Shown: piece by piece, positions 1 through 64,000 of the stretch
Numbering within the stretch: position 1 is the first letter of the stretch
How the letters are laid out: each line of letters opens with the position of its first letter
NCBI RefSeq assembly: GCF_964204865.1
Contig: NC_135262.1
Span: 9,486,001 to 9,550,000, forward strand
DNA: 64,000 bases
Source of the DNA: Styela clava
Lineage: Eukaryota; Chordata; Ascidiacea; Stolidobranchia; Styelidae
Direction of reading: 5' to 3'
Program-made: the position numbers and the translations under genes
Notes under the pieces: model-generated
Seen by the model: only the letters and a program-made list of their open reading frames with translations
Told to the model about the DNA's origin: nothing
Database searches by the model: none

Positions 1-270
1 CAGAGGTAAGTGTACCAATATGGAGATAACTATTTTTGTTTGCCCACTTTACATCAAGTTGTATAAAGAGACTGAAACCTATGAGCAAGGGCTTACACAT
101 ACAGTCCTCGAACTTGTAATACTACTAAAATGAGGAAAATCGGAATAAAATTATGACATAATCTGGTACACACACTATGGGAAGAAATTATATATTCTTG
201 GTGAAAAGCCTTGATTTATTTTGCTATTCATTTTTTTATCTGTAAACGATTAATAACAATTAATAACTAA
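1..270. other. Left edge, no gene recognised
   Basis: No coding exon is visible. Position 5-10 reads as a possible 5' splice site (cagag|gtaagt), so an exon of a gene lying to the left could end at base 5, but nothing else supports it. Around 105-157 there is a weak match to the interior of the MITE found at 26046 and 56808 (shared words such as cgaact and actaaaat-aggaaaa), probably an old fragment. The first arm of a ~60-bp direct repeat lies at 184-243. Confidence 0.4.
184..243 (+). repeat. 60-bp direct repeat, left arm
   Basis: A stretch starting aattatatattcttggtg is repeated almost exactly at 1018-1077, the only clear difference being one base near the middle (ctattc versus caattc). 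The two arms bracket the duplicated kinase-exon segment at 271-947. Such arms can come from the duplication or insertion event or be leftover ends of a repeat; the sequence alone does not decide. Confidence 0.6.
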
Positions 271-947
271 TTATAAACAATTAAGCAAGTTATAAAACTT
301 TGCCCAGACCGAAGTTAAATTAAGTGTTCGTTTGAAAATAAAATAAATTATAACAAAAAAATTCAAAGCTCTAATTAAAGAAATCGAAATCGATCAAAAC
401 TTCATTGAAATTCAAAGAGTCTATATTCTAGAATAGATATATTTAATTTTATTTCACGTACTTTTCAATAACAAAAATATAATTAATTATTGAGAGTAAT
501 TTTTAAGTATTTTAAAGGGTAACGATTAAAATTTCAAGCCGTAATTTCAACAAAATTTCATTTGCACAAATTCTAGCTAATCGGGCTTATGTCCTTAGTT
601 TGCCTTGATTCCAGTCAGTATTATTGCAATGAAAAAGGGTAATATATTTGCGGTCGTTCTCAAATTATAGTTTCATTTTTTGTTAAGATGGTCATTTGGA
701 ATATTATTATATGAAGCGATCACGCTCGGAGCATCTCCGTATCCGGAAATACCACGAGATGAAATATTCGACAAACTGAAAAGTGGATATCGAATGAAAC
801 AGCCTGAATCATGCAGTTTATATCTGTGAGGTATGTTTTTATCATCGTACCCTATGATGTTCTAACTTACCCCAGTGTCTCACATATTGAATAGAGAGAA
901 ACTGATGTTTACTTTTTGAAATGAGAAAATGGATATATATTATTATA
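271..947 (+). repeat. Segmental duplicate of RTK intron-exon-intron block
   Basis: This block of about 677 bases matches 46376-47043 inside the receptor tyrosine kinase gene, in the same orientation, along its whole length: intron sequence, the 138-nt exon, then intron again. The introns carry scattered substitutions and short indels. Similarity begins at the shared word ttataaacaattaag and ends in the AT run tatattattata. The two copies lie about 46 kb apart. Confidence 0.85.
688..825 (+). pseudogene. Duplicated receptor tyrosine kinase exon (kinase C-lobe)
   Basis: A 138-nt exon copy with usable splice signals (ttaag| before it and ct|gtgagg after it). It encodes the kinase C-lobe piece containing [14 protein letters not shown] and [10 protein letters not shown]. 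It differs from the exon at 46784-46921 at only two bases, both synonymous (TTT/TTC Phe and TTA/TTG Leu), and the frame is open. No neighbouring kinase exons are recognisable between here and 8 kb, so in this window it stands alone: either a trapped exon fragment, or the only visible exon of a tandem paralogue lying mostly to the left. Calling it a pseudogene is an inference from the missing downstream exon (the [12 protein letters not shown] exon of the intact gene). Confidence 0.6.
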
Positions 948-1017
948 AATGAACATCTACCACATAATAGATCAGAGATTCAGAGGAACATGATTATTCA
1001 AAATCAATTATTGTTTG

Positions 1018-1077
1018 TAAATTATATATTCTTGGTGAAAAGCCTTGATTTATTTTGCAATTCATTTTTTTATCTGC
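1018..1077 (+). repeat. 60-bp direct repeat, right arm
   Basis: Partner of the arm at 184-243 in the same orientation. It lies about 70 bases beyond the point where similarity between 271-947 and 46376-47043 stops. Confidence 0.6.
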
Positions 1078-1619
1078 CACAGTTATTTATATGACAAAAC
1101 TATTTCTAGGAAGCCGCAGCAATAATGAAAGCAATTGTAAATGGGTACTGGCAGAAAAACTTATTCCAAAAATAAGAAATGTTTGATGGAATTTAGGTTG
1201 GATTTGAATGATAATTGTTTGCAACTTTTGTGCAATATCATTTCATTGTTAATCTTGAAGTCAAGGGTCTCGAATGCTACAATGATGCGCCTGCATTATT
1301 TTTGTTTGCCGAACTGTACATCTTTGTGCCACCTTGCACAAGGCCGACAAAGACGTCAGACCACTGAGTGAATATAAATTACATAATTGTGCATGCGCAG
1401 TAAAAATTGAATGGAGTACAAGAAGGTTGATCGGCGAAATGCGATCAATTTGATAAGTATATTTGTTTTTTTTTGCTCGTTCGAGTGTTTGTACAAATTT
1501 TTATCTGTCGCAACATTTAATTAAGAAACTTACATGTAAACGTAAAACCTAAAGTGACAACAGGTTAATGAAAACAGTGTTATCAATATCGTGACTGGTG
1601 AATAATATACTGTTTAAAG

Positions 1620-2548
1620 CAGGGGTGTACAAACTGCGGCGCGCGGGCCAAATGCGGCCCGCAAAGAAAAATTGTGCGGCCCGCGGAGAAGTGCCAATTT
1701 TGAATAGTGTGCCCGCGAAACGAGTTTTTAGTTGCAGTAATCTGGCAAGTGCGCGCAATTCCAACCTCTTTGCGCAATTCTATACCAGTACCTGAATGCC
1801 ACTGTCATATTAGCAAAACTAGCTAGCAAAATCCTGTTGCAAAAACACAATGTCATATTGACGTGTTTCTTACTGAATTCGTTCATAGTTTATGTGCCAA
1901 CAAATTTGAATAGCTGTTTTCGTTAGAAATTTGTGCGTTTTAACTCAACATTTCTGCAAGGACCCGGATGCCGTAAGAACAACAATAACAAAAGGGAACA
2001 ATTTTTGTGCTTGCAACCACAGTAGAAACAGTATTTTCATCATATCATCATCTTCTCACTAAATTTCGCTATCAACACATTATACGTACCCGCGGTAAAC
2101 AAAACGGGCCAATGAGATGACAGATAATTCATTGCCACGCCATACACGGCTGCCTTCGATTACGATAAAATGGGAAATAGTTGTAAAATATAAACACGTG
2201 GACGGCGGCGCTAGAATATGTGCGCCATATTCAGTATTCGGTATATAACACGAAAAATGATATTGGAAGGTTGCGATATTAGATTAGTATATTCAAATTA
2301 GACATCCCCTATTCAAGCACCTTATTTAAATTAACCTAAAATAAACAAATATCCTTTTTTTTATGTTTTCGGCCTTCTGTATGTAGGAAATCTTATGATA
2401 GCCAAAGCAATATTTTTACGACAAGAATTTTCGTAATTTGGATTTTTCGTATCCAGAGTCTTCTGTAGGTAGAGTTTTCAGGTGCGGCCCGCGGCACCAC
2501 CCAGTTACTTTTATCTGGCTCTCGTGTAAAAAAAGTTGCCCACTCCTG
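1620..2548. mobile_element. Non-autonomous hAT transposon (929 bp)
   Basis: The ends are caggggtgtacaaact and agttgcccactcctg, imperfect inverted repeats of hAT type, with cggcccgc-rich subterminal sequence at both ends. The flanking 8 bases are identical (gtttaaag at 1612-1619 and 2549-2556), the 8-bp target duplication expected for hAT. No transposase is readable inside; the short open frames around 1549-1795 and 2393-2605 are by-products. Related, shorter elements lie at 19831, 44856 and 52912. Confidence 0.88.
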
Positions 2549-2949
2549 GTTTAAAGCTATGATCTTTGCAACTCTGCCGACGTCTCGTAACAAGACATAA
2601 ATCACTTTTTATTGACATAATGCGGCTTCACATGAACCAAAAACTTCCTAAAAAGCTATTGTGTTTATATCATTTTCCTGAACATTATATTGCGGAATAT
2701 CTTGAAAATACTCCGATTACTGTGCAGTTTTGCCATTATAGACATGCACTGTAATAATATCGTATGCATAGAAACAGAAAAACGTTTGAATTTATTACCA
2801 CTGTGGAACATTCCTGTGCATCCACGTTGGCAACGCGCACTCCTATCTCGTCACTGGCAACATTTCAAATGGCATAATAGATAAACTTCTGACTTGTCCA
2901 AGCAAACTTCCTGTCAACTGCAAATCTAGATAGCGATCGGAGGCCGCCG

Positions 2950-3224
2950 ACTTATCGATCTGCGGTTTTGATTCATTCGCTCTGACTCAACAGCGACACC
3001 GCGTGTCCGATCACTAATTAATTAATATTTATACGACATAATTAATCCAAAATCGATAGGCTTCTGGTTCGAGATATGGTGAATGTCGATGCAAAATTTG
3101 GAGCAGATTCATCTTCGCTTTCGTGAGATATCGCGTAACACGCGAACGTGTCCAACAGACAAAGAAACAAACAGACAAACAGACAAATACCTATCAACAT
3201 ACTTACCGATCGAGATCGATAAGT
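2950..3224 (+). mobile_element. Helentron/DINE-1-like repeat, copy 1
   Basis: First of five copies of a ~275-300-bp family (others at 3571, 4361, 31152, 56143). Shared layout: acttatcgatc near the 5' side, an AT-rich word aattaattaat, the block ggagcagattca, a CAGA-type microsatellite, then cctatcaacatacttaccgatc-gatcgataagt. The first 11 bases are the inverted complement of the last 11, and the 3' end can itself fold into a hairpin. This copy has lost the conserved 25 bases that precede acttatcgatc in the others. Confidence 0.65.
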
Positions 3225-3570
3225 GATAATCAGAGCTAAGACAGTAATTTGTAACTCGTAAGTAACGAACCAGTGAGGCACCAAATCTCAGTGTACACAG
3301 TACAGTAATTATTTATTATGCAGCAATAATAGTAAAAGCTGAGCTAGAAATTAAGAGGAACTAACGTCCTTTCCTGCTTCCTTAAGGGACATAAAGGCTC
3401 AATTTTAGGAATCTTCTTTCAAATATTGAGCAGTTAGTAGTTCTAACGGTTGCATATCAGTAAAGAAACGAAATGCATTTGTTTGAATATTCTTCCTAAA
3501 AAATAAAAATTGTCAAATAAGAACGGTGTAGGATCAAGAATTCCAGTCGATTTTCAAAACAAGGTGGAAA

Positions 3571-3874
3571 CGAGAATATCGGTCAGAGACCGGAGACTTA
3601 TTGATCGAAAGTTAGGGGATCCCCCAAAACAGCGCTCTCCATCCATAGTGACACCTTGTGTCCCATCGCTAATTAATTAATAACTCGATAATTATACCAC
3701 ATAATTCGCCCAAAATCAATAGGCGTTTGGTCCGAGATATGATGAATGCACATGCAAAATCTGGAGCAGATTCAATCTCGCTTTCGTGAGATATCGCGTG
3801 CATCTAACAGACATACACACATACAGACAGACAAATACCTATCAACATACTTACCGATTAAAATCGATTAGTAA
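3571..3874 (+). mobile_element. Helentron/DINE-1-like repeat, copy 2
   Basis: Begins cgagaatatcggtcagagac, then acttattgatc (3596), and ends near aaatcgattagt (3872). The 5' leader contains the small palindrome cggtc-aga-gaccg. The 3' microsatellite is a mix of CATA and CAGA units. Same orientation as copies 1 and 3, which lie within 1.5 kb of each other. Confidence 0.7.
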
Positions 3875-4360
3875 TGACATTCAATAACAGGTTTTGCACC
3901 AACCTAAGAAATAAGTAATAAACTTCTATGATGTCTATATTTCATTATCATTTCAAATCACTCTCTATTTTTGACATTTATCATGTTTCACAAAAATTAA
4001 ACCGTAATTTATGTTGTGAGACATGTTATTTAATGTGCAACCCGTAGAAAAACTAATGGAAACGTTTAAATCGTTAAGTTGCCTTCGGTTTATATATCAA
4101 ACTAACTAAGTAAGAAGATCAAAAGAATATATTGTGACCTCATTATTCGGTGTTGATTAGAATCATTTTGCCGCTAGATAGAGCTCATATGTTACACTAG
4201 AAACATGCTCGTGGATGACACAGTTCACGGGCCCTGAGTTATAACGGAAACTCAAATTTGTTAGTACCAGCGACGTAAGAACAATTACTTACTGGCATCT
4301 TGCAAGAATTCGCATCAGCTGAAGACAAGTTTCCAACATATTATATCTCCAATATGGAAA

Positions 4361-4663
4361 CGAGAATATCGGTCAGAGACCGAGGACTTATCGATCGAAA
4401 GTTAGGAGATCCCCGAAAACTGCGGTCTTACTCCATAGTGACACCTTTTGTCCAATCACTAATTAATTAATAACTTGCTAATCATACGACATAATTCATC
4501 CAAAATCAATAAGCTCCTGTCCGACATATGATGAATGCACATGCAAAATCTGGAGCAGATTCAATCTCGCTTTCGTAAGATATCGCGTGCATCTAACAGA
4601 CATACACACAGACAGACAGACAAATACCTATCAACATACTTACCGATTAAAATTGATAAGTAA
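4361..4663 (+). mobile_element. Helentron/DINE-1-like repeat, copy 3
   Basis: Starts cgagaatatcggtcagagac, with acttatcgatc at 4386, and ends at gataagt (4661). It is similar to copy 2 along its full length, including the tggaaa word directly upstream, which suggests that copies 2 and 3 share a source or that the element extends a few bases further 5'. Confidence 0.7.
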
Positions 4664-4669
4664 CAACCA

Positions 4670-7600
4670 ACGATAGCGCGTCAAGCCAGAATAATAATTA
4701 ATGTGTTTTGGGTATAACGTCTGGTTAAAGATTTTGAACAAGTTGAACGAACGTTAGGTGGATACAAGTCTTTTTTAGTGCAATCCTATTACATAAGATC
4801 TTTGAATAACAATCATCATTAGCCAGACTGTGGGAATAACCTGTACGAAGCTTCGCTTTATAACCCACGGTGATGGTCCGTAGATACTCAAACATAGAGC
4901 AAGTAAACTATGTCACGACGTCTTGCGTATGGATTTAGTTTTTGCTTTGGTAGTTGGGCGCTGCTTACCTGAACAATTTTTGAGATCAGTGGATCACACA
5001 GCAAGTGAAAAAATAGGCGGTTCATAAAACCGCGAAGAATCCGAAACATGCCTGTCAGGGTGGATGTTAATATCACTCAGCTCAAATTCGATAACAAATT
5101 TTATGAGATGAAAGGTTAGACAGATATATAAAAATTATTGGAAGGGTTAGGATAGAAAAGGTGCGTGTCAATGTGATGACATCAAAATGATCAAATAAAA
5201 ATATTCACTTCACAAGAAAATAAGCGGAGTCTCCAACAATAGCAAATGACTAAGTTTATTAATTTCTCATAATAAAATAGAAATCATCTAAGCCGAGTAT
5301 AGTAAAATATAGAATCAATGGTTGCTACGTTTATTTCAATGACTCAGTGATTTATTGTATGAAGTTGCCAGTGGCAAGAGATAGCATCACAGTGGTAGAC
5401 AGAAAGTAAAATTCAGCCTATCTCATCATATTGCATAATTCCAATGCACAACTTTATTTTCCATTCCAGGTATAGCTGCATAAGTGCATGGAATGAAGTG
5501 CTTGAAATAAAAGCTCATTGATATCAGAAAACTTTACAAAGTTTTCGCTCACGAAATTTCAACTAGTTACTCAGTGGCGAAAATGCATAATTTTGTATTA
5601 TTATCCAGGTTGTAGGCCTATATATGTCGAATAATTTTTAACATTTTTGAGTGCGTTTAAAATATTTCATTCACTTGTTGTCAAGCCCAACCTTGTTGTT
5701 TTAAAGCTGATATTGTTTATGAGATAAATTCAATTCCCAATTTGATTTATCAACTAATCATTGGATAGATTTGATAAAAATGGACCATGAATGTCGTTCT
5801 CAAAGATTTCATTTGTACCGAGTTCTGCATTAACTCACGCAAAACTCACTGTTTCGCGTTTTGAGTCTATCATTACTGTCACGCCACTTATTAGGATGTA
5901 TCGAAAGCCGCACCGTAGTTCGAAAATACCGTATAAATTTCGTATATATATATGCTGAATCTGTAGATATCGACCTACACGAATACACGGTGAAATACCC
6001 GAAACATCTACCTCTTGTTGTTATCATGAACATTCAATCAATTTTTCGTCAGTTTCCCACTGCTGATACTTTTGTCTCAAATCAGGTTTTCTTTTCTCAA
6101 AATATCATGAAAATATAGTACTAAATTGTATAATCAAGTTGACTCAAGTTTTTATAGTAATATTCATTAGTCCTGTGCTTCTTGACAACACCGGAAAAAA
6201 TTTTGGTAACTGACTGAAGATTGTACGTTGTGATGGTTTGAACCGACCGACTGGTATTCCAAAAAGTGAAATAATCTACCAACGGTTTTATTTTAGTTCA
6301 GGTGTTTTATTTGTTAGAGAAGTAGATATCTTCCGTCAAACACGACCTTCAATATAAGTCCGTTATGTTAGATAGAAGTTTCTAGTTTATCAAAACTTGA
6401 TTGTTCAGTCGGTATCATCAGCAGAAAGCCAATTCGGTACAGTATACAAAGAATAGGTTTCAATGAAGCTCATATATAAAACATGGAATTTAGCAAAAAA
6501 AAGTGGGACTTCAAATGGGACTTATTTTTTTATTGACATTTGACAAAGATTTTATTTGAGAAACAAAAACACCTGAATGAATCATGAGGCTTACAAATAG
6601 TATTATATATTATTCTTACAGACCCACAACTTTCGCATGCAAATTAGGGAAAATCGAGTAAGTACCCATACCCGGTAATTTTTATCGTGCCAGTGTCGAA
6701 TACCGCATGTGGTAGTGGAACATTATTGTATAGCGAAGCACGCACCGAGCGGGGATTTTATCGGTTTGTTTAGTGACGTAATGTGATATTTCGGCTGTGA
6801 CAAGCTTGCGCGCGAGAGAGTTGTGTTATTCAGGCGAAGGCAAGCCAGCTTCGTCGAGTGAATAAGTAAGCTATGGCTGTACCAGTTTGTAGATCATGTT
6901 TCATTTGTCAATTGTAAAATGATTCGGTGCCACGCAAGTGCACCATGAAATACTAGCATACCCGCCTACTAGAAAGCACGAAACGCTGAAGGTATTTCCA
7001 GATTATAAATTGCTTCAGTTTGTAATAGTAACAGTTTTATAAAAGATTGACGTGCACGAATTTTTGGTAGACACATTTAGTAGGAGCCAAAAGTCACTTC
7101 TTCAATTTATGTAGCCTACTTAGGTATATTTTATTTTTTATGGAATTTTTGTTGTTGTTATGGAATTTTTAAGAAAGCAGTAAAACTTCAGATGTGTTTT
7201 CATGTGTGCTCAATTCTATATACAATCGTCGATGGTACGTTGACCAGGTACGACGACGTTCCGAGCGGAAATTTCATTTTCAATGCAGTTTGCCTCACAC
7301 GCGGTTTATTCTATAAAATGGGTTATCGTTTATTCTGAGTGACGTAGCCGTCTGCTTAAATAAATCCGGTGGACGTCAAATGTTTACAAACGAGGTTGTC
7401 GTTTCAGCAGGCAGCATATGGTAGTGATATATTGATTTTGACTGGGATATTTTTCACTGTATTTTTTGAGAAAGATTACGAACGGTGCCTAAAAATATTT
7501 ACAAATGTTGATATTGAGAGATAAATAATGTACATTCAGTCACATGTTCAGTGTTTCCAAGCGCTTGAAGCTATTGAAATATATCGTTTAATATTTTCTG

Positions 7601-8069
7601 TGAATATTAATAGTCTTGCATTAAATTAGTGCTACCCCAAGTTAGACAAAAATCTTTTTTTTGTTTATAAAAAACTCATGCGTAAGTTTCTAGATCACAT
7701 TCTATTTTTAATCTCATTCACACTGTCGACATACGCATGATACTTGGTCGTTTCCCTATGCTTCGATGCGAGTAAGTAATGATAGCACAGTATTTAGTGT
7801 ACGTTTGCTCTAACCGAGGTCACTCGTGGTAAATAGAGATCCACGCATTGAATGCTTTAGAATGTTTCTACCATCCAAACCACTGAAGCTTCTACTAATA
7901 TATTATTATTAATTTAGTGAGAGTACTTAAGGTATAGTCGTAATATACAGCGAAATGAGTGTGAATATATAGTTAGATTGTGATTCAATATCAAAACTAA
8001 TGTATTCTATATGCACCCAAGGTTAATATTTAATACATTATAGTTATACTATCAAGAAAGTCAATTAAA
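4670..8069. other. Intergenic, no gene recognised; possible IRF promoter region
   Basis: No convincing exon was found; the short open frames at 4888-5076 and 5830-6118 have no recognisable family or splice context. The stretch 6700-6860 is less AT-rich than its surroundings and contains tgacgtaa (CRE-like) and cgcgcgagag. It may hold the promoter or an untranslated first exon of the IRF gene that starts coding at 8070. This is inference only. Confidence 0.3.
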
Positions 8070-11000
8070 ATGGACAGCAGGGGGTTCGCCGGTCGTGAAA
8101 ACGAGCCTGAATTACAAAAGATGGCTGCATTTTTGAAAGAGAGATGTGACCGAGGAAAGTATGGTCTAAGATACTATGAAAACGACAAAAATATGATTTG
8201 TATTCCGTGGCCGACCGTACCAAGGCAAAGCGAAGATATTCCGGACAGTTTTCATATGTTTACGGTATGTGTGCGTACAAATTAAATATTTGTTTGTGTT
8301 GCATGCTGGAATGGATTTATGTGTCACTGAATAGTAAAATATCAGCTATATGTCTAGTCGGGCGACGTCCGAACGGCGTCCGAAACGCTGAACACTTTTG
8401 TCTGGTAACCTATTTATTGCACGCTGACTGAGTCCAACATTTCAATTGAATAAATTTGAAACCGTGTAATTATGTCAAGAATCCCGGAGTCAGAAGCCAT
8501 GCGAAAAATGCAGGGCGCCTCGAGTTAACACAATGCTAGGGTAATTATGTTATACATATATATTTGGGATCACAGCTTCGACGCAGAAATGTTCATGCAT
8601 TAACGACGAGACCATCGTATATTGGAAAAAAAAACGTACCTTCTTCTAATGTCAGGTAGCTAAAACAAAACCTTTTTCGTCCAACGATGGATATTTTATT
8701 TTTGTCACAAGGCAGATCCTTGTTATTAATATAAAGTAATGAAAACGAGCTTGACCCTGCAAAGTAATAGTTTTTTTCACGTAAGCATTGTACGCCTTAC
8801 GTATAGACGTAAATCCAATGCTACATCGTTTTAACTACCTCTTACGCTACTTGGTCACGTGATCGTCAAGACGCTGTGGTTTGCTATACGAATAAAAAAA
8901 GTTTCATTAGGTCTTCGCTTGATTCATCATTGAGATAGAATGCATCGCCGCAAACTAATTATAACAAATCGGGCATATTTTGACAAAATTTAAACGGAAA
9001 GGCTTTTCCAACATAGTGGCATTTCACAAAGCCTACACCCCTACTCCTGAAAAGTTGCTCGTCATATATTTCAGTAGATATTAAGAAACATATCAAAAAA
9101 TAAAACAATAGTATTATAAATTATATTCACAATTGTCAATTTTGGTTGAGAAACAGACCTTAAATGGCTGTAGATCTTTAGATTGCTAACAAACAACTCA
9201 TATAATATTACATCAATTTTATTTTTAGTCGCTACTAAAACACAGGACCTTTATACATAAGACTGTAGTCAGCAATTGTATTTGTTAAAAAAAATCCCAT
9301 TGTTGATTCAGCGTTATTTGTCATATGTGTATTAAATTTCGAAACCATGGCAGTTTCGATATGTCTCTTATTCTATTTAATTGTGTATGAAACATTATAT
9401 AATCTTGAACATGTTTTACATTTGAGTAATTGCACTATAAGAAACTTAGTTTACGTGTCATGCCTTCCGATCAACATTTATTTAAATATTTATGCGATGT
9501 CAAATATGGCCTATGATATTAAAACCGTTTGTAAAGTAAGCGAGGATTTAAATTATTAGCCACGTCCTCAGTGACGAAAAAATATCTTTCGGTTCTTTGA
9601 AGATAATATTTAAGTACTTTTTGAGTAAAACCTCTGAGTCGTTGACAGCTGTTTTAGAAATGAAATAACGTATGGATCTTATACAATGCAGCGGATGATC
9701 AGAAGGATAAACCTCGTTAAAAATTTCTACATGCTCAAAGGCTCATTAGGCTTTCCCGGAATTGCCTAACAATGCTAAGAAAGACTTAAGTTCATGCCAG
9801 GAAGTATTTAATACTTTAATGATGTTTGCCTACTCATTGTATACTATAATATACAGCAAATCATGCAGCCCGTTCTGTTATCGAGTACTCATTGTGGAAG
9901 TAACGTTAGGTGACTCAATCATGCTTCCTCTATTGTGTTCTGACTTATCTGTGGAAAACAACACACAAGCTTTTAAAAAATGTTGTGGTTTTCAAGGAAA
10001 ATGCAGTGTTAATGATTGGGAATAAATCACAAGCCATTATATGCTTCTGATAGAAATCCCAATTCTTTAAATTCGTTTGAAACCTTACCTGTAGGCTATT
10101 GTTTATCTCTTACCAAAAAAACTCGTCATATACAACCTTGTTTCGCCCTATATAAATACCAGAGAAAATAATATAGTTCACAAGGCATTAAGACTTCTTG
10201 GAAACATGGCAAACTTGTTTATTACAATGAAAAATTCAATGAAAAATTCATCTCGTGGTTAAACCCAATCCACAAGCAGTTCTGATAATTATTCGTATAT
10301 ACATATATATTCCCGCTGCTGTGATTCTGAGTGCAAATCTCAAATCACTTTTGTTTGATTCAAATTTGGTCAGGGCAAGTTTTCGCGTTCTCGTCTCAAT
10401 AGACTACCGTGTATAAGAGTACTGACGAGCTGAAAGTTTTCTACTATAACGCTGTCACGTTACTTAAACCTTTAGTTTGCTGTTAGGAATCCGGGCCTTT
10501 TTTAAATTATGGCGCTTGGTTATTTAAGCTTATGTATTAAAAGTATGTCTAAATTACTCGGATTAATTGTTATCGGGATATCCAATTAAATAAATAAACG
10601 ACGTAATGTCTTCTGGATTTGGTGCGTTTGACTTGTGTCATATTTTCACTATTATTTTCGTATTTTCTAGTTTCAGTTTCGCTTTCGTCACATCATCTTT
10701 GAAATGCGTTTATGTCAAGTGTTAACTGTTAACAAATTATAACGGTGATTGTAATTTGACTATACGGATGCTTTGTTGTAAACTCATGACAATATGCATG
10801 AATCTATCGATGAGCGTGCGAGGTACTTTCTTATATGCATCGGATGAACATTTGCCATTCATGTTTGCATGGCTTAATTAAAACGTATATGACTTAACGC
10901 CGACGTCATTTCCTTCTTGTGTATTGGCTATCCATGTTCAGTATCTCGAATTTAAAATACGATAAACACATCATTCAATCCAAACACGGAAATAAATATT

Positions 11001-14000
11001 GCGTTATTAATTTAATAAATCAGACAATGAGGTGCAAGATATTGCTGCATGCTGGTGGCTCACTATAATTACCATGAGAGCATTGATCAGATGTATATGC
11101 ACACGAATGTCCAATTGCAGTACCGTTAGCTTATGTGAATTTAGTAAAAAATTTCAATATCAGAAAAATAAGATATTTTTTCAACAGAAAATTTGAAAAA
11201 CGATCGATAGGTTTGCTTCGTCTCCAATGAAGTCAATTTTTTTAATGCATCGTGATTTGTAATAACGATAGTAAACAATGTATTTCTGGTAATGGTCCTG
11301 TAGTAAATTATTTATTTCATTTTCTAATCATGGAACCGAGTCGCTTTATTATATATCTTTGCCAATAGATCAAAATATATATATTTTTATTTAGGAATGG
11401 GCCTATTTGTCATTCCGAAAACGAGGAGGAAGAGGCGAACAACTCGAAACAGAACCATTGAGCGCACAGAAACATCGATTCAGGAACGCACTAGCAAGGG
11501 CAGACGGATTGAAATGCAATAAACAGCTTTCTACTGATACACTCAGAGTCTATGAATTTGCCGGTAATTTTTTCGATTACAACATTCATCATTACCCATA
11601 TTAGCCAGCCCAAAATTTCTTCAAAACCTTAATCTTCAAGCTTGAACTACCACTCCACCGCCTTTAAGTTGAATCATATACTTTTCTTATGCTGTCTGTA
11701 TTCATTGTATTTCATTATTTTTACATTTGCTCAGATACTAAAAAAGAGAAAGAGCAAACAGAAAATGGAAATTTCCGATCTGGAAGAGGAGGAAATTCAC
11801 CTCACTCTTATTACGAACAACAAGCAGCCCCCGAAAGAAATGATTATGCGTATAATGTTCAAATGCATCACCAAGGTGGAATACCAGGTAAAACTATTGT
11901 TCTTACACATATCGTCACGCTAATAACCGAATTGCGTAAGTCATTTTTAGCAGTTTTGAGTAAAACGTAAAAAACTTCCTAATGATATTGCTATGCCATT
12001 GAGAATCAATAATTTGCCATAGTTCAATTTTTCGATCGTAGACGGATTCAAGTTAATTTGTATGACGCAGTCAAGTGACGTCATAAAGGCGCTCTGTGAC
12101 TTAGGCAGAAATGTGTTAGGGGACATACGCAATTTGGCAACTTGACTACATGTACCAGTCCTGAAAACAAAACAATCCAAAAATGAATGTAATTCTTAGT
12201 ATATACGATGTCTAATCCCCAAAATAGCTAATCTGCTTCAATTACTTTATTTTTTATGTTTAAAAATATATATTTCCAAAAAACACGCTCTGCACATCCA
12301 CCGAAATAAGACTAACGTTAAATATAAAGAATAAAACAGCAATGTACCCTTATATAAAAGCCAACCAAGGTGAATTGGATTCAGACAGTGAATATCACAA
12401 GTGCACGCCTTCCTATACTGTAGTTTAAACTGAAACTTATAAGCGCTAAGCTAGAATCTGAGATGCAAAAACTCGAAAATCCTTCGCCGAGGTTATTTTG
12501 CCTTTGTGACGTCATAATAGTCCTGCGTTAACAATGATAATTCATTATGACGAAACAATTGAACAAATTTGCGTATCATACAAATTCTATATTTTTATGG
12601 GTTTCGGAATTCTTAAAATAAAATCTGAGTTAACAGACAGGTGCGCAGCATTACATAAATACTATTTTATGAAAAACTCAAAACCGCCAAAAATGACTTA
12701 CGCAATTCGGTTATTAGCGTGACGATATTCTGCTTTGCACACGTTCACAATGTTTGCAAATTATCTACATTTGGAGGATGGATAAGTATGGATGTACAGT
12801 GTTGCACACCCATACCTGTTTCTAAAGTAAGTGATCCATATTGGAATCCCCATACATATGCTACACTTTTTACTTGAAGATAGGAATCCACCATAAGTCT
12901 GAGCTTTTAAGAGCTTAAAAGTTAATATATATACCCGAATGTAGAATTTTATTTCGGTAAAATATGAAATGAGTATATTAAAAAATCCAATACCAGAATA
13001 TTCATTTAAAATCAGTCATCTTTGGCAACGTGAATACATTAACACACATAAAAATGAATTCTTAAACTATAACGATTATTGCCAACTGTCACAAGAAAAC
13101 TACACAAAACTGACACGATTTTGCAGATAAGTCGTATCGACTGCACAAAACTGAGTTTTAAAGCCGCTGTATTACCGTCCTATAAGATCATTATTGTTGT
13201 AAATCAAATTAATATCTAATATCATATTATTTTATCTAAATTAATATCTCCCAACATCACTCAACTAATAATCTCATATCAAACAAAATTCTTTTTAGAT
13301 AAGAAAAAATGATTTTATTAATATTTTGTGAATATATACAATATAGTGGCAAAAAGCATCATATTTGGAAAGCACCACCGGGTTCTAAAGAAGTTCCTGG
13401 AAATTTTTTCATTGTTTCGTTTTTCTAAGCTAAGAATTTTGTGGTTGACTCAAACTCTATGTTTATTCAAGGGTGCAGTGTACTGTATAATGAACTTCCT
13501 CTCGGTATATGTAAGCGAGTCAAACTGAATAATTAATCGACATCAAGAAAAGTTACATTTTTTGCATTTTGATCGGAACCATTTAGTTTCAATAATGTGC
13601 TTTTTATTTGTGTTGGTGTTGAGCTATGTTTCATTGTCTAACCTGAACATTCTGTTGTAATCCAGCAAAATTTTATTCTGTACAAATTAGATTTTCACAA
13701 CTCGGAACACAAAAATGCTATGATTCCTACATATGAAATCTGTAAAAATTCATTGGATTAATTTAACTTTGTATTTTATTTTTCTGAAATGTGGATTTTG
13801 AATCGACTTTTCAGTAATACTTTTACGTCTTTTCTATAGACCAACGTGAATGGGAAAACTACGGCAGCTCTCCTATGACAGTGACATCATCACCAAATCA
13901 CATAGCATGCTTCCAACCCCAGACAAATTTTCAGATTCCACAGACGACAGAAATGCAGGACGACAGAGAGCCATCCATCGGTACCCTTATTGAAGAGATG

Positions 14001-17000
14001 ATAAACACGCCTGAACCCACTCTCCCGGACGCTCCTGTGACCATCGATTATCAGCAACCGAACGGCGCGTACAGCACATACGCTGTTCCTCAACCAGTTC
14101 GCAATGTAACTACAGCGTCGCATGTACCTCAACAAGATTATCAAATGGTCCAAGCACCGCAGCTACAAGTTCCAAATCGATACGTGACAGCCACTGCAGG
14201 CCCACACATGAACGGCCACTCGGCCGTTTCTCCGCCACAGAATTTAAATGAGAGTCTTCTAATCAAGGTGTATTTTCGTGGTAACGAGGTCATGAAAAAA
14301 TCAGTCACTAATTCTTCCGGATTTCGATTGTACTCCGGCAACAACATTCCGGATATGTCGCGACTTCTTGATACAGCACAGAGAGATCAACTTCAGAGAC
14401 TCACCAGATTCAATAGCGAATACTTATTCGGTCCAGATTCAGTGGAACAGGTGGAAGTGAGTCTTGTTTTAAATATTTTTTAATCAAAACAAAACGAACG
14501 ATCAGCTACGTTTTTTCTTACCTTTCTCTGTAAAATCTCCCTTTCTATATTTATTACTTGAACATTTTATAAAATAAGGATAAAGTAAGTCATCAACTGA
14601 TATAACTTCAACAACTAAATTCACTGAAATTGTCTTTTTACGGCGCGTGTGCTGAGTAGTCAATATGACATCCCATCGCTTAAATTTTGTGGGAACGTGT
14701 AATAACCCCTTTATTAATTAACTGATATCCAGAAAATTGACGGCGAAGAATCAAATCATGACTATAGACTAAACAAAATACCAACTAGACTAGACGATGA
14801 AAAACATCTTATATTTTTTTTATATGTTACTGAGTAAACAATTCGATATATATACCATCCCGCTTCGCTGTTGCATCACTATAAATGCATTAAAAATGCT
14901 GGGTTAATCTGATTTCATTTGATTACTTTACGCGGTGTATATGGATCATTATGCAAAATTGTAGTTGAGATGCTTTGGGTTGTTGTTATTTTGAAATATC
15001 GCTTTTCTGAGCAACTAATAATCCAACGAATTACAAAGTGTCGGTACTTGAAGGTTGACGAGAACGCTGGAATGCTGTTACTTTTTGGGCCTATCTACCC
15101 GAAATTTTACTCAAAATTTTCTAATTTAATCAATTTAATTCACAGCCACTTTAATTCGATATTTGACTATTTATATTTGGGTATTGCTCTCTTGTATACA
15201 GTTTGTAGATGTTAAGTGCCATACATTGGTTGACCATTGATTCAAAGAAAACACTATGTGAAATTTTGAAATCGTAGGCAATATAGGCCTACAACAATCA
15301 TCACGATCTGTATAACGTCGCTTTATTCATTAACTACTCTGGGGGTTTCCATCGGGGTCGACGAGTCATATTTTAGAATGAAAATTATTAACCCTGTACT
15401 AGCAGACATGATTTTATTGCATTTCCCACATTTATGTATTTCTAGCAAACAGCGATGAACGTGTTATTTCGTTGGTCGAAAGCAAATTTGTTTTATATAG
15501 CGTGAACTGAAGCGAATCCAGGGACAAAACAGCCTTTATAATAAAACATTATTCATCATCGCTCAGTGGATCGCAGTCTTCAGCTGTATAATCCATGTCT
15601 TACGCCTAAGTACAAACAAACAGTAATCCCGTGTATGTGTCGCTTAAAGATGGCGAATGTTGAAAGAAGATAATAGCTGGTCCTTGTAGATATTTCCATC
15701 CGATATTACTCAAATACCGATCATTCTAACAAAGGAAAAGCTAGAATTATTTAGACTGGGAACTTCCCATTCACAAAAAGTTTTTCGGGTATATAAAATA
15801 TTTCGTGACATGAATAGCAACACCAAACAGGCATTTTCAAACCTCTACGTCACTTTCAATAAAGCGGATCTGTGTGGCTGTTTTGATATCGATGTGATTA
15901 ATAATCAAAGGCAATACTTCGCAAATGATCTTACTGATTGTAATTATTTGAATCATCTAAATGCAGTCGACATATACCTTATCGTCAAATAAAATTGTTT
16001 CATGTTGTTCTATTACAGTGGCATGATGAAACGACGGATTTTAGTTATTTTATTTCCCAAACTCTAAAATCTAAATCATCATCAATGTAATGTTCGTTAC
16101 ACAAGTCCAACCAATCCTTCCTATTTTATTTTAGATGCCATCCATAAAACAGATTACAGACAAGCAAGCATTACAAACGAATGAGATATTATCAAATATG
16201 GATCGAGGACTCATATTTTATATTGAAAACGCGAATAACGACGTTACGCCATATGACCAAGCTATCATACCCAATGTATATTGTATCAGACTCTGCCAAA
16301 CAAGGGTGAGGCTCATTAATTTTGTCTAAATCTTGATTTTTACTTTTCAGAAATTTTCCAGAATTATTTAAAATACAGAAGTCAACGGATCACAAAATTA
16401 CAATTTTATGATTATTTTACTAAACAAACTTTTGTTGGTTGAAAATTATTTAATGAAATTTTAGCCTTCCTGTATAAGTCACATTCATCCCTTTGCACAA
16501 AAATATCGAGGATGTTAAAAAATTTTCGGGTTTTGTGCATAAAATTTGTGTTCGATTCCCAATAGATTATATTATTACGTCATTCCACATGTGTCATACA
16601 TTGTATGATAAAAAAAATGACCTCTCCTTCCTGGTTTGTGACCTTTTATCATCTTCGTTGACAATAAGCACAGACATTCAGTTAGGGATTAACATGGAAG
16701 TGTACAACTGTCTTGATGACTTCTGCCCGTTGGGAACAAATTTTTGTACAAATTAATTGCTATGTATTAGATTGTTTTTGTGGTATATTTATTAATTTTA
16801 TGTTTCCTGTGAGTAAAACTCCAAATATAATGGCAACAATACTCAACTCATCGTATCAAATGATTCTATAGATCATTTTGTGCCCAATTGGTCTCGGGAG
16901 ATGTGATGCTTGTTTTTTAAATGGGTTTCTTTTTGAAGCATATTTTGCATAAACCTTATTTTATTACAAATATTTTATCTTTCATATTATATACATTTTA

Positions 17001-17765
17001 TTCCAAAATTCGCCCTACTTACTGTGTACGAAAAAGTTAAGAAAAATTAAAAAAAGGTTTAGGGATAAGATTTCTTTTAAACCGCATATCTACTATCATT
17101 TCTATTACAAGAATAGACCCACCCAGTTCGCAGCGTCTTCTATGCCGTAATTTGACACATCTAACCAAATAGGGTCTATGAATTCGTGGAATATTTCAAC
17201 TGATCATGATATGACGTAGTGAAAACATATTATTAAATTTTTATAAAACATCCGCTGTGGACATGACAGTTTTGAATATTGGAATATACCCGCGTGATTT
17301 ATCTCATATTAAATTTGAAATTATTTACATTTTATTGTATTTATTTTTATATTTATATATTTCTTTATTATATCATTGTTGTTGTTTTAGGTCTTCCCAT
17401 ATGGTACTAACGTACAGGAAAGTGATGTACTTGAATGTGACGGTTTGGCGCGAATGAAATGGGCAAAGATATTCGACTCAAACGAGTTTTTGCGCCAGAT
17501 GTCGAGAACTGGAACCACACCGTCGTCGACCATTAAGCTTTCTGTGGGACAAAAGCCGAAGAAACAAGAAGGTCTTCATTGTTTAGTGTCCATTACAGTT
17601 TCGGTTACGCAAGCCAAAATTCTTGCTGATCGTCAAGTGGAAGACCAGCTAGATGAGATTTTCATCTCTGACAAGAATTCGATGGACGTCGCAGCGCAAC
17701 TTATACAAAACCAAATTCGTCAAAAAATTCAACTGGACGACAACGCCGTTGTCATGAGATCATAA
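8070..17765 (+). CDS. Interferon regulatory factor (IRF) family transcription factor
   Basis: Six coding exons join in phase: 8070-8264, 11395-11563, 11735-11887, 13840-14456, 16135-16305, 17391-17765 (1,680 nt, 559 residues). Exons 1-2 encode a winged-helix IRF DNA-binding domain: IPW, then EWAYLSF across the exon 1/2 junction, and RFRNAL in the place of the recognition helix. Exon 3 and most of exon 4 are a Gln/Ser/Pro-rich linker. The end of exon 4 through exon 6 is the IRF association domain: LLIKVYFRGNEV, SSGFRLYSG, LFGPDSVEQVE, MDRGLIFYI, YCIRLCQTR|VFPYG. The protein should bind DNA as a dimer in the nucleus; activation by C-terminal phosphorylation is known for vertebrate IRF3/5 but not visible here. 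The Trp cluster is badly eroded (see findings). The start was chosen because the domain begins shortly after this Met (aaaATGg context). Orthology within the family cannot be assigned. Confidence 0.88.
11912..12725. mobile_element. MITE with 50-bp terminal inverted repeats in IRF intron 3
   Basis: The left end starts tcgtcacgctaataaccgaa, and the right end is its reverse complement; 48 of 50 terminal bases match. Both ends are flanked by TA (11910-11911 and 12726-12727), the target duplication of the Tc1/mariner group, although a longer ATAT is also compatible. No transposase is readable. It holds two tgacgtca palindromes (near 12075 and 12507). The short open frames across it are by-products. 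Confidence 0.82.
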
Positions 17766-19830
17766 AAAATACAAGCTGTATTGTTTGTTCGGCTGACCTA
17801 AAAATTCAATTACCGGTCAAATTAAAAAGATACATTGCCAATTGCCATAGAAATCCCAGGACTCTTATGGAGTTCAGACTCTTGCGCTTGAAAAATTGCA
17901 TCATTTGAGAAGAAAAATGTATCCACGTGCATTGATTTGAAGTACTTTATTTTTAAGTGTCTAGATAAACACTCTGACAAAGAATGACGTATATTTTTTG
18001 CTTAATTAATTTCAGTTGAATTGTATGCTAAATTTTTATTACCAGGGTCCTCCTATACATATATTTTCTGGGGAGTTTTTATGTGAAATTTTTGTTTTTT
18101 ATGTGATTTGATTGTAGGAATGATTTGTTTCCTTTTATGACATTACCGAATTTGTTGGGAAAGTTTCTAAAATTTTGAAAAATTCCAAAAATTTTGAATG
18201 TACTCAATACGAGTAAAGCACGTCTTCTTGTCCCAGACGATGTTAAAGATCGTCGCTATTGAATAAAAAACACTTCAGCAAAAAACTTGAAAGCAATTTC
18301 CTGGATTTTCCCGGCCTTTGTTTGAGCGTGTACTTACTTGCAGCATACTAGTATTGAAACATATTTGGTCGAGTATGATTCTTTGTCAAACATATAACGA
18401 ACAGCCTTGGTTGTGGAAAATATTCAGATTAGTCAAATCCTAATATTTTTCTCCCGAGATAAACCTTCCAAAATTTTAGCTGTATAGTGAGTATTATTTT
18501 GACTATCGAGGGCACGAAATTTTTTTTAACTTCATTGATAAATAATGTAAAGTTTACAAATATCTAAGTGCATAAAATAACCTTAAATAAAGAAATAATA
18601 CTCAAAATCAAAATCGCACTTTGCTCATCAGAATCCATTTTTTCTACTTTGTGTCAAACTTTTGCTATGCATTTTTTTCACATATTAAATAATTGATGTT
18701 TTTCAAGTCTTTCTTCTGTTATTGTAAATAATATAATTTTTTTTTAGGTCTCAAGCTTTAGATAATAAGGGTCACTTTCGGGATCTTATTGGGGGCTATT
18801 GATAAATCGAGCACGGTTCTTTTTAAAAACAATTTTATGGTGAATTTTTTCACTTTCTTCCAGTCATAACGATGTCACCCGATAACTTTGGTCAAGACCA
18901 CCTGATATGAATCAATGTATGATAAGGGACTAACTGTATTATTCCCATAGAAAGTATCACAGAACAGGGTCTTTGTCTTTATATTACAATTAGAAATGAC
19001 GCACGGATAAATACAAGACGCACCCGTATGAATGCTAGAACAACGTGCTGGTATGAGTATCCATCGTTCGAAGTTAATAGTTTCGTATGAATTTTTGTTT
19101 CTATCTGTAATTTCCCAGCATCACTTGTTTTATCTTCGGTTTCTCGCAACACAATTAATTTTTCATGAAATTTTAAAACTACCAAACTGTACATCTTACG
19201 GACATATTTAGTTTCATATAAGGTGTGACTCAATTTAAATAAACTTCAATTTTCCAACCTATCGACCAATCTGCTTGAACTGTTTTTTTTTATTACCTAG
19301 TTTCATTAAACGAATTAAGCCTTTCATTTTATTACATCCTGTATAATAAAAGAAACTTCTTCCAATTTAAATGCTTTCTTTGTTTAGTGTCGGAATGTTT
19401 AATTTTTTTTCTGTATTATTTTCAACTCTATTTTTTAATTTAGTTAGTGATTTATTCGTTTATTTTTCTTGTCGTCAAAAATTTGTGTGTCTCCAAAGAA
19501 TTTACGGTAAACAGTGAAGAATGCGTTTTTTATAGTTTGGAAAAGTTCCGATTTTTTAGTTAGTTGAGCGAAAAAAATTATAAAAAACCCAACGCATTGT
19601 TGTGAGCATGAAACGTAAACGCTGCATGGGGAAAAGTTTAGAGTAATAATCATTGCTCAGTTTACAAATTAGTTTGTTTAAAAGCCTAAATGATAGTTTC
19701 ACTTCACAGAGAAATAGGTGGTGCCTGTGCTGAGTAAACTAAAATAATCAACCCAAAGGCTTACCCAGGATTAAATCATCAGAGAACTCTTCAAAACTTG
19801 TTGTCTTCCACTAATTATTTTGATGTAGAC
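17766..19830. other. IRF 3' region and intergenic, no gene recognised
   Basis: AT-rich sequence with T-rich runs. The open frames on the minus strand (18979-19233, 19444-19653) match no family and lack splice context. Confidence 0.35.
18262..18267 (+). terminator. Candidate polyadenylation signal of the IRF gene
   Basis: AATAAA, about 500 bases beyond the IRF stop codon. No other evidence for the 3' end. Confidence 0.3.
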
Positions 19831-20303
19831 CAGGGTGGTCCAAACCCAGGCCCGCGGGACACATGGGGCCCGCCGCTCCATTATCTGTGGTCAGCGCCGC
19901 ATTCGGAGAGTAATCAAAACATCGTATTTTAAATTGCTTCTCATAAAATAAATCAGAAAAATTGTTTGACATCTTGTTGTTATATCACTACTGTGACTGA
20001 ATTGACTAGTATGATGGCTAGCTGAAGCAACTAGCGAAGTGAATATGTGATGGGCAGTCTAAATTGTTACATGGATTTCTATCGTTTTGGTCGGGAATAT
20101 ATGCTAACAATATAGGCATGATAGAAAACTAAACATCGGATGCGAATTCCATTAGACTAGGTTTGCAATGCCTGATCCCTATGTGTTCACACAATAGAAG
20201 TGCTTGTTTTGTATTGCACTGTTTACCTATTCTTGGTACTATTGTGGCCCGTGACCCAAAATAATTTTGTGGCCCGCGGAGCCCACAACCTTGGACCACC
20301 CTG
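19831..20303. mobile_element. Non-autonomous hAT transposon (473 bp)
   Basis: The ends cagggtggtccaaac and ttggaccaccctg are near-perfect inverted repeats, with cccgcggg and gcccgcgg next to them. The flanks carry a perfect 8-bp target duplication, atgtagac (19823-19830 and 20304-20311). No coding capacity. Confidence 0.9.
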
Positions 20304-21188
20304 ATGTAGACTATTCCAAGACTCGGTCAATTAATATATATACGTTTTATTTTTGAGGCTAAAACATGTGTGTCTGATGACATCTGGGCAAATATTTGTT
20401 TTAGTTGTCATACATTTAATCTATAAATATTATTATGGGCAGGTGTTCAGATATTACTCCGTTCGATTCTTAAAAAAGGAGATCGTTTACGATATCATGT
20501 TCACGAACAAATGATATATTGTCATAAACACAACTTTATCTTTTATCATCAATAAATTTGCACATGAGCATTCTTCAAGTAGATGTCAATATAAAATGCT
20601 TTCACTAACCAACAAAACCTCGGGATTTCCGAATTTCGGCTTGTTCATCCAGATCCCATTTGCCACCCGGTGGAATCGCGGTACAACATATTTATTTGTT
20701 GGATTGTCGTCTTATATAATTTGCCTGTTTTTATTTTGTGCCTCAACTTTTTGCCTGTTTTCATCCTCTCGTAACTCAGAAACGTTTTGCTCGATCCACT
20801 ACATTAGCGTGATTTGTTCGCATTCATTCCGTGTAACAGTATCCATTTGTGCGCAAACTTTAAACGCTTATATTTACAAATCTGCTTTTTGTTGGCATAT
20901 CTTTCACCAATCTGCTTCCCCAACAAAGCTTTTGTTTCAAATACTTCCCGCCAAACTATCTATTTACTTATTCATGCTAACGTTATGACTCGCTACCATA
21001 TTTTGAGAAAAATTACTGATGACAAAACCAAAATGGGCTGGAATTGAAAGCATGCAACTACGAGTTAATTGATCAGGAACATGGAATATTAAATAATAGC
21101 GAGTAAAAAGTAAACTAATAATAATTATTCTATATATATATGGTCATAAATATAATCGAGTCGAATACTCTTATACAAATATACCGTA
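20304..21188. other. Intergenic between IRF and the minus-strand gene
   Basis: A 130-codon open frame (20596-20988, plus) is the longest here. It is Cys/Phe/Ser-rich and hydrophobic in places but matches no family I recognise and has no clear splice partners, so it is not called as a gene. The 3' untranslated region of the minus-strand gene should start just below 21189. Confidence 0.35.
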
Positions 21189-22272
21189 TCATTCGTCATC
21201 TAATGTCGTTAGAGGTCTAGTAAGCTCATTATAAGCTCGCAATGAACCACGAGAGGGACCAAGATACACTCGACACGCTTGATCAAGCAGGTAACGGTTG
21301 AGTGGGTGTGCTCGGTTACGTGCCACGTTCAAATCCATTCGGTAAAAATCCTTTGAGGTACGGGCAAAGTCAATATCATTTTTCTGTTGCGCTCTGGTCC
21401 CGTACATTTGCTGCATCTGCTGTCTTCAAAACAAAACAAAATTACTCTTATAAATAAGTACACAATGGAGTTAGTAAAAATCAAGGATGCAAAGATTTGT
21501 TACCTCAGTTCTTTGACATGTGTAAAATTAATAGTTCCTTTGTGCATAGCAATCTCAGGGCGGCGGTAATTCACTTTTGCAAAAGGCGTTAGATGGGTAC
21601 TACCTTCCTTCTGAGACCACGGAATCGGCTTACTTCTGAGAGGTAAAGAACTTCCGAATAAAAATCTACATAACTTTTGTTGGGGTTACATGGGACGAGG
21701 TACCTAAGCTAAGTCTAAGTCTTTGCGATCTACGATATTTATGCTTATAATGCAAGAATGTTGTATCAAGAATGAGATGGAACGTTACCGAAATACGTTT
21801 ACTTTAGCGTGGAGCAGGATTCTTGATTCACATGTATTATAATTATATGTGCATGCCCTCTTTTTTATCATATTTGAAACGCTTTTAGCGTGTTAGTAAG
21901 ATGTATATTTACTTTGGATCCAATATATCTTCTCCAGTAGATGGCAGCTTCATTCTCTCTTCTCTTCGTTGACTAAGCAATTGTCTACGTGTTAGATTTA
22001 TGTCGGGCAATGTTACCTGTGGGCGAAACAAATTATTTTCACTCTCAAGTACTGTATAAGATGGAGGAGTGAAAATAGGGGAAACAAGTTAAAAAAATTG
22101 TAAACAGAAACAAGTATTAAATATCTGAGATGGTGATGAAGATGTTAAAAATATGATAAGGACAGAGTATGAAAAATATCTATGATGAGGTTACTCGAAA
22201 AGTGAAGCCAAATTTATATCAAATGAAAAAATATATAGAATAATTGCAGTGAAAAAGAAAATTGCAAAAAAT

Positions 22273-22306
<34 letters not shown>

Positions 22307-25300
22307 CTCTATTACGGTAGTTAAACGGACCTGCCATAATTGCAGTACTTAAGCGGACGTCGTTCCTGTGTCCGTATCATTGTTTTTAAATACGTACTTG
22401 GAGAGCGTGAGAGCCGTTGACAACTACGGAAAAAAAGAGTCAACACAATCCTCTCGATGACAGATATAAAATTTTTGTCCGCTTAATTCGTCCACTTAAT
22501 TCAGAGCACCAAATGTTTTAGCCTATTTCGGCACTAAGCCGGACCCCTCTTATATGTCGCCCTGGATGTCTACATAAATGATGCTGCTTTTATTTTATTA
22601 CGCATTTTAAAGCGTATGACCTCGCTTTAATTTCCAATGGATTCGAACCATTTAGCATTATTTATCACAAAAAATAGCATTTTTTTTTCAATGTTCAGTA
22701 TTTTGTGCAAGGGAGATGCACTGTGTTTGGTGTAGGAAATAATCTTCCATGTCAAAAAATACTCAAAATGCAACGTGAAGGTAGACAAATCGAAACAAAT
22801 TGATTCAAACGTAATATATATTTGAAACTGAGAAATACACAGAGCATATCACAAATGTTCACCTATTCCAACCCTATGGTGTAACATATAGATTAAACAG
22901 ATGCTATGTTGTGAGTGTCAAGATATCAATACCAAGTCAAAATTATTGCATTCAAATAATATTGATAAACTTTGCGCAAAATATATCTCAAAAATCCGCA
23001 TATCTATATGGCTAGTTATTAAGCGTGACATATAATTGAAAAACAAAATTTCGAAATGCCATACATATTGAGAAACAATACACAAAATATATTTCAAATG
23101 TATCACCAATTTGATTGCTAAAGTGTGAAATATTATTTTAAAAAGGAAGTGTGGTATATAATAGTAAAATAAAATATGAAAGTGCTAATATTATTGAGAA
23201 ACAATAAAAGAAAATTATATATACGCAGAAGGAAACCGCAGAATGAAATTCGGAAATGCCAATAATATTGAAAAAATATCACAAACTTTATCTCAAATGT
23301 CCACCTATCCGGCCTTTTAATTTATACAAATAATTGTAAATGGGAATTCTGGTATGTCATTAATGAAGACAAAAATCACACAAATTCGATTTCAAATGTT
23401 CATCTATTCGGTCACTCAAATGTGGCACGTAATTGAAAAATGAACACCAGCCCTATTGAGAAACATTACACAAAATATATCTCAAATGTCTACTTATCCG
23501 GCATTTAAGTGTGGCATATACCAAATAAAATAAAAATTATGAAATCATATTGAGAAATATTACACAAAGTATATCTCAAATGTCCACCTATCCGGCCACC
23601 TAAGTGTGGCATACAAGAATTGAAATGAAAACCCTGAAATCATATTGAGAAATATTACACAAAGTATATCTCAAATGTCCACCTATCCGGCCACCTAAGT
23701 GTGGCATACAAGAATTGAAATGAAAATTTTGAAATCCTATCGAGAAATATCACACAAAGTATATCTCAAATGTCCACCTATCCGGCCACCTAAGTGTGGC
23801 ATAAAGCATTAAAATGAAAATTCTGAAATCATATTGAAAAACATTACACAAAGTATATCTCAAATGTCCACCTATCCGGCCACCTAAGTGTGGCATAGCA
23901 TTAAAATGAAAATTCTGAAATCATATTGAGAAATATTACACAAAATATATTTCAAATGTCCACCTATCCGGCCACCTAAGTGTGGCATACAAGAATTAAA
24001 ATGAAAATTTTGAAATCATATTGAGAAATATCACACAAAGTATATCTTAAATGTCCACCTATCCGGCCACCTAAGTGTGGCATACAAGATTTGAAATGAA
24101 AATTCTGAAATCATATTGAGAAATATCACAAACTTTATCTCAAATGTCCACCTATCCGGCCACCTAAGTGTGGCATAAAGCATTAAAATGAAAATTCTGG
24201 AATCATATTGAGAAACATTACACGAAGTATATCTCAAATGTCCACCTATCCGGCCACCTAAGTGTGGCATAAAACAATCACAATGAAAATTCTGGAATCA
24301 TATTGAGAAACATGACACAAAGTATATCTCAAATGTCCACCTATCCGGCCACCTAAGTGTGGCATAAAACATTAAAATGAAAATTCCGAAATCGTAATGA
24401 GAAACATTGTGCGAAGTATAAATCAAATGTCCACCTATCCGGCCACCTAAGTGTGGCATACAAGAATTGAAATGAAAATTCTGAAATCATATTGAGAAAC
24501 ATTACACAAAGTATATCTCAAATGTCCACCAATCCCGCCACCTAAGTGTGGCATACAAAAATTGAAATGAAAATTCTGAAATCATATTGAGAAACATCAC
24601 ACAAAGTATATCTCAAATGTTCACCTATCCGACCACCTAAGTGTGGCATAAAACAATCACAATGAAAATTCTGAAATCATATTGAGAAACATTACACAAA
24701 GTATATCTCAAATGTCTACCTATCCGGCCATCTAAGTGTGGCATAAAACGATCACAATGAAAATTCTGAAATGATATTGAGGAACATTACACAAAATATA
24801 TATCTCAAATGTCCGAATACCCGACTGCCTAAGTGTAGCATACAACTATTGAAACCAATTCCTGAAATCATATTGAGAAATCTTACACAAAATTTATCTC
24901 AAATGTCAACTTATTCGACCGCTTCAGTGTGTGAAATATAACTAAAATACGAAATTTCGAATACTAATCATATTTTGATGTTGTGGAAAATTGCTCAAAA
25001 TTTATCTCAAATGTTCACCTATCCGATAACTTGAGAGTGACAAATATTATAAAACAAAATTTTGAAACCATATTGAGGAACAATACAGAAAATATATCGC
25101 AAATCGTCATTTACTCAGATACGTAAGTGTGTCATGTAAATGCAAAATGATATTTTGGAATGACAATAATATTAGGAAGCATTCAAAGAAAATTTCAACC
25201 ATCCGACCATTTCAGAAGGTATGTAATTAAAACACGAAATTCTTTAAAAAAATATCAAGAACCATTACACACAACATATCTCAAATGTTCAATTAAATGA

Positions 25301-28039
25301 CGTTTTCAGTGGGGCCTATAAATGCGAAATGAAATTTTGCCATGTCAACTAAAAAGAGAAACTTTACACCAATTATAACTCAAATGTCTACCTATCAAGG
25401 CGCGCCTAAGTATAGCAGTGATTATACAGTCAACTATACAAGCGATCAACATGAAATTATTCAACCCCGATATTAATTTAGAATCTTTGCACAATTTATT
25501 TAAAATTTTTGCACCAACTCGGAATACAAAAACATGATTGTTATTTTGAATTTATAATTAAATAGTAAAAATGTATGCCAAGTATGTATACGAATTTGGA
25601 TATGCCCACTAGATTAAGTTGTTGAGGAGAGACAAAATTATGTGTTCACTGCCGGTTCATCTTTATGGATTATACAGAGATGTCTTAAAGCTTTACAATA
25701 AACTTCTCGCAAGATATACAAAGCCGTGCAACTATTTTTCTTTTCGTCGTTTCTTTTCTGGTTCACGTTTATTTAGAAGCTTTTTTTGAAATTGATTTAC
25801 AGCCCTTTTCTTTTCCGTATATATGATTTTCTTTTAAGTCACTTACATTGCTTATTGAAAGTGATTCTGAAGATGGTGCGGTATAGTCTGTTGACTAATC
25901 TGAAACTTTGGTCAAAAATACATGCATAAGTCACAAAACATCATCACAGTGTTCTAGTCCAATTCAGAATTACGGTACTCTTGATTGACAGAACAAACGA
26001 AGTGTTTGAAATGGGGAATTGCATTATTACTCAAATAAAACAGTGGGGGCTCCCGAAGTATGCGAACCAAGATGGCGGACATCGGAATGTAATATGTGTA
26101 CTAGGTTAGGGTTAGGCAATAATTTTAGGTATAAATACTACGGGAGGCTCTTGGCTAGTCTTCGAACTGATAATAGGACTAAAATAAGGAAAACTGGAAA
26201 AAAATTATCGCCTAACCCTAACCTGTTACCCATGTTACGTTCCAATGTCCGCCATCTTGGTTCGCATACTTCGGGAGCACCAAACAGTGTTTTTAAACGG
26301 TGCAATACAATTATTCGTAGATAGCTGCGCTATTTGTGATGGGCTACAATTGATATTATGATTTGGTTTATTACCATTCATTGGTATCAATTTGAGATAC
26401 CGTATTTAATTAAAAACAAGCATAGCAAACTGATTTAATCACCTCCTGGCACAGCGTTCTCCGAATCACTACCCGCATTTCCGTCTGCTAAGTTCTGAAC
26501 ATGGGCCATCTCGTTGGAGAGTCACTTACATGTGAACAAAAATACAGCCCAGTAAATAACTAGATGAGGATGGTAAAATAACACAGGGATATGTGCCAAA
26601 TCACAAAACAAAATTGCTAGCAATGCAATTCTTTAAAACTGTTTTCCGAAGATAAAATATTCTAATCTAATATGAAGCGGTGTATTAAATATTTTTATTT
26701 ATACAAAGCTATACAAACCTATATAAAGTGGCGTCAACCACTCGCTTCTCGTGTCTCCTTCTGTTTCGAGAAAAATTTGAATTCATTGAATTTTCACAAT
26801 CTTCGTTTGTATTGTCATCTGGATTTAGAAATCCTTCTGAATTACACACTCTTACAAACGCAAACTCAGTCGTAGCAATATTTTGATGGTCAGATCAGAA
26901 CTACGACCAGTAAAAGCACAACAGTATCAGTAGTCTATATTTTGATAATCAGGAATAAGTGAAAAATCTCAACAACAAAAATATATGCTAATGATTTGGT
27001 TTCTGCAAGACTAACTGCATATCCTTCTTCTATGCTTTTGTGTCGGCGGATCCGTATGCATATAGTGCAAGTATGCTGTAGCAAGAGTAAAGATAACTAT
27101 CCTACAGTCCTAAGTGATTCAAGAGTCTTGCTGCACACTAACACAATTATATTTCTGTAACGTTTCGTCTGACCAAGGTCAGACTTCTTCAGACATACAT
27201 AGTAAATATAATTGTGTTAGTGTGCAGCAAGACTCCTGAATCACTTAGAACAAAAATATAGTAGCCCTAATATTAAAAATCGTTATGACTAATCACCTTA
27301 TCCGATGAGTGATGATTTCCAGCAGCATTCCTCGGTGACGTTGAAAACCTTGTTTCAAGTTATTATGACTCGACTTCAACTCACTGGGTAATTGATAACA
27401 CCTGACACAAAAGACTTGGATCGCTTCTCCAAACACAACTGTTCTATTTTATCTAAATTTCTGCAATCACTCACTCATGAAGATCCCGATCCCCTCACCA
27501 GGTTACTTGCGAACAAAACGGCAAACGTGGTAGGTAAAGTTCTCGGCAAACCCGACAGTTTTACTATTGCGACACAAAGCCTCTTTAGTACGGAGTTGTG
27601 AATTAAGGTCCTTTTCAGTTTATTGAGCTTATATTACAAAAAACAGAACGAACGATCTTCATGTTCTGCCTGGTTATTGTATCAAAATTATCAATCCTAC
27701 TCTCCAAAAATCGTAAAGACATATACCGAAAAATTAAAAGATTTTCGCGTAAACAAAATGTCCGCTTAGTGTACGAAAATAATACCCGTTGATTATAAAC
27801 CAGCAGAACTACTGTCCCCTTAAAGGTGGCGAAAATATGCAGATATTTTAAAAATATTGAAAGAACATATTATTTTTGATACTGTTTTATCAGAGAAAAA
27901 GAGAATTCAGCAAAAAATAGCAAAACGTTTTAATTATGGAACGTGGAATAATTAAGCGGACAGGAAAATGTCTACCCAATTTTTCCGTCTACATAACTGT
28001 CGCTTTTTTAGCACGGTATGTCTACTTAACTACCGTATT

Positions 28040-28088
<49 letters not shown>

Positions 28089-28721
28089 CCTTTGTTTGGT
28101 CGATCATCACATCGATTTCTGGATCAACAATATTTTGTACAGTTATTCGACTCTGGCCACCAACAAATGTATCATTGGGAAGTCTGTTGACGAATTCAGG
28201 GTCATATGTTCTTGCATACGGTCTTAACCCATTCCAAATATTTGGAGTGTGTGGTGGACTAGGTAAATAAATTAAAAAATTAAAATATAGCATTATATTG
28301 TGTTGCATTTGTCAGGAATAAACTTTCAACCTTACATTGGTTTTTCTGTCATCTGCACTATGTATGATGTTAGACGTAGCTCTGCTCTTGCTCTCGCTAA
28401 TTCCATCTGATTATGGTCAACAAAAGTTCGATTACCTTCTTTTCGTGCTTAATATATCAAAAAACATCAGTAAATAAAAGATAAGCACATAATATATAAC
28501 AGTAATGAATTAATTTAACCTCTAATGTTAACTGCGGTAGCAGGCAATCGTCCTCCATGACTTGTCACAGACGCTACTTCAGGCTCTTCTACAAATGATA
28601 CTTTCTGTATAAAATTTAGTTTTTCAAATTAATACAATATTTATTTCTATTTTAAGTTTTGATTCAATAACTAACATATTAAGAAAATTACCTTTTCTTT
28701 CACTGACATTCCGTTTGACAT
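21189..28721 (-). CDS. Conserved-looking protein of unknown family (possibly axonemal)
   Basis: Seven exons on the minus strand join in phase, in order: 28692-28721, 28520-28604, 28336-28447, 28090-28258, 21913-22016, 21504-21635, 21189-21423 (867 nt, 288 residues). The start Met has an in-frame TAG three codons upstream. The protein is soluble and basic, rich in Arg, Pro and Tyr, with no signal peptide or membrane segment. Visible words: NIWNGLRPYARTYDPEF, NRLPNDTFVGG, KPIPWSQKEGSTHLTPF, RVYLGPSRGSLRAYNEL. Short Tyr/Pro/Arg-rich segments like these recall ciliary microtubule inner proteins (CFAP and SPMIP types, for instance TEPP/SPMIP8), but this is only an impression. Exon 2 has a weak donor (gttaaa). 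Intron 4 is 6.1 kb and contains a satellite, a MITE and a hairpin repeat. The exon 4 donor is followed almost at once by a (TA)n tract. Confidence 0.65.
22276..22304. repeat. (TA)n microsatellite
   Basis: Uninterrupted TA dinucleotides. A sequence starting attacggtagttaaacggac follows on its right side; a similar word, read on the other strand, abuts the second TA tract at 28042. Confidence 0.9.
22305..22560. mobile_element. Possible pogo/Tc1-like transposon fragment
   Basis: Begins after a TA run with acggtagttaaacggac and contains repeated agcggac / gtccgctta words. A second, different sequence with the same end (acggtagttaagtagac on the minus strand) abuts the TA run at 28042. Shared ends next to TA suggest TA-inserting elements. 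The opposite ends were not found, so boundaries and class are uncertain. Confidence 0.3.
22840..25410. repeat. Satellite array, ~94-bp unit, in intron 4 of the minus-strand gene
   Basis: About 27 tandem copies of a 92-95-bp unit. The core words are tatctcaaatgtccacctat, ccggccacctaagtgtggca and gaaatcatattgagaaa. Spacing between successive tgtccacct words from 23581 on is 95, 95, 94, 92, 95, 93, 94, 95. Central copies (about 23550-24780) are nearly identical, while copies at both edges are increasingly diverged, the pattern expected from unequal exchange. An open frame across three units on the minus strand (24031-24270) is a by-product of the repeat. Confidence 0.93.
26046..26281. mobile_element. 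MITE with ~47-bp inverted repeats (236 bp), copy 1
   Basis: Starts ggggctcccgaagtatgcga and ends with the reverse complement, ending gggagcacc; about 47 bases of each end pair with only a few mismatches. Perfect 8-bp flanking duplication aaacagtg (26038-26045 and 26282-26289), which points to hAT-type insertion. Inside, an inverted pair of telomere-like words (gttagggttaggc and gcctaaccctaac) forms part of the fold. Second copy at 56808. Confidence 0.9.
27110..27248. repeat. 139-bp hairpin with hammerhead-like core (minus strand)
   Basis: The arms at 27110-27154 and 27204-27248 pair over 45 bases with one mismatch. The 49-base spacer, read on the minus strand, contains CTGAAGA (27192-27186), then AGTCTGACCTTGGTCAGAC, which folds into a 6-bp stem, then GAAAC (27166-27162) and GTTACA. 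This order (CUGANGA, stem II, GAAA, short stem III, cleavage site, return of stem I) is that of a type I hammerhead ribozyme. TGT before CTGAAGA can pair with ACA after the presumed cleavage site, continuing into the long arms after an internal loop. An extra A precedes stem II and stem III has no loop, so activity is unproven. It lies in intron 4 of the minus-strand gene, in the sense orientation. Confidence 0.55.
28042..28081. repeat. (TA)n microsatellite beside a splice donor
   Basis: About 20 TA units. On the minus strand it begins about eight bases downstream of the exon 4 donor (aag|gtatatac) of the minus-strand gene, so length changes could affect that splice site. Confidence 0.9.
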
Positions 28722-31151
28722 GTTCAACTAACCACACTCAATCCTTCAACCCGTTTATAGAACCATATAATACAGATTTCATATTTACACCACCGCAGGG
28801 TGACTTCTCGTTTCATTCAGAATTACAAAAAAAATATGAATGTTTTAAATTGACCTCCTATAACCTGTAAACTTCAAAACTATTTATGTGTATTTATTAC
28901 AAATTTTTAAATGTTCGCATCAAGAGATTAAATATTTCCATCCATTGGACATGTGACGCTGGTACATAAACTGTGTCTGCCAAGTACGTATCATCTTTGG
29001 CGAATGTCTCTGTTTATCGCGAATTGTTTCAACACAAAACATGTTTATTTTATTTTCTACGCGTCACACCAAAGGACGTATGTTTACTGTCAATATACAT
29101 TGTCGTGTAATTTAAAAAGTTTGCTTACTTTGAGTATCTGATGTCAATTCAGAATTGATAGACCTTTAGCAATGAGATCTTATTTTAAAACATGTCGAAT
29201 TTCATATGATTGGTTTTTGCTGATGTAATTGTCAATGTTACTTTGCACATATATTGTGCATTTATCTTTGTTGCCTCTGATTGAATTCAATTGAAGATCT
29301 CTGAATTACACTTTCAAACAAAAATATCTGTTATGAACGTTGTGTTTTTTTTTTGCAATTGAAAATAAAATTCCACAATTGGTAATAGACTATATTATGG
29401 TTTTCCTGATTATGAGGAAAAATTTTTACTGTGCTCTATTACATAAAAATTCACAATAATAATACATTTGAAATGTTGTTAAATACTCCACATCTTCGTT
29501 CCTATCAAGTCCAAACAGTTTTTCCAGGCATCAATCATCTGATTGGTTATAACTTTAGGAGAAATTTACTAAAGCTCAAATCCGAGTATTCTATCCAACC
29601 TGCCTATATTGAGCTACATTAAAAATTATGATTCATCGTGTAATTTTTTAGCAAATAATTTGTTATGAATATACAAGATTCAATTTGATTTATTGAGTTG
29701 AGAATATTTTAATTGAAAATAGGCATCTAACTCGTCCTTTTTTGCAAAAACGAAGCGTTCAAAATTGTAAATTCAAAGTTAAGTATTGGGATTAAAATAC
29801 CAACATCGTTAGGTGGCGTGAATGTGCAACCACATGATGTAACTGGCATTGCACGTTTATGCAGAAATCGACAGAAGTTTTCCTAATAAAAATTCTACAG
29901 CGGTTGTGCTTGCCTTTATATCTCCTATGCTAACAATGATTCTCCCATTAACAAAAATGGCGTCAGCAACACACGTCGCTAATAATATGACGAAATTCAT
30001 TCCTCGTTTCATGCTACCTTTTCCGTCTGTATAAAGTTACAGTTTGTTGAATACAGGGAGATTATTTGAACCTCGTGTGAAATAAAAGTATCACGAAGAT
30101 ACGATTCCTTCTTGAATATATTTCTTAAATTTGATTTAGAACATGTGCAGTCTGATTTGTAAAACCTAGGAAATTTTTTGGGTTTTTCATCGAATTTCAG
30201 TGATAATTCTCGCAGGCAATCAGATGTTCGTGAAATGCTATTTTCAATACCCAAATTTCATATTGATTTCTGCAAATTATTCCAGCGATTGTCGCTTAAT
30301 TTTTCATTGAAGTGTGTATAATTATCCATATACCATTATATCATATACCAATTATCCATATCCATTCATATAAGATTTTTGATAACGTTATTTTAAGTTT
30401 GCAAGCAAAATATATATCAGTAAAAACATAAGTAAAACATTAAAAAATTTGAAAGTAGTCATTTCAGTTCAATGATATGATATCTAGAAGATTTCTTCAA
30501 GGCTAATCAATGTAACCAAAGTTAGGGGATAAAAATATACTACTTTTGCATTAGCTAATTTTTTCTGGTTTTTTTAAACTCAAATCTATCGTTTCCACTT
30601 CGCTGCAAAAGTATAGTTTAAACTTCGACCGCAAAGTTTTCAGGTTATCCCCGCCGTTTTAGTTTGATAGTTAAAGCTAGAAGCTCCCTAAGCAGGAACT
30701 GAATATAAATAGCAGAAATGCATTATTTTGTTTTACTTCATCTTCATATTTTTTTTGAGTGGAATATTTTTCTTGTTGACTATTAAAAACTTAGGTAGTT
30801 GATTCATATTATCTCAAAAGACACATTTCTATTAGCATAAAGTCGTGGAATAACTTCCATTGTCCTATTATGGATTTTTGGCTTGCTTTAAGTAAAACGT
30901 TTTTCATTGGCCTCGCTTTTAGCAACCATCTAGCTACCAACTGATTTCGATATCGACAAAACTTCTAGTTTTGACCACGCAAAACAGATTATTATATTTA
31001 GCCTTATAGTAACTAAGCAATTTATCTTTGCTTTTGCACAAAAAAGCATGGCTATGAATGGCTATCACTTTCACAAATAAGAGAAAGACACTTCAATGAG
31101 AAAATTTTCAAATAAATTCACCTTTTTGGTTTTAACAAACAACAATTAATA
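28722..31151. other. Intergenic, upstream of the minus-strand gene
   Basis: No gene recognised. The promoter of the minus-strand gene should lie just above 28721, but no clear TATA or initiator is visible in this AT-rich sequence. ORFs at 28953, 29431 and 29849 lack family or splice support. Confidence 0.35.
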
Positions 31152-31442
31152 CGAGAATATCGTTCAGAGACCGAAGACTTATCGATCGAAAGTCAGGGGA
31201 TTCTCCAAAACAGCGTCATTACTCCATAGTGACATCCTGTGTCCTATCACTAATTAATTATTAAACTTGCTAATTATACGACATAATTCATCCAGAAGCA
31301 ATAGGCTTCTGGTGCGAGCTATGATGAATGCACATGCAAAGTTTGGAGCAGATTCAACCTCGCTTTCGTGAGATATCGCGTGCATCTAACAGACAGACAA
31401 ATACCTATCAACATACTTACCGATCTTAAGATCGATAAGTAA
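31152..31442 (+). mobile_element. Helentron/DINE-1-like repeat, copy 4
   Basis: Starts cgagaatatcgttcagagac, with acttatcgatc at 31177, and ends with cttaccgatcttaagatcgataagt, where the 3' hairpin is especially regular (ccgatc-ttaa-gatcg). Its microsatellite is shorter than in other copies (only two or three CAGA units). Confidence 0.72.
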
Positions 31443-34400
31443 TAATGCTGACTATTAAATGAGTTACACAAGATTTTGGGGATTATTCGGCACTTTTGAT
31501 TAAATAATCGTCGAGCAATATCGAGATATTATCGTTTGTAAATGGTAATGGCCCAGTAGTAAAACACGTATAAGGGACAATATTTAAGTAAGACACTGAC
31601 GCGACTTAATTTCCGATCGCAGAAAATCAGATTTTCTCTTCACACTGCAAACTAAAATTTGCATAAAATCAGTTTTACGAATCGGACCGAGTCGGATATT
31701 TAGAACGCATAGTTTCCTGTGGAGAAAATATCTTCAAGACAATATTATCTAGACAATAATTGCTATGTGAAAATTGAAAAATTAGCTCTTATGCGGTAAA
31801 ATAAAAAATATTCTTTCTCAAAATAGTAATGTTAGAGATTAAATTGATGTTTGATAGCATTTAATGTCGCTCTACTAGTTACATAGTATTTTGTTCTAAT
31901 ACATACAGATGGTTAGTAGTCATTGATACCCATAATTACAAACAAACATTTTCTTGACTTCAAACAAAAAGTTCTAAAGGACCCAGAGGATTTTTTTCAT
32001 GCAAACCTTAAGCACAGGGTTGAGATTGTTTTCTATGGAACACAACTGTGGAAAATAATTATATACTTGACTTTCGCTGAAGTTTATATCGATTTATTTA
32101 GTCTTTTTTTAAAATTGTAGCGACATAAATGGGTAAAAGATTTGACTCATCATGTAAAAACGTACGCCTGCTTGTAATATAATGAATTTAACTTGTAAAT
32201 TTTCGTAATGTCAACATGGACGGGCGCTTTAAAATGATAAAAACGAGTCCCAAATTTATCTGATGGTAGAGTTAAGATGTCCTAAACGTCTATGGGATTT
32301 GACGCATCGTGGCTTGGTGTTTTACGTTAATGAACACATCTAGCTTGCTATGTACGAATGATATTGCAAACAATAAAAAGTCAAAAGTTTTAATAAACCA
32401 AATGTTCAAAGGTAAGATGACTCAATGAGGTAGATTATCTGTCACTCACATATCATTTTAAATCTTTCGATCGTTTCATTTATAAATGCTAAAATCCTGT
32501 CTCTTGTGCAAGAGTAACTGTTTATGCGCGAAGCGTGGTATGTATTTGCAATTTAGTTATACATTCATATAGTCGGGTAGTACGGTGTTAAACTCGTCCC
32601 TCTCACGATTTGCAATAACGTGATCTACATACAGTTGTTAAGTTTACAAATCTTTGATTAAATCTAGACTTATTATCAAATTTTCGCCCACAATTGTTCA
32701 CACGTGACAAAAATCAGTACTTAGATACAATATACCAAACAAAACCAAATATTCGCGGGACGATTTCGTGTCTGAAATTTGTACAAAAATAGAATTTCGT
32801 TTTGCCGTTACGTTGAAGTCTCACACCGTGTCGCTCCCGCCTGAGATATACTGTCACAAAAATAACTGATACTTTAATTAAATAATTCAGCTTAAATACA
32901 GTCCTATAGTTTGAAGATTTTTAACGCGGTTTTCCGCAAGAATTTGCTGGCCAGCGATAATTACGCTCGTATATTAGAACTGCTAAATACCGGAATATTA
33001 ATTTTATTATGATAGGGTTGTGCAAAAATATATAATAATATTAATATTATTGTGGGAATGTAATAACGTTGGCTTCGAACAAGGCGCGGCACAAGTAATT
33101 ATGTCGATGTACATAGAATTATGAAGTCAAAAAGATCGGATCTAGTCGATTTAGTTTTATCAATCCAACGTCTCCCAATACCATGAACAATGAACGAGCG
33201 AGGACTCAAACCTCAGAATATGATTCCAAATTACCTTTGAAAAAAAATGAATGAATAAAATTGGACAACGAGAACAACCAATACTATTAATATTATTCTA
33301 AACCTATCCAATCCACCAATCTTTGTTAAATATTTATGTTTTGCAAATGATAATGTATCAATGACACAATTTAAACATGAAGTGTATTGTAATAATGTGA
33401 GCAAGTTAGGATTTATTTGGACACAAAATATTTTCAGTTGTAACGAACGTAAATATACTATGATTCAAATTCAAGTTCTAACGTGGACGCTTGTCGTTCA
33501 CAAGTGTTATATTTTAAGGTATTAATTTCATTAATAGTTAAATATTATTTAAATATGACGAAATCTTACTATTTCAACGAGTTCAATAATAATTTTGCAT
33601 ATATTACAAATTAAACGAAAAACAAAACGGTTTTCCAGAATTTTAGGTAAATTCATCCGGTTTTCTGATAAGAAACTATTTATGGACTCAATCTAGGCAA
33701 CGTTTTCAAATTGTGGTTCTGGTTAGGATATGTTTTACTTGGCCGAAGTATTGGCCTTCGATGGACCGGCCTCGGGGGTTATTTTCGTTCTTTGGCCTAT
33801 GGTGTTCATGTTAAAATATAATTTCGAATGGCGGCTGAAATTAAATCTACTTTGCGCGAATTTATTGCTTGAAATTTATGTGCAATGCTCAAATGTTTAT
33901 TGGTTGGTTATTTATTAAAATTTGATTATTGGTTTCTTTAATAAAATTTGTCTAAGCCATATTCATTGAAACTCATGATTTGATCATACATTAGGAATAT
34001 GGCAAACATGCTAAAAGGGAAAATGCTCCTATTCATTCTGAACATTTTTTTCGTTTTGTGTCGTTTTTATCTTCAAGTCTTTGTATCGATATGGTATACG
34101 GTAAAACTGGAAAAATTGAATTATTGCATTATCATTCGTTATATCGAATAGAATTTAGATCATAACAGAGACAGGTAAACTGCCTGGATACATCTGAATT
34201 AACATATTATCGAAATTCCGAGCCAAATAGTAGATTTATCAATATTGTTGCTGTGGGTTTTTTCGTTGGCGGATTTCCTCGACTTCCATCGTAACCAGGT
34301 ATTAGCAAGCGCAAAACAATATTTTTGTTCCGGTTGGATGAACTCAAAATCACGTGTGTATAGATTTATATTTTTGACGTTGTAAAGTAAATTACAGTAT

Positions 34401-37400
34401 TTTGTAAATTCATGGATAATATTTTGTTGCCAGGACATCATGAGTCAGTTTTGTTCGGTTGGACAGACAAAGAGTGACAGCATCGTATACCCAATATATG
34501 CGACTATTGTTATCCTGAGATCAATACTGATGTGTCTTTGCTTCAGTTTCAAAAGGTTTCGAAAGGCATTGTACATTTGATATCGCTATTCTCAAAGAAA
34601 TATCTAATACTTTCGTAATACTGTGATGTAAAATTTGAAAATTACAAAATTTTGTCTGCAATTTATCACTCATTGTCTGATTTTCAAAAAACATTATTGG
34701 AAAACCCGAACATTCTTTTGTGGGCTCTAGGTGTTTTCCTGGACCGCTGGCGTCGAAAATATTTTCTTCGAATAACAAAAGCGTCAAGTATCTCGTTCTG
34801 AACTAGTTAACCATCTAGTCTCCTAACAACGATGCCGGTTTTTCGTATTCTGAGATTAACAGAAAATTAATAAAATATTATAAAAGTGCGAGTGTAATAC
34901 TTCAAAAATATGATCCTCGGACGTAATACAGACGAGATAACCGACGGCCGGCCAATTATTTAAGTCTTTTAATCAGTAAGCGATGCGTTGTATAATTCGC
35001 TTCAGTTCGCTTATGGCCGTGAACGACATACCGAAAAACAAACGTTTTACACTGGAACAAACGTGGTAAAAATCACCGGTATATACGGTACTTGCTCCTG
35101 TTGATCGCTGATTCGACTGTAGGATTGACAAAAACAGAAAGTCGTCAATTATGGAGAGTACCATTAGATGCAGGGTATCTGCGACACATGATCGACGATG
35201 ATTTTTTTTAATTATAAAAATGAAAGTTTATTTACGATTCGTGAAAGTAAATCCGGAAAATCAACTGAAACCTTTTGTTTTCATATAATTCGTGACAAAT
35301 TTCACTTCATTCGCCCAAAGGCGATTCACGATATTATAGGCCGCGGTCATTTATTATCATGCTATGGCTTTATTGACAAGGCGAAATAGGATTTAGATTA
35401 AGACCAAATAAATGAAATATAGTATATACATTTGTGCTTTTACAGTGACTGTGCTATTCAGATATCAGTGATTGTCGATATATGATTCAGTAAAAAAAAT
35501 GAGCAAATTTTGGCCGCCTAAAATTTATTTTGGTCGGTACGTTTATCTAATTTGACTTGTTTGCAAGCTGTTTATCTGCAACATGCCCGCAATTAAGTAA
35601 AATCTTCGTTCAGCGGAAAATTCCGTTACAGTTTTTGAATACGGCGTTAGACTAAATACCACGTAATTTGGCCAAGAAAATATGCCACAGTGCGTTCATG
35701 GTTCACGCATCAATTACCCGTGTGGGTTGTAGATTGTCTTGCGTTTAGGTACTTTTGAAAAACAAGACGAACAAAACAAATTTATCTTTTGTTTGAGAGG
35801 CACGTTTCAGAACTTCAATTGGAAGTAAAAACTACAATTGTTAGATATCGATTACATTTAAAACCATTCTTCGTGCTTCTATCACAATTCTACAAAAATA
35901 TGGAAATTAGAACTCTAAAATTACGTTCCATTCTTGATTTAGTCATTTTGATATCACATAGCGACACGCACTCATTGCTGATGAATTTTCTAGAGTGAAT
36001 CGATCATATATGTACACTTTTGTTGAACTGCGTTTATCTGTTGCTCAAATATATTAACAAAAGAATAGTAATTGCGGGTATGGTCTATTTAGATTGCCAG
36101 ATGTGCGCGGTATACTAAGAAATCGAAGTAATATTACACGAATATTGTCAACGTTGTTGCTGTGTACAAAGTTGCTGCAATAAACAGCAAGCGAGCGAAA
36201 TATAAGTAGTAATACTTCGCTGCGTTTCCGGTCTTTAAAATCGGGCCCAATCGGGGATTTCAGATTCAATCGACGACAAGACAGCGTAACACGATATTTA
36301 GGGTTTTCTTTTTGTGCGCTATTGTATGTTGAAGAAATACGTCATTCACGGGCCTTGTTGAGCACTCGCTCGCTAATAAATAAATAGAATATATAAGAAA
36401 AAAAGTAGAAGTAGGCTGGAAAGTATTTCGTAAACAAATTCGTCATATAATACTTGAGGCGTGATTTACTGAGCGAGTTATTATGAGTTCACGACGGGAC
36501 CCGACAGATAGCGGGGATTTAAAAGTATGTTTAGCGATTAGGTATATTTTAATACTGAAAAAATATTTTCTCTGGCTAAATTTGGTTATTATTCACTACC
36601 TAAAAAATAAGCTTCATGTGGATGTGTTTGACAAGTTGGCAAATATTTTGACGTGATTATGGATGGGATCAATTATTTAGAATTCGAATTTGTGGACAAG
36701 GCTAAATATAGTACTGAATGAACAGGTAGTACAAAAAGTCTGAAAGCAAACATTCGACTGTTTTCGACTTTTTTCCAAAAAGACAATTCAGGTTATACAT
36801 CAACCCATCGCTTTTGATTTAGAATTAGTCATTTCAAACGAGGCTGTTATTGCAGATCCCGAAACAAAGAGATACATTGGTCACCGCGAACTGAATAGAA
36901 CTATTGAATGTGTCATGTATGTACCGTTGGCCAAGTATGGTTACGATTAATTTTACGTCTATTTAGACGCGGGTTATATATTATATTCGCTTAAGGAAAT
37001 CTCAAAATTTTGAACATCCCTGCAGCAAGAATGTTACGAGATTTCAATAAGCAAACTCTTGAGTAATATGTCCGCTTTGGATTCGTCATGGATATTGAAA
37101 TTTGAACCCAAAATTTGTTTCAATGGGTCAGGCTGCACTTTATTGTTATTTTTATTTGTTTTAATTGCTCACCTAACTTGTATGACACGATTCCATTGAA
37201 TTTAAACGCAAATCATTTTTTTCAAAATGGCGCGAAAATGTTTATATGTGAGAAGGACGATGCTTGTAAATTATTCGCCGTTCGACACTGAATAACTGAA
37301 GATGAAAATAGAGAGGGAACGAAGATTAGAAAACAATTAAAGGCAAAGTAGAAACGGAATGGAAAAACAATATTTTATACAAATAACATCAACGCGTGAC

Positions 37401-38111
37401 AAAGACACCCCATATCTGAATAAAAAAACAAACATACAATAATAGAAGGTGATCTATAACAAAGCCTGTTTTATTGGAAAATCGTCAGTTACCAATTTCT
37501 TAAAAGTTTATCGTCTTTTGTACCTCAAAATTTATTTTATTTTGTTAAAATCGCTGGATAGGACCTAGCGATCGCCTGCGGCAGGCTATATTCGAATTAG
37601 GCTAACGTCAGATATTTCATCTCTATTTTCGTCACAACTTATCGTATCGCAGTGATATACCATGACGAGGTAGCTGGTTGCCTGTGTCAAATTGAAATAT
37701 CTGTAGCTGTAGGCAAGACATGCGTTTGGGTATGTAAAGTGATTCATATGTTGTCGAATTTCGCCTAATAATTTCTAAGTATATGTATGAGAATAATGTT
37801 AAGCCATGCACGGTGATATATACTGAGGATAATACGTCATGTGCGATTTACACCGGACCATACCTCACATAATATAGTTCCACAAATTAAAATGTGAAGT
37901 ATGAGAACGAAAGTGTGTAAAGCTGACTTGATCATTTTTACATTCTGCCTGTAGTATTGTTGTAAAAATGAATTTTACTTGTACACAGCGGTAAACGAGA
38001 TTATTAACAAGCACTTTTTTAGTATATCCAGAACTCTTCAATAGCTTACTTTACGTTTTTGATGAGCTTTGTCATATTCAACTCTACGCGGAATAAGTTA
38101 GCTTTTGAGAG
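31443..38111. other. Long intergenic region, no gene recognised
   Basis: I see no exon with family similarity in about 6.7 kb. Open frames such as 33730-33918, 34521-34787 (minus), 35198-35389 and 36054-36269 (minus) stand alone. A stem with tRNA T-arm shape on the minus strand near 33200 (gagg-tttgagt-cctc) has no cloverleaf around it. The receptor kinase promoter should lie at the right end. Confidence 0.35.
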
Positions 38112-41100
38112 ATGAAGACTTACCTTGGAATTATTACCGTTGTGCTTGCAATTGTGATGTCCACTGAAGCATGCGTTGGTTCTCAAAGAAGTAAGTTTTG
38201 AAATATCCTATTGGTATATATATATATAAATATAAAGTGCTTTTATATTTGGATTGTGCACAATACAGTACATAGTCAGAGTGTGAGCGAGATAAAAATG
38301 AAAAATTATACTCAACACTCAAATTTAGGGTGGTGCTAGGATCAGTCTGTTTCTTATTTGGTTTCTATGTGTCTCGCTTTGATAGCAATTGTAAGTCACA
38401 GTACCCTTTCATTTAATATATAATAATGCTGAAGGGCGTAAAAACGAAATCTGTGAACCAGAAACAAATGAGGTATAATAAATAGTGACATTATTCAATT
38501 ATTGGTTACGTTTACGAAATTTAACACAAAACTTGATGAATTTCAAAATAAACGAAGTTACATGATGTATACGAAGTTTCTAGCGATGTGTAACTATACC
38601 GGTAATCGGATGTCCACAAATGCGACATAAGCACGCGACAAACTTATTCAAATATGAGTATTGACGCATATCAACGATTACGTCAAGTTACCACTGTAGG
38701 GTTATAATTCGGTCAAAGCACGCCACAAGTCAGCAATGTAGTAAATGTATTTGACATTGTTTGGACCATACGATTTCATCGAAGATAGTTCTTTTTTTTG
38801 CGAAAGATTCTTTTGGCCTTACTTTTAAACAGTTGTTTGCCATTTACAGATCCTTCTCTTTCTGAAATCGAGATTTCAAACCTGGAAGCTGATTACAAAT
38901 TTCATTTGGAAAACAAATCAGAACTTTCAGAATATAAGTTGACATTGGTTATGTCATGGAATATAAGTGAAGGTAAGTAACATATTTCAACTCGGTTTGT
39001 TTTACCCTATATTTAATCATTCCAAATAATCGAAGGATCTTATATAGATAATTCTATATTCAGGGGTAGATTACGATGGGATACTGGTAAGGCTCACCGA
39101 CAGCGAATCTCAACCTCAATTGAGAAAACGAAGATTTATTCCACCGCCTCCACCTCCTGGTATGTAGAAATTTTTATTAACCTATGATAAAGTAAATCAG
39201 TTTAATAACCCCACAAAAGCACGCATATTAACAATGCATACAAACGGGTAACTGTTGGCGGCATTCCAATTTCTGATTTGAAGTAGTTTCCAAGAAAACT
39301 GGAACTAGAAACTACAAAAACCAGGAAAATTGCGTTCACGGTAAACTGATGCAACAATGGCTTTTGCAATCATTTCTTCTGGTTGCTCGTTGATCAAGCG
39401 CACCTTGTGATGTGTGAAACGTTTTAAATCCTTAATCAAATTGAATGGGATCATATAAAGTAAATTTTATATTCAATGTGTGATATAATGTCATAGTTTC
39501 AATTATTAAACATCCTAAAATTTTAATATTAATTTTTTTTTTTTCAGTTATCAACACAACACCGTGAGTACAAAGATACAGTCATATGCATTATTTGTTT
39601 TTAAGCTAATGTGATTATCCTAGCGTTGCTTTGAGTACAACAATTTTTTCAAATTTTTGTTGATTTGTTTTCTTGTCATAACATACAGTATATTGACATG
39701 ATACTGTGTATAAATTCGCTGATGCAGTGTGTATTTTGATGTGCACCACGAAACCGTTTTTTGTTTTTGCTCCACGCATGCTTATATGGTTGAAATAAGA
39801 ATGGCGATAATTAGGTATTACCAACACAATACCTAGGTGTTTTAACACGCCCTTATCCATCATTATATCGGTAAATAACTATTTAAACAATGGTGATCAC
39901 CCATTTAGATCATCGTGCAACAACAAAACACTATGGACCGTTGATAGTAACGGTACATCGGTAGAATGTCAAGTTCCATGCAAGGGTATATTGAGTGAGC
40001 CTTGCCTCTATTCTCAAGTTTGTGCGCAGCTTGCAAATAACTTCACTTCTTTGCCAAAGGTATGGTTGGTATTTTATTTTGAATTTTGCAAAGAAACTTA
40101 CTGTGAAGTTAATGTTTGAAATTTGCCTCAATGTATGGTCTACATAGCATGGAATAGCAGTTTTCTACATCAGCACTTGTTGCAGTTTTCATATATCTTG
40201 GCCGAACGATGAATTTAGAAATCGTGATATATGACAAATTTTAAAGCTGTATATATATATATATATATATAGATATAAACTTTTAATCAGATTTACAGCC
40301 TGTGTTTGAGATAGCAATGTTTATCGCTATCTAGATTTGAAGATATTGAATTTTAATAATTTTTGATCGTCTATGTATCCATTCCATTATCTGCTCAGAG
40401 TATTTTACTATTGAGCAGGCAATTTCAAACGAAGAAGATTTAATAAATAGAGATAGTTCCTTAAGTATGAGTAATTGCTTGCTTAGGTTCATGTTTCAAG
40501 CAATGTGTTGGGAATACTACATGCGAATATAATTGTTGCTTATAATCACCTCATAATGTCAGTCAACTTTTCTTATCTTTTTATAGAATCAGAGAAAATT
40601 AGAAATGCCTATTGAGTTCGGAAGAGTCTACAGATTCAAAATGATGGTTTATAAAGAATGGAGTATAGGACATGAAGTGGAGTTCAAACTTACAGAGATA
40701 GTGTCGTTTTGTCGACATGAGCTAATTACAAACCACAAAGTTGATGAAACACTGGCACATCAATTCTGTAGTGATGAACAAGACATAGCAAGTTAGTAAT
40801 ATATTTTAAGGTTTTTGTGGCATATCATAGTATAAAAAATTATACCCCAGTGTTAATATACATTTTGTTTTGTCAGTATTAGGTTTGCTTTTGTATATAT
40901 TTATAGTTTGTCGGATATTAAAAACAATTAAACTATTGTACAGGGGTTCCTTGAGTCTCTGGAATAGTACATTGGGGTTCACCAAAATGCTTGAAAACCT
41001 TCTTATAATGCCAACTGCAGATAGCAGTATTGAATTAGTGTACTTCTTGTACTACCGTCGTGCAAAGCTGGTAGTTTTCTACAATCTGATTTATTGAGTG

Positions 41101-44100
41101 GTTATATATATTTTGCTACAGCATACTTAAACGGGAATCATGTTTCAGGTTTATTTTTGATTAATATAAATCCTAACACATTATCACTTAATTTTAGAAA
41201 ACACTTACTTCAGTGGGCCACCGGCAAACTTGGAAATTTTCAAAGAGTATAGAGATATGAGTATCAACAGAGGAGTGGTTGAACTCCGGTGGAGCGACCC
41301 TCATGACTTGCTTCCTAACGTTACTGTGCTAAGTTATGCTGTATTCGCAAGCAAAGGAGAACCCAACAGGGGAACAGTGGTAAACAAGATACATTTTCAC
41401 TTTTTTAAAAAGCTTTTGCATCTCGGTTTTTTGATATTTTCGACTCCTTATTAGGATAAAGTCATTATTGCAATTGTCTTTGCTGTCTATTTTTTATGAA
41501 ATACCAACGAACAATTTACAACCATATGGAGTTCATGCAATGTATACTTACAATATGTTAAAATATAATGAATAGGACCAATATATCCAATATTCATTAT
41601 TAACTTATTTTAGTTTGCAAGTGAAAAATCAGCAGATGGAAATTACACAGTATTGAAAATAACTAATATAAAATTCGGCGAAGAAGTTGAAGTCAGAATC
41701 ACTCCATATACCGACAACTGTGACGGATGCACAAATTATGGATTTCCCGGCGTTAAATTGTTCAAATTTTCAGGTATTATGTTCTTTCTACTTATTTAGT
41801 AAATTCTTTGTTTCATAAAAAACCTACTGTGAGTTATTCGGGAATTACATCTTGTCGAGTACGTCTATGATATCTATATATTTCATTTCGTTTTCTTCAG
41901 ATATTGATGCTTGCAAAGGAGACAATATTACAGAACCGTATTGTCATTCAGCAGCAATCTGTCACGATTTTCCGAGCAGTAATGAGAGTTCTGCTTCATG
42001 TACATGCGGTGTGGGTTATGAAGGAAATGGAATCGCGTACGCAGGAGGAGAAGGTTGCGTCGATTATGACGCATGCGCTGCAAGAAATGTCAGCAACCAT
42101 ACCTGTCATCCTTACGCTTTTTGTAAAGACTTACAAGCTCCGAGCATGGGAGCAAATTGTTCATGCCCGTAAGTTGAGTACGCCATATAATCTTATAAGA
42201 ACGTTTAGACAAAATTTGATTAATGAATGTTATGAACCATGTACAGGGCTGATTTCGTGGGAGACGGGTACAGATCCGGATCAGGATGCACAAAACTATC
42301 GTTAATAATTGCTTTAGGTGTTGGACTTCCTGCTGTAGCCTTGGTCGTTGTGGCTGTGCTGGCAGTTTTATGGAAAATGAGACTTTATAAAAAGAGGTGG
42401 GTAGCTGTTTTGAATCAAATGAATTCTTTTTAATAAAATGGTTGCAAATAACAACTGTTAAAAATCCGCTGTCAATTATTTTGAATTTGGTAACAACAAT
42501 TCAATAAATGAATATCTAATTGAATATTTGGCATTTTAAGCGGAATGTTGACCGTTGGTTTTATCATTTAACATAATTTTAATCGACCGGTCAAGCTTTT
42601 GAAGTGATAAAAGCGTCTCACACAGTGCTTCATATATAAATTGACTGGCGATGGCTTCATTCTTTGTTTATCCGACTCCGTTATCGTGGATTGAAAAAAC
42701 CTGTATCCATGTTCTCATATATTTCCCATCAGGGAAAGCGTATGTATGTCTTCAACTCAAACTAAAACTAATAATATTTTTAGACAAATCGAGAAAAAGA
42801 TGTCCCATTTCTTCTCGACTCCCGATGTGAATTACACTTCATCAATATCCAAAAGTATATTTATGAATAAAAATACCATGGAGACACAAGACAACGGAGT
42901 TTTCGGCAAAAAATGGGAGCTCGATCGAAATTCAATCGAACTGAAAGGCAAGATATATATAATTTTAGTAACATTGATTAACTTATATAGGCGTCGTATT
43001 TATTAGAGAAACTTTGCATTTTAGCTCCCCACCCTGATATAATAAACCTTCTATAAATCTCAGCAGGCTGCTGTTATTAAGTAACTTCTTACCCAATGCA
43101 AGCAGACTTGTTATTTTAACCAATAATTCAACCAAAATATCGTTTGTATATATGTTTTAAAATGGCGGGTTGATCATAATTTTGAAAAATTTCATAACTC
43201 ACAGGCGTCATCGGTCGTGGAAATTTTGGGGTTGTTTACAGAGGATTGTACACAGCAGAAGGAGAGGAAAAGTCAGTCGCAGTGAAAATGACTCCAGGTA
43301 AATGACCTACAACATATTATTGAGTATGTATTGTTAACGCCGTTGTACTCTAATAACCCGTTACTCTCTATGTTTTAGAAAATCCGTCGGAATCAATCAG
43401 ACAATCTTTTCTGGCTGAAATATCTTTGATAACGTCAATCGGTTTACATGAAAACTTAATCGGAATGATTGGATGTTGTACAGCTGGTGATCCACAAAAA
43501 CCAATATATTTGGTCTCGCAATTTATGAAATATGGAGATTTATTGCATTTCTTGTGGGATGCAAGAGAGGTTTGTGAACTATTTTTGAATTTAAACTACG
43601 TCAAAATTAGTTATCTATAAATTATCAAGCTTATCAAACTATGTAACAGATTTTTCATGCCATATTCTTGCACACTGTTACTAAACCTCAATTTTATCAT
43701 GTAATTTTAGCTGTTGTGATTGAATATATAATAAATAATGAATAAACCAAATAAACTGATGACTAATTCATCGGATTCATCGGACTAATCAAGTCACAAT
43801 AAAAGCTCAGATTTGTGCATGATAAATTAAGACTATCGCTATAAAAACAATACTGCCTTAGGCAATAATTTTCCGATAATTGAGGCTTGCTATGAAAACA
43901 ACATCGATTTATTTATGTTAAAGTATTTTTGGTCAATTGTTATTGTTTAATAAGAAAAACTTTATAAAATATAATAAAGTAAAATTATACAAATAGATAA
44001 AAAAAAACTCTTATAGTTATGTTCAGTCCCATTATGCCCAAGCCAATTTTGCCAATTTACAATTCCAAATTTGTTTCTTATGAAAAAACATTAAAATATA

Positions 44101-47100
44101 TTTTATACCAAATAATAATTTTGAAATTTGCCATTTTGTAAAAAATTGTATTGTCTCAGTATTCAAAATTTACGACCCTGCGAAAATTATTTGAAATTGT
44201 TGAGAACTATTAATTATTGATCTATGAAATTAGTTCTGCAAATAATTAAAATTAATTAATGAAATAGCAAATCCATTTTCTAAAAATTGCTAAATATTAA
44301 GTGTTCAGTTTTTTAAATATGGTTTATTTAGTTCCAATTGTTTTGCATATTCTTCTTCTGTGGTCTATATTATGCGTATGAAAAATGTTAGATTAATAAA
44401 CTAAATCCTGCAAAAAAAAATTTAACAGAAATTCTAATTGGCAATTTATACATATGTATATGGTTATTTGCTTCTATTTTCTGTTTACAATGTAATGGAC
44501 GTAAAATTTATCAAAACATTCAAACTAATTACAATAAAAAACATATCGAAAGCGTCTCCTTCTAATCTTTTAAAATCTGACCTTCATGGCGTCAATGGTG
44601 GCGTCAAAAGGTGATAAATATATGTTGTTAGTGGTTGAGAAAGTCGAAAATCGCACCGCGTGAAATTCTATCAATTTTTAATTTTTATTTCGCATAGTCA
44701 CGCTGACAAGTTTTTGCAGTCTTTTACTTTTGGACCGTTGCTTTCGTTTTAAACCACAGAATAATATTTGAAATCTATTTTTACACGGATTTTCCAATTA
44801 CATATATTATAAATAATATAAATTTGAATCCGTTATGCATATCCATCCATTTGACCAGGGGGGTGCAACCTGCAGCCAAGGACAAGGAAAAATAGTGCGC
44901 CCGAGGAGGAGTGCCAATTTTGAATGGTGTGAGACCCGCGAAACGAGTTTTTAATTTTGTTTAATCTGATACGTGCGAGTAATTCCAATCCCATTGCGTT
45001 GCAAAACCTATATCTGAGTCCAATTTTTTTTTTATCTATGCTTATGACGTTACACAGCTAGCTTATGCGAAGCGGACAACGCGTGTCAAAGATCAATAAT
45101 CGAGATTTTTGTGCTTGCAACTACTAGAAAGCCTATGTTAATTATAGTTGCGGCCCGCGATTTCATCCAGTTGTTTGTATTTCACCCGATTGTATTAGAG
45201 GTTGCACAGCCCTGCATCAGACATTCATAAAACCTTGAATATTTAGGCAAATGTTGCTTTTTTAGTGGTCAATACCTACTGCTGTCTAAAATTATCATGT
45301 AAAAAAGCATTCCGTGCCAGTCTACTTTAACCAACGCCTATTTTTTGTCTGTTCCCACATAGTGATCCTTTTATATGTCTGATCTTCTATCTAAATGTGC
45401 TAATATCTAACTTAATGGATTGAAGATTATAAAATTTACAGGTGACTGAGAATTAGAATCATATTTATATATTACAGGAAAGTAATCGTCTCAAGGATCC
45501 TATCTACAATTTGACGGAGTTGGGAATCTATCATATTGCTGCCCAGGTTGCAAATGGAATGCAATATTTGAGTGAAAATAAATTTATTCACGGGGACATA
45601 GCAGCAAGGAATATTTTAGTCGACGAAGTGAGATCTTATAATATTTGTGCAATAATTGATAAAACTAACTTAAATTTGCAAGGTGAACATGATTGTATTT
45701 ATTCTAATTCTAAGATTTTGCATAACGAGTAGTATCCATTTTTGTCGTGTTAGAAGCTCTATCTATGAATATTTGCCCTGGGGCTGATATAGAGTGTCAA
45801 AATGCTTTCAATGCGATATAATTATGGCAAAAAAGACATAAATACTGTGTAGTGTAGTGTAATTTGTTCGTGATCATTTCCCAGAATATTGTGCGATAAA
45901 GTTCCGTGACTCTGTATGAGATTAGACAGTGGTATACTGAACTAAAATTAGTAAATTGTTTTCTTGATTTCAGGGTCTCAAATGCAAAATTTCTGATTTT
46001 GGATTAGCGAACGATGTTTATCGATATGGCATGATCAAAGGAGCGGCAGAAAAAACCGTACCCCTAAAATGGGTTAGTCCAGAACGAATGATGGCTGGAA
46101 AAGTACCGATTACATGGAGAAGCGATGTGTACGTATTGGAAATTAAACATTCATTAAAAGAGATCATTGAGTAAAATTACATTTAGGATTATTTATTGGA
46201 TAGGACGCTGGCGTTTGGCTCGTTTGCTAAATTTTTGTTGTGGTACTTGATTTTACTGTTATTGGCGTTGTTTACTCCGGACTAATTTCAGTAATGTTAT
46301 TTTATTGTCTTCAAATTTGTTTCTTGGTTTCTGTTATCCTATATTTATACTTGGGTGGACAAGAGTTATAAACAATTAAGCAAGTTGTAAAACTTTGCCC
46401 AGACCGAAGTTAAAGTAAGTGTTCGTTTTAAAATAATATAAATTATAACAAAAAAATTCAAAGCTCTGATTAAAGAAATCGAAATCGATCAAAACTTCAT
46501 TAAAATTCAAAGAGTCTATATTCTAGAATAGATATATTTAATTTTATTTCACGTACTTTTTAATAACAAAAATATAATCAATTATTGACAGTAATTTTTT
46601 TCAGTATTTTAAAGGGTAACGATTAACATTTCAAGCCGTAATTCCAACAAAATTTCATTTGCACAAATTCTAGCTAATCGGGTTTATGTCCTTAGTTTGC
46701 CTTGATTCCAGTCCGTATTACTGCAATGAAAAAGAGTAATATATTTGCGGTCGTGCTCAAATTATAGTTTAATTTTTGTTCAGATGGTCATTCGGAATAT
46801 TGTTATATGAAGCGATCACGCTCGGAGCATCTCCGTATCCGGAAATACCACGAGATGAAATATTCGACAAACTGAAAAGTGGATATCGAATGAAACAGCC
46901 TGAATCATGCAGTTTATATCTGTGAGAAATGTTTTTATCATCGTACCCTATGATGTTCTAACTTATCCCAGTGTCTCACATATTGAATAGAGAGAAACTG
47001 ATGTTTACTTTTTAAAATGAGAAAATGGATATATATTATTATACTTTTTGTAGCTTGAAAATGTAATTGAAATTATCATCTGTAAACTTTTAGTTTGAAT

Positions 47101-47556
47101 ATAGTCGTCGACTCCTAAACCAACTAATTTCCAATTTCAAACTTTCAATGCCAATCTTCCTCACATTCAGCATGTAATTTACCATAAACAATGAACTAAT
47201 ATAGAAGATAGTTGTCTTTTCCAACACATTTATTTTATTATTATTGTTGTGAATATAACTGCGCACTCAGTGACCCCTTCTATTTACATTTCGTGTTTTA
47301 CAGATACAACATTATGCTCAAATGCTGGGAATGGAAACCATTAAAACGTCCAACGTTCAAACAACTCGTGGATGATATGAAACCGCCTTCATTACAGGAC
47401 TCCGAACACTATGTTAATATTGTCGCTATGGTGCCAACATTAGACGCTTTAGAAGAGGAGGGAAGTTCTACGTCACAGAGTATTGGAGTGTCACGTCATC
47501 TTGATATTACACCTCCTCACCAAAACGGAGACTTAAATGGATCATTGGTAGTCTGA
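38112..47556 (+). CDS. Receptor tyrosine kinase with FN3 and EGF-like ectodomain
   Basis: Seventeen exons join in phase (2,625 nt, 874 residues): 38112-38190, 38850-38972, 39064-39159, 39548-39563, 39909-40059, 40587-40791, 41198-41379, 41614-41773, 41901-42168, 42247-42396, 42733-42947, 43205-43297, 43379-43569, 45478-45627, 45974-46128, 46784-46921, 47304-47556. Signal peptide 1-20; RKRR at 88-91 before a Pro run; Cys-containing region; FN3-like domain in exons 7-8; two EGF-like repeats in exons 9-10; transmembrane helix about 443-468; kinase domain from about 545. Kinase marks: GRGNFG 552-557, VAVK Lys576, HGDIAARN 681-688 (HRD expected), DFG 701-703, SPE 728-730 (APE expected), [12 protein letters not shown]. 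The tail holds YVNI (Tyr827), a Grb2-type SH2 site. Intron 11 has a GC donor (aag|gcaaga), and exon 4 is only 16 nt. A plasma-membrane receptor signalling by tyrosine phosphorylation is expected; ligand and subfamily cannot be named. Confidence 0.88.
40252..40272. repeat. (TA)n microsatellite in RTK intron 5
   Basis: About ten TA units between exons 5 and 6 of the receptor kinase; a shorter TA run lies near 38217 in intron 1. Confidence 0.85.
43570..45477. other. Large RTK intron 13
   Basis: AT-rich intron of 1.9 kb inside the kinase domain. It contains the decayed hAT element at 44856-45214 and no other recognisable feature. Confidence 0.6.
44856..45214. mobile_element. Decayed non-autonomous hAT transposon in RTK intron 13
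   Basis: The ends caggggggtgcaacc and ggttgcacagccctg are inverted repeats. The interior shares gagtgccaattttgaat and gcggcccgc with the element at 1620. The flanks catttgac (44848-44855) and catcagac (45215-45222) agree at 6 of 8 positions, as expected for an aged target duplication. Confidence 0.75.
46376..47043 (+). repeat. RTK block duplicated at 271-947
   Basis: Includes exon 16 of the receptor kinase and its flanking introns; the paralogous copy is at the left end of the window. Being embedded in the complete gene, this copy is the likely source or the conserved paralogue. Confidence 0.85.
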
Positions 47557-48790
47557 TTCAAATTTTGTGAATTGATTCGTAATTCGTATTTTACGCACGG
47601 AGGATAGAACAGAAGAGGAAAGGAGGACAAAAGATTATGCGAATGGATTTAGCGCCATGATTTTGCAATATGACATTTCAAACTAACTAAGCCACTGATC
47701 CACTATTACAACTCTTGTTTTTAATATAAGGTATATTCAGTCAAATGTTGTTTTTTGTTCATTGAAGATATAACCAATTGATGCTCTGTAGCTCATTAGC
47801 GAATATAAATTTACGATGCATGAAGAAAAAAAATTGATTGTGACTTTGAAAATGGTGAAATTTCTGTCGTATATTCATTCGTCAAAATTCTTTTATAACT
47901 TTCACTTAAACTGACAAGTAGTCTTAGTAATGGGGACCGATGTCTTCATTTTGCAGAACATGCCTACTTGCATTACCATATAATAAGGGAGACTAATTTT
48001 TACCTCAAACCTTTAGCCGTTGAGTACCATCGTAAGTGTTTGCAAAAGTACTTTTCGCCCGCCGAAATTATCCACGAAAAATGTGTGTAATTTATTATGC
48101 AAATCTCTAAAGAAATCTATCCCTTCTGTTAGAAAACGTCTGCAAGCAGATCATTTTTTATTTATTCTCTTTTTATACTTATTGAAAGTGAGCAAAATTT
48201 TCAGCAACATTTGAAAATGCGTGAATTAGATAGTATTGCAAATTACTTTTGCCAAATTCTATATATTTTAAAATTCAATATGGAAACTATGAAAAAGTTG
48301 CATTATCATCAGCGCACAACGGTTGCTGCAAAATTAGTTATGGTTCAAAATGTTTCATTGTGTTTCTTGTTTCTTTATTATTTTTATTATAACTTTCAAC
48401 TTTTATTGAAAAAATTGTATGTGATTTATGCGCATGCTCTTTATTCATTGGGTACAAAGGTCGAACAAGGGTTTTAAATCACTAATACGCATCACAGAAT
48501 ATACAACATTGACATAAAACGTTTGGAAATTGTAAATTTGTTTTTACTTGATCTCAATCCATGTAAACTGGAGTAATTGTAATCTAATACTAATCAATAA
48601 CATGTTACGTTGTTTCAAGTTCATTTTTAGATTTGTATTTTACTGTCAATATGTCAAAAAATTATGCATATTTCAAATACATATATATTAATTTGAATAG
48701 TGATTTAGTCTTATAATTTGGAAATTTACACTTTAAACTTGACAAATATAATCGTAGAGTTCGCTCAGCATAATATATTAAAATAAACAC
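47557..48790. other. RTK 3' region, no further gene recognised
   Basis: Probably contains the 3' untranslated region of the receptor kinase. Open frames at 48020 and 48211 are AT-rich with no family match. Confidence 0.35.
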
Positions 48791-48978
48791 CTAGAGCTGT
48801 CTTGAAATCGAACATTCCATTTGACGAGATGATTCAACTCTTTTTACAAAACTATTCACAGTTAAAACGTGGTTTGAATGAATTGGGTAAGCGACATCGA
48901 CCGAGCAAAATTCCAATCCTTTCAGAATAGTAGCTCCTAACCTATCCCCTGGTCTAAAATCTTGTTCGGATTGAAGCT
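48791..48978 (-). CDS. Possible terminal exon of an unidentified minus-strand gene
   Basis: On the minus strand a pyrimidine-rich acceptor (ttattttcag|) opens a 188-nt frame ending in TAG. It reads LQSEQDFRPGDRLGATIL, KGLEFCSVDVAYPIHS and NSFVKRVESSRQ. Amino-acid composition is ordinary for protein, unlike the AT-driven frames nearby. I do not recognise the family and could not find preceding exons between here and 49.9 kb; the rest may be interleaved with the collagen-like gene, or this may be a relic. Confidence 0.35.
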
Positions 48979-49918
48979 CTGAAAATAATACAAAAATGTG
49001 GAAATAATTAGTAATGTTAGTCATGTTGTTGTGCCGCCAATTTGAAGGAAAATAATAGTGTTGTACCTGAATTTTCGACTACTTAATCAATTTTATTTTG
49101 AGTTGCTTCTCAAACAAGTATTTCAAGATATGTTTTGATTTATTGAATGCATATGATTTCAAATATGACCTGAAAATAAATCAGTGAATGATGTATCATT
49201 TTGTTTTCTTTGGTATTTCGCGTTCAAGTCAATCAAGTTGATAATTAAGAATAAACCTCGTCAATTTATCATAACTTATTTAAAACAGCCACCCAATGAC
49301 CTACCAGGAATGCGTTACATCAATCTATTTGAGTTGAGCCTTTAAGAGTGCTGGATTTAGTTAAATATTTTTTGATTTTTTTCTGGCGCCAAAAGATTGA
49401 AACCCCTAAGACTCATAGGTTAATTTGTGCTACCGCAACACATAAAACATATTCTATCAATTTCGAGAAAAAGCTTGAATCACAAGGGCTATATTTCAAA
49501 TATAAATGTTTACGATCTTGTATTACAAAAAGAGGTGCGAAATATGCAGCATGTGCAGAAAACATCTGCTTATTATAGACTTACGAATATTTTATATTTA
49601 TATCGGTCCGAGACAAAAAAGTAGAAAATATTATAAAAATGGCTTATAATACGAGTCGGATATCAGATATACAAGTACAGGTTGTCGATTTCCAATTTCT
49701 CGCGTTGTTTGGTATAGAACAGAATTTCATAGCACGTTAGGCGTTGAGGGCCAATAAACTCACACTCAGTGTAATTCCTTGCTTAGCTACAAGCCGAATA
49801 TTGATTTCTATTTGCAATATACTGTATTTTATTGTTGCAAAATTGACCCTAATTCATTCCGCTGGCAATTGAAAATGTATTTTTGATAATTTTTGCAGCT
49901 CAGATCATTACTGCAGAA
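48979..49918. other. Intergenic, upstream of the collagen-like gene
   Basis: No exon recognised. The region should hold the promoter of the gene starting at 49919; a possible acceptor (ttttgcag at about 49890-49898) suggests an untranslated exon further upstream. Confidence 0.35.
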
Positions 49919-52900
49919 ATGATACCTTCTGTCAAGTTCCTTGTAGTTTTTTGGGCTTTGTCACAAGCAACGGGACAACGCGAACAAAGCGTCCCTTTTC
50001 ATACATCCAAAGATTCATGCAATGTCATCAATGTTCAATGTGGAAAAAGTCAGTTTGATGAAACAAGTAATGAAGAAAGTCAATCACGTGGCCCGCAAGG
50101 CCCGCCAGGTAAACTTGGTCCCAGAGGTCCCCATGGCTCAGGAGGAGACAAGGGTCAAAAAGTGAGCATTAATTAAATTGAAGAAAATGATATGCTGAGA
50201 CATTTATTGAATATTTATCGCGCCACGTTCTTTGCTCTTCCAAAACTTGATTTTAACAATCCGTGTAAGAGTGTAAAAATTAGGGTAACAATATTCATTA
50301 CGTAAGTTTTTTAGCTGATAGCTATACTAGTGTTTTTGACACAGGTGCGTACTATTCGAGATTTTTTTCAACAATTTTAAATATGTATCAAACCTGAAGT
50401 ATATTGACATGCATGAAATACTCTATTTATACTTTCATTTTTTCGATTGATTAGAAATTTGTTATGGGTTTGTGATGACATTTTTTGTATTGCTTTATAT
50501 TATATGCCATACTTACACATTGATGCTTAAAACAGTAATAATATAGCAGCAAACATGCATTCCATTCAAAATGCTTCCATGAAAAGAAAGTATAGTTAAA
50601 AAAGCAAACTGGTCCCCGCTCGACATTAATATTTTACACTGTTTCAAGTCACGAAAATTTGGTAGTACATTTTTTCATAAACAAAATTTCATACTTTCAC
50701 AAAGTTCATATCCAAAAAATTTTTGTAATCCACTAGCGTTGTTAATTTTAAATTCATGTCATTTGATCAAATACTATCATGGACTTACATTAAAGGGCGA
50801 GGTTGGAATGAAAGGCGAGCCAGCACCTGATGTGAGATCCAGCTTCATTACCGATTTAATGTTTGAAATTCTTCGTAAGTATTTGAATTTTCATCCATAT
50901 AAATTTGAATAAATCTTGAGCAACGGTGCCCATTTGAAATTAAACAGCTAACTTAAAGAAAGAAAAAACTTACAAATCAAAAAAAACGTTGACTTACTCA
51001 AGTGCCTTGGTAAACCTTTTAATCATAGTATAAGCAATTGGCCAGGATTTATTTAGATGAACAACATACAGAACAGTGAAACAATTTGCAAATGAGAAAG
51101 AGGTGGTTGTTGAAACGATAATATTAAATAAAAACATATAAATCGACGTAGATGCCAGACTCTAATTGTTCATCTAAGTTATATTTTGGTGAAGGTGTGA
51201 CGAGTTGTCGACAATTGGAAACGGAATTTGGTATCACACAATCTGGATTTTACGTTATGAAATCACCGGAATCCACACAAGCAATGCATATGTATTGCGA
51301 CTTCCATGTATATGAAGGTTGGCAATAGTTTATAACTTGTCCTAGAAGAATGCATACGAATATTAATTCCTATTCAAATAAACTATAGCAGTATCTTTAT
51401 TTTACTCCAACAGACTAAAAAAATAATAAGCAAATTTATTGTTTCCAAAATGTTTCCTTCGCGATAACCCTGAGTATCTCATTGTTTGAAGTATTTCGCA
51501 TATCGCAATTCAAAAAAAAACACACCTACATCTTTCGCATTCTCTCATCGAAGCATTGGGTGTGTTCAGGCAATGCTAAGTACTTATATGTTATATTCCC
51601 ATGGACCGGTGCTCAACGTTTATCAAATACTATCAATATCACAGGTATCACCACTTGCCATCATCTAAGATTGAAATACAAGGTAATAATGTCGGGAATT
51701 TATAAAATAAGGAAAAACAGCGGAAGCAATGTATTGGACCTATATTGCAACCTATCGTCGCCAAGAGGTTGGTTGAAACTATGATTTACCCATCCGCTTT
51801 ATAACATTGAATATGTTTTATAGTCATCGATTCACATTTTTAGTCTCGGTTCACAAAAAGCATTAAATGCTAGTATTATCTCCTAGTGTAGCAAAACATT
51901 CTGATTCCATAAGTATTAATGATACAATACTAAATTGAACAACAATAAAAGCGACTTTATTATTTTTAGCTACAACTAAAGTCTGGCATAATATGATGGA
52001 AGAGAATTTTATTACTGAGAAGTGCGAGGAAAAAAACTGTTATAAAACAAAACCCAGTTACTTCATAGCCGATCAGGAAATATTGGACATAGTTACCAGT
52101 TCAGAAGAGTGTAGACAGTATATAAAAGTAACTTTCTAAAGTATTGAATTTACTGCTAAATATTTCAATTTTTGAGTTGGAAGCTTTTTTTTTATTAAGT
52201 GTCACTACGCTAATTAAGTTTCACTACGCTAAGAGTTAAAATAGAAATAAAACATCCTAATTAGTATCACATCAAACGTATACGAGTCAGTAAAAACTCA
52301 TTGAGGAAGCAAACTTTGACTGCAATATTTGATATACTCCATCAACGTTTTGTTTAGCTGACCTACCAAACTTTTGTTCCGTTACAACAAGTCATATCTC
52401 TAAATTGTTTCATCTCTATATCGCATCACGCTATAATCAATAATATAAAGTTGATGATGAGACATAGGATTCAGAAATTCGGAAAATCTTGAAATATAAA
52501 AATAACAAACTATAGTGCATGTTTTGGTGAATAAAATTTATCATTATATTATTGTAGTTTAGATGTTTTGGTGTAGTTTTAACATTCGGGTCTTAGATTG
52601 CTCGCGTTGGAGAAGTCATGACATACTGGGGAGGATCGACATCAAGAAGAGCTGGGTATTGCGCTTGTGGAGAAATAAGTGAGAAATATTTATAGTCAAA
52701 TCAAAAATTGTATTTTTAGTATTTGAAGGTTTTTGAATTTAATCTGGTTCTATTATTTTTGTCATTCTCTAGTCTAGACAATTTGTTCGCTCTAACGATT
52801 TGTTTTATGGGTTTGAAACGTAGTTGGTAAACTTTTTTGTTGCCTTCGAACGACTTCACTTCTAATGAGTAAAAACAAAAATTTTCATAATTTGCTGTGA

Positions 52901-54033
52901 TTAGCGTTAGCCAAGAGACGGCATCGGCAACCTACGACACGCGGGCCTAACCCGGCCCGCGGAGTAAAATAATCCGGGCCGCGACGCTCCACTGAATTAT
53001 AGCGACAAAATGGCGGTTTTGATGATGGATTAATTTTATATTCCACGCTTGAGGAGTTGATTATATTTTTCACGTAACAGAATTTATTGTGAGACATGTG
53101 TAGATTAAATTATAATATACCCCAACTTATACTTAGTGATTATCTACTTGTTTGACGAGTCTACAATTTAATTGTAATTAGACAAATGGCAACACGCAGA
53201 AAAGTTAATGCTGAGTGCAGAGGGTGCAATGGCGCAGAAAATATTTGAGCTTCTTGACATGCAATGCAATGAGGAAACAAAATCCATATTGTATTCGAGA
53301 GATGTATCACTGCTTCATTTTTATAAAAAGTATCTTCTTGCGTGCGAACAATTATTTTCGAAAATGAACATCACAAAGAAAAGTCGGAAAAATCGTAATC
53401 GGTGAAAAAATTGTGATTCTTTTTTACCTTCCTAAAAAATGTGTGCCGCCCGCCAAGACTCCCACCCCTAGATTTTGGTTCGCGATCGACAAAGGGTTTC
53501 CGACCCCTGGCGTACGCGAAAGAACATGTCAATTGTTAGTTTTTCGCGTGCCGAACGGGCTACCGATAATTGTAATTAACACAGAAATAAAAATTGTTGG
53601 TTTGTCAGTGTGCGTCAAAAGTTTAATGGGCCAATTGTTTATATGCGGAAATTGATGAGGCCCTCACACTGCCCCTATGTTCATTTATGGCCCAGTAGTA
53701 GACTGGTTTAAAACATGGCGATTGATTGTGCGAAATGTCATTTTATAGAGTTGAAACACAATTTACTCAATATATTCTTTAATTAATATGAATGGAATAA
53801 TTTTGAATTTTCCAGTCTAATTTTAATTTATTTATTTAGACTCGTGTGAACCAAATCATTTAGGCAATCGAGGAAAATGCAACTGTGACAATAATCAATT
53901 GCTGCTTACCCAAGACGAAGGGTATTTGACTGATAAAACCAAACTACCAGTTCAGGAACTTCGATTTGGTGACATGGGGGGGACACCTGAAACTGCCAGT
54001 ATCAGTCTTGGAAAACTGGAATGTATGGGTTAA
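49919..54033 (+). CDS. Secreted collagen-like protein with Caspr-type fibrinogen-like domain
   Basis: Seven exons join in phase: 49919-50161, 50796-50874, 51195-51317, 51645-51767, 51970-52127, 52597-52678, 53840-54033 (1,002 nt, 333 residues with both middle exons). A signal peptide (1-20) and two Cys (34, 41) precede 11 uninterrupted Gly-X-Y triplets (58-90) spanning exons 1-2, long enough for a short trimeric helix. Exons 3 and 4 each encode a module like the N-terminal part of a fibrinogen-like domain (SCRQL...SGFYV...MYCDF and TTCHHL...SGIYKI...LYCNL). Exons 5-7 read KVWHNM, EECRQYI, YWGGSTSRRAGYCACG, NSCEPNH, KCNCDNN, GYLTDKTKLPVQELRFGD and SLGKLEC, which follows the fibrinogen-like region of contactin-associated proteins. 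A secreted, probably trimeric adhesion or recognition protein is inferred. Donors of exons 3 and 4 are weak (gttggc, gttggt). Confidence 0.75.
51195..51767 (+). repeat. Tandem duplicated exon pair, 123 nt each
   Basis: Exons 51195-51317 and 51645-51767 have equal length (123 nt), the same phase (1-1) and homologous products, with Cys, SG-Y and YC/LYC in register. Both donors are gttgg, and in both, read-through would give Gly-Trp and then a stop within a few codons. Either the protein has two modules or one exon is chosen. Confidence 0.75.
52912..53509. mobile_element. hAT transposon relic with transposase C-terminal fragment
   Basis: GC-rich ends (caagagacggcatcggcaac and gggtttccgacccctg) are flanked by gcgttagc (52904-52911) and gcgtacgc (53510-53517), which agree at 6 of 8 positions. 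It lies in intron 6 of the collagen-like gene. Inside, 53208-53402 on the plus strand reads a frame with ILYSRDVSLLHFY and CEQLFSKMNITK, which resembles the C-terminal dimerisation segment of hAT (ZBED-type) transposases. The remainder of the transposase is gone. This may be the closest relic here of the autonomous source of the small hAT elements in the window. Confidence 0.7.
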
Positions 54034-55171
54034 AAAAGAAACCTTACAAAATGACCTGTTTAATTTTAATCTTATGCTCATGCTAAATAGTTGCAAACAC
54101 TTCTTTTTAATTCTTCAATTTTGGGTGATTTAAACGGTTATAATACTATAGCTGTTATATAATACATAAACTACATTTTTAATAAGTAATTGTTTCATTA
54201 GAGTTGTTGATGATTGTACAATAGTCTACTCTGATTTTTTGTTAAATTGTTGTTAAGGAGACCGCTTTTTTTGAGAAGAGACTTTTTTTATTGCCCCTCA
54301 ATTAAATCAATAATCAATTGCCCGATTTTTGATTTTTAATAGTTGAAAGTGGATGAATGTCTATCAATTTAAATTTTTCAATTTCAAACTCCCAGGATAT
54401 ATTTAATACAAAACTTTGTTGTTCCATCTTAGTACATAGTAAAACCTTTCACAATACTAGAAAATTTTGTTTGTCTCGCCTGTTCTCCCAAATTTTCAGT
54501 ATATTCGGTCTCAGCTGAGGTCCCACTGTAGTATACCAACACCCAAACTTCGTGTTTATATATTTGAGAATTTCACTCTTGTTCAAAAATGTGATAGGAA
54601 GTCAACAATTGTACTATTACTGAAAAGCATGTGAATATCTATATATTCAGTTTTAAATCGTATCGTTGGCAAAAGTTTTCGAGCTCGACCAACTTAATGT
54701 TCTGCTCTGTCGTTCTATTATTTTAATTATATCTGATTAAACAGCATTGTTTTTCTATATCTCCAAGTTGGTTATATAGCCACATGCATGCATGTCATTG
54801 AGTTTTTTCTATTACTAATGAAATACACATCGCTTTATTGCACAATAATAATATTTATCAGTAAGTATGTATCATTGTAAAAAATATAAAATCATTATTG
54901 CTATCTGATAATCCAATATATGCTCCCATAACACGTTTTAAAACTGTGTTTTGTTGAAGATACGTTAGTGTAGTGAAGTCGATAGTAGTTAACTTAAGTT
55001 AGGTTTTCAAGCTTGTACTTGGGGGATCAGTCAGTGGCCCATAGATGCCATAAAAGAAATCCTAATTAGAACTTCCAATGAGTACGTATAACAGTGCAGG
55101 ACAGAATCTATTTACAACCAATTTCAAAGTTTCTCCTTCGAGTATGTTCAGTTTCAAGTTGAATGTTAACA
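54034..55171. other. Intergenic between convergent genes
   Basis: The collagen-like gene (plus) and the TMEM243-like gene (minus) converge here, so this should hold both 3' untranslated regions. No exon, RNA gene or transposon end was recognised. Confidence 0.4.
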
Positions 55172-57254
55172 TCAAGGGATAGTGTTGCTCTCCTTTGGGG
55201 AGTGATGAATGGGTTTGAAAGTATGAGGCTTTACATATAAGGTATGTGGATCAACAGCCACAGTGTGAGCAGGTATAGAGGAAGGCTCATGAAAGTATAC
55301 AAATAAAACAGAAATGATGCTTTGATATAAAAGAGCGCTGAAAACTACAATCATGAACCACCATTTTCCTTGTCCCTGTAAAATGAAGAAATGTTAGGTG
55401 TTTCAGCTCTGGAAAAGTAAACATCGTTGTCGTGTTACTATTAGAAAGCTAATATTGAGGTATGAAAACTGTTCTGATTAGTAAAGTGTAATTAAAATTT
55501 TATTCAAATTGGTTGAACACAAGCACAAATTTAACATAAATTTATCAGCTCTCATGGGAACTCATCATACCATAAGTTTAACGATTAAACGAACGAGGAG
55601 AACAAGAATTTCTAAAGTTTTTACTAATTTCAACTTTATGCAAACGAGTATACATACAGAAAAAATAGTGAATATTCCAATATTCAATGAAACGGGGACT
55701 AAAACAACGACTAAACAGAAATCACGTAAACACAATCTGTTCGACGGTTTTTATTTATTAAAGTGACTGAAAATATTGTAATTCACTGTAAAATGCTCAC
55801 CACTGTTTCTCTTTTATAAAACCAGGATAACAGAAGACATACGAAGATACTTACTAAAAAAAATTCAGGTAAAAACAAATTAGATGTCAAAAATTTTCGC
55901 GTGCAAATGTCACGTTTGATTAGGGTGACGAATAGAATGAATGAATTGATACGTCAGAGTCTAACGTACGTTTGCATTTAGAGCCCATCATTTTGGAAGT
56001 ATCAGGTAGGCAGTTGAATACATTCAGTAAGTCTCAGGATAGTTCTCTGTTACTATTGGAGAACGTTTATCCATAGGCAGCTATTCAAAAGGTAACACAT
56101 ACGTCAAGTTTTGGAGTCTAGCATGCACGCTCTAATATACAAACGAGAATATCGGCCAGAGACCGAAGACTTATCGATCGAAAGTTAGGGACTCCCCCAA
56201 AACATCGCTCTTACTCCATAGTGACACCTTGTGTCCCATCACTAATTAATTAATAACTCGCTAATTATACTACATAATTCATCCAAAAACAATAGGCTTC
56301 TGTTCCAACATATGATGAATGCACATGCAAAATCTAGAGCAGATTCAATTTCGTTTTCGGGAGATATCGCGTGCATCTAACAGACAGACAGACATACAGA
56401 TACCTATCAACATACTTACCGATCAAAATCGATAAGTAATAAGCTACTGCCTTCATTTAGTGCACTGTGTCGATTTCGCTACCAACAACATTAAATGGGG
56501 ATGTATGAATGAATCTTGTCATTAATAAGTTATATTTATTACGCACAATACCAATCTATGCATGATTGTTTACATGGCATATTTAATTATTAGATTATTA
56601 AAGTAACTTACTTGCAATATTGACAAGTAGATATAAGTCATGGTGAACTGATGATGACTTAATTCCCACGAGTACTATCGCAATAATTGCAACGATAAAA
56701 CTTATTGCACCGTAACCGCGCACAAGTTTACTCTGAAAAAATTAAATGAATAAAAAGTGATAGATTCACATGAAGGCTCTTAAACCTAATGACGTTACTA
56801 TTAAGTGGGGGCTCATGAAGTATGCGGACCAAGATGGCGGACATCGGAATGTAATATGTGTACTAGGTTAGGGTTAGGCCATAATTTTAGGTATAAATAC
56901 TACGAGAGGCTCTTGGTTCGTCTTCGAACTGATAATAGGACTAAAATAAGGAAAATTGGAAAAAAATTATCGCCTAACCCTAACCTGTTACCCATGTTAC
57001 GTTCCGATGTCCGCCATCTTGGTTCGCATTCTTCGGGAGCACCATTAAGTGTTCTCCAAATCAAGCTATGATTCCCCTTCCCATTTTATTAAATACTGTC
57101 GTTAAGAATTTCAAGAGGGCCTATATCTACTGTTTTCGGTCACAGAATATTCCCAACTGTTCAATGTTTCCTCCAAGTTAGGTAAGTAATTTCGTACGCT
57201 TACCTTAAGAGGACTGATTTCGTAGTAGATTGGTCCAGATGAATTATTCTCCAT
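55172..57254 (-). CDS. Small multi-pass membrane protein, TMEM243-like
   Basis: Four minus-strand exons join in phase: 57204-57254, 56612-56732, 55801-55853, 55172-55375 (429 nt, 142 residues). After a short polar N-terminus there are three hydrophobic spans: GYGAISFIVAIIAIVLVGI, then LYLLVNIAISIFVCLLL built across the exon 2/3 join, then FMIVVFSALLYQSIISVLFV. The spans are separated by a basic loop (WFYKRETVGQGKWW); the last span ends in YFHEP and a His/Pro-rich tail follows. Size, span order and the loop and YFH features resemble TMEM243 (MM-TRAG), a small protein of unknown biochemical role; the match is from memory and needs a search. Exon 3 is only 53 nt but restores the frame between exons 2 and 4, which supports it. 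Introns contain a Helentron-like repeat (56143) and a MITE (56808). Confidence 0.65.
56143..56439 (+). mobile_element. Helentron/DINE-1-like repeat, copy 5
   Basis: Starts acgagaatatcggccagaga, with acttatcgatc at 56169, and ends cttaccgatcaaaatcgataagt (56437). Located in intron 2 of the TMEM243-like gene, antisense to it. Confidence 0.72.
56808..57043. mobile_element. MITE with ~47-bp inverted repeats (236 bp), copy 2
   Basis: Same length and nearly the same sequence as the element at 26046, with a perfect but different 8-bp flanking duplication, attaagtg (56800-56807 and 57044-57051). It lies in intron 1 of the TMEM243-like gene. Confidence 0.92.
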
Positions 57255-59783
57255 TGCAACTCTGCCTTCTAAATTAAAATTTACCTGTAATATTGACGGT
57301 TTAAATCAACAGCAGCATAGCTTAGATGTATCATATACCCGTGGTCGCTCTTATGAATTGTTTGGATAGACACGCCTGGACGACTAGTTATACATCACAT
57401 GAGTGTGGCACAGAATAACATTGTGTAACCTCCACAATACGTCAGATAACTCGAATATGATTAACGTATTTAGTTCCATCTTGCAAAATGCGTGATCATG
57501 CATACGCACGAAATATCTAAATACTAGGTCGTTGAAGAATAATAAAGATTCTGAAAAATTCAACTAATTTTTGTACCAGGAGTTATTTTCGAAATAACAT
57601 TATTCATTTTATACCGGAGCTAAACAAAAGTCGCGAGTTGATTTGTGCTCGACGGTTGGTATGAGCCCTAAAATAACGCGAGTTTTAAGATACTGTATAA
57701 GAATATTTTTCTGTCACAGAAAATAATTTAGTTGGCCGAAATCTGTTAGCGGTTAAAATTCGACAATTACTCTAGAACAAAAAAAAAACGAAAGATAAGT
57801 TTTGTTCCTCAGAATGTCAGTTTAAAAGTTTGTATATAACATTCTTCTCATTCAATATAACTTAGGTATAGAATATTTCGACAAAAGTTTTTTTTCCAGA
57901 GAGAAATTTGTAGTATTCAATATGTGTCTCGAATATGGTGACTGCGTCTATATATTCAAGCTGTTCTCGTGTAGGCAAGATAAAGCCAATAATTCGAAAC
58001 AGTTGTCTGTGGATAAGGTAAGCAAGGCTATAAAATAAGTCAAAGTGGAAAAGCATGGCATAAAGAGTAACTCACGGATAGATGAATAACCTTAGTAAGC
58101 CATGATAAATTCGTGTGCCGAAATACTGTACCTGTAAATACTGTGCCTGTATTTTAAAAAATGAATTCGAGTTCATGAATTTGAATCGCTTTTATGCTTT
58201 GCTGAGTGTTACCAGGTTCTCAAATTCCCATTATATTTTAAAGATGATTGCTGGATACAATACGAATAAGAAAAGTATTTCTGAAATTTGCATAATATCC
58301 CATTTTCCGCCAGTATCGCATTATATTATTATATTGCAGTTTCCTAAAATTGCCAATTTAAGATCCGATTTTCTGAGTTCATTTTGCACCGTTCATTTTC
58401 AGAAAACTTTTTTTTAACCAACAGGCTTTAAAACTTCATTCGTAGCTTTTTAAAAGCGTATGCTCAAGTTCTGTATGACGAGATAACGCTAAAGGTTTAT
58501 TCTTCTTGATGTCATTTTACATGATATGCGACCTAATATCCAAGAATCTGTAAAGGTTTAGCAGATAAGGGCTTCTGTGTAGTGTAAAGGTTTATGCGTT
58601 AATTATAGATAATTAACTTTACTGTTCTTGTGGCATTTTCAAACAAAACAAAACCTCAACCATTATTATAGCTAAAATCGTTACTGAAAAAGTCACAATT
58701 ATATTTACGGAATTTGCAAAGTCAGCGCTTCACTTGACAATTCTCATGACGTCATGCCCTTATTATTACTGCAAATCAGCTTCAAAATGAAGGGAATGTA
58801 ATTATTTTCGAAGAGAATTGGCGCAACAAATCGTAAGTAAGCCAATATGCGTCGTTACAACGAAATTCGTGATGGATTTCAAGTTATATTCTTGTTCACA
58901 ATTTAAGCTTATATATCTGCTGGCCTGATGGGGCTGATAAGCTGGAGTGCGCATAAGCACGGAAGGATCGTTGTAAAGCAAGCTTTCGAGATAGAACTGG
59001 AAAGACGTTGCGGATATAGGAAGATGCATTTTCTACACAATTCCCATTTCCAAATTTTTCAAAGCAAGTTTGGGAATTGAATGACAGCATAAGAACGTCA
59101 AGTATAAAGAACACGCTATTTCTTTTTACTGTGTCTATCAAAATTAATCCAGTGGATCAGATTCAGAATGTTGAAACTAATTATACTATTTTCTTACTTT
59201 CAAAAATATTTACACTTACTTATTCATAAAATATTCGTAGAATGAACATAAAATCCTAGACCAGTTATATATGCTTCCTATTTCGATGTATGATGGCGAA
59301 TGTCTATATTTCCTAATTAAATACATGTTTAACCTTATTTTGTGAAGAGATATCGAGATGCGTATGATTTTACCAGTCATCGTACTGAAGCAAATTTTGT
59401 ATTGCATTTGAAAACGTCCAAACGACTGTGTGCTATCGTATTTCAATTCACCACCCCACGCTAGAAATCAGCTTGTCGCACTTCATATCGCAATTCTGAT
59501 GATATTTAATATCAAGTTTACACAAAAAATGTTTCGCAATAAAACTAATCTTTTTTATATGATGTTTGTTTCAATTATTGTCCAGATTAATTGATCTCGA
59601 GTCGCTTAGGTATATCATAGCTACGCAATTTTATTGATTGTGAGGCATACACAATAACTCTTCATTACGTGACGACGTACAACGTTTTTCACCTTCAAAT
59701 TATTGTACAAACGTTTTAATCAATTTCAAACGAGATATCGTTTGTATTGCATGAAGCAGGCATGTGTACGTTTTCGGATAAAT
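57255..59783. other. Intergenic between divergent genes
   Basis: The TMEM243-like gene (minus) and the BAAT gene (plus) diverge from here. Just above 57254 a 5' untranslated exon with a possible donor (ctgtaatatt... on the plus strand) may exist. Open frames at 57862, 58115, and overlapping minus-strand frames at 58802-59141, are not assigned to any family; the last has protein-like composition (contains YNDPSVLMRTPAYQPHQA) but no clear splice partners. Confidence 0.35.
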
Positions 59784-61094
59784 ATGGCTAAAATAATTGT
59801 CAAACCATACAATTCTTTGTATGATGATCCCAATTTGGTGATCAGAGTGGTGAATCTAGGGTTAAATGAGAAAATAACGATACAATCATGTCAGACGAGT
59901 GATAAAGGAAGAGAATTTCATGCTTATGCATATTACATAACTGACGACAATGGAAAAGTTGATGTTTCGGTCGATTCTTCGTTTGGAGGATATTACACCG
60001 GCGTGGAACCGTTGGGACTATTATGGGCAATGAGAATAGTTCCGGGACCAAAACAGAAATTTTCGTCTTTAGTTAAGCAAGATGCAACCACACCTGCTTT
60101 CATTATATATAAAGTGTATAGAGGTCACATTGACATTGATCAAATTGGAAGCATAAATACCAGAAAGTGTTTGATGGTGTCTTCTAAATTTGAAAGAAAA
60201 TTTGCGAATTCTAACATTCGTCGGTTCGTTGTAAAAGAAGGTGATCTCAGAGGTGTTATATTTGTTCCTGAACAAAAAGGTTCTTTTATGGGTGTTATAG
60301 ATTTAGGAGGAGTGAACGGTGGGATGGTAGAAATGCGCGCGGCACTACTTTCAAATTACGGATTTGTTGTACTGAGCCTAAGTCTCTTTGGCGCTTTCGA
60401 TCAGATAAAAAAAGTTTCTCACGTTGATTTGGCGTACATTGAAAGAGGGGTCAAATATCTTCTTTGCCACGAGAAAGTTTTTAAAGATGGGGTCGGGGTG
60501 TTGGGAGTTTCATTTGGAGGAAGCGCTGTATTGGCTGCAGCAACATTTGTCAAAGATATAAAGTGCGTTGTGAATATTAGTGGTCCTCTTTCTGCTTCTG
60601 GTTTTACAAATTTCAAATATGGTGAAAAAATATGGATGCCCACGGAAGAAAAGATTAATGGACATCCAGTGATTGACGGCATACAGCGTCCATCGTGCAT
60701 GATACAAACTCCACAATATCTAAAAATTCATAAGCACTTCCCAGAATTTCAAAAATCGGAGGCATCCATACTTTTTATATACGGCGAAGATGACAGATCA
60801 GTGAACTGGAAAGAACAGTCAGAACTTGCTATACAGCTAATGAAATCTTCAAACAAGACAAATTATGAAATAAAATCGTACCCCGGAACTGGCCATATGA
60901 TCTTTCCCCCATACGTACCCATGTTTTCTTTGGCGTATATCTTGCCAACGGCCAACTATCCCACCTACCTCGGTGGTACATCGAAAGATCATGCATATGG
61001 TCAGGCTAATGCATGGAAACACATTATCAGCTTTTTGAAAGAACATGGGAACAAAATGAGAGATAACAATTTCACTCTCGAATCACGTTTGTGA
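59784..61094 (+). CDS. BAAT/acyl-CoA thioesterase family enzyme, peroxisomal
   Basis: A single open frame of 436 residues from MAKIIVKPYN, the usual length of the family (bile acid-CoA:amino acid N-acyltransferase and type I acyl-CoA thioesterases such as ACOT4). The N-terminal domain has GGYYTGVEPLGLLWAM, the typical BAAT N-terminal signature. The alpha/beta-hydrolase domain has the nucleophile elbow GVSFGG (Ser243), the acid in YGEDDRSVNW (Asp336 or Asp337) and the histidine in PGTGHMIFPPY (His371). A Ser nucleophile favours thioester hydrolysis over amino-acid conjugation, which usually uses Cys. The last three residues, SRL, form a peroxisomal targeting signal (PTS1), so hydrolysis of acyl-CoA in peroxisomes is inferred. 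An upstream in-frame ATG at 59751 exists, but the 59784 ATG fits the family start. No intron interrupts the coding region. Confidence 0.92.
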   Translation: MAKIIVKPYNSLYDDPNLVIRVVNLGLNEKITIQSCQTSDKGREFHAYAYYITDDNGKVDVSVDSSFGGYYTGVEPLGLLWAMRIVPGPKQKFSSLVKQDATTPAFIIYKVYRGHIDIDQIGSINTRKCLMVSSKFERKFANSNIRRFVVKEGDLRGVIFVPEQKGSFMGVIDLGGVNGGMVEMRAALLSNYGFVVLSLSLFGAFDQIKKVSHVDLAYIERGVKYLLCHEKVFKDGVGVLGVSFGGSAVLAAATFVKDIKCVVNISGPLSASGFTNFKYGEKIWMPTEEKINGHPVIDGIQRPSCMIQTPQYLKIHKHFPEFQKSEASILFIYGEDDRSVNWKEQSELAIQLMKSSNKTNYEIKSYPGTGHMIFPPYVPMFSLAYILPTANYPTYLGGTSKDHAYGQANAWKHIISFLKEHGNKMRDNNFTLESRL

Positions 61095-61111
61095 GTTCTA
61101 AACACCGGAGT

Positions 61112-61117
61112 AATAAA
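61112..61117 (+). terminator. Candidate polyadenylation signal of the BAAT-family gene
   Basis: AATAAA only 18 bases after the stop codon, overlapping a second aataaat word; it would give a very short 3' untranslated region. Confidence 0.4.
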
Positions 61118-61917
61118 TAAATAGTGGAACGTGTGTTTCCGAATATATTTATACAGCGTACATTTTTTAAATTGTTCCAGTATTTTATTTAAAATATTGA
61201 TACAAACGAGCATGATGTTGTTAAAAGTCGAAGTTTGAAAAAATAGACGCAGAGAAAAGGTATTATGTGTTTGGCTGACCACCTGTACTAATATATACAG
61301 TATATGCCTCTTTCTGGATATTCAAGAACAATTATATTCCTGTTAATAATAATAAAATTACAGGAGGAGGATGTTTTAAATTTTATATGGACGTTCACCA
61401 CTTATGAAAGGGATGTAGGAAAATTACTGTGTGACATCATATTAAAGAGAAGTGACAAGGGTCAATTTTCAAGTAATGGGTTAATAAAGTTATTTTGAAC
61501 TAATTTGCTTGTATACACAGACTATTGTAACAACCTGTACAAATATTACGTTTCCTAGTCAGTCTGCTAGTAGGGCATAGAAAAAAATATAGTCCAATTT
61601 CAGGAAGGCGTCAAAATAATAGAAAACCAGCTAATATTATAATATTTCTTGATGTTATGGGCTGTGGACTGACAAAAATAGAAATTTGGACCAAGTCCGT
61701 CTTGATATCGTCACAAAAGCTACAAAATGGAACTGCACAATAAAGCATGAGATTGAATTTATCGAAAAAAAAATTCTTATTCACTGAAGGGCAAATTTCA
61801 ATATGACGTTAAAGAGCTCCCAAAGTTTTGAAACAAATCTATTAGTTGTGTTTAATAGGTTTTAGTGTTTTGGGTAGGTGATCGAGGGTATTCGAGTGTG
61901 CGGGATTAGGTCAAGGG
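61118..61917. other. Intergenic, no feature recognised
   Basis: The open frame at 61304-61498 has no family match. No transposon end was seen before 61918. Confidence 0.35.
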
Positions 61918-62193
61918 CCGTGTTCCCTTCAAAGTGTGTGCGTGTGCGCGCGCACATAGCTTTCAGAGGCTGCGCACACGCATAGATTTACTGCGCACAG
62001 ACGTATTTCGATGTAATGTAACCATGTTCTCGGTTGGCAGGTTGAGAAAGTTTGTTGTTGGCCCACCCATTATCCGGTTAGAACGCCAAAATTTCTTCAT
62101 AGATTTTTGCACAAATATTAGTAATTTCCAAAAAAGTGCGCACACACCAAAATTTCTGCGCACACATACTACAAAAAATTGAAGGGAACATTG
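61918..62193. mobile_element. hAT-type MITE with GC-rich, alternating purine-pyrimidine ends (276 bp)
   Basis: The ends ccgtgttcccttcaa and ttgaagggaacattg are inverted repeats, with gtgtgcgcgcgcaca-type sequence next to both. Flanks gtcaaggg (61910-61917) and gtcagggg (62194-62201) match at 7 of 8 positions. No coding capacity; the overlapping open frames on both strands are by-products. Confidence 0.85.
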
Positions 62194-62201
62194 GTCAGGG
62201 G

Positions 62202-64000
62202 ACATGTTGGTTGTGGTCGCGATATGCTTGGCAGTTAACAAAAGTGATTGACTCTCTGTCTACCTTCCGTGGCTGCAAAAACTTTTAATACAGACGCTAG
62301 ATGCCATTGGAGTTATACAAAAAATGCCAAATTTACGTACTTCTTTGTATTTTTTTATACTCACGGCCCTCATTTGTTCATTCTACATATTACTGTGTCC
62401 TGATCTAAAATAAGAGTTCATTATAGTAACTTTATGATATAATTTACTTCCTGAACAGACGTAATTTTGAACGATCGTGTAAAACTAGCTAATTTTCCTC
62501 AAAGTTTATAGTTATAATTTATATGAAGACAAAAATGTCTTTTTCATTTAACTATTGAATCCAACCAGTTCAAATTTTTGAGCCATTTTTTAAACTGGCA
62601 GTTGTAAGCCGTCAACAAGAGATTCACAAAAAGTCGTCTGTGGGCAGCAGAGGTGTGTTGGTTCACCATCAGTGACTGGTCATTTATGTTTGGAGCGTTA
62701 AAGTACGATACAAGGGCTTATCCAATAAGAGCGTTCAACATATAGTTGCCGCATTGTGAGGGAAGACGAGGAAATCAATCTTAAAATCAGAGAACATTGC
62801 CCCACCTGCAATAAGACTTGTACGGATAATGAAAAGCGGATTTACTCAGTGAGACATTTTACTGTAGCATACTATTTTGTGCTTGCTAGGGAAATTGAAA
62901 TAAGTATGTCGTATGTTAGTAACAAAATATCAGCTTGAACAAAAATAAGAGCAGATGTTACTTATATACGTGTTTTCTTCTTTGATCCCATATTACTGTA
63001 TATTCCAGAATACATTTTATTAGCTTCTCTTATTAGCTGAGCACCAAGATTGCTGTCAAGATCAGAGAACAGGTGTGGCAAGGTACAATCCGCTGTTTAA
63101 AGGTTGTATATTATCGGCATTTGTGTACGTATTAGATATATATAATGTCCGAGAATTGACTGACTAGAGTTTGATAAACTTCGTTGACCGAGTCTGACTA
63201 GTAAGCCGACTCTTTGCCCTCAACGCCAACGCGAATGATTAGACGTTAAAAAATCCATATTTGATTTTATTTGTAGATTTTCAAAAAACACTGAATGCAA
63301 TCCTAAAACTTCTCAAGACTTGAAAACGTGATCTCATGATCACGTCGTAAACAGAAATTCTTATTACCTCAATATGGGCAATTATGTACGCCGTACGGAT
63401 AGGAAACGTGATTATTAGGTTTATAAATTAACTTATGATCTAGTACACATTACGTGGCGCCAGTAACATTTATTGCTATCGAAGATGCATTTTTGGAGAA
63501 TCACTGCTTTTTGATTCGCATACTTTTTCACTATAATTTAATATATAGGCCAGGCTCTAATAATATTGTCCATATGTTTTGCATGTAAGTACATATCATG
63601 TAAAGTTTACGTTATTGACTATGCACGCTCGTATGATGTACAGCACGATTTTGCTTTCAACAATTCAAAAGATGCATGTTAAAATATCAGCCGCACGTTT
63701 GACTGGATACAACCAAATTTCAGTAAAGTATTTCGTATTAAATGCATTGTGGCAAGCTGCCCTATATGTACAATAACTAGTCTTTAAGCTTTTTATGTAA
63801 GTAATGAAATAACGCACATACCGAGCGCAAAATCTTTATCAAAATATTTGAAAATTCAACACATTTTCCTGTTTTATCACTCGAACCTATTTGTTTAGGT
63901 ATATTTAAATAACTTTTAATAACTATAAATAACAGATAAATGTTAGAAAAAAAAAATACTTCTATGTATTTGATAAATACCACACCTCATTTAGAAATAT
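62202..64000. other. Right edge, no gene recognised
   Basis: Open frames at 62756-62938 (contains CPTCNKTC), 63579 and 63777 (minus) are short and unsupported. No repeat of the families described above was seen. Confidence 0.35.

Follow-up and report, generated by a model that had tools for sequence, protein, structure and literature searches.

The hairpin at positions 27110-27248 of the 64,000-nucleotide stretch of DNA that was analysed (the window) very probably forms one end of a short insertion for which the machinery of a Penelope-like element (PLE) was responsible, and the motif at its tip probably represents a real ribozyme, that of the parental element. The evidence consists of a 263-bp unit, a 12-bp AT-rich duplication of the target site, many relatives, and homology to a PLE 5′ region that includes the hammerhead motif. 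The features of the insertion and of the larger repeat that surrounds it are as follows.

22265..28081, no strand assigned: larger repeat of about 5.8 kb, bounded by TA microsatellites and carrying the unit as a passenger (7/20 ten-kb loci)
26974..26985, no strand assigned: target-site duplication AACAAAAATATA, tail side (exact 12-bp repeat)
26986..27248, minus strand: whole inserted unit of 263 bp, the hairpin (27110-27248) followed by a tail of about 120 nt ending CCAAATCATTAGCA (copies and target-site duplication)
27110..27154, minus strand: matching arm, continuing into the tail (arm comparison, copies)
27156..27158, minus strand: ACA, 3′ strand of a short stem I (sequence and fold)
27159..27161, minus strand: GTT, read as G16.2, U16.1 and U17, with no stem III loop (numbered by analogy with hammerheads)
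27162..27166, minus strand: GAAAC, read as G12, A13, A14, A15.1 and C15.2 (sequence read)
27167..27184, minus strand: stem II and its loop, GTCTGACC-TT-GGTCAGAC (sequence and fold)
27185..27185, minus strand: extra (bulged) A before stem II (24/25 arms, 3/3 PLE loci)
27186..27192, minus strand: CTGAAGA, hammerhead positions C3 to A9 with A at position 7 (sequence; the family arms change at position 7 alone)
27193..27195, minus strand: TGT, 5′ strand of the short stem I (sequence read and fold)
27204..27248, minus strand: short inverted arm running from CTAAG to ATTATATTT, a second copy placed head to head (in the 102-column arm reference its first column is 55)
27249..27260, no strand assigned: target-site duplication AACAAAAATATA, hairpin side (exact 12-bp repeat)

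As a preliminary description of this DNA had stated, the two arms are 45 nt each with exactly one mismatch; they occupy 27110-27154 and 27204-27248, and 49 nt lie between them. The minimum free energy of the hairpin is -90.5 kcal/mol, against -30.5 +/- 3.6 kcal/mol for 200 shuffles (z -16.7), which is far beyond chance. Reading of the minus strand confirmed the order already reported for the centre, namely TGT, CTGAAGA, a single A, a 6-bp stem (GTCTGA...TCAGAC), GAAAC, GTT and ACA; the inner stem can be extended to 7 bp with a CTTG loop. The CUGANGA, stem II and GAAA that a type I hammerhead requires occur in this order in the window motif, plus one extra A; the stem III that it also requires is missing from the window motif, where AC/GU stands without a loop and the possible helix is intermolecular only. 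By analogy with hammerheads, cleavage is predicted after U17 of GTT (27159..27161). The hammerhead fold (-82.1 kcal/mol) lies 3.4 kcal/mol above the minimum (-85.5 kcal/mol) and is not the preferred fold, and the pairs of its stem I have a probability of about 0.006 or less. As a monomer in the window hairpin, the motif is probably inactive or very weak. The motif is likewise unusual. A descriptor fitted after it had been seen (CTGANGA, 0-1 nt, a stem of at least 6 bp, GAAAC) had no match in 300 random windows whose dinucleotide content was kept equal, and the looser GAAA version of it matched 0.03 times per random window (300 windows).

Exon-like open frames on the minus strand flank the region (GT donor near 28089, last frame ending at 21192), and it is plausible that the hairpin is transcribed in sense within an intron; tested pieces of these frames had no significant match in Pfam or PDB sequences. 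Another presumed intron contains a further stretch of the PLE 5′ region, now decayed (21775-21831, 77% over 57 nt). Gene pieces in the window, namely IRF-like, BAAT, EGF, kinase and collagen, point to an animal; a single frame of 473 aa (59673-61091) matches BAAT_C and Bile_Hydr_Trans, as in an acyl-CoA thioesterase/BAAT-type gene. The window also contains a 64-nt inverted repeat, 89% complementary, with its halves 692 nt apart (11909-11972 and 12665-12728).

At least 40 copies of the hairpin are present in its own assembly of 376.6 Mb, 40 of 1769 first candidates having been scored. Forty places were fetched, the window's own included; besides the latter, 10 scored places are 97-98% identical, most of them within the larger repeat, and flanking sequences put 13 of the 40 in one group with the window (L288-L298, L301, L327). 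The query of the copy search contained the core, and two old copies (L337, L340) came from flanks. The larger repeat at 22265-28081, between TA microsatellites, recurs in the genome at 93-95%: among the matches listed, 7 of 20 ten-kb loci match the window continuously over 4.4-5.8 kb at this identity, and two more match the larger repeat partly. At the remaining 11, the common part at the hairpin is the hairpin itself, mostly with the tail of about 120 nt. Inside the larger repeat, at 23454-24914, there is a 95-bp tandem repeat of about 15 copies with 88% matches.

Read on the minus strand, the unit starts with CTAAG (27248) and finishes with ATTAGC(A) (26986), and its 12-bp target-site duplication is AT-rich. 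Duplication scores of at least 9 were obtained for 24 of the 31 copies with placeable ends and lower scores for seven; the test left out eight copies whose ends were not found and one with no tail match. The null for this test, in which the left flank of one copy was paired with the right flank of another, is weak, for 16.7% of 540 chimeric pairs scored at least 9, a high proportion that is attributed here to the flanks that copies share. When each flank family is counted once and only repeats at or near the ends are admitted (omitting L314, the repeat of which is not adjacent), duplications of 12-13 bp are found at 11 distinct sites (window family, L299, L300, L302 family, L303, L306, L311, L313, L315, L318, L320), four of them with one mismatch (L306, L313, L315, L320); the duplication of L300 is 12 bp when exact and 16 bp with one mismatch. 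Duplications of 12-13 bp fit target-primed insertion better than a MITE. A different foldback of 236 bp with 81-nt arms has two copies in the window (26046-26281 and 56808-57043) with perfect 8-bp duplications (AAACAGTG and ATTAAGTG), and is presumably a hAT-like MITE, judging by duplication length.

The commonest copies of the unit have one long and one short arm. Others have a single arm (L323, L326) or are palindromes with both cores (L322; L337 at 1322-1569), and the core-bearing arm is away from the tail side in 9 of 39 copies with a tail match (L299, L303, L304, L306, L311, L312, L313, L315, L316; the orientation of L304 rests on a 26-nt tail match, and L324, with a partial tail match, is uncounted). 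The outer ends of the copies are fixed and their centres vary, which suggests that two cDNAs, each begun at a fixed site, were joined head to head. The fetched places showed no tandem copies of the unit; of the two kinds of copies that the preliminary description proposed to look for, other genomic copies were found but tandem ones were not.

A search of the same genome for the GIY-YIG domain (PF01541) gave 52 matches over the cut-off, five of them in frames of 960-977 aa, and several form clusters in which an inverted copy is accompanied by one or two direct ones (C18:14240445-, 14243322+, 14246741+; C18:15231438-, 15234312+, 15238008+; C6:20745789-, 20751430+). Three stretches of 1.3 kb upstream of GIY-YIG frames were read (L348, L349, L350), and the unit sequence is present in all three, at 86% over 237 nt in L348 (E 3e-68) and at 78% over 217 nt in each of the other two. 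In L348, about 45 nt separate the end of the match to the unit from the frame's first ATG (MDPTDSR...), the next 1.5 kb is open and matches RVT_1 (E 3e-9; one frame tested) with reverse transcriptase (RT) motifs that we take to be PLE-like, and the coordinates put the GIY-YIG match in frame with the open reading frame that begins behind the unit. L350 contains a 215-bp inverted repeat of 97% identity. The elements behind the unit-like upstream DNA appear PLE-like at these three loci, with RT seen in one frame. The unit and its relatives display an inverted or tandem pLTR arrangement (inverted arms, GIY-YIG clusters of inverted and direct copies, the inverted repeat of L350), homology to an element with RT and GIY-YIG (three loci, RT in the one tested frame), a short target-site duplication at an AT-rich site, and a conserved core with a free position 7. 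The earlier proposal, a retroelement remnant that bears a ribozyme or else a foldback derived from such a remnant, is supported by the 40 or more copies, the target-site duplications and the upstream match in PLEs, and its mention of Penelope-like elements in particular by the presence of the unit and motif upstream of three GIY-YIG frames, one with an RT domain.

The motif reads CTGAGGA-A-GTTTGACCGTGGTCAGAC-GAAACGTTACAG in L348 and CTGAGGA-A-GTCTGACTCTGGTCGGAC-GAAACGTTACAG in L349. Between these two, CTGAGGAA plus GAAACGTTACAG are identical at 20 of 20 positions, and stem II with its loop at 14 of 18, all eight pairs remaining standard by way of G-U changes; identity is 25/42 upstream, 34/42 further downstream and then 148/210, or about 70% outside the core, and the block conserved between the two PLE types extends past the core into the arm (the 34/42). 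When arms of independent insertions are compared, the 149 cells of CTGA.GA are all unchanged, position 7 differs in 8 of 25, and GAAA, with 5 changes in 116 cells, is no better conserved than the arm. A first conservation test (22 arms, 11 core columns) gave 1/242 changes in the core against 66/1715 in the rest (p 0.003). The conclusions rest on a fuller test to which two old copies were added (46 arms, 22 insertions, 10 core columns), with 5/265 against 126/2761 and a core rate that was the lowest of 67 slides; from both tests, segmental or flank duplicates were dropped (L288-L298, L301, L305, L307-L310, L319, L324, L325). Over all arms, conservation of the core is moderately significant (p 0.024). 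The 20/20 core, the unchanged CTGA.GA and the variable position 7 therefore make a good, not overwhelming, case that the core may be regarded as a conserved PLE feature with its free position where hammerheads have theirs. Related copies with a conserved core, whose absence the preliminary description had named as a refutation, are thus found in the family arms and in L348 and L349, and two of the doubts that it raised are in part answered: the extra A is a feature of the family (24/25 family arms, 3/3 PLE loci), and the A at position 7 falls on the position that varies.

The covariance-model check that had also been proposed gave no score above background with Rfam or with a purpose-built model, an outcome that the preliminary description had counted among those that would refute its reading. 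Rfam reported no hammerhead at E 10 in the hairpin region, the core alone or the PLE stretches, and none at gathering over the whole 64-kb window; its best matches to the hairpin were miRNA-precursor families, below gathering. On control loci, 17 viral ones matching CTGANGAGTC..GACGAAAC, Rfam at gathering reported a hammerhead in one, although 10 have type I flanks according to a script; nine of these 10 were missed. The Rfam negative weighs little because most control hammerheads were missed. The type I model R1 was built from 32 of 90 viral hammerheads, three training rows of which (L100, L082, L116) are visibly misaligned in stem III, and it recovered the motifs of 12/12 control loci at 41-67 bits; the control rows were outside the training set, but L022 equals a training row and L014, L072 and L088 resemble another. 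The window motif scored 12.7 bits under R1 (E 0.012 in its 1.1-kb neighbourhood) and came first over the 64-kb window (E 0.67), with noise at 12.1 and 11.7 bits, which is to say that it scores at noise level; the PLE motifs scored 6.9-8.5 bits. Under default filter settings, R1 missed the window motif and did not report a single family copy in 13 sources.

Viral contigs were also searched for the extra-A form. Among the matches listed, none of 42 with the extra A reached a flank score of 10, compared with 103 of 127 without it; at a flank score of 8 there were 2 of 42, and 2.6% of shuffles. In a search that dispensed with stem III, none of 54 matches in viral contigs (stem II of at least 3 bp) had a 5-bp stem I directly behind GAAACGTC, and therefore no set of natural minimal hammerheads could be built. 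A 24-nt arm pattern had no match in the viral contigs. A chance origin of the motif, favoured by the early model and viral tests, was overturned by the genome search. Four viral contigs (L024, L032, L193, L194) have three hammerhead-pattern matches each.

A DNA-transposon foldback (MITE) with a hammerhead-like centre arisen by chance would account for the near-perfect inverted repeat, for the miRNA-precursor families as the best Rfam matches (below gathering) and for the company of another foldback family in the window that behaves like a MITE, but it is very improbable: the duplications are 12-13 bp, a 120-nt tail stands on one side outside the inverted repeat, some copies are one-armed (L323, L326), and the same sequence forms the 5′ region of PLE-like elements. 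A MITE should have terminal inverted repeats at its two ends and a short duplication of fixed length, a combination that is not found in the unit. The same hairpin, with its near-perfect 45-bp arms and weak miRNA-precursor matches, could be taken for a long-hairpin small-RNA gene of the miRNA or hpRNA kind, yet the scores are below gathering and the hairpin is a repeat with target duplications, so that such a gene is scarcely credible; the hairpin could be diced as a by-product.

A metazoan retrozyme, a small circular-RNA retroelement with a type I hammerhead that is mobilised by PLEs, would suit the size of 170-400 nt, the duplicated target, the type I motif and the animal-like genome (PMC7229834). 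This reading is improbable, for no tandem copies were seen at the fetched places, the unit ends at CTAAG and ATTAGC instead of the cut site, and a stable helix III is present in most retrozyme hammerheads of invertebrates (PMC7761336); the tandem units bounded by the cleavage site that characterise retrozymes are not what is seen in this unit. A distinct possibility, albeit not the favoured one, is that the insertion is a PLE scar in which the motif is constrained for some other purpose (RT or protein binding, or a promoter) and is not a ribozyme. The block conserved between PLE types runs beyond the core (34/42), the models put the motif at noise, and viral contigs contain no convincing example of the bulged-A form among the matches listed, all of which would suit this explanation, but the variation inside the block is at position 7 and in stem II with pairing kept, and minimal hammerheads are known in PLEs (PMC6155905, PMC7761336, PMC11167929).

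The preferred reading, an insertion made by PLE machinery and carrying the motif of its parent, can be set beside what is described for better-known elements. At AT-rich sites, the protein of the Poseidon PLE cleaves the two target strands and extends each of them, its reverse transcription starts inside the RNA at two sites, the interval between which becomes the tail, and the Poseidon hammerhead cuts only with protein added (PMC11167929). For Penelope, PMC3846280 describes inverted pLTRs, one of which may carry a tail, duplications of 8-10 bp, and palindromic head-to-head junctions that are explained by self-priming. The unit fits either two-sided priming or self-priming, and two-sided priming is preferred, the two-strand route being given about an even chance. 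By this route, a PLE enzyme would nick both target strands and prime a pair of short cDNAs on the same type of RNA, one beginning at an outer site (ATTAGC, with the tail) and the other at an inner site (CTTAG, without the tail); both would run toward the 5′ end of the RNA and join head to head near the hammerhead, producing a foldback. The two orientations of the core would then be found because the surviving central core depends on which cDNA ran further. The tip motif would be the PLE's own minimal type I hammerhead, with no stem III loop, a bulged A and a GUU site, and the parental hammerhead may act as a dimer or with the help of the PLE protein.

Minimal type I hammerheads of PLEs were reportedly described by Cervera and De la Pena in 2014 and by Lunse in 2017. 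In the CChMVd hammerhead, an extra A sits between A9 and stem II. An extra A in this hammerhead is said to have been reported by De la Pena and Flores in 2001, a paper listed in PMC6155905. The unit resembles the Penelope of Adineta vaga (PMC3846280) and the Poseidon of Anolis (PMC11167929) in its head-to-head inverted 5′ regions, the tail on one side, the short target duplications, and relatives that have RT and GIY-YIG with a hammerhead near the start of the ORF. It differs from them in being only about 263 bp long with no ORF and many copies, in its tail of about 120 nt instead of 30-40, and in duplications of 12-13 bp instead of 8-10 bp. The window motif shares the type I order and loopless stem III of minimal PLE hammerheads as they appear in PMC7761336 and PMC6155905, a comparison by description only, and differs in the bulged A before stem II, the GUU site, and a short stem I capped by a 45-bp foldback; the absence of helix III described there for PLE hammerheads goes some way to answer the remaining doubt of the preliminary description, that stem III lacks a loop. 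The CChMVd plus-strand hammerhead, an unrelated RNA for which no homology is claimed, also has an extra A in its core (PMC3705267). Metazoan retrozymes (PMC7229834) are similarly short, non-autonomous and hammerhead-bearing with target duplications, but the unit differs from them in that no tandem arrangement was seen and its ends are not at the cut site.

The junctions of the arms may preserve a trace of cleavage. Of 19 independent two-armed insertions, 10 have a shorter arm whose start falls within columns 51-62 (51, 51, 55, 56, 56, 56, 57, 58, 58, 62; none beyond 62). The predicted cut is between columns 50 and 51, and the shorter arms of these 10 insertions end 0-11 nt past it; the other nine start further upstream, at columns 2-45, and those arms must therefore have been copied past the predicted cut site. 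A uniform spread of starts over columns 1-88 would put about 2.6 of them in 51-62 (binomial about 6e-5, worked by hand for a column range chosen after the junction data had been seen). The count used the set of the conservation tests and only arms that reach column 88, and in L317, L321 and L337b the end of the short arm was placed from alignments at 75-83% identity. Synthesis of a cDNA on RNA that had already been cut would stop by run-off at the new 5′ end or just short of it. It may be suggested, tentatively and as a rather unlikely explanation, that the junctions are fossils of hammerhead cleavage in vivo, one cDNA having been copied from RNA cut at GUU^ACA. The clustering could possibly come instead from the AT-rich sequence just behind the site, from wobble in the alignments, or from bias of the similarity search, which disfavours very short arms.

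The motif is a hammerhead-like form that Rfam leaves unreported here. If the junctions do record cleavage, PLE hammerheads would shape the products of integration, and a hammerhead variant with a bulged A and without a stem III loop would cut in vivo. A many-copy family of tiny two-cDNA insertions is a record of the points at which reverse transcription started and stopped, and genome-wide counts of its junctions could test both the use of the two target strands and the cutting of the RNA before it is copied.
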